A DNA stretch of 64,000 nucleotides from Styela clava. Its lineage: Eukaryota; Chordata; Ascidiacea; Stolidobranchia; Styelidae. Positions 1 to 64,000 of the stretch are shown here, in pieces. Positions within the stretch are counted from its first letter, which is position 1. The number at the start of each line of letters is the position of its first letter. The notes under the pieces are model-generated. The model was not told the DNA's origin. It did no database searches and was given only the letters and a program-made list of their open reading frames with translations. The DNA lies in contig NC_135254.1 of NCBI RefSeq assembly GCF_964204865.1, positions 14,699,001 to 14,763,000 of the forward strand. The letters run 5' to 3'. A program made the translations under genes and the position numbers.

Positions 1-364
1 ATTGTCAAGTTTGCACCCATCAATTTTACCTTCTAATTTCTTGAGAGTTCCGCGAAGCGAGAAAAAAAGCGTAGATGTTCCGGGGCAAACATATTTGAGA
101 AACGCTGCTCTATACAATCTCAATAAATTGCGTTAGCAATGTCATATATATATATCGTGTTATCGAATGAAATATCGCCTTCAAATATTACTTGGCTCAA
201 TTTTGCCAAATGGCTTATTAATATTTTATATATAGCTGAATCAACTAGTGTATTTTATGAATTTCTTTGTTATATTTTGCTTGGATATTTGTAAACTTTT
301 AAAATTGTTGAAAAAAAAACGTCCAGCCGATTAGTTTTATAACACTGATGTAAATCAAAATTAC
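1..364. other. Intron of the multicopper oxidase gene, no exon seen
   Basis: This is AT-rich sequence beyond the splice donor at 364/363 (minus strand) of the last multicopper oxidase exon visible here. I see no further cupredoxin-type exon, so the rest of the gene should lie beyond the left edge. Confidence 0.5.
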
Positions 365-3300
365 CTTGTAATTTCCGGGCACGTCACATCGGATCAACCA
401 ATCAGCGGTCCCTCCTTGAGCAATGACTGTCTGTCCATGCTGAAGTTCTCGTGGATGCTCTAAATAAATTCCATCTCTAGCAATCTCATGTACTACACAT
501 GGAACTCCAGTTTCTGTTCTAGGAAGACTAATCTCCAATACATGTATCCCACCAGCGTTTGCCATTCTGATGAAAAAAAATTGGCTGATGAATACAATAT
601 TGCCACTAGTGTTGGTAAAGTCTTACTACAGCATTAAATCATTGCATGATAGAGCTACGTCGAATCAAAGTATTTATCATTCAACGTATCTTGTGGAATA
701 TCCGTTCTCGGCATTCATCACAACCAAAATGTTTAAAAAAGATAAGATTTTACAGATAGAAAAGGGCGGAAAATATATCGCATAACGATATTGTTGCCAT
801 AAAATTTTTGCGTTTATTTCCCAGTTGTGTTTCGTTTTATATACGACAAATATACGAAGCAATATGAATTAAGACTGAAACGACTTAAAATCAGCCATGA
901 GTCTGTTAAGAATAATAACTTTGACTCACTATTGTTCCTGATTCTCACTAAATAAACATCGGTACCAGTAAGGCCATAACTGAGCACCAGGGTTAGCGAA
1001 AAGAGCGGTGGACTACACTAGCCGGTCGGAATACCACGTGATGTCGCAATATACGTAACACCAGCGAAATCTATGCTGAATTATCGATCCCTAAAGGTCT
1101 CGGCAAAGATTTGAAATGTAGGTTGCGGTAAAAGGCAATTTAAAAAAAAAAATACATTTCGTGTCCAATAATGCTAACAATTATCTCTACGAGATTCATG
1201 ATTCATTTGTTATTGGCAATTTATTTTCCGTGATAAATATTTAAAATTATATGTCATTGGGTCTATAATCTTTTTGAAAAACAAAGATCTGCAAAAATAA
1301 ACTTTATGCAGTAAAACTATGCATTATTTTTCACATTTTTGGTAAATCGTGTTTATAAGTTCTCTACCTCAGGCAATAACTCACTAACTTCGCGTGCAAA
1401 GCGAATCTATTAACAAACGAACAATCAATTTCTCGATCTATTATAATTTTTCGTGTTAACTTTGATTGAAATTTTTTGATCACAAATATTCGATTTATTT
1501 TTATGCAATTTACTTATGGAACGGAATAATTCAAGTCGTTGTAAATATGGTAAGTTAATTCGTCAAATCGCTGAGTATTTTTGTTTACATACATTATTAA
1601 TTGCAAACGATTTTTTTTTGCAGAATTACAATAAATACATGTTCTTCGAAATAGATTATGGAATCACATGCTATGTCGTGGATAAAACAAAAATCCGATT
1701 TATGGAAAAAGAAATTTTTTATTATTAGAATTTTATAGTAATAATAAGAGTATATATTGGTTTCAGATTACTGAAATTTATTTTTTGTAATCCTGTTGCT
1801 CTAAAAATATTGGTGGTTGCTAAAGTCTGCTCTCAAAACCATTTTGGGTTTTATTCTTTTGTTTTTGAATATTTGAATTATTATGTTAGTGTTATGTTAC
1901 CGGATAAACACTTTTTTGGCGACTCAACAAATTATTCGCTTGTTTATCGCCTAATCAACATTTTTTTCTTCACGTTTATACATGATATGAGACATCTCTG
2001 TCGATTTGCAAGTTTTGAGAGTGACACAAAGTCATCATTATCTTTTATAGTTTGATAACATCAAACTTTGTTTAAATTCACATATGAATATGCTGCTTTG
2101 AATACCAGTTGGGACCATGAACGATCAATTTCCAACTTTGATTGAACAAAATGATGTTGATGATATCGGCCATGCGAAAATGATTTGCTATTTCAAGAAT
2201 TCGTAAACGACAAACAATTATTTGAAAACATACAATTATTTGAAACATAGAAATGGCAAGAAATATAACATAGAAATTTTTAGTTGATGGTTGTTTAATA
2301 TAAGTCAATTGATAAATATACTAATAAATTTTAGTGATTGGATTTACAACGAACCTGAATCTCATTGTTTTTCCTGACTCTATCCGAATGCGGGGTTGGA
2401 GTTGACCATTTGTTGTAAAAAATTGCACGTGATTATCTTTCTTTGTTAACCAGTTTTCAAGTGTTTCGCCACCGCGAAGTTCTTCAAGATTTCTGGAAAA
2501 TATCACAATCATTAGTTTAAAATAATATGTTTATTCGATAAGGTTGGATCATCAAAAGTAAATATGAGTATTTACTTATTTCATGGCTCTATTGATTTAA
2601 ATTTAATCAAATTTCACATTATAATTACCGGGAACCATCATGCTCTAGTATCAGCTACTAGTAATCCTTGGTTGCGCCTATAGAATGTTTTAAAAACACG
2701 AAAAAAGTTTCTTACCTGAATTTTCCAGCATCGCGTATCCTTTTCTGTATTCTCACAAATGAAAATCCGTCGTCTGCGGTTTTATACAACATGGTTGGTT
2801 GAAATAGAAGTTGAATTTCATGATCACAATTATTTGGACAAGAGTAGGAAGATATCGGGTTTGTTGTGACCGGGTCTTCTACAACAATCATTCCAGACAT
2901 TCCGCTCAATGTCTATAGAACGTATTATTATTTTATATACAAAGAGATGGGAAAAGTTGGGAACTCAAAAACATATATGAAATGGAAATGAGGATAGTAT
3001 TTCATACTTATCACAATCAAAATGAAACCAACAAAACACTCATTCTATTCATTATTTCAGTGTCGCAAAATCATCTTTGAACATACCCATCCCAACCAAA
3101 TTTAAATGTGCAACGGTAGTCAGAGATGTATTCATCTGCATTTATATGACGTTGCAATTGCTTCTTATGGATGAGGCCAATTTAATTCGAAATGCAATCA
3201 ATGGTGGGATTTGAGAGGATCGTATGGATTCTAGCGAACCCGTTCTTTGAATGTCTCTATTGTGAGCGATCCTGTTCTCTTGTTAGACGTTCGATTACCA

Positions 3301-6300
3301 CAGCTTACAACTAGTGTCTTATTGGGCGTTAAAAAAAATTTATGTATCAGATTTATGTAAAGCGTGCCATGCTTAATGCACCTTATGTGTGACATACATA
3401 TATTTTTAAAATGATGGAGCCCGTGTTTTTGAGTTAGGCACCCTATTCCTCATTCACATGCTTACAAGTCATGTTTTTATGCGATAGAGCAAAACTATGT
3501 TTTATATACCTGGAACATTGTAGATCCATGTACATTCGGATGATACCAAAAAGTCCCAGCTGGGTGTTTGCAACCAATCTTGAACTTGTAGGACTTTATT
3601 TGACCTGGGTTCACTCGAATCATGGCATCGTTATCCTGAAAAATAATATTTTAAAATTGTTTTAACTGCATTTGCTATTGTTAACTATGACGTCAATCAT
3701 ACATATTTTATTGAAGGCGATATCGAACAACAATAAAAGTTGAATAAAATAATAACCATATTGTTTTTTATTAAAATTGTTTATAAAGATTGAGTGGGAT
3801 GTGATTTTTTAATGACAGTACGTCGGCCTAACTATTTTGATAGAGATACTTAATTATCTATTCTCATACTGCGAGAATTGGCCAAACACGTGGGTGTGTA
3901 TATTCCAATGAGAGTAGTACAAAATAAATCAAAAATTAATTAAGTGATGAATGGTAGTTGACTCGATGTCATCGGGAAAAGTCGAATTCGGAACAATTTA
4001 AGTAATTAATGTCAGACCATCAAATACGCTTTTGTTGCGTGTTCATGGGCTTTTCATTACTCGACGTGACAAAAAGAAATGAACGTGTGAGGTTTAGACG
4101 TGGTCGGTTACAGACATCATTACGGTTACATTGGATAAACAAGGGTCGAACACGAATGATATCAGTAAAGTTAAACTTGATAGATTCCTCTGCGCCAAAT
4201 GAATGGCAACTAGAGGTAAGTACAAAGATAAAATATCGAAGAGGCCCCAATTCACCTCCTTGGTAGAGTACAGTCTTTGATTATATTACAAACATTGCAA
4301 TATGGAACAAGATAATCTATTGCCAATTTCCTATTAACGCAAAGTTCAGAAAGTCGTAGTTTAGAACGTCGAAGGAAGATTCTAAAATAATACCCTTGAG
4401 GGTTTATTTTGCATTCATATATAAATTATATAAAAAAGATAAAATTTTCGAATTTTTCGCGTGATGGTTAGGTGATTCATACTTGTGATCTTTGACATCT
4501 TAACATTTTGAAATAATAATTTCCCAGGAATCACAGACCTGCATGACCTGCATTAAATGTTTCGTGTGCAAATACGGGCTCGATTCCAAAATTTCCAACA
4601 TAGCATAACGAAAATGAATAGATTTAATAATTAAATAGAGCAGATGTATGATATATTTTAACGTGTAATTTATATCTGGTTTAAACTATTTCCCCACCAA
4701 ACCAACCAAAGGTAGGTTATATGCCTAAGATTTGGGGTCTCTTCGAAAACATAGAAGACCCATAAATGAAACTTTTCCAAAACTCTTACTTGAAATGAAA
4801 ACGTAAAACATCACATAAAAACACTACCACATACAAGAACTTTGCGTAAAATAACTGTCGTATTTAAATGCTACATATCTATACTAAATTAGTAAAAACT
4901 TAAAATATAATTTTCGATCATTTTATTTCATTAAAGACCGGTCTATTTTGTGGAAAATGCATACTATATGTAGTATAATCGAAATGTGTAGTATTTTAAA
5001 TACAACTGACAAGAATAAATAGTACAGCAATACATTCCGTGCATTTGTTGAGTCTTCAAAATGATTACTATATATGTCGAACAGTATAACACTAATATCT
5101 GAAATACGAGACATATGTATTGTCATCGGAATGCGCGTATCCATAACAAGAAAGCCCATATAGTAAACAATGCATCGCACAATTGATTCGTTGTTTCTGT
5201 GATTTGAAATAAAAATTATCATCGTAAACCAGAATTGGTTACCGACACTAAAATTGTTCTTTCGATACATCTTATTCATTTATTGTAGACTAGATTCCAA
5301 TTAAATATTTTCGTCTCGCCTCTAGCTGATTATACACCACAAAACAATTTACTCCGCAGGTTAAGTTTGCAGTAAATCTATTCAATATATAAATTATCTA
5401 CGTAATGAATAACTCCAAACCGGATGTGCTTTGGCCAAAATTGATTTAATAACAGTTTCGAATGCTTTCAACATAAAGCATGTTCTTGTCAGGCGTGTTT
5501 TTGTCAAAAATCACATTTGACTTCTGTATATTTGATTGGTTGAAGATTCCTCGAAAAAATGTGGAATTGTGTATGATAATTAAATACCCAAATGATATCG
5601 TGACAAATTTTCATGGTCAATTTAAGATTTTCATTTCCTAAAACAATACAAATTTAAAATTATGAAGCAATGTCGGAAGATAGAGATATGAAGGTCGTTT
5701 TATAATTGTGACTTTGGACCTTTTTTGGTCAGGAATGCCAAAAAATTTAAATTAGACAATTTTTTGAAATAAATTTGACAATTTGAAATGAATAATATAT
5801 TACTGATGATTTATCAATAAAATATGTATCATTTTGACGATACTTCAAGTGATAAATAATATACTTTTATCATTATTTTTATTTTGCCACTAGCCTATCC
5901 TATTGAAATGATATATTGACATAATACTGACCGATGTTTAATAAACAAGTGTATCTCATTAATGCGGAAATATAGCTTTGTGAAGATTTACTAGGCTTGC
6001 ATGCTTTGAAACGAAAGCAGCATAATAATATCTTATGTTCACTAATTACAAAAAAATATATTTTACAAGTTAACAAATACATTATTATTAACCATGCAAT
6101 TTTAACTATTTTTTTATTGCTTGTTACATGAACCGACAAATGTCCAGCAATTACGTTACCTTTTTACGTGAATGCGGAAAAATACCAAAATTAAACCGGA
6201 AGGGCCGAAAGATTGTGATCGTTATTGACAGGTGTGAAATTTGTCACGACTTTTCTAAATTGAGCTTTTGTTATTACCGAAACAATAATGTTTTCCGCTT

Positions 6301-9300
6301 TTTGACATTTGCAAAATAGAGAGATTTGGGTATTAATCTTTATTACGAAATCCGGGCGAGATTTAAAAAAATAGCATTCTCCAACACGACAACCCTAAAT
6401 TTGATAACTGTTCGATACCAAACTAATCAAATCAACAATTATAGATTAGTAGATTTTATGGCAAGTTAGAATCAAATATTCCATGAAACGATTACTTCAT
6501 ATTATTAACCTTAAAAAAGTACTAAATACACCGACCGACCTCTGTTAAAATTAAAAAGTCCAGCCAAAACTAACACTGAAAATCGATATTTTAGTGACAC
6601 TTGGCGCCAAATGTATACACAATATTTCCATGATATTATTATTATCAGCCGAGCCTAGGAAACGGTATGATTTTTACTTGAGATAATGATCCTTTAATTA
6701 CGTAAATTGGCAATGGCAAGGCGTATAGGAGCTATTATATATTTTTAAATTATTTTCAAAAAACCCAATAAAATTTTTGCATATACATTTCTCGCCATTG
6801 CTTGATAAACGTCTTCACTTTCATAATCGTGACGTCTTATTACGTTTATAGATCACGCACGGCATAAGACAAATGTACGGAGGTATATTATTATTGAAAG
6901 ATCATTGATTATATGTTGGGCATCAGATGAATAGGTAATTACTTACTATGCTTTAAAAATTGAACATTGTTAAATTATCTAAACGTTTCAACGGCGTGAT
7001 TTGATGCGTATGTTGCATATCTGAACGAATCAAAGATGCCCACTGCAAGGTTGAATTTTCAAATATATATACTGCATTTATAATTTTGGTAATTGCGAAT
7101 GTATGGTAAATTAAAAGGGCTGATGCTATAATGGAAATGGTAATGCCAATGGCGCTCTAGAAGTGTGTGTATCAATATGGAGGTAACTAATTTTGTTCGC
7201 CTACTTTACATGAAGTTGTGTAAAGGGACGAAAGCCTGTGGGCGTAGGGTATATTCACTGGGCTAACACATACAGTCCCCGAACTCGTAATAGAACCAAA
7301 ATATAGAAAATCGAAATAATATTATGACCCAACCTTCACCTGGTATACACACACTACACGAGTACCATGCCAATTAAATATATGATTTTGATTTTAAAGC
7401 AATTTTGTATTTAAAAATTCTTGAGCCCGAAATATATGTTCAAACATCTATGTGAGGTATGAATAGCAGTTTCTGAATCACGACATATTTTGAAAAAAGG
7501 AAATCACAAATGCCGATCTTGAATTCCATTATTGGTTGAATTCACGCAATTAACAAAACTCGTGAAGCTTTCGAATTTGAATCAAATTAACTATGACTCA
7601 GATAGGCAGACCATGGGTTGGCTTACCTAAAGCCCAGATTTCAAATGCGAGATTATTATTAATCAAAAACCAGACTTTTGCTTAGCTATAGATAATTCAT
7701 AATCCGTTTTGAGAAAAGCTACAACATGAAAAAAAAAATTACAAAACTTTTATTACAATACATTTTCTAGTATTATCATGTTCTTACCTCAGGCGATACA
7801 TGAAGTCCATGTAAAAATATATTTGTTGAGTTGGCAAATTTCAGCAGCTTATTCGAGTTTTCAGGTGCGTTTTTCCCCAATTTGTTGATCTGTGAAACGA
7901 GATCAGTTCATTTTATCATATTTTATATATTATAATTGTGAATAATATACAATTTTACATGTTATTTAAATGAGCATTCGTTTAATGATTTTACAATTTA
8001 AATAGCGAATAATATTTTTTAACTCAGTATTGTCATCATAGATGTTTTTTACAGGACGAAATACCATACCACTTCCCTCGCCCGAGTTATGAAAATTCAA
8101 GGCAATATCAAACCATTATAATCGTGAATTTGCCAAAAAAAATATTTGATGCTTTGTATGAGCATAATAGTTTACTCGCCCAGAGCCTTGTTCGGAACGG
8201 GAGTGCCCATTTTGGTATTAGAAGTACAATTGAATATGAAATAGATGAAGAAAAATTTACAATCCTACCAAGTTAACAGTTACAGTATCTCCTGCTTTAA
8301 CTCTCCACGTCGGTCCACCTATCTGACCATTGTAAGTTCTTCTCCAGAGATTTAGCCAACCACCCAATGTTATTCTTGACATTTGTACTTTCAAATTTAC
8401 TTCAAGATTATGATTTTTTGACACCAATTGTGTCGGATATTGAAGCTCCTCATTTGCTATAAAATAAAAAAATGATTTTTTGCTTTAATTACTCAAACTT
8501 ATGGTAAAAATCGGTTTAATAACTTGGAAAAGTAATAGTGTGCAAAATTCTAGTTGAGTTGTGATTAGAACGATGTGTGTTATCTAGAAATGAACAAAAT
8601 TAAGGCTAATGATGAGTCTCACTGAAACAGTAAACAACTTGAGTATTATGATGGCATTCGTGGTAAACCTGTCTTGTAAACAAATTTCATTATTGTTATG
8701 CCAAGCCGAAGTTGAGGTAACAGATTAGAAATTTAGAGTTCAAGTCTAGTATCTACGGGATTAGTGAAGCCCATATCAAAACATTCTTAACTCTTGGGGG
8801 TGCTTTTAGACAAGAAGTCCATATCACTCTCTCTAGTAGTTGCCTTCCATGATTGGAGACTTTTAAAACCCCCCAATGATCCAAACACCTATTATACAAT
8901 ATACATGCCTACGGAAATTGCATGATTAGCCGTACAATTAAAAATCCATATTTAGAACTTATAATTATGTCGTGTTTTCGACATTGTACTTAAAACCGCA
9001 TACAAAGTATTTTCTACGTTATGTTTGAGAATTTAATAACGTAGCGTGCAGACAATTAGTCTTGCGTAGGATGCGAGACACTTACAAAGCGGATTAAGTA
9101 TTAGATCATCAGAGTCAAAAATAAATATACTTCTGTTTTTCAAAATTAAATATATTAGTGATACATTGGAAAAAAAATTGATGAAAGTCTCTTTACCCAC
9201 TTATATATTTTTCATTGGTATTTACGTATTTTCTCCTAAAACATATGTAAGAAATCTAATCCAAATCTGATTTTTCTGCATAATCGTCGAGACTGTTCTA

Positions 9301-9506
9301 AAATATATCGGAGGTGAATTAAAAATACGATCGATCCATAGGGCAGTTATAGTTAAGGAACAAATTTTTGGATTTATTAAACCATCGTTCAGATTAAACT
9401 GCGCAATAAGGTACATGATCTTCTGAAGCGAAGTTAATTTGATGGAAAATATAATAGCAAATAATAGTACAAAAAAAATGAAACATTTTCTTGCAAAATA
9501 TATCAT
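365..9506 (-). CDS. Multicopper oxidase (laccase-like), 5' part of gene
   Basis: Multicopper oxidases couple one-electron oxidation of phenols, metals or bilirubin-like substrates to reduction of O2 to water. Exons in transcript order: 9506-9383 (tentative, start ATG and hydrophobic signal-like stretch), 8456-8269, 7889-7788, 3635-3510, 2912-2716, 2492-2355, 566-365. Reading phases match at every junction. The reading gives about 359 residues: the first cupredoxin domain (TYNGQIGGPTWRVKAGDTV; then NIFLHGLHVSPE near residues 128-138, holding the first copper HxH; then HPAGTFWYHPNVHGST near 162-177) and most of the second domain (GGTADWLIRCDVPGNY at the end). The third domain with the type-1 copper ligands is off the left edge. 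Odd: the second HxH reads His-Pro-Asn, so one type-3 copper ligand position is Asn. The intron between 3635 and 7788 is 4.15 kb. The family is secure; the substrate is unknown. The first exon uses a weak GTTTAA donor and is the least certain part. Confidence 0.88.
567..2354 (-). other. Intron 6 of the multicopper oxidase
   Basis: The exon ending at 2355 stops in phase 2 (AG) and the exon starting at 566 supplies the completing A. Together they read RFRMANAGGIHVLEIS, which is continuous cupredoxin-type sequence. Nothing else is recognised inside the intron. Confidence 0.7.
3636..7787 (-). other. Large intron 3 of the multicopper oxidase
   Basis: This 4.15 kb intron separates the exon carrying the HGLH copper motif from the exon carrying the WYHPNVH motif. 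Both flanking exons are in phase 0 and no residues appear to be missing. The intron holds one short inverted-repeat element (7162-7355) and otherwise only AT-rich sequence. Confidence 0.65.
7162..7355. mobile_element. Short inverted-repeat element (GTGTGTAT family)
   Basis: The ends are inverted repeats (AGTGTGTGTATC at the left, TACACACACT at the right) around about 195 bp without a gene. Related copies, sharing the inner motif CCCCGAACTCGTAATAGAA or close variants, lie at 43636-43800 and 50583-50745. It is probably a MITE; the superfamily is not determined. Confidence 0.55.
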
Positions 9507-12500
9507 CTATGCTGATTGATAAACTTTATTTTTCAATTTTAATGTCATTCAGATTATTAAAGATTGGCGAATGATGGATTTTATCCGTTTTTGTAGTTGG
9601 ATATTTTTTTTAACTGTGTATTCTGAAAATAAAACACAAGCCTGTCCGCATACCAAGAGTGCACACAGAATTACTAATTTTAACAAAATCGATCACGCCC
9701 TCACGATCGAAACGTAAACAAAAAACGATCATGTCTTCACGTTTTACAATACCATGATATACTAGTTTCGGGCTCGGATCAGCTATGAAATAATACACAT
9801 CGGACGTTTGAATTTATGTTGTGAAAGTTTGTGGTCTTGTCTACAAATAGTTGCCTTAGCCTCAAACTTCTTATCGTGCATGTTTTGTCGTCCAGAATGC
9901 TATTTCAGTATAAACAGAGTATTATCTTACTTTAGGATTGTACAGGGCGTTGCCAGCGTGAAAAAATGTAGTAAATAACGTAATTTAATTTTCAAATTTG
10001 TATATTTCGCCTATAATTGAAAAGAAAAACCGAACAAAAATATAGTGATATTTGTTCTTAGTGTAAAAAAAATTAAAAATTCATAATTTATATGCTGTGG
10101 TTGAAATTTATAAATATATATATATTACTTTGAAATGTAGTTGACAGAAATGATATTCAGATATCAAAAGTTCAGAAATTCAAAATGAATCCTTTGTGTG
10201 ACTAAAGTTTTTTTCGTAGTCAACCATTTGTAATTAATTTTGAGGGTTTTCAATAGTTTACTTCCGAAAATTCAAATCAACACCACAGAAAAATATATAA
10301 TACATCAAACTATGCGTATACGGAAAGCCAAAGAAAAAATTTAACCGTATAATCTGTTTTGAATACAAATAACAAGAAACCAAAAACCGAAAAATATTTC
10401 GGTGAAATTTACCACATATATGGCAATTGGATAAAAATAAAATATATCATTCATTTCTTACGAAAGTATATAATCATCTGTGGTATCGATGTAGAATTTT
10501 ATTCAAAAATCGAAGTTATGTATATATTGTTATATTTATAGATTATTGCGAATATATATTTCTAGCAAACTGAACCATACATGATATGGAACAAAGTTTA
10601 TGTCAAGACTTCTTGATTAATCACTTCCGAAAGTATTTAGTATTTCGAAGTATCGATAACCAGAATCGAATTAAAAAGTATGATATTGTAGTCGGTCACT
10701 GCAGGATTTCTTCAAGTGAACGATTTCGAACCTATTGCGTAAAATGGCGCAACACTTTTCATTTCTCTGAAATGAAGTAAATGCTATCAAAATTCTAATT
10801 AGAATGAATGGGTCAAGATCAAGTGCGACGTGCGTACTTGATAAAGTGACCGGTCATTAGATTCATGTGATATATTAGTTACGGCATCGTCCACTTTGTA
10901 TGATGACAAGGCATTTTCAGATCTATATTTTGGACTTGACAATATAAATGAGACCTCAACAATGATCAATGCATGACACCGGTATTTTCCCTGAATAGAA
11001 TTGCACAAAGTTTAATGATCGCAAGATTATTGCCAATTTCAAGTACAAGAAAGCATGAGACCGTTAATTATAAGTCCAAAACATCGGAGATTTCAGATGC
11101 TCACATTTACATTTGACCAACGATGGAATGAAACCATTGTAGAGCTAAATTATACGACTAAACACGTAACTGGGTAACGTTCAATGTCTCCGTTTGACGT
11201 ATGCGAATGATAGAGGTAGTAATAAATGAGGAACAATTTGTGAAGAAGCAAGTTATAATAGCAGGATACAGCCATCCTATTACACATACTGTACAACTTT
11301 TAATTAAGCATCACAGATCACACATTGACCTGCTTTTTGTAGGCAAAACAGTTCAAACATAACTGTACTCACTTTTGAATTCACATGGACTTGAGTTTTC
11401 ACATTTTCGTTGTTCTATGGATAAAGCTGAAGTTGAAATAAAACAGACACAAACAAATAATATTTTCTTCGTATATTCCATTGGTGATATATTATTATTG
11501 ACAATAAATAACTTTCTGAGAGTAAATAATAATAGCAGTATTTAAAAAATATCACGTTATCAATAAAATCGCTAACTGATAGTAAACTAACAAATTTTAA
11601 TATACCTACTCAAAAAAGAGTGCTACATAAAACAATAAACATGGAAAATACGTTCCAACAAATAGTCGTTTTCTAAATCATGAAAAAAAACTTTTAAACC
11701 TGTTAAAAATAGTATAATATAAAACAACGAAAAAGGCCGACACAACAAAATCTCTGCTGAATCAGGTTGCGCTGATCGGACAATTTAAAATAAACATCAA
11801 AATGTTGAATTCGAATCGAAAGTTTACGAAAATTGAATCACGTATATTTCTTCTTAATCACTTATAGAACATTTGCATACTCCACTTGAAACATTTTTGC
11901 TATGACTAGCATCCTTTAAAAGATTTGCACACAATGTTCTCCGAACGAGAAGTACCGCCTGGAATTTTCTATGACTTCAAAAAACGACTAAAATGGCTAT
12001 GGTCGCCGAACTACGGTTTCTGAATTTCGTGATATCAAACTGAAACAGCTTTATTTTTTTCTGATTTTATCGAAAATTTTGTAACCTGTTATGACCGGAA
12101 GATTTTATCTCCATCGTCGCCGATTAGGATGAACTCTGAAGTACAATATGATTTATCCCTGAGGCTGCGTTTTATATTAAGGGTAACTGATGTCATATTT
12201 ATACATAACTAACATCCAAAAATTTACACTTGTTCCGGATATATTCTACGTAATATACTATTTATATAATCGGCACAGAAAGTTCCGCTTAAAGCTGCAT
12301 ATGATGAGATTGCAGTCTAAACATAAGCTTGAAATAAATGAAAAAGTTTCCCTCCCGCATTGAAACATATATTGTTGAATGTGGTGTATACCAGGGTTCC
12401 ATTATATGCCCCCTATTTTTTCTCATGAATATATACGCATTTTGTATTATGTAACTTACTAAATTCGATTGTGGCCATGTGATCATATGATAATTTAGAT

Positions 12501-14397
12501 CAGGGTCAGTAATTTTCACTATACTGTGACATTGTTGAACCTGATCAGTATCTAATTTTCAAATTTGATCGTTTTTCAAATCCTCGAATTCATATTTCTC
12601 TTATTATGCACATTTGGTGACATTGAAAAGGTCCATATTTTCTGGCAAAATCTTGACCAAAAAGTCATTTTTATTTCTACAACTTTTGCTTTGAGTAATT
12701 ATCTCTCTGTGTGCGATGACTCTGCCTGCTTGTTTAAAATATAACACAATCTGTCATAGTTTTACACCTTGTTTCCGTTAACAAATAACCAAAATGGATA
12801 CAGAAATACATTACACAACTTACGTCCAACCAAATTGATCTGAAACAGTTGACATTAAATAGTCACTCACTTAAAACCTGCCACATAACTAAAAAAAATT
12901 ACACAATTATTTCTTTCGACATCTTGCCAAGAGGAAGTACTTTCCAATATAATTTATGGCCTAAGACGTGTTAAAAATCAGGCATCTGGTCACGTTTTTC
13001 TGTGCGCAATAATAAGTATTTCTATTGTTTCGAACAAACTGGCGATGTTATTTATCGATGTCACACTTGAACTCAACTTGTATTCATAATGTTGAAACTT
13101 GCGGACGAGAGACTTTTTAGAAAAATACAGTTAAAACCCCGGAATGTAGAAAATCCATTTTTTGTTGTTCTACACTTTTATTCCAAACAAAACACTTGAG
13201 AACGAATCACCTACTGATCCAAATAACATATTCTTTGTGAGAATAATTAAAAGTTAAATTTTCTTATTAAGACTCAACTTTATACAAGGCATTAGAGAGA
13301 AACGCCCTTTTCATTGACTCTTAATGTTAATACCAGTGCAAAAAGTCGTTTGTCATATACTCAACAGGAAATATTCATAAACTACAAGCTCAAATTATTA
13401 ACGATCTCGCTCAAACAGGGCGTATTTAGAAATCTTCTGCATGATCTTATTCCAGTCACGAAATCTTGGGATTAAATCAAATTTTAGAGAAAAAAAGACA
13501 TTAAGTATATATTTTTTCGTTTCTTACTACCGCCCGCAGCTAATTACAAGGATTATGGTGCAAATTAATTTAAGTGAGAATTTTACGTTGCCAAAAATAT
13601 AATATGTCTGGTGTTGTCACGCAAACGAATTTTTGCGGCCACGTGACGATCTGAAGTATAATATAATATCTCTTATTATTAATGGTGAGCAATCTGGATA
13701 TGTTTGCCGGTATAGGAAAAATATTGGTTTCACTTGAGAAAAGAAATAATTTGATTGGTAATTGATTTATAATAGAAACAGCTGTAAAATTATACTTGAC
13801 TGCATAAATCGTCAGTTCCAAGAGTAACTAATGAAATATTACTGACAAAATATACTGACTGCTACCAATACTCAAACAAACTATTATATTTCAGAACTAC
13901 AACTAACTGTTTGAACTTTTCTGACAAAGTACAATATATCACGTGATGTATTATAACACTCGATTCTCGGTGAAAGGTGGTTTATGATTGAAAGACATAT
14001 GTAATTGGCATAAGATCAATATAAAATTAATACAAACAATTGAACACGGTACGGTAAACGATGAAAGATTGAATTATATCATATTTAATTGTGCATTGTG
14101 CATATATGTCAAGCATGTCTCGCGTTCCGATATCTCTGCTTATTAATTAATATGATAGATATTCACACGACAATGTTGATAAATGCACAGGCAACAAAAC
14201 TCACTAATGAGGGGCAAAATGTCAATTTCATAATTCTTTTCTGTCTGTTTCACGTGATAGGCCAAAAAATTATTTTCTAGTACAGATCAATACAAAAAAT
14301 TAAATGTGAGGCTCCCACTTACCAAAAGGTATTGATTGAACGTATATGAAGGATTTCATAAAATGTCTTAATATCAAATGCTGAATTAAAAACCTAG
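9507..14397. other. Region without a recognisable gene
   Basis: This AT-rich stretch lies between the multicopper oxidase start and the IL-17 duplication. Only short open frames occur, with no family motif, no paired splice sites joining recognisable protein and no RNA gene that I can recognise. The oxidase promoter should lie just to the right of 9506, but I could not pick a convincing element. Confidence 0.5.
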
Positions 14398-14977
14398 CTT
14401 GCTTGATTTGTAACCATTTTTTCTGAATGTGATAAATTCAGCTTTAATTAGGCTCATTTTTAGTGCCATAAATGAGTCTCAAAAATGCCATATCCTATTT
14501 GTCCACACATCTTCCCGCCAAAAATTGTATCAATACTCTAACTTTCTTCCGAAGTATTATATCTACCCTACTCCAGAGCATATCATGATTTCCACTTTAT
14601 ATGCCTATTCTGATCTTGTTTCTCACAAGATATATTTATTCCAACTAAGAATAGCGTGACAGTGGGACAGGTTTGAGGCATAGGGGACACGACATTCTGA
14701 GATAGTCCCCGCATTTTTCAAACACATGTCCGAGTCCGACTCGAACTAGCTCTGCTCTCTAGCATTCATTGTAAAAAGTTAAAATGGAGTAATACAGCCC
14801 TATACTGTAATATGTAATAATACTGTAAAATGGACTAATACAGACAACTACGCGAACTACGTCAATAGTTCGAGTTTGACAGAAATACAACACATTGTGG
14901 GTAAAATCGTCGCCTAGAAATGACATTGTTACACATGACAGGGAAGAAAAACGTCGTTTATCTGGAGAAAAAAAAAA

Positions 14978-15214
14978 TTGCCAGTTTTTCATTGGGGTTA
15001 TCGGGGTATTGAGGTCATTTTTGGGAATACTAGACTATTGAAAATAAAAGATAGTGTTCTGACAGACATAACAGCGCTAGATTCAGAGGATTGGTGGACA
15101 ATACCGTTACGTTGTAAACTTCTTATGGTCAAAATCCACAAAAACATTAGATATAAATTTAGATTCAAATACGGGGTATATTTTTCTGGTTACATTAATC
15201 TTATCAAGTTTTAA
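14978..15214 (+). other. Open frame of unknown status kept in both duplicate copies
   Basis: A 78-codon open frame with many charged and aromatic residues is kept in copy B (21241-21477) with only a few residue changes. There is no recognisable domain, signal peptide or splice context. Preservation is expected simply because the duplication is young, so this is weak evidence of coding. Confidence 0.15.
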
Positions 15215-17363
15215 AAACCCTTCGAAACAAAAAAAAATCTACAATTTTTTCCCCTCATATCTAAAGCTTTTTAAACAAATTTATGACGCGAATGTAGCGA
15301 CTGTGTGTGCTGTTTACAATTGTTCGTTATCTGTTATGCCATCGGAAAGGTCAGAAACAGGTTTGTTACAATGACGTGAAATTGCTGAAATTTGTTGTCG
15401 TGCCCATAATTTTGCAATTTGAAGCTTTAGAATATATGAACTGTGAGACAATTGGTTGCCCTTCGTAATTTTTGTCGGATTAAAAAAAATGAATTCTAGA
15501 CTGTTGTTGCGTTAATAAAAATTATTAATAGAAAAGAATCATTTTATTTCTTATGTTCGTTTAAGATTAACCAACAGATTTCCACACGAGAGCTGCAATT
15601 AATAACTAAACTTTGATGAAATCCTTGATCCCAGTCGTATGAGTTTATAAATTATGCTATTTCTATTTTTTTTACTAATAGTTGTTAGCCCATGCTCTTT
15701 ATGGCATGCCAATCACTTCGGAATGACATCCTATGTGTGCTGATGGCCTTGCCTTGACATAAACTTTTTACATATAACTTGGCTGCTTTTATAGAACTTT
15801 GTTCATATCAGAGGTAAAAGTCTCAACATAATGATAGATTTGCTTTCCATTCAATTTTTTCAGAAGGAATTAGAATAATATTTCATTGATTGTTTGCAGT
15901 TGTAACAAAGTAAATACGTTAGCAAGATTAAAGGTTTAACAACTATTTCTGGTAAATAAAAAAGCGTTGTGACGTATTGTATGAAAATAAACGCAACTGA
16001 TAATTTAGTTTTGTATGGCATGAAAATGCATAATCGGCGATAAAACTGGGTACGAAATCTGAAAAGGGTCGTTTAAAGCAAAGCAAGGAAGTAAAAATAT
16101 GTTCCAATCTGATTTAAATTCTTATTAAACATTTGTTGTAGAAAGAGTGCTGTGCAGCAGTAAAATCATAATGTTTGCACAAAGAAAACACACAACGATC
16201 AATAAACACAAGTGGTTATAGGTGAAGGTGCCGGCCTGGTTGTGTGCAAGTCTTCGTATGTTTTTCGTTTCCAAGCCTGTCGAGTGAGGCAATATATTCA
16301 TGTGGCCTTAGATGTTGCTACAGCGCCTCCATGCGCTCGCAGTTCTAAAGTAAACGGACACGAAGACATATGAAAGTGTTTTCATATATCATATAACAGT
16401 GTTCACATTAAGTAAAATGAAACAACCAAATTTTGTATGAAATATCAGACCTTGGAATATTCGAAAGCGATTGAAAAATAAAAATAAAATAAACAGATAA
16501 AAGTAACAGCCCATCTGGCGACTTCTTCTATTATCATTTTTTTTACAATATAATTTTTTTTTCACATTAACTAATTTAGAAAACGATTATGGGGTCCACT
16601 TAGTGTCCAATGAGTCAATTGAGAATTTGTTTTCGATTTTTTCAACCTTTTGCATTTGTATCGATAACAGAAACTATATCGGCCAATTTGACGCAAATAA
16701 GTCTTGAAATGTATCTTTAAAAAAATGGAGGGCTCTACCCAAAAGTTTACAAAATCCCTATTTCCAAATATTTCAAGCATTTTGACTATTTTTTATTTAT
16801 TTAAAACGATGCAATACTCTTTAATAGTTGAGATTGCAACATGATACAGCTCGGCGTCAACTCGTAAAGCGTTTGCTGGAGTGGGTAAATATTAAATATC
16901 AATAAATTTCAGAACTTTCGCGCGTATTGTCACGTCACTTCAATTAGTGATCAATTAGTGATCTGATTGCGCGAGCAAAAATCATGCGAATAGGCATGGA
17001 AAACATGCAATGAAGTTAGTTTCAAATTGAAACAAATCATGTTATTTTTGTCTTACTTGTTGTCCGTTTCAATTTGAAAAATCTGGAAATGTCACTCAAA
17101 TACAGTTTGGAATCATTAGTCAATATGCTCGAAGACATGATCTTTCTTTAAACAAAACAACTCATACAATGTCATGTTTTTGGAAGGCCATATTCAATGC
17201 TTCTCTCAATTAGCTTGCAAAGTTCGATGTAATACTGACTTTGTGAAAATTGCTCAATTATCGTGTTAAATGTTTCGCAATAATTCTAGATGTCAATGAC
17301 GAGGAGGCCTCTAGATCGTGCAAATTTGAACCTTTCGTGTGTACTGATCTAGAGTTTAAAATC

Positions 17364-17497
17364 ATTCAAAATCACATACCGAAACAGACTATGTGTTACT
17401 CGTCCTACGAGGGTCGCGTTATTTGCTCATTTCAAAATCACATACCGATACAGGCTATTTGTTACTCGTTGCACAAGGGTTGCGTTTCCAAAGCTCA
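17364..17497 (+). repeat. Two-unit tandem repeat of about 65 bp, copy A
   Basis: Two imperfect units, each containing CAAAATCACATACCGA followed by TGTTACTCG and GGGT(C/T)GCGTT, lie head to tail. The same pair occurs in copy B near 23617-23750. An open frame (17250-17546) runs across it, but no protein family is recognised. Confidence 0.55.
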
Positions 17498-18275
17498 ACG
17501 AAAAATAGATGAATGGTCTGTAACGAGGCAAACGCATCAATCTTAAATCCTTGTTTATTTTGCTCTTGTCTATATTCTGTATATTTGCATACAGTACATT
17601 GTTTTTATGTGTTGTTATGTTTTCATTTTTTTTTCATCTCAATGCAAAAGTCCGCGAGTCATCAATAAATTAGAAGAAGTCACGGATTTATTTTTTATTT
17701 TTCAAAAAGTCTGATAACCACCAAACTAGACAAGGTCGATATGCTGGGATCTCAAATGCAGTATATATATATTAGGCCAGGGGAATAATGGTTAGTAGTT
17801 CATATTGCACAAAATATCAGAACTGCACACAAACGATGGCCTAGCGTGCATATCGTTTAAGTTGTAATTGGTCAAGTCAAACATGAGATGTATTGGGAGG
17901 ATAAAACTACCGAAGGAGCTGCTGCTGGATATATTAATAGCATGGGTTGGCGTCAGACTGTAAACATATTGGTCAAATAATTGTAAAACTGTATTTGTAT
18001 AGGATATGGGTTTAGGCGATTGGAGGAAGTGGGTAAAGGGCCATAGCTCAGTGAAAATTGATAATTACAGGTCAAGAAACCTTAGTACACATGATTGCTT
18101 AATCAAGGATAAATACTAGAATACTTTACTTTAGCCATTACGCTATGTTACAAATTTCGGTCGAATTATGTATCTTATTCTCTTTCTTAATCGAGCTTAT
18201 TTTAAGAGAACCACTTATATGACATAAATCTGATCTATATGGTGACCGAATATGGTTACATTCGAATCGCTTTTG

Positions 18276-18525
18276 TGACGTCAGTGACGAACAATGAAAA
18301 TGGGGGAAATACCGACGGGTTGAAGGAAAGGGGGTGAAATTTAGCATGTTTATTCAATTCTGATGCAATCTTTCTCACTTCAAAAATCATGTGATTAAAC
18401 TAATCCAACCTATTTAATTTTATCTAATTCGAGAATTCCCAGGTCCGAATTAGACACGAATTTGAAGGGTTTTTGTGGGTAATTTTCACACCTACGCTTT
18501 TAATAGGAATCTGCTGGGTATATAA
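18276..18525 (+). promoter_or_regulatory. Probable promoter of IL-17-like gene A
   Basis: A TATATAA box lies at 18519-18525, 55 bp before the ATG. A kappaB-like site (GAGAATTCCC, reverse GGGAATTCTC) is at 18431-18440 and a perfect CRE/ATF palindrome TGACGTCA at 18276-18283. All three recur at the same spacing upstream of gene B. Use by Rel/NF-kappaB and CREB/ATF factors is inferred from motif and gene type only. Confidence 0.45.
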
Positions 18526-18573
18526 TGTCATATCAGCACTCGTGGAAGTAGTGCGTTTTGCATATCCTCCAAA

Positions 18574-19597
18574 ATGTGTCGAACAGCTGCTAAATACTTA
18601 TTATTAGGAATCAGAATTGTTGTTGTAATTTTTCTATCTGAATTGACCTTTTCTGTTGGTATGCCACTAAATGAATTAGCAATCGAAGAGAATGTCGATG
18701 GGATACCCCCGGAATGCAAGTTTTTAAAAGGAAATCAGAGGTATAGAAAGTTGACATATATAAGTATATATGTAATCGAATTATTTTTGAACGTAGTCGA
18801 AAATATATTGGCACGATTTTCTTTTGTAATATTTTTGTATGTATTATTTTTCAAACTAAACGTGCAAATTCTAAAAAAGAGAGGCCGCAAATCAAGATAA
18901 AAACTTTTTAAGAGATAACAACAATCTTTTCGTTTGTTCATGTTCAATGCTATTGTTACTGTGAATAAAGATATTTTCCATTGGTTTCAAATAACGTTTA
19001 TTTGTGCGGCAGAAAATTCGAACTCCATACAACAGTTTACGTGAAAGAATAAAAGTCGCTGAAAAAATATTAGAATAAAAGTCTGGTGATTTTTATAAAA
19101 ATGTCAATTTATTTTCAGAAAAAATTGTATTACTGTTTTCATGGGCGACTACGTAAAAATGTCACGAGATATGCTTTCTGACAAGAAATTCGCTGACGAA
19201 TTGGAAGTACAAGACGTCCGATCGAGGGAGAAACGATCTATTAGAAAACGTTGCCCTAAATTCAGTGAGCAGTACCTGCGTCGGCCTAAAAAAGTAAAAG
19301 ATCGCAGTATTTCTCCATGGAAATATATCAAAAATACTAATAATAAAAGGTACATATGAATATATTATGTGTGTAAAAATATACATAGAATAATTTTTGC
19401 ATTTGTGCATTTTTAGAATACCCAAGATATTGATGGAAGCTCGATGTCTTTGTAACGGTTGTATAAACATAGAAACAACTAAAGAAGATAACGTGAATCT
19501 TGTCAGTATACCAACAAAAACGAAAATTACAGTAATAAAAAAAGGGAAATTAAGTCGCAAGATCATTAATACTGGATGCACTTGTGTCATCCGGTAG
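18574..19597 (+). CDS. IL17: Interleukin-17-like cytokine, gene A
   Basis: A secreted cystine-knot-like cytokine of the IL-17 family, expected to act through IL-17 receptor (SEFIR) signalling in mucosal immunity. Exons 18574-18740, 19119-19349 and 19417-19597 join in matching phase (AG/A at both junctions) to give 192 residues. An N-terminal hydrophobic signal segment (about residues 8-29) is followed by a pro-like region, a furin-type site REKR/S, then the IL-17 core: RCPKFSEQY, RSISPWKY, ILMEARCLCNGC and the terminal NTGCTCVIR. These match the family pattern (SPW-Y, E-A-x-C-L-C-x-x-C, G-C-T-C-V). Introns are 378 and 67 bp. It lies in duplication copy A; the paralog is at 24827-25850. Family assignment is firm; orthology to a particular IL-17 subtype is not. 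Confidence 0.93.
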
Positions 19598-19905
19598 ATA
19601 AATCGTGATCGATCTCAGCATCTCAGTTATAAAACGTTGTGAACTTTGACGACTGCAGACAATGAGCAAGGTATTTTGTATCACGCCGTTTGGAATTTGG
19701 ATTTTTCGGATTCAATATCTTGCAAACATTTTGTAAATTGGGAAAAAATGACAAAGGCACTGCACATTTCTTAGTGCGTTAAGTACGAAAAACGCCGATA
19801 CGTTCGAAGGATGACCATCAGTAACTTACGTGAGATTTCGTTGAATTAGGAAGTTGAAAATGCATGACGTCATAATAAGATATTCGATTTTATATTTCAC
19901 ACATC

Positions 19906-20100
19906 AGCAGGGGCGTAGCCAGAGGGTTGGAACCCTCTCCCATTTTGTAAAGTAACAATTTTTCGTAGCTTGAAACGCTTTTTAGACCGTCAAGACTTTC
20001 GAAACCCGACGTCTTCTGGCCTCCGCTCAGACCCGCTGGCTGTTACGCTCCATCTTGGCAATTAGAAATTTCAGAATCCCTTTTGTTGGAAATTCTTGAC
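19906..20100. repeat. Dispersed repeat with hAT-like end, copy A
   Basis: The stretch starts CAGGGGCGTAGCCAGAG, typical of hAT terminal sequence, and contains a GCTTGAAACGCTTTTTAGA segment that also occurs, diverged, at 43157-43270. It is repeated in duplication copy B near 26159-26353. A clean right end and target duplication were not found. Confidence 0.45.
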
Positions 20101-20370
20101 TACGCGCATCAGGCAAATTCCAGTGATGTCATAATAAATATTTTAACATATTTTAAGAAGACTATCAGTAAAGGTTACGCGAGACTAACTCTCAATCCTT
20201 CCCCAATGCCTTTGCGCTAGTTGATCCGTATGCGTATAATACAAGAATGCTGTAGCAGGAATAAAAACACCATAGGCCTACTATGCAATTCAAGAGCCCG
20301 GCTGCACACCAACACAAATGTATTTCTGTAACGTTTTGCTTGATTTGTAACCATTTTTTTCTGAATGTGA

Positions 20371-20708
20371 TTACTCTTTTAGATAGTCATATCTCGGAAG
20401 ATGTTTTTGTTTTAACGTCGAAAAAAATTTAAATTTCACCCAGTATAGCCTATATGAATAGTTGTGACAAGTATGCTGCTGGGTAATTAACGGTTTTATA
20501 TTTCGGTTTCAATGGGAATCGAAAATTCAAAGCAAATTCGATTCAAGCGAGTAAATGTAATTTACAATCATATTCGTACAATCAAGTAGTAGAACACTTT
20601 TATACAAAAATGTTGTTCATAAATCATGAACTGAACTTCCAAGACGGTAATGCCGGGGAATATCTAAACTTGAATTTGATTCTGCAGACCCAACACTACA
20701 AATAACTT
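20371..20708. repeat. About 340 bp segment present only in duplication copy B
   Basis: In copy A, CTGAATGTGAT is followed after three bases by TTCAGCTTTAATTAGG; in copy B the same two sequences are about 340 bp apart. Either copy B gained an insertion or copy A suffered a deletion. No inverted-repeat ends or target duplication are evident, so I do not call it a transposon. Confidence 0.7.
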
Positions 20709-23616
20709 CAGCTTTAATTAGGCTCATTTTTAGTGCCATAAATGAGTCTCAAAAATGCCATATCCTATTTGTCCACACATCTTCCCGCCAAAAATTGTAT
20801 CAATACTCTAACTTTCTTCCGAAGTATTATATCTACCCTACTCCAGAGCATATCATGATTTCCACTTTATATGCCTATTCTGATCTTGTTTCTCACAAGA
20901 TTTATTTATTCCAACTAAGAATAGCGTGACAGTGGGACAGGTTTGGGGCATAGAGGACACGACATTCTGAGATAGTCCCCGCATTTTTCAAACACATGTC
21001 CGAGTCCGACTCGAACTAGCTCTGCTATCTAGCATTCATTGTAAAAAGTTAAAATGGAGTAATACAGCCCTATACTGTAATAATACTGTAAAATGGACTA
21101 ATACAGACAACTACGCGAACTACGTCAATAGTTCGAGTTCGACAGAAATACAACACATTGTGGGTAAAATCGTCGCCTAGAAATGACATTGTTACACATG
21201 ACAGGGAAGAAAAACGTCGTTTATCTAGAGAAAAAAAAAATTGCGAGTTTTTCATTGGGGTTATCGGGGTATTGAGGTCATTTTTGGGAATACTAGACTA
21301 TTGAAAATAATAGATAGTGTTCTGACAGACATAACAGCGCTAGATTCAGAGGATTGGTGGACAATACCGTTACGTTGTAAACTTCTTATGGTCAAAATCC
21401 ACAAAAACATTAGATATAAATTTAGATTGAAATACGGGGTATATTTTTCTGGTTACATTAATCTTATCAAGTTTTAAAAACCCTTCGAAACAAAAAAAAA
21501 TCTACAATTTTTTCCCCTCATATCTAAAGCTTTTTAAACAAATTTATGACGCGAATGTAGCGACTGTGTGTGCTGTTTACAATTGTTTGTTATCTGTTAT
21601 GCCATCGGAAAGGTCAGAAACAGGTTTGTTACAATGACGTGAAATTGCTGAAAATTGTTGTCGTGCCCATAATTTTGCAATTTGAAGCTTTAGAATATAT
21701 GAACTGTGAGACAATTGGTTGCCCTTCGTAATTTTTGTCGGATTAAAAAAAATGAATTCTAGACTGTTGTTGCGTTAATAAAAATTATTAATAGAAAAGA
21801 ATCATTTTATTTCTTATGTTCGTTTAAGATTAACCAACAGATTTCCACACGAGACCTGCAATTAATAACTAAACTTTGATGAAATCCTTGATCCCAGTCG
21901 TATGAGTTTATAAATTATGCTATTTCTATTTTTTTTACTAATAGTTGTTAGCCCATGCTCTTTATGGCATGCCAATCACTTCGGAATGACATCCTATGTG
22001 TGCTGATGGCATTGCCTTGACATATACTTTTTACATATAACTTGGCTGCTTTTATAGAACTTTGTTCATATCAGAGGTAAAAGTCTCAACATAATGATAG
22101 ATTTGCTTTCCATTCAATTTTTTCAGAAGGAATTAGAATAATATTTCATTGATTGTTTGCAGTTGTAACAAAGTAAATACGTTAGCAAGATTAAAGGTTT
22201 AACAACTATTTCTGGTAAATAAAAATGCGTTGTGACGTATTGTATGAAAATAAACGCAACTGATAATTTAGTTTTGTATGGCATGAAAATGCATAATCGG
22301 CGATAAAACTGGGTACGAAATCTGAAAAGGGTCGTTTAAAGCAAAGCAAGGAAGTAAAAATATGTTCCAATCTGATTTAAATTCTTATTAAACATTTGTT
22401 GTAGAAAGAGTGCTGTGCAGCAGTCATAATGTTTGCACAAAGAAAACACACAACGATCAATAAACACAAGTGGTTATAGGTGAAGGTGCCGGCCTGGTTG
22501 TGTGCAAGTCTTCGTATGTTTTTCGTTTCCAAGCCTGTCGAGTGAGGCAATATATTCATGTGGCCTTAGATGTTGCTACAGCGCCTCCATGCGCTCGCAG
22601 TTCTAAAGTAAACGGACACGAAGACATATGAAAGTGTTTTCATATATCATATAACAGTGTTCACATTAAGTAAAATGAAACAACCAAATTTTGTATGAAA
22701 TATCAGACCTTGGAATATTCGAAAGCGATTGAAAAATAAAAATAAAATAAACAGATAAAAGTAACAGCCCATCTGGCGACTTCTTCTATTATCATTTTTT
22801 TTACAATATAATTTTTTTTTCACATTAACTAATTTAGAAAACGATTATGGGGTCCACTTAGTGTCCAATGAGTCAATTGAGAATTTGTTTTCGATTTTTT
22901 CAACCTTTTGCATTTGTATCGATAACAGTAACTATATCGGCCAATTTGACGCAAATAAGTCTTGAAATGTATCTTTAAAAAAATGGAGGGCTCTACCCAA
23001 AAGTTTACAAAATCCCTATTTCCAAATATTTCAAGCATTTTGACTATTTTTTATCTATTTAAAACGATGCAATACTCTTTAATAGTTGAGATTGCAACAT
23101 GATACATCTCGGCGTCAACTCGTAAAGCGTTTGCTGGAGTGGGTAAATATTAAATATCAATAAATTTCAGAACTTTCACGCGTATTGTCACGTCACTTCA
23201 TTCAGAATTAGTGATCTGATTGCGCGAGCAAAAATCATGCGAATAGGCATGGAAAACATGCAATGAAGTTAGTTTCAAATTGAAACAAATCATGTTATTT
23301 TTGTCTTACCTGTTGTCCGTTTCAATTTGAAAAATCTGGAAATGTCACTCAAAGACAGTTTGAAATCATTAGTCAATATGCTCGAAGACATGATCTTTCT
23401 TCAAACAAAACAACTCATACAATGTCATGTTTTTGGAAGGCCATATTCAATGCTTCTCTCAATTAGCTTGCAAAGTTCGATGTAATACTGACTTTGTGAA
23501 AATTGCTCAATTATCGTGTTAAATGTTTCGCAATAATTCTAGAAAGCAATGACGGGGAGGCCTCTAGATCGTGCAAATTTGAACCTTTCGTGTGTACTGA
23601 TCTAGAGTTTAAAATC

Positions 23617-23750
23617 ATTCAAAATCCCATACCGAAACAGACTATGTGTTACTCGTCCTACGAGGGTCGCGTTATTTGCTCATTTCAAAATCACATACCG
23701 ATACAGGCTATTTGTTACTCGTTGCACAAGGGTTGCGTTTCCAAAGCTCA
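23617..23750 (+). repeat. Two-unit tandem repeat of about 65 bp, copy B
   Basis: This is the counterpart of the repeat at 17364-17497 with the same two imperfect units. Confidence 0.5.
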
Positions 23751-24528
23751 ACGAAAAATAGATGAATGGTCTGTAACGAGGCAAACGCATCAATCCTAAA
23801 TCCTTGTTTATTTTGTTCTTGTCTTTATTCTGTATATTTGCATACAGTACATTATTTTTATGTGTTGTTATGTTTTCATTTTTTTTTCATCTCAATGCAA
23901 AAGTCCGCGAGTCATCAATAAATTAGAAGAAGTCACGGATTTATTTTTTATTTTTCAAAAAGTCTGATAACCACCAAACTAGACAAGGTCGATATGCTGG
24001 GATCTCAAATGCAGTATATATATATTAGGTCAGGGGAATAATGGTTAGTAGTTCATATTGCACAAAATATCAGAAGTGCACACAAACGATGACCTAGCGT
24101 GCATATCGTTTAAGCTGTAATTGGTCAGGTCAAACATGAGATGTATTGGGAGGATAAACTACCGAAGGAGCTGGATATATTAATAGCATGGGTTGGCGTC
24201 AGACTGTAAACATATTGGTCAAATAATTGTAAAACTGTATTTGTATAGGATATGGGTTTAGAGTCTAGACGATTGGAAGAAGTGGGTAAAGGGCCATAGC
24301 TCAGTGAAAATTGATAATTACGGGTCAAGAAACCTTAGTACACATGATTGCTTAATCAAGGATAAATACTAGAATACTTTACTTTAGCCATTACGCTATG
24401 TTACAAATTTCGGTCGAATTATGTATCTTATTCTCTTTCTTAATCGAGCTTATTTTAAGAGAACCACTTATATGACATAAATCTGATCTATATGGTGACC
24501 GAATATGGTTACATTCGCATCGCTTTTG

Positions 24529-24778
24529 TGACGTCAGTGACGAACAATAAAAATGGGGGAAATACCGACGGGTTGAAGGAAAGGGGGTGAAATTTAGCAT
24601 GTTTATTCAATTCTGATGCAATATTTCTTACTTCAAAAAACATGTGATTAAACTAATCCAACCTATTTAATTTTATCTAATTCGAGAATTCCCAGGTCCG
24701 AAGTACACACGAATTTGAAGGGTTGCTGTGGGTAATTTTCACACCTACGCTTTTAATAGGAATCTGCTGGATATATAA
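24529..24778 (+). promoter_or_regulatory. Probable promoter of IL-17-like gene B
   Basis: TGACGTCA is at 24529-24536, the kappaB-like GAGAATTCCC at 24684-24693 and TATATAA at 24772-24778, mirroring gene A. The base before the TATA differs (GGATATATAA against GGGTATATAA). Function is inferred from motifs. Confidence 0.45.
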
Positions 24779-24826
24779 TGTCATATCAGCACTCGTGGAA
24801 GTAGTGCGTTTTGCATATCCTCCAAA

Positions 24827-25850
24827 ATGTGTCGAACAGCTGCTAAATACTTATTATTAGGAATCAGAATTGTTGTTGTAATTTTTCTATCTGAATTGAC
24901 CTTTTCTGTTGGTATGCCACTAAATGAATTAGCAATCGAAGAGAATGTCGATGGGATACCCCCGGAATGCAAGTTTTTAAAAGGAAATCAGAGGTATAGA
25001 AAGTTGACATATATAAGTATATATGTAATCGAATTATTTTTGAACGTAGTCGAAAATATATTGGCACGATTTTCTTTTGTAATATTTTTGTATGTATTAT
25101 TTTTCAAACTAAACGTGCAAATTCTAAAAAAGAGAGGCCGCAAATCAAGATCAAAACTTTTTAAGAGATAACAACAATCTTTTCGTTTGTTCATGTTCAA
25201 TGCTATTGTTACTGTGAATAAAGATATTTGCCATTGGTTTCAAATAACGTTTATTTGTGCGGCAGAAAATTCGAACTCCATACAACAGTTTACGTGAAAG
25301 AATAAAAGTCGCTGAAAAAATATTAGAATAAAAGTCTGGTGATTTTTATAAAAATGTCAATTTATTTTCAGAAAAAATTGTATTACTGTTTTCATGGGCG
25401 ACTACGTAAAAATGTCACAAGATATGCTTTCTGACAAGAAATTCGCTGACGAATTGGAAGTACAAGACGTCCGATCGAGGGAGGAACGATCTATTAGAAA
25501 ACGTTGCCCTAAATTCAGTGAGCAGTACCTGCGTCGGACTAAAAAAGTAAAAGATCGCAGTATTTCTCCATGGAAATATATCAAAAATACTGATAATAAC
25601 AGGTACATATGAATATATTATGTGTGTAAAAATATAGATAGAATAATTTTTGCATTTGTGCATTTTTAGAATACCCAAGATATTGATGGAAGCTCGATGT
25701 CTTTGTAACGGTTGTATAAACATAGAAACAACTAAAGAAGATAACGTGAATCTTGTCAGTATACAAACAAAAACGAAAATTACAGTAATGAAAAATGGGA
25801 AATTAACTCGCAAGCCCATTAAGACTGGATGCACTTGTGTCATCCGGTAG
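24827..25850 (+). CDS. IL17: Interleukin-17-like cytokine, gene B
   Basis: Tandem paralog of gene A with the same structure: exons 24827-24993, 25372-25602 and 25670-25850, total 192 residues. It has the same signal segment, SPWKY, EARCLCNGC and GCTCVIR motifs, with all IL-17 cysteines kept. Exon 1 is identical to gene A. Exons 2 and 3 differ at 12 bases, all changing residues, giving 11 amino-acid differences: for example VKMSR to VKMSQ, REKR to REER, RRPKK to RRTKK, VSIPT to VSIQT and SRKIIN to TRKPIK. The REKR to REER change weakens the furin-type site. Both genes look intact, so two functional ligands are likely. Confidence 0.93.
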
Positions 25851-26158
25851 ATAAATCGTGATCGATCTCAGCATCTCAGTTATAAAACGTTGTGAACTTT
25901 GACGACTGCAGACAATGAGCAAGGTATTTTGTATCACGCCGTTTGGAATTTGGAGTCTTCGGAATCAATATCTTGCAAATATTTTGTAAATTGGGAAAAA
26001 ATGACAAAGGCACTGCACATTTCTTAGTGCGTTAAGTACGAAAAACGCCGATACGTTCGAAGGATGACCATCAGTAACTTACGTGAGATTTCGTTGAATT
26101 AGGAAGTTGAAAATGCATGACGTCATAATAAGATATTCGATTTTGTATTTCACACATC

Positions 26159-26353
26159 AGCAGGGGCGTAGCCAGATGGTCGGAACCCTCTCCCATTTTG
26201 TAAAGTAACAATTTTTCGTAGCTTGAAACGCTTTTTAGACCGTCAAGACTTTCGAAACCCGACGTCTTCTGGCCTCCGCTCAGACCCGCTGCCTGTTACG
26301 CTCCATCTTGGCAATTAGAAATTTCAGAATCCCTTTTGTTGGAAATTCTTGAC
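26159..26353. repeat. Dispersed repeat with hAT-like end, copy B
   Basis: Duplicate of 19906-20100, carried along with segmental copy B. Confidence 0.45.
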
Positions 26354-27344
26354 TACGCGCATCAGGCAAATTCCAGTGATGTCATAATAAATATTTTAAC
26401 ATATTTTAAGAAGACTATCAGTAAAGGTTACGCGAGACTAACTCTCAATCCTTCCCCAATGCCTTTGCGCTAGTTGATCCGTATGCGTATAATACAAGAA
26501 TGCTGTAGCAGGAATAAAAATACCATAGGCCTACTATGCAATTCAAGAGCCAAAATCAGACGAAACGTTACAGTAATACATTAGTTACATAAGTTATGCA
26601 ATGAAAGATGCAATGAAACGTGGTACCAGAAAATGTGACGTCATAATACGTCTATTTGCGACAGTAATCGGATCTGCATTTACTGTATATTTACGAACAA
26701 GTTTATGTTCATTTATGTTCTTGCAATACAGGTATTCTGATAAAATCTCCATTCTTATAGCTGTTCAGCAATTGTCTTGCTTTAAGTACAATGTTTGCTT
26801 ACTACTTCATATTAACAAATGCGTTTTGTCGACATTCTTTCTTACCGATTTAATTAAACCAGTGATTCTATAGTGTTGATTTATCACGAACAAAATAAAT
26901 ATTGGTATTCATATTTGGGAGTTAACGGAAGAAGTTTTATGTCATTTGGTACGTGGGTATTAATCACGCTTGTGTATTTTCTGTGGCAACTGAGTGGGTG
27001 AATTTGATTTGCGTTTCAAGGGTAATTCCATAATACAAGATATGACATCGTGGAGTATGTAGGTGTAGGGCGAGCCGTGTGCAAAACCGCAATTGATAAC
27101 AAACGGACAGCAGTCATGACATGGCAATGTGTAAGTCGCGGCATTTTGTAGTTTTAAAGTAATTTATGTTGGATTGACGCAAGTCATATAATATATCCTC
27201 GTTGCGCCAGTGAAGCATTGGAGTCACAGTCCGGAGTTTTGTAAGATTTCTTTCTTGTCGGAGTCGTATTCTTAAAAGTGGGTTATCACGGAAAAATTTC
27301 TGTCCGTTCAAAATAACTGCAAAACATAGATTATTAATCATTTA

Positions 27345-27668
27345 AAATGTGTAGGAGAGATTTCTTGCTATCGACTATAGGTAGAAAAAAATTCGCGCTA
27401 TCGACTAGGTCTTATTTTAAGGGGAGGGCTTATATTCTATAATCTATGTTTAGCAGTTTTTTTTTTGATAAAATTGTGTTATTTATAAGTAAATGGATGA
27501 CGGTTTTCATATTCGAATACTTGGAAATCTCGTAATTCTCCACTTTGTAATTTGGTTTTTGATAAAATGAAAATAAAAGACATCTCCCCGAAATAGTGAA
27601 GCCCTAGTGTTATTTTTCGAAAAAAAAAAAATGAAATAAGACCCCGTCCTATTCTCGGGGAAACACGG
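27345..27668. mobile_element. Rearranged MITE (CCGTGTTTCCCC family)
   Basis: The right end CTCGGGGAAACACGG and inner part match the intact copy at 51518-51878. The left half (27345-27440) is present in inverted order relative to that copy, including GCAAGAAATCTCTCC read on the other strand. It looks like an element with an internal inversion. Confidence 0.55.
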
Positions 27669-28821
27669 TAGTTAAGATCTTTATGAGCCAGAATTTCAGA
27701 CATATATATATGACGGCAATAGTTAAAAATCAAAATTTCCTATACAAAACCTCAAAACGTGTTCATTTGACTGGCAATGAGCATTCGCGAAAGACTATTA
27801 ATAAATAATTCTGGATACGGGGGTCGGAGTTAATAAAGTGTTTACTTCTTTTTCATAATGACTGGACAGTGTCGATATGGTGGTGATTAAAAATATTTGC
27901 CTCAATTTACAAAACGTTTTGATATATATAGAGAAAATTTACACGAAAGAGGAAAAGCTAACATTTTATCTGTTTGACATATATATATATATATCACTGA
28001 AAACTGTATTCCATGTGAGTGACAAGGAATCATTTAATATTAGCTCAGGCAAGTCACATTAGGGGGAGGAAAAATTTGAATTTACATTATTGTTTCGGGG
28101 CGGTGTACATTATATGGTTGGTGAATTTTCGAACTCATAGAAAATTTCCAAATGGAATTGTATTTGAAACAATTTTTATGATCCCCTCTTGTGTCTTCTT
28201 TAGTAACAAATGAATTTACATAATGTGAAATCTTACACACTTTTTTAAAACCAGAAGCTGAGAACTTGTGTGATGTATCAAGGCTTTTTGCCTTGGTTTC
28301 CAGTTTAGGTAAATATGTTGTATAGTGAAGTATACACTAGAACTAGACTACATTTTGAAGGCGCATCACAACGATAAAAAGTTGAACTTTCTGTATAAAA
28401 ATTAATAAAGCTGCGTGGCTAAATCTATATCTGAGGAAATATTAAAATTTTAATCCAATTCATCAATTTTTATTTAAGCCTTTAAATTGGCTACCAATTT
28501 TTTTTAAAACTAAGATTGTTTCGATGATAAGGCTATAAAGATGAAGTAGCATGATCCTACCTGTCAGGTCGGATCATTAGTAATTGATGCATGTAAAAGA
28601 ACTGTTTATTATGTTCGAAAAAGTAAATGATGCGTTTCCGACAGCGAGCCTATATGCATTCAGGTTTTAACCACAAGAAAACTTGTTTAATAAGTTTTTC
28701 ATTATAGATATTCAACCATTGTTGTAAACATCAGCCCGTTTTGTGGTTTTTCTTGCTTGAAGTTCGTCAGTTCAGAAATTAGTCCCGTGAAAGCTATAAA
28801 AGACCAGGCTAATACTAACTG

Positions 28822-28912
28822 CCGTGATTCTCCGAAAATAAGACCAAATCAGATTTTAATAGTGATTTTAATATCAGCCCCCTTCTTAAAATAAAACAAG
28901 ACCTAGTCATTT
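28822..28912. mobile_element. Fragment of the CCGTGTTTCCCC MITE family
   Basis: CCGTGATTCTCCGAAAATAAGACC and the following TTTTAATA, AAATAA-ACCTAGTC pattern match the left quarter of the element at 51518-51878. The remainder is missing. Confidence 0.45.
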
Positions 28913-29249
28913 CAGTTAAATGAAATCTTCAATGAAGTTTATAAATCTAGTGACTTACAAGAAACTAGCCTAGGTGACTACACTAGGTTATCGAATATTT
29001 CGGTTGAAAATGATTGTCATAAACAACTTAGCCATTTTGTGAGCGCCAAGTCCTGAAAACACTTTTAACATTAACATACATTTTTATACGATATTTAAAC
29101 CTAGGAAACATTTTTCTCCATTTTTATGTTTCATTTATAAGTTAAGAATTTCAGTTCGTTACAGCAAATTAGCCATGAGACTAATCATTGAGGTGTATAG
29201 AGGACTTGCACGGGTCACGTGACCTTGTTTACTGGACGGCAATAAAACA

Positions 29250-29985
29250 AAACGTCCATTTGGCTCCTGTCAGTTGCAAGTCGGATTTTACGTTTCCGCT
29301 TTGTTTGGCTGTTGAAAATGGTTATTTCGTATTGTTCCGCTGGCTGTACGTATAGTATAAACAACGAAATGGATATTCAGTTATATTCCACCGTTTTCAA
29401 AAGATCCGGAACGTCGCGCAATGTGGATATTATCTATTGGCAGAATGGCAGGACTGCTTGGTGTCAAGTCCAGAAGCCATCTCACTTGTGTTTCACTGTT
29501 TGCGGACAGCACGTCGTTGATGGTGAGTCATAATGTGCCGTTATCATTTTTTCAAAATATTCATAAGCTCCCTCATTTCAATGGAAAGCAGATGACAAAC
29601 TACTGTTATTGGTAGGCCTAGGCGTAGGCCTACTTGCAGACTTGACTCGTGTAAGGTAATAATCAATAATTGCCATTAGGTATTGTTTCCCTAGTTAGCA
29701 GGTAATCTATTAGTAAGTGTAAAAAGTTGAATAGATAACTAAAGTTTAACGCCAGTGCTTAACGCCAAAAAATAACTAGAATTCAATTGAATTCTCCATT
29801 TAAGAATACGCTCGCCACCGAATCTCTGATTCCCCTGGGAGTTTCACAGGTTTCAATCCCATGCGGGCGTAGTTATGTGCGAGGCGATTGCAGCTCTCCT
29901 GCCACTGAGGGTGGTTCACACGACCGCTGGTCGATTACGAGATCCCCCACCATCAAGTCCATGCTTCTAAAACAAATAACTGGCT
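29250..29985 (+). repeat. Left arm of a large inverted repeat
   Basis: This 0.74 kb arm matches the reverse complement of 31731-32495 along its whole length, with scattered mismatches and small indels. It contains a THAP-like remnant and, at its inner end, the front of a SINE. The arms are separated by about 1.75 kb. Confidence 0.85.
29312..29533 (+). pseudogene. THAP-type zinc-finger remnant, left arm
   Basis: The frame reads MVISYCSAGCTYS, then YWQNGRTAWCQVQKPSHLC, then CGQHVVDG. This resembles a THAP (C2CH) DNA-binding domain: a CxxxC near the start and a final C-x2-H. A C-terminal AVPTxF-like string (NVPLSFF) follows in another frame. THAP domains occur in P-element-type transposases and in cellular regulators. 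The domain lies in an inverted repeat and is broken by frame changes, so I call it a remnant. A GT donor-like GATG/GTGAGT follows, so a single 5' exon is a less likely alternative. Confidence 0.45.
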
Positions 29986-30060
29986 AACTATTCCCGACAT
30001 AGAATGGTAATCGTACGATGTTGCCCCTTGCAATCTGTCCCCAACCACAGATAAATCCTA
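29803..30060 (+). mobile_element. tRNA-derived SINE copy
   Basis: The segment starts GAATACGCTCGCCACCG, has a decayed B box (GGTTTCAATCCC), the body GGTGGTTCACACGACCGCTGG and the tail AGATAAATCCTA. It matches the better-preserved copy at 37338-37718. Its 5' part lies within the inverted-repeat arm. Confidence 0.7.
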
Positions 30061-31705
30061 AAAACTACCCACATTGGTAGGCATAGTTGCGTTTTAAATT
30101 GAAAGAAATCTTCATTAATGGTCAGAAGGTGTTGTCTGATTGTTTTATTAGTTAGCAGGTGATTTATCACTGATCTGATACACAAACTTGGCACTGTCAA
30201 ATGATGATTAGTGTTTAATTTATTTTCAGGAAAAAGAGAAGATAACCCATTATCAGCTGCTTATATGTCCCATCGATATTTGAATTTTCGCCATCTCCAG
30301 AGAGGAAGAGAATAGTTAGAAAAAGGGGGATTTTGAAGAAAGGCAAAAGGCAGGACCATTTCAACAAATTCTGTTAACTTGTATGCGTTGCAATATTACT
30401 TTGCAGTTGTTAGCATAAACATTCAATGTGCCTTTCGACTAGACCTACCACACTTTAAAAGAAGCCGCCTACACCCCTTTTCACTAGAACCATAATACTG
30501 TAAAATATTTGATAAAAAATTACCCCCGAGGCATCATATCTTCCATTTAAAAGGGCTGTGGAGGCAGATACATTTTTTACTCTAAATTATGGAATGTTAC
30601 TTCCAGGTTATCTTATCCTTGCTTATAGATATCTTGAGGTCAGTGACTCCAACTGACTCATGCATGCCACACTGAAAATTCTCTTGTGTACCGATAAAAT
30701 TAGGCTGTTGGAGCCTTCAGACCTTGAAAACAGTCAAATCTGAGCACGATGGATTCAGGTGAAACACGTAATATGCATTTATAGGCAAAAATATCCCATC
30801 CTGAGCAGCACCGATCCACAACCTCCTGCCTATGGAATCGAAACATTAGACAAATTAGTGTACTGTTCGCATTCACAAATCTTTGCAAATCAAGTGTGCC
30901 TTTTGACTAAAGAAAATTTAGCATTGAAATGGTCAATCTCAATATCAACCTAGTATCTGCAGATAAAACCAATTGTTTTTTGAAAAAACATTTTTGATGT
31001 GCTTTATTTTTCAAATATAATTTATAATTACTGTAAAGTGTGTGATACATTTGGTACCATGAATACCATTTGCAAATTAGCTTGGGTCACACCCCTCTCA
31101 AATAAAAGTTTAGACTCTTATGTCATATCTCATAATATTCTTTAAACAAAGGGTTGCGGCTAGCCGGCTACCCATCAGAATTTTCTTTCAGATCACAAAG
31201 TCGCAATATTACGCCTCGCTAAGTTTCATTGGCAACTGTATTTGGTTATAGTATCGGTGTCCAACTTTAGACTGAAACCTTCACTATCAGACCCACCAAA
31301 ACAAAACAAAAAATTCTTGAATGGGTCGTATTGAAGTTGCTTTCGTTCAAGCACAATAGACACTTTATCTCCACCAATCCACAGTAATCACAAGTTACTT
31401 TGTCATTACGATAAGCATCAATAAATGGATACTGAGAATGTATTATCAAGTCACGCAAGCTGAGGTCTTGTGCCACTGTGGTCTTGTTGTAACTTATACT
31501 TTGCCATCCATCTATTCCATGGTCGCACCCATATCTGTAAGATAATGGGTACAGAGTTTTCATAAAATCTAACGATCAAGGAGTGTGAAATTTATGTCCA
31601 TATCCCACCACAGCCACTAGTCGTAAATGAATTTGATTCCGGGTAGCATATCTTTTTTACCAATGACAATAAAAAGACATTTTGGATCAGTTGTACAAGC
31701 ACCAT
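30061..31705. other. Spacer between the inverted-repeat arms
   Basis: About 1.65 kb with no recognised gene. Open frames are short and lack family motifs. If the arms are ends of one element, an eroded internal region would lie here, but I see no transposase motif. Confidence 0.4.
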
Positions 31706-31915
31706 TAGGATAGGATTTATCTGGGGGGGAGCCAGTTATTTGTTTTCAGAAGCATGAACTTGGATGGTGGGGAATTGTCGTAACCGATCAGCGGTCATGT
31801 GAACCACCCTCGATGGGAGTAGAGCTGCAATCCCCTCGCACATAACTATCCCCGCATGGGATTGAAACCTGTGAAACTACCAGGGTGATCAGAGATGCGG
31901 TGGTGAGCGTATTCC
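31706..31915 (-). mobile_element. tRNA-derived SINE copy, reverse orientation
   Basis: Read on the minus strand it runs from the GAATACGCTCACCACCG head through the B box to a tail of ATCCTATCCTA. It is the mirror of the copy at 29803-30060 and lies at the same place within the right arm, with part of its 3' body missing. Confidence 0.7.
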
Positions 31916-32495
31916 TAGATGGCGAATTCAATTGAATTCTGGTTATTTTTTGCCTGACCACTGGTGTTAAATTTTAGTTATCTATTCAACCTTTCACACT
32001 TGGCAATAGATTACCTGCTAATTAGGGAAACAATAACTTATAGCAATTGATTATTAATTCCGTACTGTCTTACACAAGTCAAGTCTGCAACTGCAAGTAG
32101 GCCCACGCCTAGGCCTACTAATAACAGTAGTTTGTCATCTGCTTTCCATTGAAATGAGGGAGCTTGTGAATATTTAAAGAATTTGATAACGGCACACTAT
32201 CACCACATTATCACTCACCATCAACGAAGTGCTGTCCGCAAACAGTGAAACACAAGTGAGATGGCTTCTGAACTTGACACCAAGCAATTCTGCCAATAGG
32301 CAATACCGTAGATGATATCCACATTGCGCGACGTTCCGGATCTTTTGAAATCAGTGGAATACAACTGAAGATCCATTTCGCTGTCTATACTATACGTACA
32401 GCCAACGGAACAATACGAAATAATCATTTTCAACAGCCAAACAAAACGGAAATGTATAATCCGACTTGCAACTGACAGGAGCCAAATGGACGTTT
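31731..32495 (-). repeat. Right arm of the large inverted repeat
   Basis: Reverse-complement partner of 29250-29985, shared from AAACGTCCATTTGGCTCC inward to the SINE segment AAATAACTGGC. Confidence 0.85.
32221..32427 (-). pseudogene. THAP-type zinc-finger remnant, right arm
   Basis: Minus-strand counterpart of the left-arm remnant: MIISYCSVGCTYS in one frame, then, after a frame change, AWCQVQKPSHLC and CGQHFVDG. The C-x2-H with HFVDG is closer to the THAP consensus than the left arm is. A frame change within the domain makes it non-coding as it stands. Confidence 0.45.
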
Positions 32496-33488
32496 TTGTT
32501 TCAAATTTTATATGTGTGATAGAGAGTGGATGTGTTTTCACTACGTATTTTTCGTATAGGTGAGTAAACACGCGCCTTCTCTGTTTCCATCATTTCACTT
32601 TAATTTTTGGTCTTCTGAAGCTTTATTACCGTATAGATTTTGTTCAATTTTATTTTCTGTCCTCAATCATTTCTTATCTTGTTATCTCTGTCATTATTAT
32701 TCACGCTCCGCGTTTTTACAATACTGATATTGGGAACATTAATTTTTACGAATGTCTATGATCTTCGGTTCGTTGCTGTGGCAAAAATAATGTTGATTTT
32801 CTGGTTGTAGTCTTGGCTAGCGCCATTTTTCAATATACGGTTATTACGGTAGCCTACCGTAGCCACCTTAAGGTGCGATGCATCTTGTTTCTGTCACGAC
32901 GCTTTCTTGATTTGAATGAACGAATCCGATGAACGAAACGAAAGTACGCTACAGCTCACTGCCAAAGAGTTACATCATATAGAGGTACCGTACCGTACCT
33001 GTAATGCTGTACCGGTAATGTGTATGTCAGTATGTATGTACCGGTACCGGGATACCGTACGGTACGGATGTTTATTCGTCTCGTGAAAGCAATATAAAAG
33101 AGTTAGTAATTATCAACATTGAAGACGGGAATGTGAATTTGTGCTAGAGTCTACCGGTAATTTCCTGCACATCAGATCTAACGTTGTACATTTCTGCATT
33201 TAAAAATCTTAAACCTACTACCGGTACGGTTGAATGATGTTGATGACTAATACTGTACCGTAATAGCAAATTAGGAGCATCTACAATTTTTTTTATTTTC
33301 TTTGTAGACTAGATATCAAGATACATCACTTTTGATTTGGAAATCGCAGCAAACTACAAAGAAATCAGGAGTACTGAAACCAGAAAATTATCTTGAGTAT
33401 TCCAATTCTGTCAGGTATGAGAAATTTATGGGTCCGATATAGTTTAGTACCACATACACTTCTAGTTGACCTGGCTCAACAATTCTTT
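32496..33488. other. Region without a gene, with GGTACC-rich patch
   Basis: No gene is recognised. A patch at about 32985-33070 is packed with overlapping CCGTACC, CGGTACCGG and CCGTACGG palindromes. The sequence next to 33825-34095 may include the MRPS28 promoter, but no TATA box stands out. Confidence 0.4.
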
Positions 33489-33825
33489 GCATATGTTAAT
33501 CCTAACCCTCACCCGACTACGTCACCGAAAAATTATGTCATTTCGACGTCACAGTGGCGTAATAAGGCCCACCAAAGTATGAGGATGGTCGTCCAAAATG
33601 CGCAGACCATCACCCGAAATCGAGCAAGCTATTTTTCTTGTTTCTCGTCACAACGATCACGATAGGAGATAAATCGCCGGCTTTAGCGAATTCGTTATCG
33701 GCGGTGCAGATGCCATTTCGGGCGATCGTAATTATAATTTGGCAAAGCCTATGACGTGATGGTGATGTCATAGTGACGTAATTTTGGGATGGCATAGTCA
33801 GGTGGGGGTTAGGAATAACATATGC
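33489..33825. mobile_element. MITE with about 40 bp inverted repeats
   Basis: The left end GCATATGTTAATCCTAACCC is mirrored by the right end GGGTTAGGAATAACATATGC, followed inward by diverged ACTACGTCA-type sequence on both sides. There is no transposase. It lies about 270 bp upstream of the MRPS28 start. Confidence 0.65.
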
Positions 33826-34094
33826 TAAATTCGTTATGCTACGCCCACTGGAAGTACTTGTGGTACTGAACTAAACTAGACCCAAATTTATGTATGTTTT
33901 CATTATTTGTCACAAAATGTAACAGCGTCTGCATAGCTAACTAAATTCCAGGATAGCAATAATTTATACTTCAATTTAATTAAGGTACAGTTCATTTGGG
34001 AATGATAAAGTTCTTGTGCCAGACAGATCCAGAATAAAAAAAAGTGAAGAAACCACCGTCTCAAGATTCTGTGTATTGATGTGAAAATACTGAG

Positions 34095-36233
34095 ATGACG
34101 TCTACAAAATCCTTTGTATGGTGTTGCGCATTACTTCGACGTTGTGCAGCAAAAACTTTATCACCATATCCAATGTGTACTTCAAATTTAATAAACTCAA
34201 AACAATTACTTGTCCCAACGTCAAAAATACGCGAAAGAAGTTATTCTATGACAGATGCTGGATCAACGAGTTTTGCCAAAGCGTTTGAAGAACAGGAAAA
34301 AATCAAGGAAGATTTAAATCTGATCTCAACACACAAGGTTTTTCTTCAATGTATTATTTGTCAGTCTATTGGCTTTTTTATGTATTTTAGGGGATATAAA
34401 TTTAGGATTCATTTAGTCAGATGTCCTATGCTTGCTATCAATATCTAAAGGATCCTATTTAGTAAGATTCACTTCTTTGAACCCACTCCTTATTCTTCGT
34501 ATTAGGTATGATAACTCATTTAAAAATTGAATTTAGTTATTGGTTTACAACTGATTTTTGCACAGCTTATTTTAAATGATCGCAATGACCAAGTTTAATG
34601 AATTCTATAAAAACCAATTTCAATGATTTGTTTTTTTTGCTTTCCATGTTGGAAATTTTTTATCTTTTTATTATTCATATATATGATTATACATCCGTCC
34701 CTTTTAATCCTTATTTCTTGTTATAAACACTCCTGGATGAACATAGATGCTAAGAGATTGCAAAGGAGTGAAATTTGCATCTGCGAAATTAATCTGAAAT
34801 TTTTTTCAGTTTACATGACTTTCTCAGATTTGAGGTATTTTTAGGTACCAAAAGAAATAGATACAAAAACAGCCTCTTTTGCAACATTACTTCGGTATTC
34901 TCCATTTATAAGTCTGGGTGATTTTCAAGGGAAACAGTTATATGGAAGAGTTGTTGAGGTAAGCTTCATCTCATGTACTACGAAGTTATGGAGTGATTGT
35001 GATGTCCTGAAAGCGAAATAATTTCAATCTAATTATATAAGTGCATGATTCGATCAAATTTGTTATCAACCTGTTTATTTATTTCATATAATAGCGAAAC
35101 AACTATCTTATATATTTAATGTGAAACCCATCGGATATTAACCATTGATGGAAGGTTATATCAGCAATTTTTTAGATTCATGTTATCACAAGTCCAATTT
35201 TGTTACATAGTGTTGCACAGATGTAAATTATTTTGAAAATCGATACACATGATAAATAAATAGGAATTCTGCTAGTCCTCAACAAAATTGTTTATAGCGC
35301 CGATCTCATTTTTGTCATCTAATATTTTTGTATCCTAATATTTTTATGAATTCAGGTGTTAGACGACAACCTTTTTATTGATTATGGTGGAAAGTTTTTA
35401 TGTGTCTGCAAAAAGCCCAGGGATAGTCCGAGTGATGTTGGTCCTGGAAGCACTGTGCAAATTAAATTATTGGACTGGGAATTGTCTGCAAGGTTAATAT
35501 TGTTGAATATATTTTTCTCTCCGCAAAATGATACCCGCACTCTGGGCAAAGATCTCGCTTTTAAAACACTGACCTAGACTCTATTTGTATCAACATCTTT
35601 CTTTTGTGCATTTGCTTCGAAACCAGCACTGAGAATGATTAGACTAGTCGAAACTAAAAGTATTGCAAACAAATCATTTTCTTATTAAACATTTTGCTTT
35701 GCTAAAATCTAGAGCTGGAGTCTAATTATTTCTAAGTATAGAGTCAGAAGTATTGCAAACTGGATATGTTTTTCAGGTGTTCATAAACGTCCAGTAAAAC
35801 TTTTTCAGTCTTTTTTTTAACTGCCAGTGCCATGTATTATTTGTGAATAATATATTTTGTCAGATAGTTGCCTTTACCAATTTAAAATGTTTGGAAAGTT
35901 AGCTCATTTGCCTTGAAATCCTTTATGTAATCATTGGCTTTAAAACTTTCAAACTGTTCTTGGAACATGTCATATTGAATTTCATACACCTCAAAGAAGT
36001 GTGTTTAAATCAACCGCTTGCTCAGAAGTACCATTCTTGCGTACCAGCTACTGTATTTTATTCTCTTAAGACTAAATTTTTTGTTTCACCTATTCAGGTT
36101 TCTTGGAGCTACAAAAGATATTACATTACTAGAATCAGAGGCTAGAATCTTCAAAGTGGAACCAAAGGTTTCCAGGAAAGTTAAGATGCATAGTGATAAG
36201 GGGGGATATGAATTTGAATACAAAGAGGATTAA
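34095..36233 (+). CDS. MRPS28: Mitochondrial ribosomal protein S28 (bS1m)
   Basis: Component of the small subunit of the mitochondrial ribosome. Exons 34095-34337, 34845-34958, 35356-35492 and 36098-36233 join in phase (0, 0, 2) to give 209 residues; the human protein is slightly shorter. The N-terminus is rich in Arg, Lys and Ser (for example CCALLRRCAAKTL), as expected for a mitochondrial import signal. The conserved core reads SFATLLRYSPFISLGDFQGK, LYGRVVEVLDDNLFIDYGGK, FLCVCKKP, IKLLDWELSARFLGATKDIT and LLESEA, the order and motifs of MRPS28 (LLR-SP, [33 protein letters not shown]). The C-terminus is short and charged. The gene looks intact. The start codon is the first ATG in the frame that precedes the import-like segment and could be misassigned. 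Confidence 0.92.
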
Positions 36234-36242
36234 CCATAGTTT

Positions 36243-36248
36243 AATAAA
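36243..36248 (+). terminator. Possible polyadenylation signal of MRPS28
   Basis: AATAAA lies ten bases after the stop codon and is followed by an A run. It is close to the stop, so a later signal could be the real one. Confidence 0.35.
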
Positions 36249-37315
36249 AAAAAAAATCTTTATGATCTTCTCATTTTCATAAAATCTGGTTATGGCACAC
36301 ATGAAATTCATTGGGTAAAATGTTGGGTTTGGGTAAGCTGATACAGTGGCTGTGTGGAACATATCCGAGGCTCATCTGTTTACGCTAATAGGTAAGCGAC
36401 TTGGGATAAAATGTTGATGTTTGATACAGCCTCCACACTTTGCATTGCCATACCTCCATCACCAGTCGGTGTTTAAATTGCTTATGTTCTCATGGAGTAT
36501 CAAATCATTAGTGGTTATTTTGAATTTTCTATTCCCGATGAACAATCTTGCATGAAATTTACGGTCGAATTCTCGACAAAGTTATTGTTCGAATATTAAC
36601 CAATAAACAAGCTACATTTGCCCCCTTTTCCAAAAGCGCTTGTTTGACATGATTTATCTTGACATTGCAGGTCCTAACCCCGTGGATGTTAATTGAGTGC
36701 AAAAGTAGTGTTTGGCGCTTCGTCAAAAATCGGCTCGACCGGCCGCGGTTTGTTTGCCTCATGATACAGCCCTCTGCTAGCCGGTCTATCTTGTTTGATT
36801 GCAAGCAAACCAGCTTAGATTGATCAGATTTATTAAATCTAATAATAAAAAGATAATTATGCAAAAACGTGATTCAATCCAAATCGTATTTTACTGCTTT
36901 CCTAGACAATCGATTCTATATAAAAAGATATACGTGACACATTGTGCGGAATCAGGAAGTCACTCTTAATATTTGGAAGTTTTCTGTCATGTTTTGGTAA
37001 TTCATGATCTGATGGTCCCATCTTAGTGAGCAAAAACACTCCTGAGCAATTTAAATCTCACAGCTCGCTCTTATTTTTTACTGTCTTTTTTGCATTTCTG
37101 TTATTTTGAATGTGTGTCGCAGCATTTGTTATTTGAATTTGCAGTTCATTATTCGAACAACTTACTGCAACATAGCTTTACCCTAGCGACCTTGGATTTT
37201 TTGTTCCACCTGTAGGTTTTAAGATATTGATTAATAACAACTGAAAACATGGAAAAAATTCTTTGTCGCAAGCTAGAGTATGAAGGCCAAAGCCCCGACA
37301 CCCTCTCAGTGTTCC
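36249..37315. other. No recognised feature
   Basis: AT-rich intergenic sequence downstream of MRPS28. No protein motif or clean repeat end was found. Confidence 0.4.
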
Positions 37316-37341
37316 AGCTAGCCTAAGTTATTAGGCTAGCT
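37316..37341. repeat. Perfect short hairpin before the SINE
   Basis: AGCTAGCCTA (37316-37325) and TAGGCTAGCT (37332-37341) form a perfect 10-bp stem with a 6-base loop, directly abutting the SINE. Confidence 0.6.
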
Positions 37342-37718
37342 GGCGGTGTGGCTGGCGCGGCGGTGTGGCTGGCGCGGCGGTGTGGCTCAACAGGGCTAAG
37401 CGTTAGGAATACGCTCGCCACCGCACCTCTAATTACTCTGCGTGGGTTCGCAGGTTCGAATCCCATGCAGGGATGGTTATGTGCGAGAGGATTGCTGGAC
37501 TCCTCGCCGTCGTTGGGTGGTTCACGTAACCGCTGGTCGGTTACGGCTTCCTCCACCACCAAGTCCATGCTTCCGGAAACAAACAATATATAACTAATCC
37601 CATACCCGACTTGGAATGGTAACCGGACGAGAGGCCGTGGTTCGCCATATGGATAAGCCGTCTTATCGGCTTTCCTCTCCCCCGGGATAAATATGTAAAT
37701 CCTATCCTATCCTATTGC
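37338..37718 (+). mobile_element. Best-preserved tRNA-derived SINE
   Basis: The tRNA-like head has an A-box-like TGGCTCAACAGGG and a perfect B box GGTTCGAATCC (near 37453-37463). The body includes GGTGGTTCACGTAACCGCTGG, a second part ends CCCGGGATAAATATGTAAATCC, and the tail is (TCCTA)n. The 5' end carries repeated GGCGGTGTGGCT units. The head resembles a class II tRNA (Leu/Ser type), but the parent tRNA is not certain. Copies in the window: 29803-30060, 31706-31915, 39127-39305 and 56035-56176. Confidence 0.8.
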
Positions 37719-38470
37719 AAGAGGTCGCTATTCGCTGTGGATGATTTTAGTGAAAATGACTACCGAAACAGTAATATGATGAATAAACCGTTATTTTGAC
37801 TTGATCGCATGTGTTAATAACAATGCTTAAATGGTGTGCTAGTGCTCTGATAACATGCCGGACCGGTATGCGCGGTATACATAAGCGTGATTTTTATGCA
37901 ACTATGATGGTAACAGCACAACTATCTATATACAAGACTGACGGGAGAATGAGTTTGTGCTCTTGGTAGGGTCCACGTGACAAAGCGTCTCTTTGGTTTC
38001 AGAACGTGGTGTGTGGGGAAGTGGGATAATAAGAGAGAGAAGTATGTACTTTTTGCTTGTCGCTGGAATATGCGCCTTAATATCTCCTATAATGCGCTCT
38101 GCGAATTTTGAATGGGCCACGACGGTAGCAGAACGAAATATATTTTGTATTTGTTTCCATTGCTATCGGTGCGGCGCCTTTGCTAAAAATAGAATTCACA
38201 TACATTTATCCCGGGGTAGAGAAAAGACGGTTTTATCATATGCCTCTCGTTCGGTTACCAGTAGAACTGGGCATTTTCGAATACCTGATGATTTCAGAAT
38301 CTCGAATACCTAGAAGATATAAAATTGTATGTAACTTTCTTTTTGTATTGAGTCCTCCAGACACATAAATTACTGAAAACCTAGAATACATCACTCAGGC
38401 AGATTTGCTGAGGGTTCACACACAATAAAAAAAACAGCCTTCATCAATAACTCACTACAGAAAAGAGTCG
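37719..38470. other. No recognised gene
   Basis: Short frames only. Around 38270-38320 there is sequence resembling GGGCATTTTCGAATACC transposon ends, but no paired end was found. Confidence 0.35.
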
Positions 38471-38496
38471 TGTATATATATATATATATATATATA
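38471..38496. repeat. (TA)n microsatellite
   Basis: A run of TA dinucleotides directly at the left end of the hAT element; its last eight bases serve as the target duplication. Confidence 0.85.
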
Positions 38497-38996
38497 CAGT
38501 GGCGTAGCATCCACCCCCGCGGTCGCGGGAGGGCCCACAGCGCAAAGGGGCCCAAGCGGTTAGAATTTAGAAATTCAAGCCGCAAAACCAAAAGCTGCAT
38601 TGCAAAACCAGTAATGCACATCTTATAACGTTGGTGTTAGTTCTGCTCAAATCGTTTTGTTACGTGACAAAGCCAGGGAGTCGTCGATTTTCGACGTCCT
38701 GTGGTTTGGTCGCACCGGCAAAATTACGAAGGCTGTCAGAATGATTTCGAAAGCAAAACCTCTCAGTTGCGCACAGAAACGCAGAGTAAGGGCAGAAGAG
38801 GAAGCACGTATGAAAAAACTTGAAGTAACCAAGATAAACGGCAAATTTTAAGTTACCATTGCCTTTTAGTAGCGACATGTTATGCTTTTTGACGAAATAA
38901 AAAAAGCGTTGTTTTAGCTTATGTCCGGAAGTTTTTAGGGTCATTTCCACGAAATATTTTTGCGGGAGGGCCCACGAAAGTCTTGCTACGCCACTG
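38497..38996. mobile_element. Non-autonomous hAT element, 500 bp
   Basis: It starts CAGTGGCGTAGCA and ends TGCTACGCCACTG, a perfect 13-bp inverted repeat, with GGGAGGGCCCA near both ends. Both sides are flanked by TATATATA (8 bp), as expected for hAT, though the flank is a TA repeat so the duplication is less informative here. A 64-codon frame inside has no transposase motif. Confidence 0.8.
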
Positions 38997-39126
38997 TATA
39001 TATATGTCAAATATGGCTTCAATAATAAAAATTTGGGAATTTACTTCGACCATTGGCAGAAAGAACAAAACAAGATGGAGGCGATTCGAAATTTTGCTTC
39101 GAACCTATTCAAATATTCGACTCGAA

Positions 39127-39305
39127 ATGCCAAGTCCATGTCGGGTATGGGATTTGTTTCAGATAGGTGGACTTGGTGGTGGAGAAAGCCGTGGTCGACC
39201 AGTGGTCATGTGAACTACTCTACGGCGACGAGGAGTCCAGCAATCCTCTCGCACACGGGGTTCGAATCGGAGGTGCAATGGCGTGAGGGCGGTGTAGCAA
39301 CGAGG
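39127..39305 (-). mobile_element. tRNA-derived SINE copy, reverse
   Basis: On the minus strand it has the GATTCGAACC-like B-box region, GCGAGAGGATTGCTGGACTC, CCACTGGTCG and TCCACCACCAAGTCCA, matching the copy at 37338-37718 but without its 3' tail. Confidence 0.65.
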
Positions 39306-40073
39306 CATGAAAGATTGTTTTTGCGAATTGCAGCAATTTTAAAAATGTTGCACTTCAAGCTGTCATATCTTTCGTACAAAGTCAGATGACGTATTCGAAT
39401 ACTGGGTTTAGATTGGAGCAATTTTCTTTTTAAGTACATTGAAAAGTGCAAAGAAACACGCATTATTGTATCACAGCATTGTTTGAAGATGGATGGTTAC
39501 TGTAAATCACAATATTTCTTTATCCATTTGCTGCAATCAAGATTGACATCATATAAATTCATTATGCCGCCATAATATACGCTTCCAAAAATTCAAGGCT
39601 GTAATAAAACATGACAATAGAATACGGTACCAGTATATAGTCAGGAAGCGAGGGGTCGTGGTGGACGTGGCATTCTTAGATTCGTTGTAGCTTATGAATT
39701 ATTATAGCTGTGTATCGACATGCCCCCTTTCTTTAAATAAAGACATTATTACGTTAAAAATTAATTTGAATTATAGCATACCTTGAGAAGCCCTACTAGC
39801 CTATTCCATCTGTTAGGCCCCTTCATTTTTTGAGCTCAGAATTTCTCTCTAAACAACATCAAATGTCATTGCTCAATGTTAAAAAATATTAGTGCATTAA
39901 ACTCTTCGTTCTTTTCATTCTCCCCATTCACGGGTGCAAATTTTTAATTGAAAGAATAAAAATTTACTTAAATCAGTTTTGCTTTCAATTTTAATTTCTT
40001 TGATAAAACTTTTACAATAATTGTGAAGTTTATTTACGAGAACATAAGAAATAGTTACAGCCATCAAATAGCC
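39306..40073. other. No recognised feature
   Basis: AT-rich intergenic sequence; no motif, RNA or repeat pair was identified. Confidence 0.35.
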
Positions 40074-40524
40074 CAGGGGTGGGCAAAATTATTTAATATA
40101 AGACCCGCATGCAGCAAGTCAGAAATATGTGAGAGCCGCATAATTTTTGGAATTAATAATAGTAAAAATTTCATACAAACGTATAATAACAATATTGCAA
40201 AGTATATATATATTCTTCAACCGCTTAATGAATTAAAAAAAAACTGTTCCGCTAGTTCCTCTTGGTTAAATTTGGATAATATATAAATATTGTCAGTCAA
40301 AGCAAAATCATGCAAAAGTTCATCAAAATTTATCTGTTTAAGTTTGTCACTCTCAATGCTCATTCCAGACAACCTTTCTTGAGACATTGTCGATCTCAGT
40401 TAATTTTTGATGCTTTTGAGTCTTGCGAAAGATTTCTCTCCTGAGCAGTTAGTGACCATTAAGCTTAGAAACAAGTCTTAATATTGCTTCCACATTAGGA
40501 AAGGCGGTGTGGATTTTTTCCTAG
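40074..40524 (-). pseudogene. hAT transposase relic, C-terminal half
   Basis: A hAT-type end (CAGGGGTGGGCAAAATT) lies at 40074. Reading minus strand from 40524: HTAFPNVEAILRLVSKL, then after a 1-base frame change NCSGERSFARLKSIKN, a stop, LRSTMSQERLSGMS and INFDELLHDFA. This is the hATC dimerisation region of hAT transposases (pattern GERSFS-LKxIK-LRSTMSQERLSGL). It is inactive because of the stop and the frameshift. The preceding part of the same protein lies at 45857-46109, on the other side of the LTR element. The terminal region is homologous to the non-autonomous element at 62322-63101. Confidence 0.8.
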
Positions 40525-40839
40525 TGTCACGGTCTAAGATGTTGCTACCGTGTGTATTGAATCAGAAGACTCAGATTCCGGATTTGTGGTTTATTATGAG
40601 GCAACTTCACAGTTAAAACAGCACAAAACAGAGAACACAGGAAAACACGTCCGGCCGCCAGCGAGGCGACCGGAGAAGAGGCGAAAAGCTCTCTTTTTCT
40701 CCCGACCTGATGGCGATCGGAGTCCCACAGCAACCGGACCCGGATGAAGTATACCCGAACCAAGGGTCCTCAAAAAGCATATAGGCAAATACAAAAAGAC
40801 AAACTAAATTAAAACACACGGATAATAAAATCCGTGACA
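40525..40839 (-). repeat. 3' LTR of the gypsy-like element
   Basis: Direct repeat of 45543-45856, with differences mainly in one block near 40680-40730. TG...CA ends with the short inverted repeat TGTCACGG/CCGTGACA. Confidence 0.85.
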
Positions 40840-43156
40840 GAATCCCTCCCTTGTTTAGGATGAAACTCCACAAGTTTCATTCTCAAAATCGAATTAAAAA
40901 AACACAAAACAACCAAATTTTTTAAAGATTATGTACCCCTTCCCCTCTTCAAAATATCTTTCACATAGCCAAATGGTTTAAACAAGATGATACAATAAAA
41001 AATAGTCATGAACGAAATTGCTCTTCAAATCCTATTCGATATAGATTCCGCTTGACAGGCTTGGCAAAGATGTCATGGTTTTTCCAACCCCGTGTAACTC
41101 CGGAAATTTGGCCCCGGTGTTGAATTCGCTGACACGCTTGACTTGGTGCTGACAGATTATTATTGCTTCGAAAATCATCGTGCGACTTTCTGTGTTCTGA
41201 CGGCGCTGTCTCGCGTCAAGATTAAGTGAGTGACTTATAAATATTCAAGTTAGTTGTGCACATGAAATATTACACGATATACTTGACTATAGAACTGATA
41301 GAATGCAGATTACAAAACAAAATAGAAGAACAATTAATTGAGTGGGAACGCCCTAAGACCGGTACAGCACCCGAAAGCACATTGACAGTAAGATTTTAAA
41401 TTCACTTTAAAGCTCTCATGAGTATATGTGGTAGAGAGCCGCTATGTGCTACGATTATTCTGCATAAAAAAGAGTAAGTTGTAAATGTTCTTATAGGTAC
41501 CCAATACAGTAATGATTTGTCAAGGAATGTACATTTCGATAAGAGATATGTATATTTTCGGATCATAAAAAAGTTACAGTGTGAAGATTTATGCTGTGTA
41601 ATCAAAGCAGTAAGCGAGAATATAAATTGACTGATGGGTGATGCTTTATCTCAAAATTAGCTTACACCATATCAATGAAAATATTTTTGGTGGAGCAACT
41701 AAAGCTGTCAGCAAAAAAAAAAGAAATGTGAGCGATACCACCCTGAAATTGTGACGTCTGCAGAAAAACATAAATTAAAAACACATATTTTAACTTCAAT
41801 TAATTAGTGTTTTATAATGGAGTTCTACTGATCTTGATAATTTTTTCCCAGACTCATTCTGTCATTGTATACGAAGTCACCAGCTGCACATTACAACATA
41901 AGAGGCGTTTTACGTTTTGCCATGATAATTCATTTTGCTTGATTTCAGGCTGGTACTAATAACTCACATAAATTGGATACCTATTATTGCTATTATCTAA
42001 ACATAGCTTCAACATATATATATCTATAATTTTAGATGTGCCAAAAAGTTTTGAATTATTTTGTCGAGTGTTTTTAAATTATTGATTTGTGATCAATAGC
42101 AATAACTTTTTTGCTACTGCAAAATCCACCACATTTATTGAATGCATTAATATTTCCCCTGGAACCTTTACATGTTATTAATTCCAATTTGTTTTGCGGG
42201 GTATTCACATTTTTGTTTCAAATAATATTTGTCAAAGTGACTGTTATACTTATATATAAACACATACATGCTTAGATGGTAGACAAGGTTCAATTGCTGT
42301 TGGCAATTTATTTCAAAATACCCTAACTAAAATAATTTTTGCAGACGTCTCGAAACTCACTTTTGAAGAATGATTTGCTGTAACTAGATGGGGTTTTGGT
42401 ATGGAAACGCATCTAGGGGGATTTTATGAAGATATGTCTAAAAAAAACGTTTGAAACAGCCATGTAAACTAACAGACCAACATGTTTAACTCAATAGCTT
42501 GATAAAAATGTCTGTTAAATATTAAGCACAGGTATAGCACAAAGAATTGTTTTGGGTTTTAATTCATTTGTATTTTTTTTTTTAGATCTATCTCCTATTG
42601 AGCATTTAAATACTTGGAGCATGATTATTATTTCTAAAATTACCAACAGTATTTGGGTCATTAATAACAGATGAACCGGGGAAATTTTTCTTTGTAGGTT
42701 CTTCCTGCATCTGGTGCTAGGATTTCGGAAATGGGTGAATTTGAAGCAACTGCCAAGTTTTGCAAACTGCAAAATACATTTTTTAAGATATGGAACAGCA
42801 CTACTGACGTGGCTTCCCGCAAAAACGGAAATCTACTACTACTCTATGAAACATCTGGAGACAAAAGACAGTAGATCAGCAAAAATTCATAAATATTTCA
42901 CACACTGGAAGTCTACAACAGATGATTAGCTCAAGGATTTTTTAACAAAATTAATGCTATACACTACAGCTACATGCAACACATTCTGTAGTCATATTTA
43001 AAAAAAAAAACATTTATTGTTTCTCCAGCGTATGAAGGGCTTCATATACTGGTACCTTCAACATGTGGTATACCATATTAGACCAAACATCTGTCAGCCC
43101 CCCCTTTAAGTGTAAGATGAAAGTCTTCTAAATTGGTTTACTATATCATACATATA

Positions 43157-43370
43157 AATTTTTTCGTGGCTTGAAACACTTTTTAGAGTTAGACCGCGAT
43201 CAGACCTGCTAGGTGTTTTGGTCTAACTTGTCAATTAAAAGATTTCAGCCCCCCCCCCCCCCCCCCCCCTTCAAAATCTTCAGCTATGCCCGTAGGGCCT
43301 CACCCTCAATATTGAATGAATCGCCAAAGGATTTTCAGTTTAAAAGATGCATATTTTGCAGGTCGCGGGG
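43157..43370. repeat. Diverged dispersed repeat with poly-C tract
   Basis: GGCTTGAAACACTTTTTAGA through CAATTAAAAGATTTCAG resembles the repeat at 19965-20090. It contains a run of 21 C at 43249-43269. Confidence 0.5.
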
Positions 43371-43635
43371 CTGGGGATCCATCGGTGCTCCAGTTGATTG
43401 AAAAGCAGCAAAGAAAAAGAAATATGTAGCAACGTCCACGTGATAGAACCTAAATTGCCTTTTTACTCCAACTAAGAACCACTCTCAAAGCCTTAAAAAA
43501 CATCAATACCACTATTAATATAACTCGATATTCAGTGTTTATTCACATTAGTAATTAAAATAATAATTTGTATTTCTATGGATTCTTGAGAAAAAAACTT
43601 TACTCCAGAAATACGTGTACCAAGATAACGGACAA

Positions 43636-43800
43636 CGGAACATAGTATGTGTACCAGGTTAGGCCATACTTTCAGGTACAAATACTACAAAACTCACTTG
43701 GTTAGTCCTTGAACTCGTAATAGAATTAAAATAAGGAAAAGGGAATAAAATTTTGGCCTAACCCTAACGTAGTACACATACTACGTTCCGATGTCCTCAT
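43636..43800. mobile_element. Short inverted-repeat element (GTGTGTAT family)
   Basis: The ends CGGAACATAGTATGTGTAC and GTACACATACTACGTTCCG are inverted repeats of about 19 bp around an AT-rich core containing GAACTCGTAATAGAA, shared with 7162-7355 and 50583-50745. Confidence 0.65.
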
Positions 43801-44189
43801 TTCTTGGTACGCATACTTCAGGAGTACGAAAACTTGACTGTAATCAGTAAATCACATACATCTTAATCTTCGTTCTAGCTGCTGTGTTTCTTCAATTGTT
43901 TTCGTATTCCATGAGTCCTATTGTCCATCTTGTTGTTATTATTTTGGCTGCAGTACTTTGCGTATACATTTGCTCAATTTTTTGAATACTTTCTCAAGTA
44001 GTGTTGTTACATCTTGACATTCAGTTACATTGTTTAATAGGTATTCGCTCATGAATGATTTGAAAATATTTTTCTTTTATATCAAGTGTCGGATGTTCAA
44101 TGATGTGATGATGGAAAAAATTTCAGCTGCTTGCATGTGTTGAGATAGCCTTATAATCATTGACTCTTACAAAAGTTATTAAAAGATTG

Positions 44190-44460
44190 GTTTGATTGAT
44201 TTCTTGAGCAGAGCCTTGTGTTTCTGGGTTGCATTATTAACAGAAATTGCTGCTCTACCTATGCATTCCAGATTGTTGTCACATTCACAAAAGCTGCAGT
44301 GCGCAAATCACTGGCCCTTCGTTTCGTTTGACGCCGTTGAATTCTTTCTCATATTCATTACGGCAAAATTTTTACGTTTACTCATTTTATCCCTTATGAA
44401 GTTCCAAATCTAAGCTAAATTCAAAGTTTAATTTACTGGTATATTCATTTATAAGGTCAA
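44190..44460 (-). pseudogene. Transposon-type zinc-finger fragment
   Basis: On the minus strand NGVKRNEGPVIC is followed, after a frame change, by AHCSFCECDNNLECIGRAAI and then a QKHK string. This resembles the C-x2-C ... KHK zinc finger found ahead of many hAT-like transposases. No catalytic domain is attached. It lies inside the LTR element and is probably a nested insertion remnant. Confidence 0.35.
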
Positions 44461-45073
44461 AAATAAGGACACGTCAAAATAAAGATGTTTCTTAGAAATA
44501 AGGACAAAAATATTTCCTAAAACAAAGACCTTCAAAATAAGGACAAATTCTAAAAATAAGGACGTTATGGCAGTCCTGATTATAGGTCAAGTGGAGAAAA
44601 AACTTCTGTGAAAGCTACTTGAGATGAAGTGAGATCAAAATGCTGTGCTACTAAGCGTTTTTTTTTTTATATAAAGTGCAAAGTATTCATTTTCGTCGCC
44701 GCTTTACCTACATCTGACTGACATTTTTTGCAATGCATCGCATTTTTGATGCCTTGCTTTCTTTCGACAAGGAAGTTGTCACATCATCCTGGTCATTTGC
44801 AAGACAGACTGTGTCTTCATTTTCACAATTATTTGTTCATTTTTATCAAATTTCTTAGTCTTTCAGCAAATATTTCGATTAGTCATCAATGATCAGGGCT
44901 AGTTTTCGAGCTGTGATGCAGAAGCGTCGTCGTCGTTAAGCATCTTGTCTGAACAAAACCAACCGTGACGCCCGCCACTTGGAGGTGCAACATCGCCTTT
45001 GTTTGTTTAATATACGGCAAGCGGAGTTAGACATCTAGTAGTAGTATATATTTACGGTTTTTCTCATCTTTAT

Positions 45074-45508
45074 TTAAATGTTCCACTTCGGATAATAACC
45101 TTCCCCCACTTCAGGATCAGAGCCAGACATATCAGCAATTTGGTAAACCTCCCCTCTTGGGTGAACTACTCCCACTGAGGTACCCACCTCGACATGCACC
45201 GGTTCCTGGCTCACGTTGACCACACAACTTGGGATTCCAACAACCCAGGGCTCCACCACTGAAGGTAACACACAATCCCACTTCTGAAAACCGGTCACAA
45301 CAGTCCAGCCAGCTTTAACCACCGCACACATGCCGGGACCTTCATCATCACACCAAGGCTCACTCAGCCCACCAAAAATGTTGTTATGTTCCGCCTGAGA
45401 CACCGTTCCCGAAGTCGCTGAGTTGATAATGGTTCCGTTAAACTCTTCGTCCAAGCTGGATTTTTGTTTCATTTTCCTGATTGTCAGAACCTTCGAAGTT
45501 GCCGTCAT
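45074..45508 (-). pseudogene. Open frame at the 5' side of the LTR element (gag/protease-region candidate)
   Basis: A 144-codon frame lies just inside the 5' LTR, in the direction of the element. A frame starting with ATG right after the LTR (MASTATDLEEIN) overlaps it out of frame. The part SCVVNVSQEPVHVEVGTSVG resembles the V-N-S-x-x-V-x-x-x-x-G-x-x-V-G segment found near the protease of gypsy polyproteins. No DTG protease motif or zinc knuckle is visible, so assignment is tentative and the frame is probably an eroded internal piece. Confidence 0.35.
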
Positions 45509-45542
45509 TGATTTCCTCCAAATCCGTCGCCGTGCTCGCCAT

Positions 45543-45856
45543 TGTCACGGTCTAAGATGTTGCTACCGTGTGTATTGAATCAGAAGACTCAGATTCCGGA
45601 TTTGTGGTTTATTATGAGGCAACTTCACAGTTAAAACAGCACAAAACAGAGAACACAGGAAAACACGTCCGGCCGCCAGCGAGGCGACCGGAGAAGAGAG
45701 CGTGAAACTCTTTTTCTCACAACTCGAGGGTGATTGTAGTCCCACAGCAACCGGACCCGGATGAAGTATACCCGAACCAAGGGTCCTCAAAAAGCATATA
45801 AGCAAATACAAAAAGACAAACTAAATTAAAACACACGGATAATAAAATCCGTGACA
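45543..45856 (-). repeat. 5' LTR of the gypsy-like element
   Basis: Partner of 40525-40839. Given the minus orientation inferred from the purine tract, this is the promoter-bearing LTR. Confidence 0.85.
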
Positions 45857-46109
45857 CTAGCACATAATTTCATAAAGGTTCCCACGAGACAATGAAATAG
45901 GGTAGATTGCTCTTCTGTAGGCTACCGGTAAGCCCTTGGATTTGTGTTTGACTCACGTACGAATGAAAATGTAGTCCATCAGTAAGTCTCGGATTAACAT
46001 CTTCTGGATACGATTCCTTTAAAAGTTCTACGCCTCGTACAATTTCTACCTTAGATGCTTTCTGATTAGCAATAAAAGAGGAACATTTCTCCAATGTCAC
46101 TGTACACAT
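45857..46109 (-). pseudogene. hAT transposase relic, upstream half
   Basis: The minus strand reads KASKVEIVRGVELLKESYPE, DVNPRLTDGLHFHSYVS and then LTGSLQKSNL, of the type found just before the hATC domain in hAT/DUF4371-like transposases. It ends at the CTAG target duplication; the same gene resumes at 40524 with AFPNVEAILRL. The N-terminal half of the transposase was not found to the right. Confidence 0.6.
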
Positions 46110-46140
46110 TAGCGCTTCTTCTCAAATTGGCTTCAAGTGC

Positions 46141-47101
46141 GTCGAGAATAGGGATAAATTAATAAATGAATAGGCTTCAGCCTGCCTAGTCTATTGGGAA
46201 AGCTGGCCCTGCATATATATATATTGTTTTCTAGGATTAAAAGGGTAGACTTTTTCAAATTTAGACAGATTCATTTACGCGGCCGTATTTAATGTTTAAA
46301 CCTATATATAAAACGGTAAATATTTGTGGCAAGAATTATCAACCTAATTAAAAAATTGAACAAATAACACTTTCGTTAAATTTAAACCCTTTTTTTAACC
46401 CGGAACTAGCCTATACAATTCAAAAAAATAAAAACGATTTGAAAATGAATAAAGTTCAAAATTTAATTTCGAAGCCTAGTTTTGCTGAAATGACTCCATA
46501 CAACATTCTTTTCCCTCCGTAATGAACAAACGATTCCCTATTGGCAATTCGAGTACTCGGCAGTAATTCGTATCCATGTATAAAGTGGAATGTTTGTAGT
46601 CTAGTGCAGTAGTGTCAAACTTTTTTGTGTCGTCGCCCCCTTACACTACTTTTTACATTATCACTGACTGAACACACCGACAATACAATAAAACATGAAG
46701 CCACAAATAAATTTATTGCAAATCAATTAAACAAATGAATTAATCATGGCTCATGGTGTTTTTTTAATAGAATGTATGAGTTTCAACAATATTTTAAAAC
46801 TAAAATTTCAAATGCCATTTTGGTCAGGTACAATCTCAAATCCTCTCGTATGTCTGATGACTCGCAGCAAACTTTATCTTCGGTAAATTTTGTTCAAAAT
46901 CGGAAACATTCGCCGCGATCACGACTTTCCAGCGGATAATGATTTTTCAGTTGCGGGAAATATGCAATTCATACGTGCATTAAAAATTAAATTATTAATT
47001 CAATTATGTTCAACGGAATGCTTCGGCTTAAGACAAATAAAAAAAAATTACTGAACTCTATAATATACCGCGGCACGGCAATTTGTGCCATGAAAAACAA
47101 T
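46141..47101. other. Intergenic sequence with a hAT-like end
   Basis: At 46608 CAGTAGTGTCAAACTTTTTTG followed by CGCCCCC resembles the left end of hAT elements. No matching right end was confirmed. Otherwise nothing is recognised. Confidence 0.35.
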
Positions 47102-47891
47102 GCTAATAACCGAATTGCGTAAGTCATTTTTGGCGATTATGATTTTTTATGAAATAGGTATTTATGTAATGCTGTGCACCTGTCTGTTAACTCAGATTTT
47201 ATTTTAAGAATTCCGAAACCCATAAAAATGGAGATTTAGTATGACATGCACATCTGTGCAATTGTTTCGTCATAATGAATTATCATTGTTAACGCAGGAC
47301 TAATGTGACGTCACAAAGGCAAAATAACTTCTGCTAAGTATTTTCGAGTTTTTGCATCTCGGATTCTAGCTTAGCGCGTATTAATTTGAATTTATACTAC
47401 AGTATAGGAAGACGTGCACTTGTGATATTCACTGTCCGAGTCCTTGGTTGGCTTTTATATTGGGTGCATTGCTGTTTTATTCTTTATATTTAATCTTAGT
47501 CTTATTTCGGTGGGTGTGCAGAACGTGTTAAGTTGATGAACTATATATTTTTAAACATAAAAAATAAAGTAATTGGAACTGATTAGCTATTTTGGGGATT
47601 AGACATTGTAGATACCGAGAATTACATTCGTTTTTGTAATGTTTAGTGTTCAGGACTGGTGCATATAGTAAAGATGCCCCCAAGTCATAGACACATTTCT
47701 GCCTAAGTCACAGTGCGCCATTATGACGTCACTTAACTGCGTCATACAAATTAACTTAAATCCGGCGACGATCAAAAAATTGAACCATGGAAAATTATTG
47801 ACTCTCAATGGAATAACAATAACATTAGGAAGTTTTTTACGTTTTTCTCAAAACTGCTAAAAATGACTTGCGCAATTCGGTTATTAGCGTG
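47102..47891. mobile_element. Inverted-repeat DNA element, copy 1
   Basis: The left end GCTAATAACCGAATTGCGTA and the right end GCGCAATTCGGTTATTAGC are inverted repeats extending inward over CAGTTTT/GGCGATT. The 790 bp are about 95 percent like 57608-58414 by eye. Both copies contain TGACGTCAC. No transposase motif was found. ACAAT occurs near both edges, a possible target duplication. Confidence 0.75.
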
Positions 47892-49410
47892 ACAATATGT
47901 AAAATAATATTTTTCAATTTTATTTTATTTTAATCATATTTTAGATATGTTTGACACAATTCTGTTAATTTTCGCGGCGTACTAAGCAACTCGACATTTA
48001 TGAACTGCTGCTGTAGTGCAATCAGTGATGGGGAGCAACATTTAGTGTCACACTAGTAGCACTACAAGTCTCATACAATGGCGAAACATTACCTTATACG
48101 CCGCTGTTTCCCATGACTCATTTCGAAAATATTGTTCTAGCATGCGTGATGAAATTATTTTATTTGTGTTATCATTTTCATTTGTCGATAAAAACACTGG
48201 TTACTAAATTGAGTAAAAGATGATATCAGTATTACCAATATTATATATATATATGTGAAATCAACACGACTGTGTCGGCGCGCTTGATCATTGAACCGGA
48301 CATGAATAACTTATTAGCGTTTGCGTTAAGTAAAATGAAAACTGCAATTAGAACAATGATAGAAATTGCGCGTTTCACTTGCGCAGTCACGATGCGTTTT
48401 ACAACATCCACCAATTGCGAATATTTGAATAGAGCATACCAGTATAGCGATATTTTACTTTAACCTGTTAGTTAGGGCTTACATATATATATTAGTGATA
48501 ATACAAAATAGGTAATATTTCACTTGAGTATTAAATACAAGTTATACTATAGTTCAAGATTATCGGTCAGTCGAAGCCCACACTGCAATCTAAACCGATT
48601 TCGTGAATCTGGAGCCATATGCACACATCTATTCCTGCCAATAGCCACAAGCTACAATTTCTATAAATTTGTGTAACGAATGAATTAAAATTCATCAATT
48701 CCGACAAATAAATAAAACGAATAATTTATAGTTTGAGGTAATTCAAACAAACAGCAACGATATTTAACTGATTGTTCAAAAGCAACGTATTTCCAGTATC
48801 TTTCTTGTATCTCTCAACAGTAACAAGTTTCGTTGGTTACCAAGCCGTTGTCTCGCAGACTAACCTTTCACCTAGAAATCGAGGTATATTTGTGGTTCAT
48901 TTATAAGTTTGCTTAACCAGACGTTTCTCGTTCGACGTTTGCAAATATTAGAGTTCCAAGGCTAGACTCTGCAAACTTGCAAACACAACATAGTACAGTG
49001 CAACGTACCATCCTTCTTTCAATTGAAAAGCCACAACTCTGTTACCTAAGGCTGCAGTCCAATTTACTTTGCAGCTATATAAGGCTTATTTCATTTATTC
49101 ATTTTTTTTTTGTTGTAAACAGATTTTTTGCACTTTTATAATGTGTTAAAAAATATGCAAGAAATAAACCGACCTGTTCTTTTGAGTTAACGCGCGTCCA
49201 CCTGTTAACTAAAGTTAGTTAAATTAACCTAATAAGCTAAAGAAAAGCATGCCTTTGCGGATAAAATTTACTTACGCAACATGTGTAGAAGAACGGTATG
49301 TATATCGTATGTGGCAAGTGGAAAAGTACTAGGTACAATTTCATCTATTCGACGCACGCTGTGCGATGCGAGAGATAAAAAGACATCCATGTGAATTCCG
49401 GTGCCGAGCA
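47892..49410. other. Upstream region of the FMO gene
   Basis: No gene is recognised. A 63-codon frame at 48272-48463 lacks motifs. Confidence 0.35.
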
Positions 49411-49486
49411 TATATACAGGCCCTGACTGAAAGAACGACGCAGTAAGTCAACGGTGCTCTGCTCGTGCGTGATAGTTTTATCCTAG
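49411..49486 (+). promoter_or_regulatory. Probable FMO core promoter and short 5' UTR
   Basis: TATATA at 49411-49416 lies 76 bp before the ATG at 49487. The sequence right before the ATG is TTTTATCCTAG, which looks like a splice acceptor, so trans-splicing of a leader or a missed 5' exon is possible. Confidence 0.4.
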
Positions 49487-52400
49487 ATGGATTCATTACC
49501 TAAAAAAATTGCTATAATTGGTGCTGGATGTAGTGGTTTAGCAGCCATCAAATGTTGCCTGGATGAAGGACTAGAACCTGCCTGTTTCGACAAAGATCAC
49601 GAAATTGGAGGTAAAAATTGAAATTAAAGGCAAGGTTTTACTGAAACAGTTTGTACCATAAAAAGTAAGCATTTTTAAAATGTTTTCGATTTTTTAGTGT
49701 ATCCAGTGAGGGGTAAGTATTTTTAATAAATAAATAAGGTTTTGAAAGAACAAATGTATTAGGTAGGCCCGAGGATCGCAGGAAAAACAGTATATATTCG
49801 TTAACCGGGTAAAATCAACTGGTTAACCACAGCGTGACGTAATAAGTTAAAATTTTACCTTGTTAGGTCACAATGTTTCCAAAGCAATTTCGAGTGATTT
49901 TATCCTGGCATCACTCGAAATTATTCACGGAGCGAGTTAGTTCTATGATCGCTCTACTGCAAGGATAGGCAGCGTGTTTCGGGCATATCGAAGTATTTTA
50001 TTAAAACCCAATTCCGTGAATAATAGTCATTTTTGATGGATGTCGATATGCTAATATATTCTTGTGACTTATTGAATGGTTGCTTTTGCAATGGAATCAT
50101 AAACAATTTTTTTCAAAACCAGCAATACTAGTACTTCAGTTATTTATTGATATTTACCAATACAGTCAGTGATATATTTTTGAATTAGCCGCCACGGGAG
50201 ATAAATTTGCGGTGAACTAATCATTTTTGAAGAAATTTTACAGTATGAAGGTGATTTGTACAGTTAATGATCAAAATAAATCGTAACCGTTAACAAACTA
50301 AAATCGGTTTTATATTCCCAATCCTAGTACTTGAATATTTAACCGCACAACTGAAAATTGTTTGTTTTTCTTTACTATGAATTTGTCAGCAAGTATATCT
50401 TCAATTTACTAAAATGATTACTTATCACTTCTGTCGTTAGATATGTCTATAATTTTAGATTTTTGCAAAACGTATTCGAAGAAAATAATACCTGGTTAAA
50501 TAAAACACTTGTGTATTTTACAAAGGCATTTTTTGTTGTTTAGAATATAGTAATGTGAATGTACATAATTTGGTACTCCCGTAGTGTGTGTATCAGGTTA
50601 GGTTAGGCCATAATTTTATTCCGATTTTCCTTATTTTAGTTCTATTACGAGTTCGGGGAATGTCTGTGTTAGCCAAACGAATATACCCCGTGCCCATAGG
50701 TTTCAGTTGAACAAAGTTAGTTACCTTCATATTGGTACACTCGTCATTTTATAGTTTTAGGTCAAGCCACACCACAAGCAATTTATTCTGTGACTTTAAA
50801 TAAAAATGCTGAATGTTTAATCGCTGCATAAAAGAAACAAGTATACGGAAAAGTTGAATGAAAAACTAGATAACTACCAAACCAAACCTGCGCTCAGTGA
50901 GTGACCTCGAGCTTTTCAAAATCAAATCACCAGACCGTATAGGTTCCGCTTGTTACCTCATAATAGTATATTATCAAGCGTTCTTTGTGTTTTTCTATTT
51001 TTAGGTCTATGGCGATATGAAGAGGGCGAAAGAGACGCAGCAACGGTTTACCATACTACCGTCATCAACAGCAGCAAAGAAACCCTTGCATTCTCCGACT
51101 TTCCCATTCCAAGAGAATATCCAAATTTTATGCATCACACAAAAGTGATGGAATATTTCAATCTTTACGCTGAAAAGTACGATAAAGTATCTATTTTAAT
51201 TTCTCTCAGATAGGATGCAATCTGTTTGAAATGTTCTTCTTCCTATTTTCAAGTGAAAGTGCAACCTAAATTCTAGCATTTATGCAATACTTAGATGTAT
51301 TATCATGTGTTTATTCGTGCCATTGCCGTTTTGAAATGAAAGAATGATTTTGTAACATTTAATGGCGAGTACCTTTTTTTTTCGATTTTATATAACTTCT
51401 AGTATGAGCAGATAGTATTTATTTATTATTTTTATTTATTCTGTTTTATAATATTATGGGATATTTAGGGCATTATTTGCCCCATAAACGTATCACGTAT
51501 ATCTTGTTGGACACGTACCGTGTTGCCCCAAAAATAAGACCTAGCCTGAATTTTAAGGATGATTTTAATATAAGCCCTCCATTTAAAATAAGACCTAGTC
51601 AATAGCGCGAATTTTTTTCACCTATACAATAGCAAGAAATCTCTCCTACACGTTTTAAGTTATTAATCTAAAACGTGTGAGAGAGAGAAAAACGTATCAT
51701 TTAAGTAAATGGGTATCGGTTTTAATATTTTTCATATTAAAAAATCTCGTAATTCTCTACTTTGTAATTTTGTTTTCGATAAATGAGAATAAAAGACATC
51801 CCCGAAAATGGTCCCTAGTGTTATTTTTCGAAAGAAAAAATTGAAATAAAACACTGTCTTATTCTCGGGGAAACACGGTAGTGGACCTATAAATCGTTTT
51901 GTTATTATGTTTGTGTTTTAATTGTTCATGGGATCTTATATTTCATCTCAAATTTTGGTCTATTATTCTTTACTCATGGGAATACTGTTTGTGCCCTTTT
52001 TCAAGTGGTTGCGCGATTGAATATTAGGCCTACAGCTACAGTTCCGGTACTGGTAAGCAGGGGCGCATCCAGGGGGGGTCGAAACCACAATATCAGATAT
52101 TGAGATTTTCTAACGGCGATAACGAGTTCGCACGATTGCAAAAATACGTATCAAAATTAAATACATCAGGCAGTTTATTTCATATTTTTATGTCCACAGA
52201 TTGCCGTGGTGTTATAGGGTAGACATGTCTTCATTTCGACGTCAGAAAACGCAACCGCGAGTTACGTTGGACACAATTAAATTAATTTAAAAGGACATTT
52301 TAGAATCTCGTAGTTGTCATGGATTGAATATTTTAAGCTACAGAAAAATAACTATACGCTGAAAAGACTCCCCTTTTAACGAGCACGTAATCGCGGTGAC

Positions 52401-55400
52401 TGTTACAAACGGGAATGGAAAGTTACGATTTTGAACCCCCCACCGGCCCGTCCCCTTTCCTGGCTGCGCGCCTGCTGGTAAGTTACCGTAACGCATATGA
52501 TATTCGGGGCATTGATGATAAAATATTTTGTTTTCTCTAAGTGTCCATATATTTAAGCATCGATCTCTTGTTAATAGTTCAGTTATATTTCTTAAAATTC
52601 GTTTAATATGATCATTTGATTGGAATAAAAATCTTTTTTTTCATGCTTTGAAACTCAACGGGCTTTAGAGTGGTTTATATTTTAGATTTTACCTCCGAAA
52701 ATATATCAGCTTGAATACAGAAGTGGTCAACTGCTGTCCAACCGCGGATTTCAAGGAAACTGGAAAATGGTATAATAGCAAAAAGTTGTTTTTTACCTAA
52801 TTTTTACGAAAAAAATTGATCTAAATCACTTGTGCCATAATTATTCTCTTTGTGAATTGAAAGATCAGACCTTTCGAATGTAATTTGTCGTCAGTATTTG
52901 TGAAGGGTTATTATTCCCTTTGTAAATTGAGAGCTCAGATCGTTTGACAGTGGTTTGTCGTCAGTATTTATGAAGGGTTAAAGGTTATTACCACGAATAG
53001 TTTGGTCAACTTTAATTGATCCTCTACCCTGTACGCTTTCAGCACCACGAACCACGTACATTTCAACATAAACCTTTTATTATGATAACTCTTCCCAAAC
53101 CTTTATCCCATTGTATTTATTCGATTGTATAAATATGTTGTATAAAGGAAATACAACACGGGCGGGCACGAGCTGACTTATTAAACCATAACTCTGCTTT
53201 GTATTCCCAAAAAGTGTCTCTGATGTATTGGACAAGATTATTTCAAAATTGTATCTTTTTAACCATTTTATGTATATCACGTTTATAAATTTTCAAATAA
53301 ATATTGAAAAAGATCAACAACATGACTTTGAGTATTTAGTATAGTTGTTCGTCGTATTTCGATCATAGCAACGCCCGTATAGTTCTGTAAGCTAAGTGCC
53401 AGTTGGCGTTTTTCGTTTCGGCGTGGATCAATAAGATTGAATGAGAAATTAGGGGGAAAAAATTTTGCAAAAAATAATTTGGAGGTTAAACTCATTCGCT
53501 GGCTTTACTTGTATTCACCTGGTGAAAATTGAAATAAAACTTCAACCATTAAATGAATTTATTATTTTATGAATTAAAGGCAGCTGATTCTGAAAAAAGT
53601 TCTTGATGGAGGCACGGAGACCAGAATCTTTGATGGCGTCATGGTATGTGTTGGACACCACGCTGTGCCTTATTATCCATTGCAAGATTTCCCAGGTGTG
53701 TATAATAAAACTTGATCCTGTAATATATGTGAACTATTTTTATATAACTAATACTACATAATTGAACTGACTTCCGAGTTCTCTGGTAGAACTTATTTCT
53801 GTTGTTGTTTTTCTATTAAAAAAATTTGCTCAAAGCAAAGTCGCGTGCACTTACTCAATATCAAAGGAGACTCATCTATGAGGAAATTTATGAGCAACGA
53901 TGATTAAATCTGTGAGTTTCACGTAATCGAAGGCTCTAGAAAACTTTTTTTGTTGTTTAGTACACACTGCCGGTAAATTAATAACAGCTTTTGATAGTCT
54001 ATAAAATTGTAAAGAAAAATTTAATGTACATTATTTTCCGCTACCGCCATTGATCACCAATAGCAAAAGTATTGACTTTTAATGAAATACGACTAAAAGA
54101 GTTCTTTATTTTGTGTAGGTGTGGAAAAATTTCAGGGTAAAAAGATGCATAGTCGCTCATATCGCACTTCCACCCCATTTGAAGGAAAACGTGTAACTGT
54201 CGTGGGGATGGGAAACTCTGGTTGCGATATGGCTGTAGAATTGAGTAGAAATGCAAAACAAGTAAAATTAATATTTTCTCAAAAGCTTTTCAATGGTTTA
54301 GTTTTAACATTTTTCACACAGCATGGTTTATTAAACTAATAGGCTTACATCTATATTTTGTGTTTTCATCAGTAGAGTTTCAAAGGAATAAGAAATAACT
54401 TTAGAACTTTTAATATACTGTATATATATATATCAATTTACTGTAAGAGAGTGGTGAGGTATATGAAGCCGATGTTTGAAAAAATTGCTTCATCGGCGTT
54501 TCAACGGGACTCTTTGCTTATATATATATTAAAGCCCTAATCCGACAAAATTTAAATAAAAGTATAGTTATCCAAACCCGAGTAAATATTTTTTGCAGTC
54601 ATATAATGATTTAAATATTACCCAATTTATAGAATCTATCAATCTTGACAGTTAATGTATATCGTAACTAAAAATCTTTGGGTTTGCTGTTTTCGATAAA
54701 TACAGTTTGAGCTCAATCCAAAGAGCCTAGCCAGGCTCACAACACTTCCAAATTTCATAATTGATAAATTGGTTGGAGCTCGATCTGACCAGCCTAACTG
54801 GGCTTAAAACACTTCCAGACTTTTTAAATGAAAAATTGTCGTATTTCTTACGTACAAGTCTAATAACAGGCCAAATGCTCGTTCAAAATGTTGCTTTTTT
54901 TAATACAGCGTATCAATATCTTCCGATGCTCTTGGTTTAATTTGCATTGGCTTACTGTATTTTTACCTTGGAACGTGACCGAGTTATAATTAACACGATT
55001 TGTATCGTAGATATAGTTTCTAATGACAAATAGAATGTTGTAAAAAGTTTATGTAATGTTTCTATAGTTTGCCCCGCGGTAGTTAATGTCGAAATTTTTT
55101 AAAAGTGCTTATTGTGGCAATTCAACAAAAACACGGTTTGTCTATAATAAGAAAAAAAATCATTTGATTTTCACGTGAATGAGATGTGGGCTTGGGCTAC
55201 TTTGTTTTAATAGTGTCGTTGTTAGAAAAGTCATGTGAAATTGAAAGAAATACCAAGTAATTGCTTTCTAATTAGATTTCACAAACCTACATAAGTACTT
55301 TATATAGAATCTCGAATAATTTTTTTAATATGCTTTACCCAAAGATCCAAAACAACACATGAAATGTTACGAAAACTACTATATTTTTATAATCGTATTC

Positions 55401-58400
55401 TCTGAAAATATAGTTATATATTTAATAGTTATGCATTTTAACGAAAGGTGTTGCTATCATATCTCCAAGTCGGTTATTTGAAAGTTTCCCGGCATAACTA
55501 ATATATTGCGGTATTAGTTCATAAAAGTTGCCACTCTCACAATGAATGAAGCCTTGTGTTTTCCTTGTGTTCTCAACGAAGATGAACTCAATTAATAATG
55601 TATATATATAGGTTAAAAAGTTGATGGATTTTAAACAGTAGTTAGAAAAATTAGATTTAACAAGGGTAGAATAGTATGTTTGTCAGTGCACGAAAACGTT
55701 ACATTGGACAGTAAAATACCCTATAGAATGTTGATGCAGCCGGAATACCGGAATCCGAGTAAATAACTTAGCCATTGGGTAATATAAGAGGCTACAATAA
55801 ACTACCGCTGAACTATCTCAAATGCAGTGTGAAGAAAGTACATTGACCAGCCCTGTTTTGCATGCCGTCAACACATTTAAGTGAAAAAATGGCGAGTTCT
55901 GCAATGCTCATTTTAAATATATATATATATATATATAAACGGCTAATTATTTGTATTCATTCTATGACTTCATTCGTGCATTTTTTGAGCAAAATATTCT
56001 GAAATCAAGTGTTTTCACAATAATCAATCCATGCATCCGAAAAAAATAATTGGCTAACTAACCCCATACGCGACACAGACTGGTAACAGGACGAGAGGCC
56101 GTGGTTCGCAATATGATCAAGCCGTCTTAGAGACTTTCCTCTCTCCCGGGATAAATATGTAAATCCTGTCCTAATCTAGCACTATCTTTATTATTCTGCT
56201 ATAGGTTTACTTGAGCACAAGACGGGGAACATGGCTTTTTAGTCGAATCATGGACAAAGGGGTCCCCTTCGATTTCCTACTCATAACAAGGTATGTTTTG
56301 GACTGGACCAATTGCTTTTCAGTGATTAGTATTTTATTGTTCGCTATCAAGCTGTTACTTTCATTTATTTTCAAACTTTCTGTAGGCTTTAGGTTATTCG
56401 TTTTTTATTTCAAAATTCAGTATGGTGATCTCTTCCAAATTAATGAAAATTATTTGTAGCGCTACTGCGACCGTTTCCTTTACCGTATCATACAGTAGAC
56501 GAGGTAAGGTACTGTTAAAGATAAGGTAGACTACTGCTTCTCTTTGATCTCCGTGTTCGTATATTTGAGCATCGATCTCCTATTCACCAGTGTTTTTAAA
56601 GAATTTACAATAATATTGTTCTTCAAACGGCTGTGGTTGGATCAACGGTATAAGTCGTCTCCTCCTATGTTACCATCAGCATGCTTGTTTTATAACGCTG
56701 ATTAAGAACATCACAAATTCTATTTCAAGGTTCACTTCTTGGTTGATGTTAAATCTGCCATCCCTTATGAATCCTTTATTTGAATCGATTCTGAACACCA
56801 GATTTGATCACGAGAAGTATGGAGTTAAGCCGAAACATCGAGTTCTTTCCCAGGTGCGTAATATTATGTTTCCGTATTTACCATTATTTTAAAATGAGCA
56901 CCAATGTCCCAAACAAGCGTCTTGGAATCCCAATTGGTTTCGGTTAAACGGCTTCGTTGCATTGGAGGAATCGCTGTGATGATTTTCACAACAGCACTGG
57001 GAATACCATGGTACAATTTGGTTATTTAAGTGGCATATTTCAAACATATATTATGCCGGTTTACGGAAGACTTTGATTTGGATTCCTCGCATGTAGATCA
57101 GAGGCAAACATTTTGACGACGTTTTGAAGATAGACGATTGAATGCATGATTGTTTAGCATCTGTCACCTATTTTACTCCCCTACTAAAGTGAGCAATAAT
57201 AATCCTCGTAAGTATTAAATGTGAAAAATTTATATACATTTGACAAATTATTTCAGCATCCGACTATTAGCGACGAGTTACCTCATCGCATTGTTAACGG
57301 CACCGTCATTCTGAAACCGAACGTGACAGAATTTACAGAAAATGAAGTCATATTCAAAGACGGAGCCAGAGAAAAAATGGATGCAATAATTTTTGCCACT
57401 GGTTTTTCTTTCGAGTTTCCGTTCTTGGACAGGAACATAATTGACGTAAGTTACGTATCGGACAAAGACTACTAGTATATTTGTTATTGTCTGCACAGGC
57501 CAGCTGCCTTTCCTATACTGTATGTTGTAGAAATCTGTGTTTTGACGTAGACGTGGTTGAATTTGGGAAAATATTTTTTTTTATGATTGTTTGTGTGAGT
57601 ATATCGTCACGCTAATAACCGAATTGCGTAAGTCATTTTCGGCGATTTTGAGTTTTTTTTTTATAAAATAGGTATTTATGTAATGCTGCGCACCTAACTC
57701 AGATTTTATTTTAGAATTCCGAAACCCATAAAAATGGAGATTTAGTATGACATGCACAATTGTGCAACTGTTTCGTCATAATGAATTATCGTTGTTACCG
57801 CAGGACTATTGTGACGTCACAAAAGCAAAATAACCTCTGCGAAGTATTTTCGAGTTTTTGCATCTCGGATTCTAGCTTAGCGCGTATTAATTTGAATTTA
57901 TACTACAGTATAGGAAGGCGTGCACTTGTGGTATTCACTGTCCGAGTCCACCTTGGTTGGCTTTTATATTGGGTGCATTGCTGTTTTATTCTTTATATTT
58001 AATCTTAGTCTTATTTCGGTGGGTGTGCAGAACGTGTTATATTGATGAAATATATATTTTTAAACATAAAAAATAATGTGATTGAAACTGTTTAGCGATT
58101 TTGGGGATTAGACATTGTAAATACTGAAAATTACTTTCGTTTTTGGAATGTTTAGTTTTCAGGACTGGTGCATATAGTAAAGTTGCAAAATTGCGTATGT
58201 CCCCAAGTCATAGACACATTTCTGCCTAAGTCACTGTGCGCCATTATGACGTCATTTAACTGCGTCATACAAATTAACTTAAATCCGGCTACGATCAGAA
58301 AATTGAACCATGGCAAATTATTGACTCTCAATGGCATAACAATATCATTAGGAAGTTTGTTCCATTATTCTCAAAACTGCTAAAAATGACTTACGCAATT

Positions 58401-60577
58401 CGGTCATTAGCGTGGTGATATAATACCATAACGATAAGATAGTTTTTTTCAATGTTTCATTGGATTTCAGTTGTTAACCATTTAACAAGATTGAATAGAA
58501 TAAGCTATTATATCAAATTATGTTAAATAAAAAAGCTACAATTATCTTTTATTGTCTCTAAATCCGTCTATATAAATTGTAATCAACATTGGTTATAAGT
58601 CATCGATGATGCCGTGACGATCCTACGGGTCGAAACCTATTCTATGCTAAATAATGGCGTGTCAATATACTTTTATAAATAATAAAAACATGATCGGTTA
58701 CTCACAGACAACCAGTAATCAATCAGGACTCTATCGGCTGGTGTGGCCTATGAACTTGGAACAGAACACTCTAGCCGTCATCGGTCTTGTTCAACCGCTC
58801 ACTGTAATTGGTCCATGCTCAGAAATTCAATCAAGATGGGCAGCAAAGGTTTTTAAAGGTATTTTGATGTCTATTCTGCGCACTGTTTTATATTTCACGA
58901 CGTTGTTACTTAACCAATACTTGGCCCGAAAATAGAATATAGCTCTTACAAAAAAAATGGTTGATTAGATTAGCGTATGCCTAACTACTGCATCTTCCCT
59001 GCTGCCTTTGTGCAAGTGCAGAAGTTTCCAATGTTTTTTGATAAACCCTTTTTTATTTCTATTTTGGACATTTTTATTTCTTCCTCGATAGATTAGTATT
59101 GTGGCTTTTGCACAATTTGATTAGTTTATGATATATCGATGAATACATATTACAATATTACCAAATAATTTTTGGTGAAATTAGACAAAATACAAAATTT
59201 ATCCCCAAGAAAATCCAGATTGGGAAAGAGATTCCAACCTGGTTGCGGAACGTTTTGCTAGTGGGTCTGTATACACAAGCCATAAGGATACTATGTCAGC
59301 TATATAGAGTTGTTGTAATGTTTTGACCTAGGTCAGACTTATTCGAACAGCAGCTCACAGCAGTAACAGGAAAGTAACATCTTTGAGTTTGAAGTTATGA
59401 AACATTAATTTAAATAGAATTTCAATTTCACACCATAAATACGAATTAGAATAATTTCTCGCAAAGGAGTATATAATAATTGGCTTAAAAAAAATTTTCA
59501 TGAAATGGCTGAAATAAAGTTCCGGATCTAACTAAAGTTATCATGTATAAATTCAGGTGGCTTGAAACTGCCTTCAAATGAATTGATGAAAGTGGATTAT
59601 GACGAAATGATGACTGAGATGAAAAAAAGATACCTTTGCAGTCATCGATATACTATTGAGGTACGAAAAATAATGGAGGAAAATATGAATTTATTTAACA
59701 TGCACGTTCTGCAAGTACTGAAAAGTAATAGCCTGGGAATGGCTATCGTTGAATCCACCGGGGAAAAAACACTATAACGAGGGATGTGGAGTGGAGAATA
59801 TTTTTTTACATACATACAAATTATTATTTATTTACACTTACAGGTAGATGGAGTTACTTACATGGACAGAATTGCAGAGGAATTATCATGCAAGCCGAAC
59901 CTGTTCAAACTTTTCATCACGGATCCATTACTTGCGTGGGAGGTATGAATTCTACAAGTTTGGTCCAAGAACTTGTTTAAACTGAACCATCTATAACAAG
60001 ATTTCAGTTCGTTATTGGACACCAAGTGTACATATTGATCGTTTTGTTATTATGTTCTTGTTTATCATCCCGATAGTATTCCTTTCCTTCTTCTTGTTGT
60101 GAAAATGTCTCTTTTCTATTAATTACTGAACCAATTGCTTTGAAATTTTAGGTGATCAAAGATTGTTGTTGTCGCTAAAAGACTATTACTTTCATTTATT
60201 TCAAACTCTGGTAGTAAACACTTTAATATATTGCGCGGACGAATATAATCTATTCTCTGTACAACGTTTGTTGTATTTCCTGATATGTACATATATATAC
60301 GCAATATGTGTATATTAATTTCTTACAGAATATTTGATAGAACTGGAATTTTTGAAGTGGTATTATATATTTTTAGGTATTGTTCGGACCATTCACCTGC
60401 GTGCAGTACCGGCTGACAGGGCCTGGTAAATGGGAAGGTGCTCGAAAAATTATTATGGCACATTGGGGCCGCATGTGGTTCCCGTTGTCGGGAAAAGAAG
60501 AAAAACAACGTCAGTCTTTCTGGATGAATATGCTTATCATAGCGTTCGCTTTTTGCGCTATTGCTTGGATTATATAA
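49487..60577 (+). CDS. FMO: Flavin-containing monooxygenase, complete 12-exon gene
   Basis: FMOs use FAD, NADPH and O2 to oxygenate soft nucleophiles (N, S) at the ER membrane. Exons: 49487-49610, 51005-51186, 52669-52769, 53580-53695, 54119-54261, 56205-56290, 56730-56853, 57257-57445, 58708-58858, 59557-59660, 59844-59942, 60377-60577, giving 539 residues (family about 530-535). Motifs: FAD-binding GAGCSG (12-17) and EIGGLWRYEE (39-48); FMO signature [12 protein letters not shown] (about 179-190); NADPH-binding GMGNSG (204-209); FATGF (338-342); [11 protein letters not shown]-terminal [17 protein letters not shown] and a hydrophobic membrane anchor. Odd: exon 3 is in frame only if it starts at 52669, which adds a few residues (SGLYFRF) before [13 protein letters not shown]; the better-looking acceptor at 52685 would shift the frame by one base. 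Introns carry several mobile elements. The substrate is unknown. Confidence 0.93.
50583..50745. mobile_element. Short inverted-repeat element in FMO intron 1
   Basis: AGTGTGTGTATCAGG at the left and a diverged GGTACACTC at the right enclose CTATTACGAGTTCGGGGAATG. This is the reverse-orientation relative of 7162-7355. Confidence 0.55.
51518..51878. mobile_element. Intact MITE (CCGTGTTTCCCC family) in FMO intron 2
   Basis: The left end CCGTGTTGCCCCAAAAATAA and the right end TTATTCTCGGGGAAACACGG are inverted repeats, flanked by TA on both sides. At 361 bp it has no coding capacity. The TA target suggests a Tc1/mariner-like mobiliser, as an inference. Confidence 0.75.
52058..52474. mobile_element. 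Non-autonomous hAT element in FMO intron 2
   Basis: The 417 bp start CAGGGGCGCATCCAGG and end CCTGGCTGCGCGCCTG and are flanked by a perfect 8-bp target duplication CTGGTAAG (52050-52057 and 52475-52482). This is the hAT signature; no transposase is inside. Confidence 0.9.
54262..56204 (+). other. FMO intron 5, 1.9 kb
   Basis: It contains a (TA)n tract at about 55918-55937 and a truncated SINE at its end. No exon or gene was recognised within it. Confidence 0.55.
56035..56176 (+). mobile_element. SINE 3' half in FMO intron 5
   Basis: ACGAGAGGCCGTGGTTCGC, AAGCCGTCTTA and CCCGGGATAAATATGTAAATCC match the 3' half of 37338-37718. The tRNA-like head is missing (5' truncation). It ends about 30 bp before exon 6. 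Confidence 0.75.
57608..58414. mobile_element. Inverted-repeat DNA element, copy 2, in FMO intron 8
   Basis: CACGCTAATAACCGAATTGC at the left and GCAATTCGGTCATTAGCGTG at the right form the inverted ends of an 807-bp element closely related to 47102-47891. Target duplication is not resolved. It sits between FMO exons 8 and 9. Confidence 0.8.
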
Positions 60578-61088
60578 ATCATTGTTGATTAGGTAGAAAG
60601 CATGCATGGCGTTGCTAAGTTTATAATACTGGAAGCTCTATAGTAGGTAATAATATATAGGCATATTAGATAATTAGAATTTTGACGAAAGTGGATATTG
60701 TAGTGGAGAAATTGAATTAGAAAAAGTTTTAACAGAACTTTTTGTGATTTTTTTCAAAAAGAAAAGAGGATTATTTGATGGGAATTTGCTGCAGTGATTA
60801 CATTATCTAAAATGAGTTATCATTTAATACAAAGTAATTTAAACTGTGGCCCGCCGACACATTTCGTGCGGCCCGCCGACACATTTCATGCGGCCCGCAG
60901 AACAATTTTGGCGTACACTACTGAACCATTGGCAGATATTTGTATTTATTAGCAGAACAATTTCAAATAATATTAAACTATTCCAATTGAGGATAGCCCT
61001 ATTCCTAATCCCGATGTCGGGATTGGTGTTTGTTAAAATCAAGGAATTTCATTGTTGTACATATAAACGTCAAAACGGTGCTATATGG
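60578..61088. other. FMO 3' flank with short tandem repeat
   Basis: At about 60848-60896 GGCCCGCCGACACATTTC is present twice in tandem, ending in GCGGCCCGC, typical of hAT-element edges. No gene is recognised. No clear polyadenylation signal was found close to the FMO stop. Confidence 0.4.
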
Positions 61089-61558
61089 CAGTGGTTCTCA
61101 ATCAGTAGTAGAAGATTTTCGAGTGGTACGCGAGCAGCTTTGAAATATTGCAACAATCAACTTTTGAGTTGGTTAAGATATGACGACAACGCTTTATCCT
61201 CCATACCGTATGCATTCCATGAACGGGTTTATAGCGCTGCCAGTTCTTGTCTTGAGATCGCCCTCGACCGCTACTTCCCACCTAAAAAAAAACGATGATT
61301 AAACCCTTTTAGCTCTGGCGGCAGACGACGCAAATGCTCTCGCGATTTTGCACGCAATTATCACGTTATTACTACATAAAATAATACGTTGAAACTTTGC
61401 ACGAAAGTCTAAGATGGATGTAGTGCCATATTAAATGCTACCATAGCGCGTGTCTTTTGCCATTGGTCCCCACCCCAGAAGGGAGTTCTGTCGGTGGTAC
61501 GCGACCAGAGTAAAAACACAAAAGTGGTACGCAATCAGTGAAAGGTTGAAAACCATTG
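61089..61558. mobile_element. Non-autonomous hAT element, 470 bp
   Basis: The left end CAGTGGTTCTCAATC and right end GGTTGAAAACCATTG are imperfect inverted repeats of hAT type. The flanks CTATATGG and CTATATTG form an 8-bp target duplication with one mismatch. No transposase motif is inside. Confidence 0.7.
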
Positions 61559-62321
61559 CTATATTGGAATGCCGTCCTGTAAGTGGTGAAAGAAGAATGA
61601 ATTCTCTTGTGCAGACTGAACCAAGCCCATGAGATAAGCTTGCGTCAAGTAACTCCTCATTTGAAGAGACGTTTAGTGCCCTCATCTTGTCAAAACACTC
61701 CTCTGTTCTCAAACGCTGGTCATGTGACAGCAGTGACAAACCGCTGAGCTGACTCAGCGCCACGCGATCCATTTTCGTTTTTTATCTGGGTCTAAGGTCC
61801 CAACTTGGACGGACTTAGTTGTTTTTTGACGGTAGCACTAGGCCTGCTCACGCTCATTTTTTCAAATATAACAATTCATCATACAATGAGTTTAGAAAAA
61901 GGTGACCGAAGTAAACTGAAAGGAATCGCATTTCCTTACCCACAACAACGTTAAACCACAGTGTCTGGTGTGTGTTTCAAGTAATATCCGTCACGAAAGA
62001 ATATAATTTTAAGCGACATTACAAAACCAAACACGAAAAAAGATACCGATAAATACCACGATATTTCTCGTCTATCTTGTCTTCTGTAGGAGTAATGTTA
62101 GGTGTGTATATTTTTATGTTGCCATAGCTGCATAGCACATGACAGAAGTATGTATATCTGATCCAAACCCTAACTAGATAATTCCTAATTTTATATGAGC
62201 GGGGGCGGGGGCTTTGTACAAAATCTTCCAAATTTTAGGCCCCTTGTACGCACTAAAGAAGTTACTGAACTAATTTAACTTTCAACTAATCGAGACATGT
62301 GATAAAGATCAGACTATAGAG
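61559..62321. other. No recognised gene
   Basis: A minus-strand open frame (61431-61772) overlaps the hAT element and has no family motif. The remainder is unassigned. Confidence 0.35.
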
Positions 62322-63101
62322 CAGGGGTGGGCACACCGCGGCTCGCCAGACTTTTTGTGCGGCTCTTCTCGCTAACATAATTTGTTATCCAAATTTTAAC
62401 TAAAAGAAAACCTTTAATGTAAACTCTTTTAATTTATTAAAAGTCGTAAAGAAGTTTTCGTCAATAATTAGGACAAATTATGTTTTAGTTTGAAAATCGC
62501 TGTAGCGTTGAATTTAAGTCAGTCGAGTCAGCAAATCTTTCGTCACAATGGTCAATGTTTATTGATGCGTCGGTGATATTGCAGCTTGATTGCGGTTAGT
62601 TAGTCTAAGTCAGTGTTCTTCAACCTGCATGGCATCCGAAATCACCAACCCAGACACATGCCCGTATTATCTATATGATTTGTGATGTAACAACGTGCTC
62701 ACGTCGATTCTTAGCGTTAATAACATTTTACATTTCATGTGCGCCGCGTTTGCATTGTTGTATCCAATTGAATATTTTATAGGCTGTACACCTTTCGTAT
62801 ACCCTTTATCAGTTGTATACCCAACTTATGGTCTGGTATACACTTGGTATACCGTATACCCGATTGGAGCGCACTGGTCTAAGTTACTGTGCGATGTGTC
62901 CAACATTAAAAAAAAACGAAAGTACGAAGATGAAAACAGAGTTGCCTTGTTTATCTATTTATTGTTATTAGACTATTGTGTGAATTTATTTTCTGTTCAT
63001 GGTATTTCGATAATATTAATAAATTCACAAATTCTGCGGCTCTCTTAAAGTTCTGACTTGCAGCATGCGGCTCTTATACTAAAAAATTGTGCCCACCCCT
63101 G
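62322..63101. mobile_element. Non-autonomous hAT element, 780 bp
   Basis: It starts CAGGGGTGGGCAC, ends GTGCCCACCCCTG (perfect 13-bp inverted repeats) and is flanked by a perfect 8-bp duplication CTATAGAG (62314-62321 and 63102-63109). Its right end (reverse strand) matches the end of the autonomous-type relic at 40074, including GCCGCATGCTGCAAGTCAGA, so it is probably a deletion derivative of that family. Confidence 0.92.
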
Positions 63102-63109
63102 CTATAGAG

Positions 63110-63613
63110 GGTTACTATTTTCTGTGATCAGACCTAGGGTATATTCGTTTCAAAAGTCGAGTAAAAGCCACTATAACATTGAATTGTTGTTGAATGTAAT
63201 GAGAAGTAACTTTGGGTAACGTGACATCATGTAGTCAGTAACTGCTCCCAATCAACTATAAATCGACATTGATTTTTTGTGCATTTATTACCTGAATATC
63301 AAGCAGCTAAGATAAGTTTGCACGCGTGACTGAGCACACATCAGCGATTATTTTGAGATATATTATGATGTCAGTATATAGTACGCCTATACATTTATAA
63401 TTAACGTTTAGAATATTTTATGAATAACAATAATAACTTAATCAGTTTTCATGCATAAAGAAACACATAACAAATTCTGATATTTAATAAGTCTTTCTCT
63501 ACATCAATCATCTTTCTACCTAAACTGTTTTTCAATAATATAAAAGGATGATATTTCATTTGTAAAACTATCGGGTGGAGAGTGTAGTAGTATCAAACAT
63601 TGCTCTGTACGCA
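63110..63613. other. Spacer before the second FMO gene
   Basis: AT-rich sequence containing the 3' flank of the minus-strand FMO. No other feature was recognised. Confidence 0.4.
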
Positions 63614-63826
63614 TTACACAACTTTAAATACAATCCAAGCAATTACGCAAATCAAAAACGCTATGATGAGCATGTTCATCCAGAATGGCCGACTTTGTCG
63701 TTTTTCTTTTCCAGACAACGGGAACCACATGCGATCCCAATGTGCCATAATAATTTTTCGAGCATCTTTCCATTTACCAGGCCCTGTCAGTCTGTACTGT
63801 ACGCAGGTGAATGGGCCGTAAAGCAC
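63614..63826 (-). CDS. FMO: Second flavin-containing monooxygenase, last exon
   Basis: After a TTTCCATAG acceptor the minus strand reads [39 protein letters not shown] and a hydrophobic tail ending AWIVFKVV, then stop (71 codons including stop). It matches the last exon of the FMO at 60377-60577 at most positions and has the same starting phase and C-terminal membrane anchor, with a few extra residues at the end. The two genes are tail-to-tail, about 3 kb apart, and the rest of this gene lies beyond the right edge. Functionality cannot be judged from one exon. Confidence 0.9.
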   Translation of the reverse strand: MLYGPFTCVQYRLTGPGKWKDARKIIMAHWDRMWFPLSGKEKRQSRPFWMNMLIIAFLICVIAWIVFKVV

Positions 63827-64000
63827 CTATGGAAATAAGAACGAATTTATTCCAATTGTCAGTGAAAAGAACAAATAGGGAATTGTGTGATGTTTATCAT
63901 TATTTATATTTCTGGGGTTATGTCAATACAATGATTGACCAAAAAATCAAAGATAAAACCAATTGCGTTATTCAATAACATATTTATTTGCATTTTTATG

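Follow-up and report, generated by a model that had tools for sequence, protein, structure and literature searches.

IL-17 genes are described as expanded in bivalves, octopus and sea urchin (PMC8353272, section 13), with 35 IL-17 genes, mostly in tandem arrays, in the sea urchin (PMC5457136) and seven IL-17 sequences in Ciona (PMC8353272). The word "selection" is absent from PMC8353272, and no expanded tunicate IL-17 set was found reported in literature titles or abstract openings. In the genome of Styela clava (376.6 Mb in 379 contigs), a search with the IL17 profile returned 32 matches from 34 scored candidates, all 32 above the cut-off. Thirty of these matches became loci (L009-L038), distributed over genome contigs 1, 2, 3, 5, 8, 10 and 19, with clusters on contig 3 (2.18-2.23 and 14.84-14.87 Mb), contig 5 and contig 2. 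If this large set is borne out, expanded IL-17 repertoires would also extend to the nearest kin of vertebrates. Contig 5 also carries a second young tandem IL-17 array (L045-L047, 15.055-15.076 Mb), whose copies are 96.6-97.5% alike and offset by about 3.3 and 8.3 kb; one copy gives a partial domain match, and the front exon region of another is interrupted by a stop. The tunicate context is also visible on contig 9 (16.177-16.180 Mb), where a cellulose-synthase exon and a GH6 exon (L058 and L059) share a strand, the former preceding the latter by about 2.1 kb. The cellulose-synthase exon matches Glyco_trans_2_3 (E 2.8e-14), and its best relatives of solved structure are cellulose synthases (E 7e-22); the GH6 exon scored E 1.5e-6 when the genome was searched and 9.9e-11 by itself. 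The combination of cellulose synthase with GH6 is described as tunicate-only among animals in PMC6523144 and PMC7464555; the two exons would belong to one gene, most likely a tunicate cellulose synthase gene. A search of the genome for COX1 gave no match.

The IL-17 genes studied here lie in a 64,000-nucleotide stretch (the window; NC_135254.1, positions 14,699,001 to 14,763,000), and all coordinates below are window positions on the forward (+) strand. Gene A (18574-19597) and gene B (24827-25850) are both intact, with three exons, GT/AG splice sites and a product of 192 residues each. Gene A comprises exon 1 (18574-18740), exon 2 (19119-19349) and exon 3 (19417-19597, stop included), and the exon coordinates of gene B equal those of gene A plus 6253 (exon 1, 24827-24993; exon 2, 25372-25602; exon 3, 25670-25850, stop included). 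Exon 1 encodes a hydrophobic N-terminal stretch, a possible secretion leader in both proteins as judged by eye only. The IL17 domain occupies residues 119-190, across exons 2 and 3, and matches Pfam IL17 (PF06083) at 68.8 bits in A (E 5.5e-19) and 69.2 bits in B (E 4.1e-19), against a curated cut-off of 24. When protein A was used as the sole query against the sequences of solved structures, the best relatives were IL-17A chains (E 8.4e-9), and 25 of the 26 listed matches were IL-17A, IL-17F or IL-25 (E 8.4e-9 to 2e-5), the remaining one being a lectin (E 0.067). Both reading frames are open and every domain cysteine is retained. Both domain scores are far above the cut-off. The initial annotation of the genes as recently duplicated, tandem IL-17-like paralogs is upheld. 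No Pfam domain matched any of the seven further long reading frames of the window.

The two genes are embedded in a larger tandem repeat, in which unit A (14432-20298) aligns with unit B (20702-26551) at 98.2% identity over 5,874 columns, where 31 columns are gaps and 77 of the 5,843 bases aligned are substituted. A divergence of 1.3% is of the same order as heterozygosity in many marine invertebrates, and it would suit an assembly artefact in which the two alleles of one gene were placed end to end. However, the window contains no N, the homology breaks off sharply at either end of the units, and the junction between them (20299-20701) has sequence of its own: it opens with the last 38 bases of a dispersed repeat, continues with 36 columns common to the left flank at 14399-14433, and ends in about 330 bp not present in unit A. 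Moreover, a genome search with gene A DNA as the query gave two candidates, A and B only. Together these observations favour a true tandem duplication and make an artefact unlikely. The gene A search likewise found no third copy and no stray haplotype contig. A longer DNA query (18574-25850) gave 74 genome matches, with 39 of 2,399 candidates scored; all of the matches listed fell in or around the right-hand repeat and did not include the pair, so that this search is uninformative on copy number. The dispersed repeat (20161-20336 and 26414-26585), which marks the right edge of the duplication, has many genomic copies about 85% alike, and its last 55 bases often recur nearby in inverted orientation. 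Further repeats in the window occur at 47102-47891 and 57611-58414 (91% alike), at 40525-40839 and 45543-45856 (95% alike) and, in inverted orientation, at 29245-29985 and 31730-32501 (86% alike).

The aligned coding sequences of A and B differ at 12 bases in 11 codons, and all 12 differences change an amino acid, with no silent change. The differing residues are 72, 94, 112, 130, 132, 165, 173, 175, 179, 182 and 184, the codon of residue 182 differing at two adjacent bases. Exon 1 has no difference between the copies, intron 1 (378 bp) has two and intron 2 (67 bp) has one, while the 3' flank has seven in its first 331 bp (2.1%) and nine over 19600-20298 (1.3%). The initial annotation had reported, by eye, an identical exon 1, 12 base differences in exons 2 and 3 that all alter the protein (11 residues), about two and one intron differences and about 2 percent divergence in the 3' flank; alignment confirms this observation, and its coding and intron counts are exact.

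The same annotation regarded zero silent changes out of 12 as unlikely under neutral drift, which stands in a weaker form. Depending on the mutation model, the probability of no silent change among 12 is 0.0275-0.062 with stops treated as non-silent and 0.023-0.055 with stops excluded, the latter range covering 24 settings that vary transition bias, composition, copy and exon set, under which a random coding mutation is silent with a probability of 0.214-0.270. Taking the adjacent pair as one event gives 0.031-0.070 for 11 changes, again with stops excluded. These and all other p values for selection on A and B are nominal, since the pair was chosen post hoc out of 64 kb. A pairwise codon model likewise places dN/dS nominally above 1, on 12 changes in a pair picked afterwards (2dlnL 5.36 with kappa free and 5.63 with kappa 1.94; two-sided p = 0.018 at kappa 1.94), and this p value is taken as optimistic because the dN/dS estimate runs to infinity. 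Overall, the support for selection derives from 12 changes, or 11 events if the adjacent pair is a single mutation.

Noncoding DNA of the unit differs at 65 of 5,262 bases (1.24%), and coding DNA at 12 of 581 (2.1%; this denominator extends two bases past the stop, the CDS including the stop being 579). Exons 2 and 3 combined exceed the noncoding DNA of the unit in divergence (p = 0.012), but the whole CDS shows no significant excess (Fisher p = 0.12), and locally (19166-19930) coding sequence (12/366) and noncoding sequence (8/399) show no significant difference (p = 0.36), the noncoding DNA next to the exons being raised in divergence as well. Silent changes expected at the noncoding rate number only 1.5, so that the probability of observing none is 0.22. 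The rapid functional divergence put forward in the annotation is a plausible reading rather than a demonstrated one. It is also quite possible that this is a real young pair evolving neutrally, in which relaxed constraint and chance produced the coding differences and gene conversion erased those of exon 1 and intron 1. Under dN/dS = 1 the absence of silent changes still has a probability of 0.023-0.062 before any correction for picking the pair, local coding and noncoding divergence do not differ significantly, and the longest substitution-free stretch of the unit reaches 708 bp (P 0.002), all of which such neutrality would accommodate. Set against it are the nominal likelihood-ratio support for dN/dS above 1, the open frames and fully retained domain cysteines of both copies, and the location of seven of nine domain changes in receptor-side segments, which were defined post hoc.

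Divergence along the unit is uneven. A second substitution-free stretch measures 381 bp (P 0.058; both stretches jointly, 0.003), and exon 3 has seven substitutions inside 59 bp, with P 0.005 at this width, which was fitted to the cluster, and P 0.08, 0.05, 0.05 and 0.09 at widths of 100, 200, 250 and 430 bp. In windows picked after looking, 2 substitutions in 647 bp (18519-19165) adjoin 20 in 765 bp (19166-19930). Across the whole unit, neither the dispersion of substitutions among 250-bp bins (P 0.16) nor the excess of close-neighbour substitutions (P 0.11) was significant. From this unevenness, the identity of exon 1 and the divergence of exons 2 and 3 may partly reflect gene conversion, which would have acted across exon 1 and intron 1. 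A known but distant IL-17 gene was discounted as the donor of converted sequence in exon 3, since the five nearest relatives are too far: their inner branches measure 0.5-1.13 changes per column, and their end branches 0.21-1.04. The block-like pattern and the exon 3 cluster, read with the caveats just given, would also suit an origin of the two copies from diverged alleles, in which an unequal crossover joined old haplotypes and the coding differences are older balanced variation; the non-significant bin dispersion argues against this origin, which we consider improbable.

Other IL-17 genes of the genome serve as controls. In a comparison of exon 3 pairs, from which L028 was left out and into which L021 entered shortened, 15 pairs exceeded 60% protein identity, and seven of them, A/B included, reached at least 89%. 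The other six pairs at this level are not independent, being formed within two triplets; every one carries silent changes, 4-7 each, with silent to non-silent ratios of 4:7, 5:5, 5:4, 4:1, 7:3 and 7:4. The full CDS of one control pair has 5 silent and 8 non-silent changes (counted by hand, a two-base codon contributing one of each). Fisher tests against A/B gave 0.007 when exon 3 of two independent pairs was used and 0.039 for the full CDS; a test of the full A/B CDS against exon 3 of the other pairs gave 0.0007 and is not relied on, being a mixed comparison. The control pairs have pS values of 0.08-0.14 and are older than A/B, so that the contrast shows constraint on them as much as selection on A/B. 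It serves to separate A/B from purifying selection, not positive selection from relaxed constraint.

Comparison with relatives bears on which copy has changed. In a tree of 30 exon 3 domains, A and B group together (95/88) and cluster with L028, L029, L038, L035 and L036 (97/94), on branches of 0.15 for A and 0 for B. In an alignment of A and B with eight relatives, five near and three more distant, the near relatives share the residue of B at 130 (4/5), 132 (5/5), 173 (3/5), 175 (5/5) and 179 (2/5), and the residue of A occurs in none of the five at these positions. Conversely, they share the residue of A at 94 (4/5, a lysine), 165 (1/5) and 184 (1/5), where none has that of B, and at 72, 112 and 182 they have neither. 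The distant relatives are mixed, with the A residue in L018 at 72 and 130 and in L018 and L019 at 175, and the B residue in L027 at 72. From these residues the domain looks more altered in A, and residue 94 in B, as a reading of alignment columns rather than a reconstruction.

Binding region I for IL-17RA consists of the ends of strands 0 and 4 together with loops 1-2 and 3-4, and IL-17A numbering was anchored on Pro59, Tyr62, Arg101, Phe110 and Lys114, as given in PMC4869123; a word search of PMC5566378 for IL-17A interface residues found none. In the resulting alignment, residues 130 and 132 flank IL-17A Pro59 (codons 130-132, 19339-19347, aligned to Asp58-Glu60), residue 175 corresponds to Arg101, residue 179 adjoins Lys114, and residues 182 and 184 lie further along strand 4; codons 173-184 (19535-19570), which contain six base differences, align with Leu99-Arg101 and Glu113-Ser118. 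Seven of the nine differing residues of 110-190 fall within the 19 of 81 positions that represent loop 1-2, loop 3-4 and strand 4 of IL-17A (hypergeometric 0.0004, the segments having been drawn after the changes were known). Upstream of the domain, residue 94 lies in the sequence R-E-K-R (residues 92-95 of A, 19225-19236), a likely pro-protein cleavage site that we take to be of furin type. The counterpart in B reads R-E-E-R (25478-25489), and the difference at residue 94 likely affects this site in B; since B retains arginine at P1, P4 and P6, cleavage may persist.

The reading that we prefer, at a probability of roughly 0.45, is that A and B are recent tandem duplicates of an IL-17 cytokine gene on which mild diversifying selection has acted. 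In this reading, tandem copying of a unit of about 6.2 kb was followed by near identity of exon 1, intron 1 and upstream stretches, probably with some gene conversion, while exons 2 and 3, encoding the pro-region and the IL-17 domain, diverged through amino-acid changes alone. Selection would have acted mildly at the receptor-facing side, the domain being more altered in gene A and the likely pro-protein cleavage site in gene B, and receptor binding or processing may differ between the two proteins. In a stronger form, which we regard as rather doubtful, selection would have driven a very young pair apart at the receptor-contact side, mainly in A, and at the cleavage site in B, so that a new receptor preference or activation rule is emerging. 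This young ligand pair would then allow each amino-acid step to be tested singly for receptor binding or activation. The coding pattern suggests positive selection on A/B with nominal and fragile support, and A and B make a fair candidate for ligands at an early stage of divergence.

Compared with the IL-17 cytokine family as known from IL-17A and IL-17F, both proteins retain the SPW motif and the cysteines, whereas the profile and structure searches gave no IL-17 match for the pro-region ahead of residue 110, and a receptor-binding dimer is putative, by family membership from sequence alone. In the parts of PMC5457136 and PMC8353272 that deal with sea urchin and bivalve IL-17 arrays, no pair without silent differences was found described. 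Like those arrays, as presented in the same parts, the IL-17 genes of Styela clava are expanded, clustered and lineage-specific; unlike them, they belong to a tunicate, with 32 matches against the seven sequences given for Ciona (PMC8353272).
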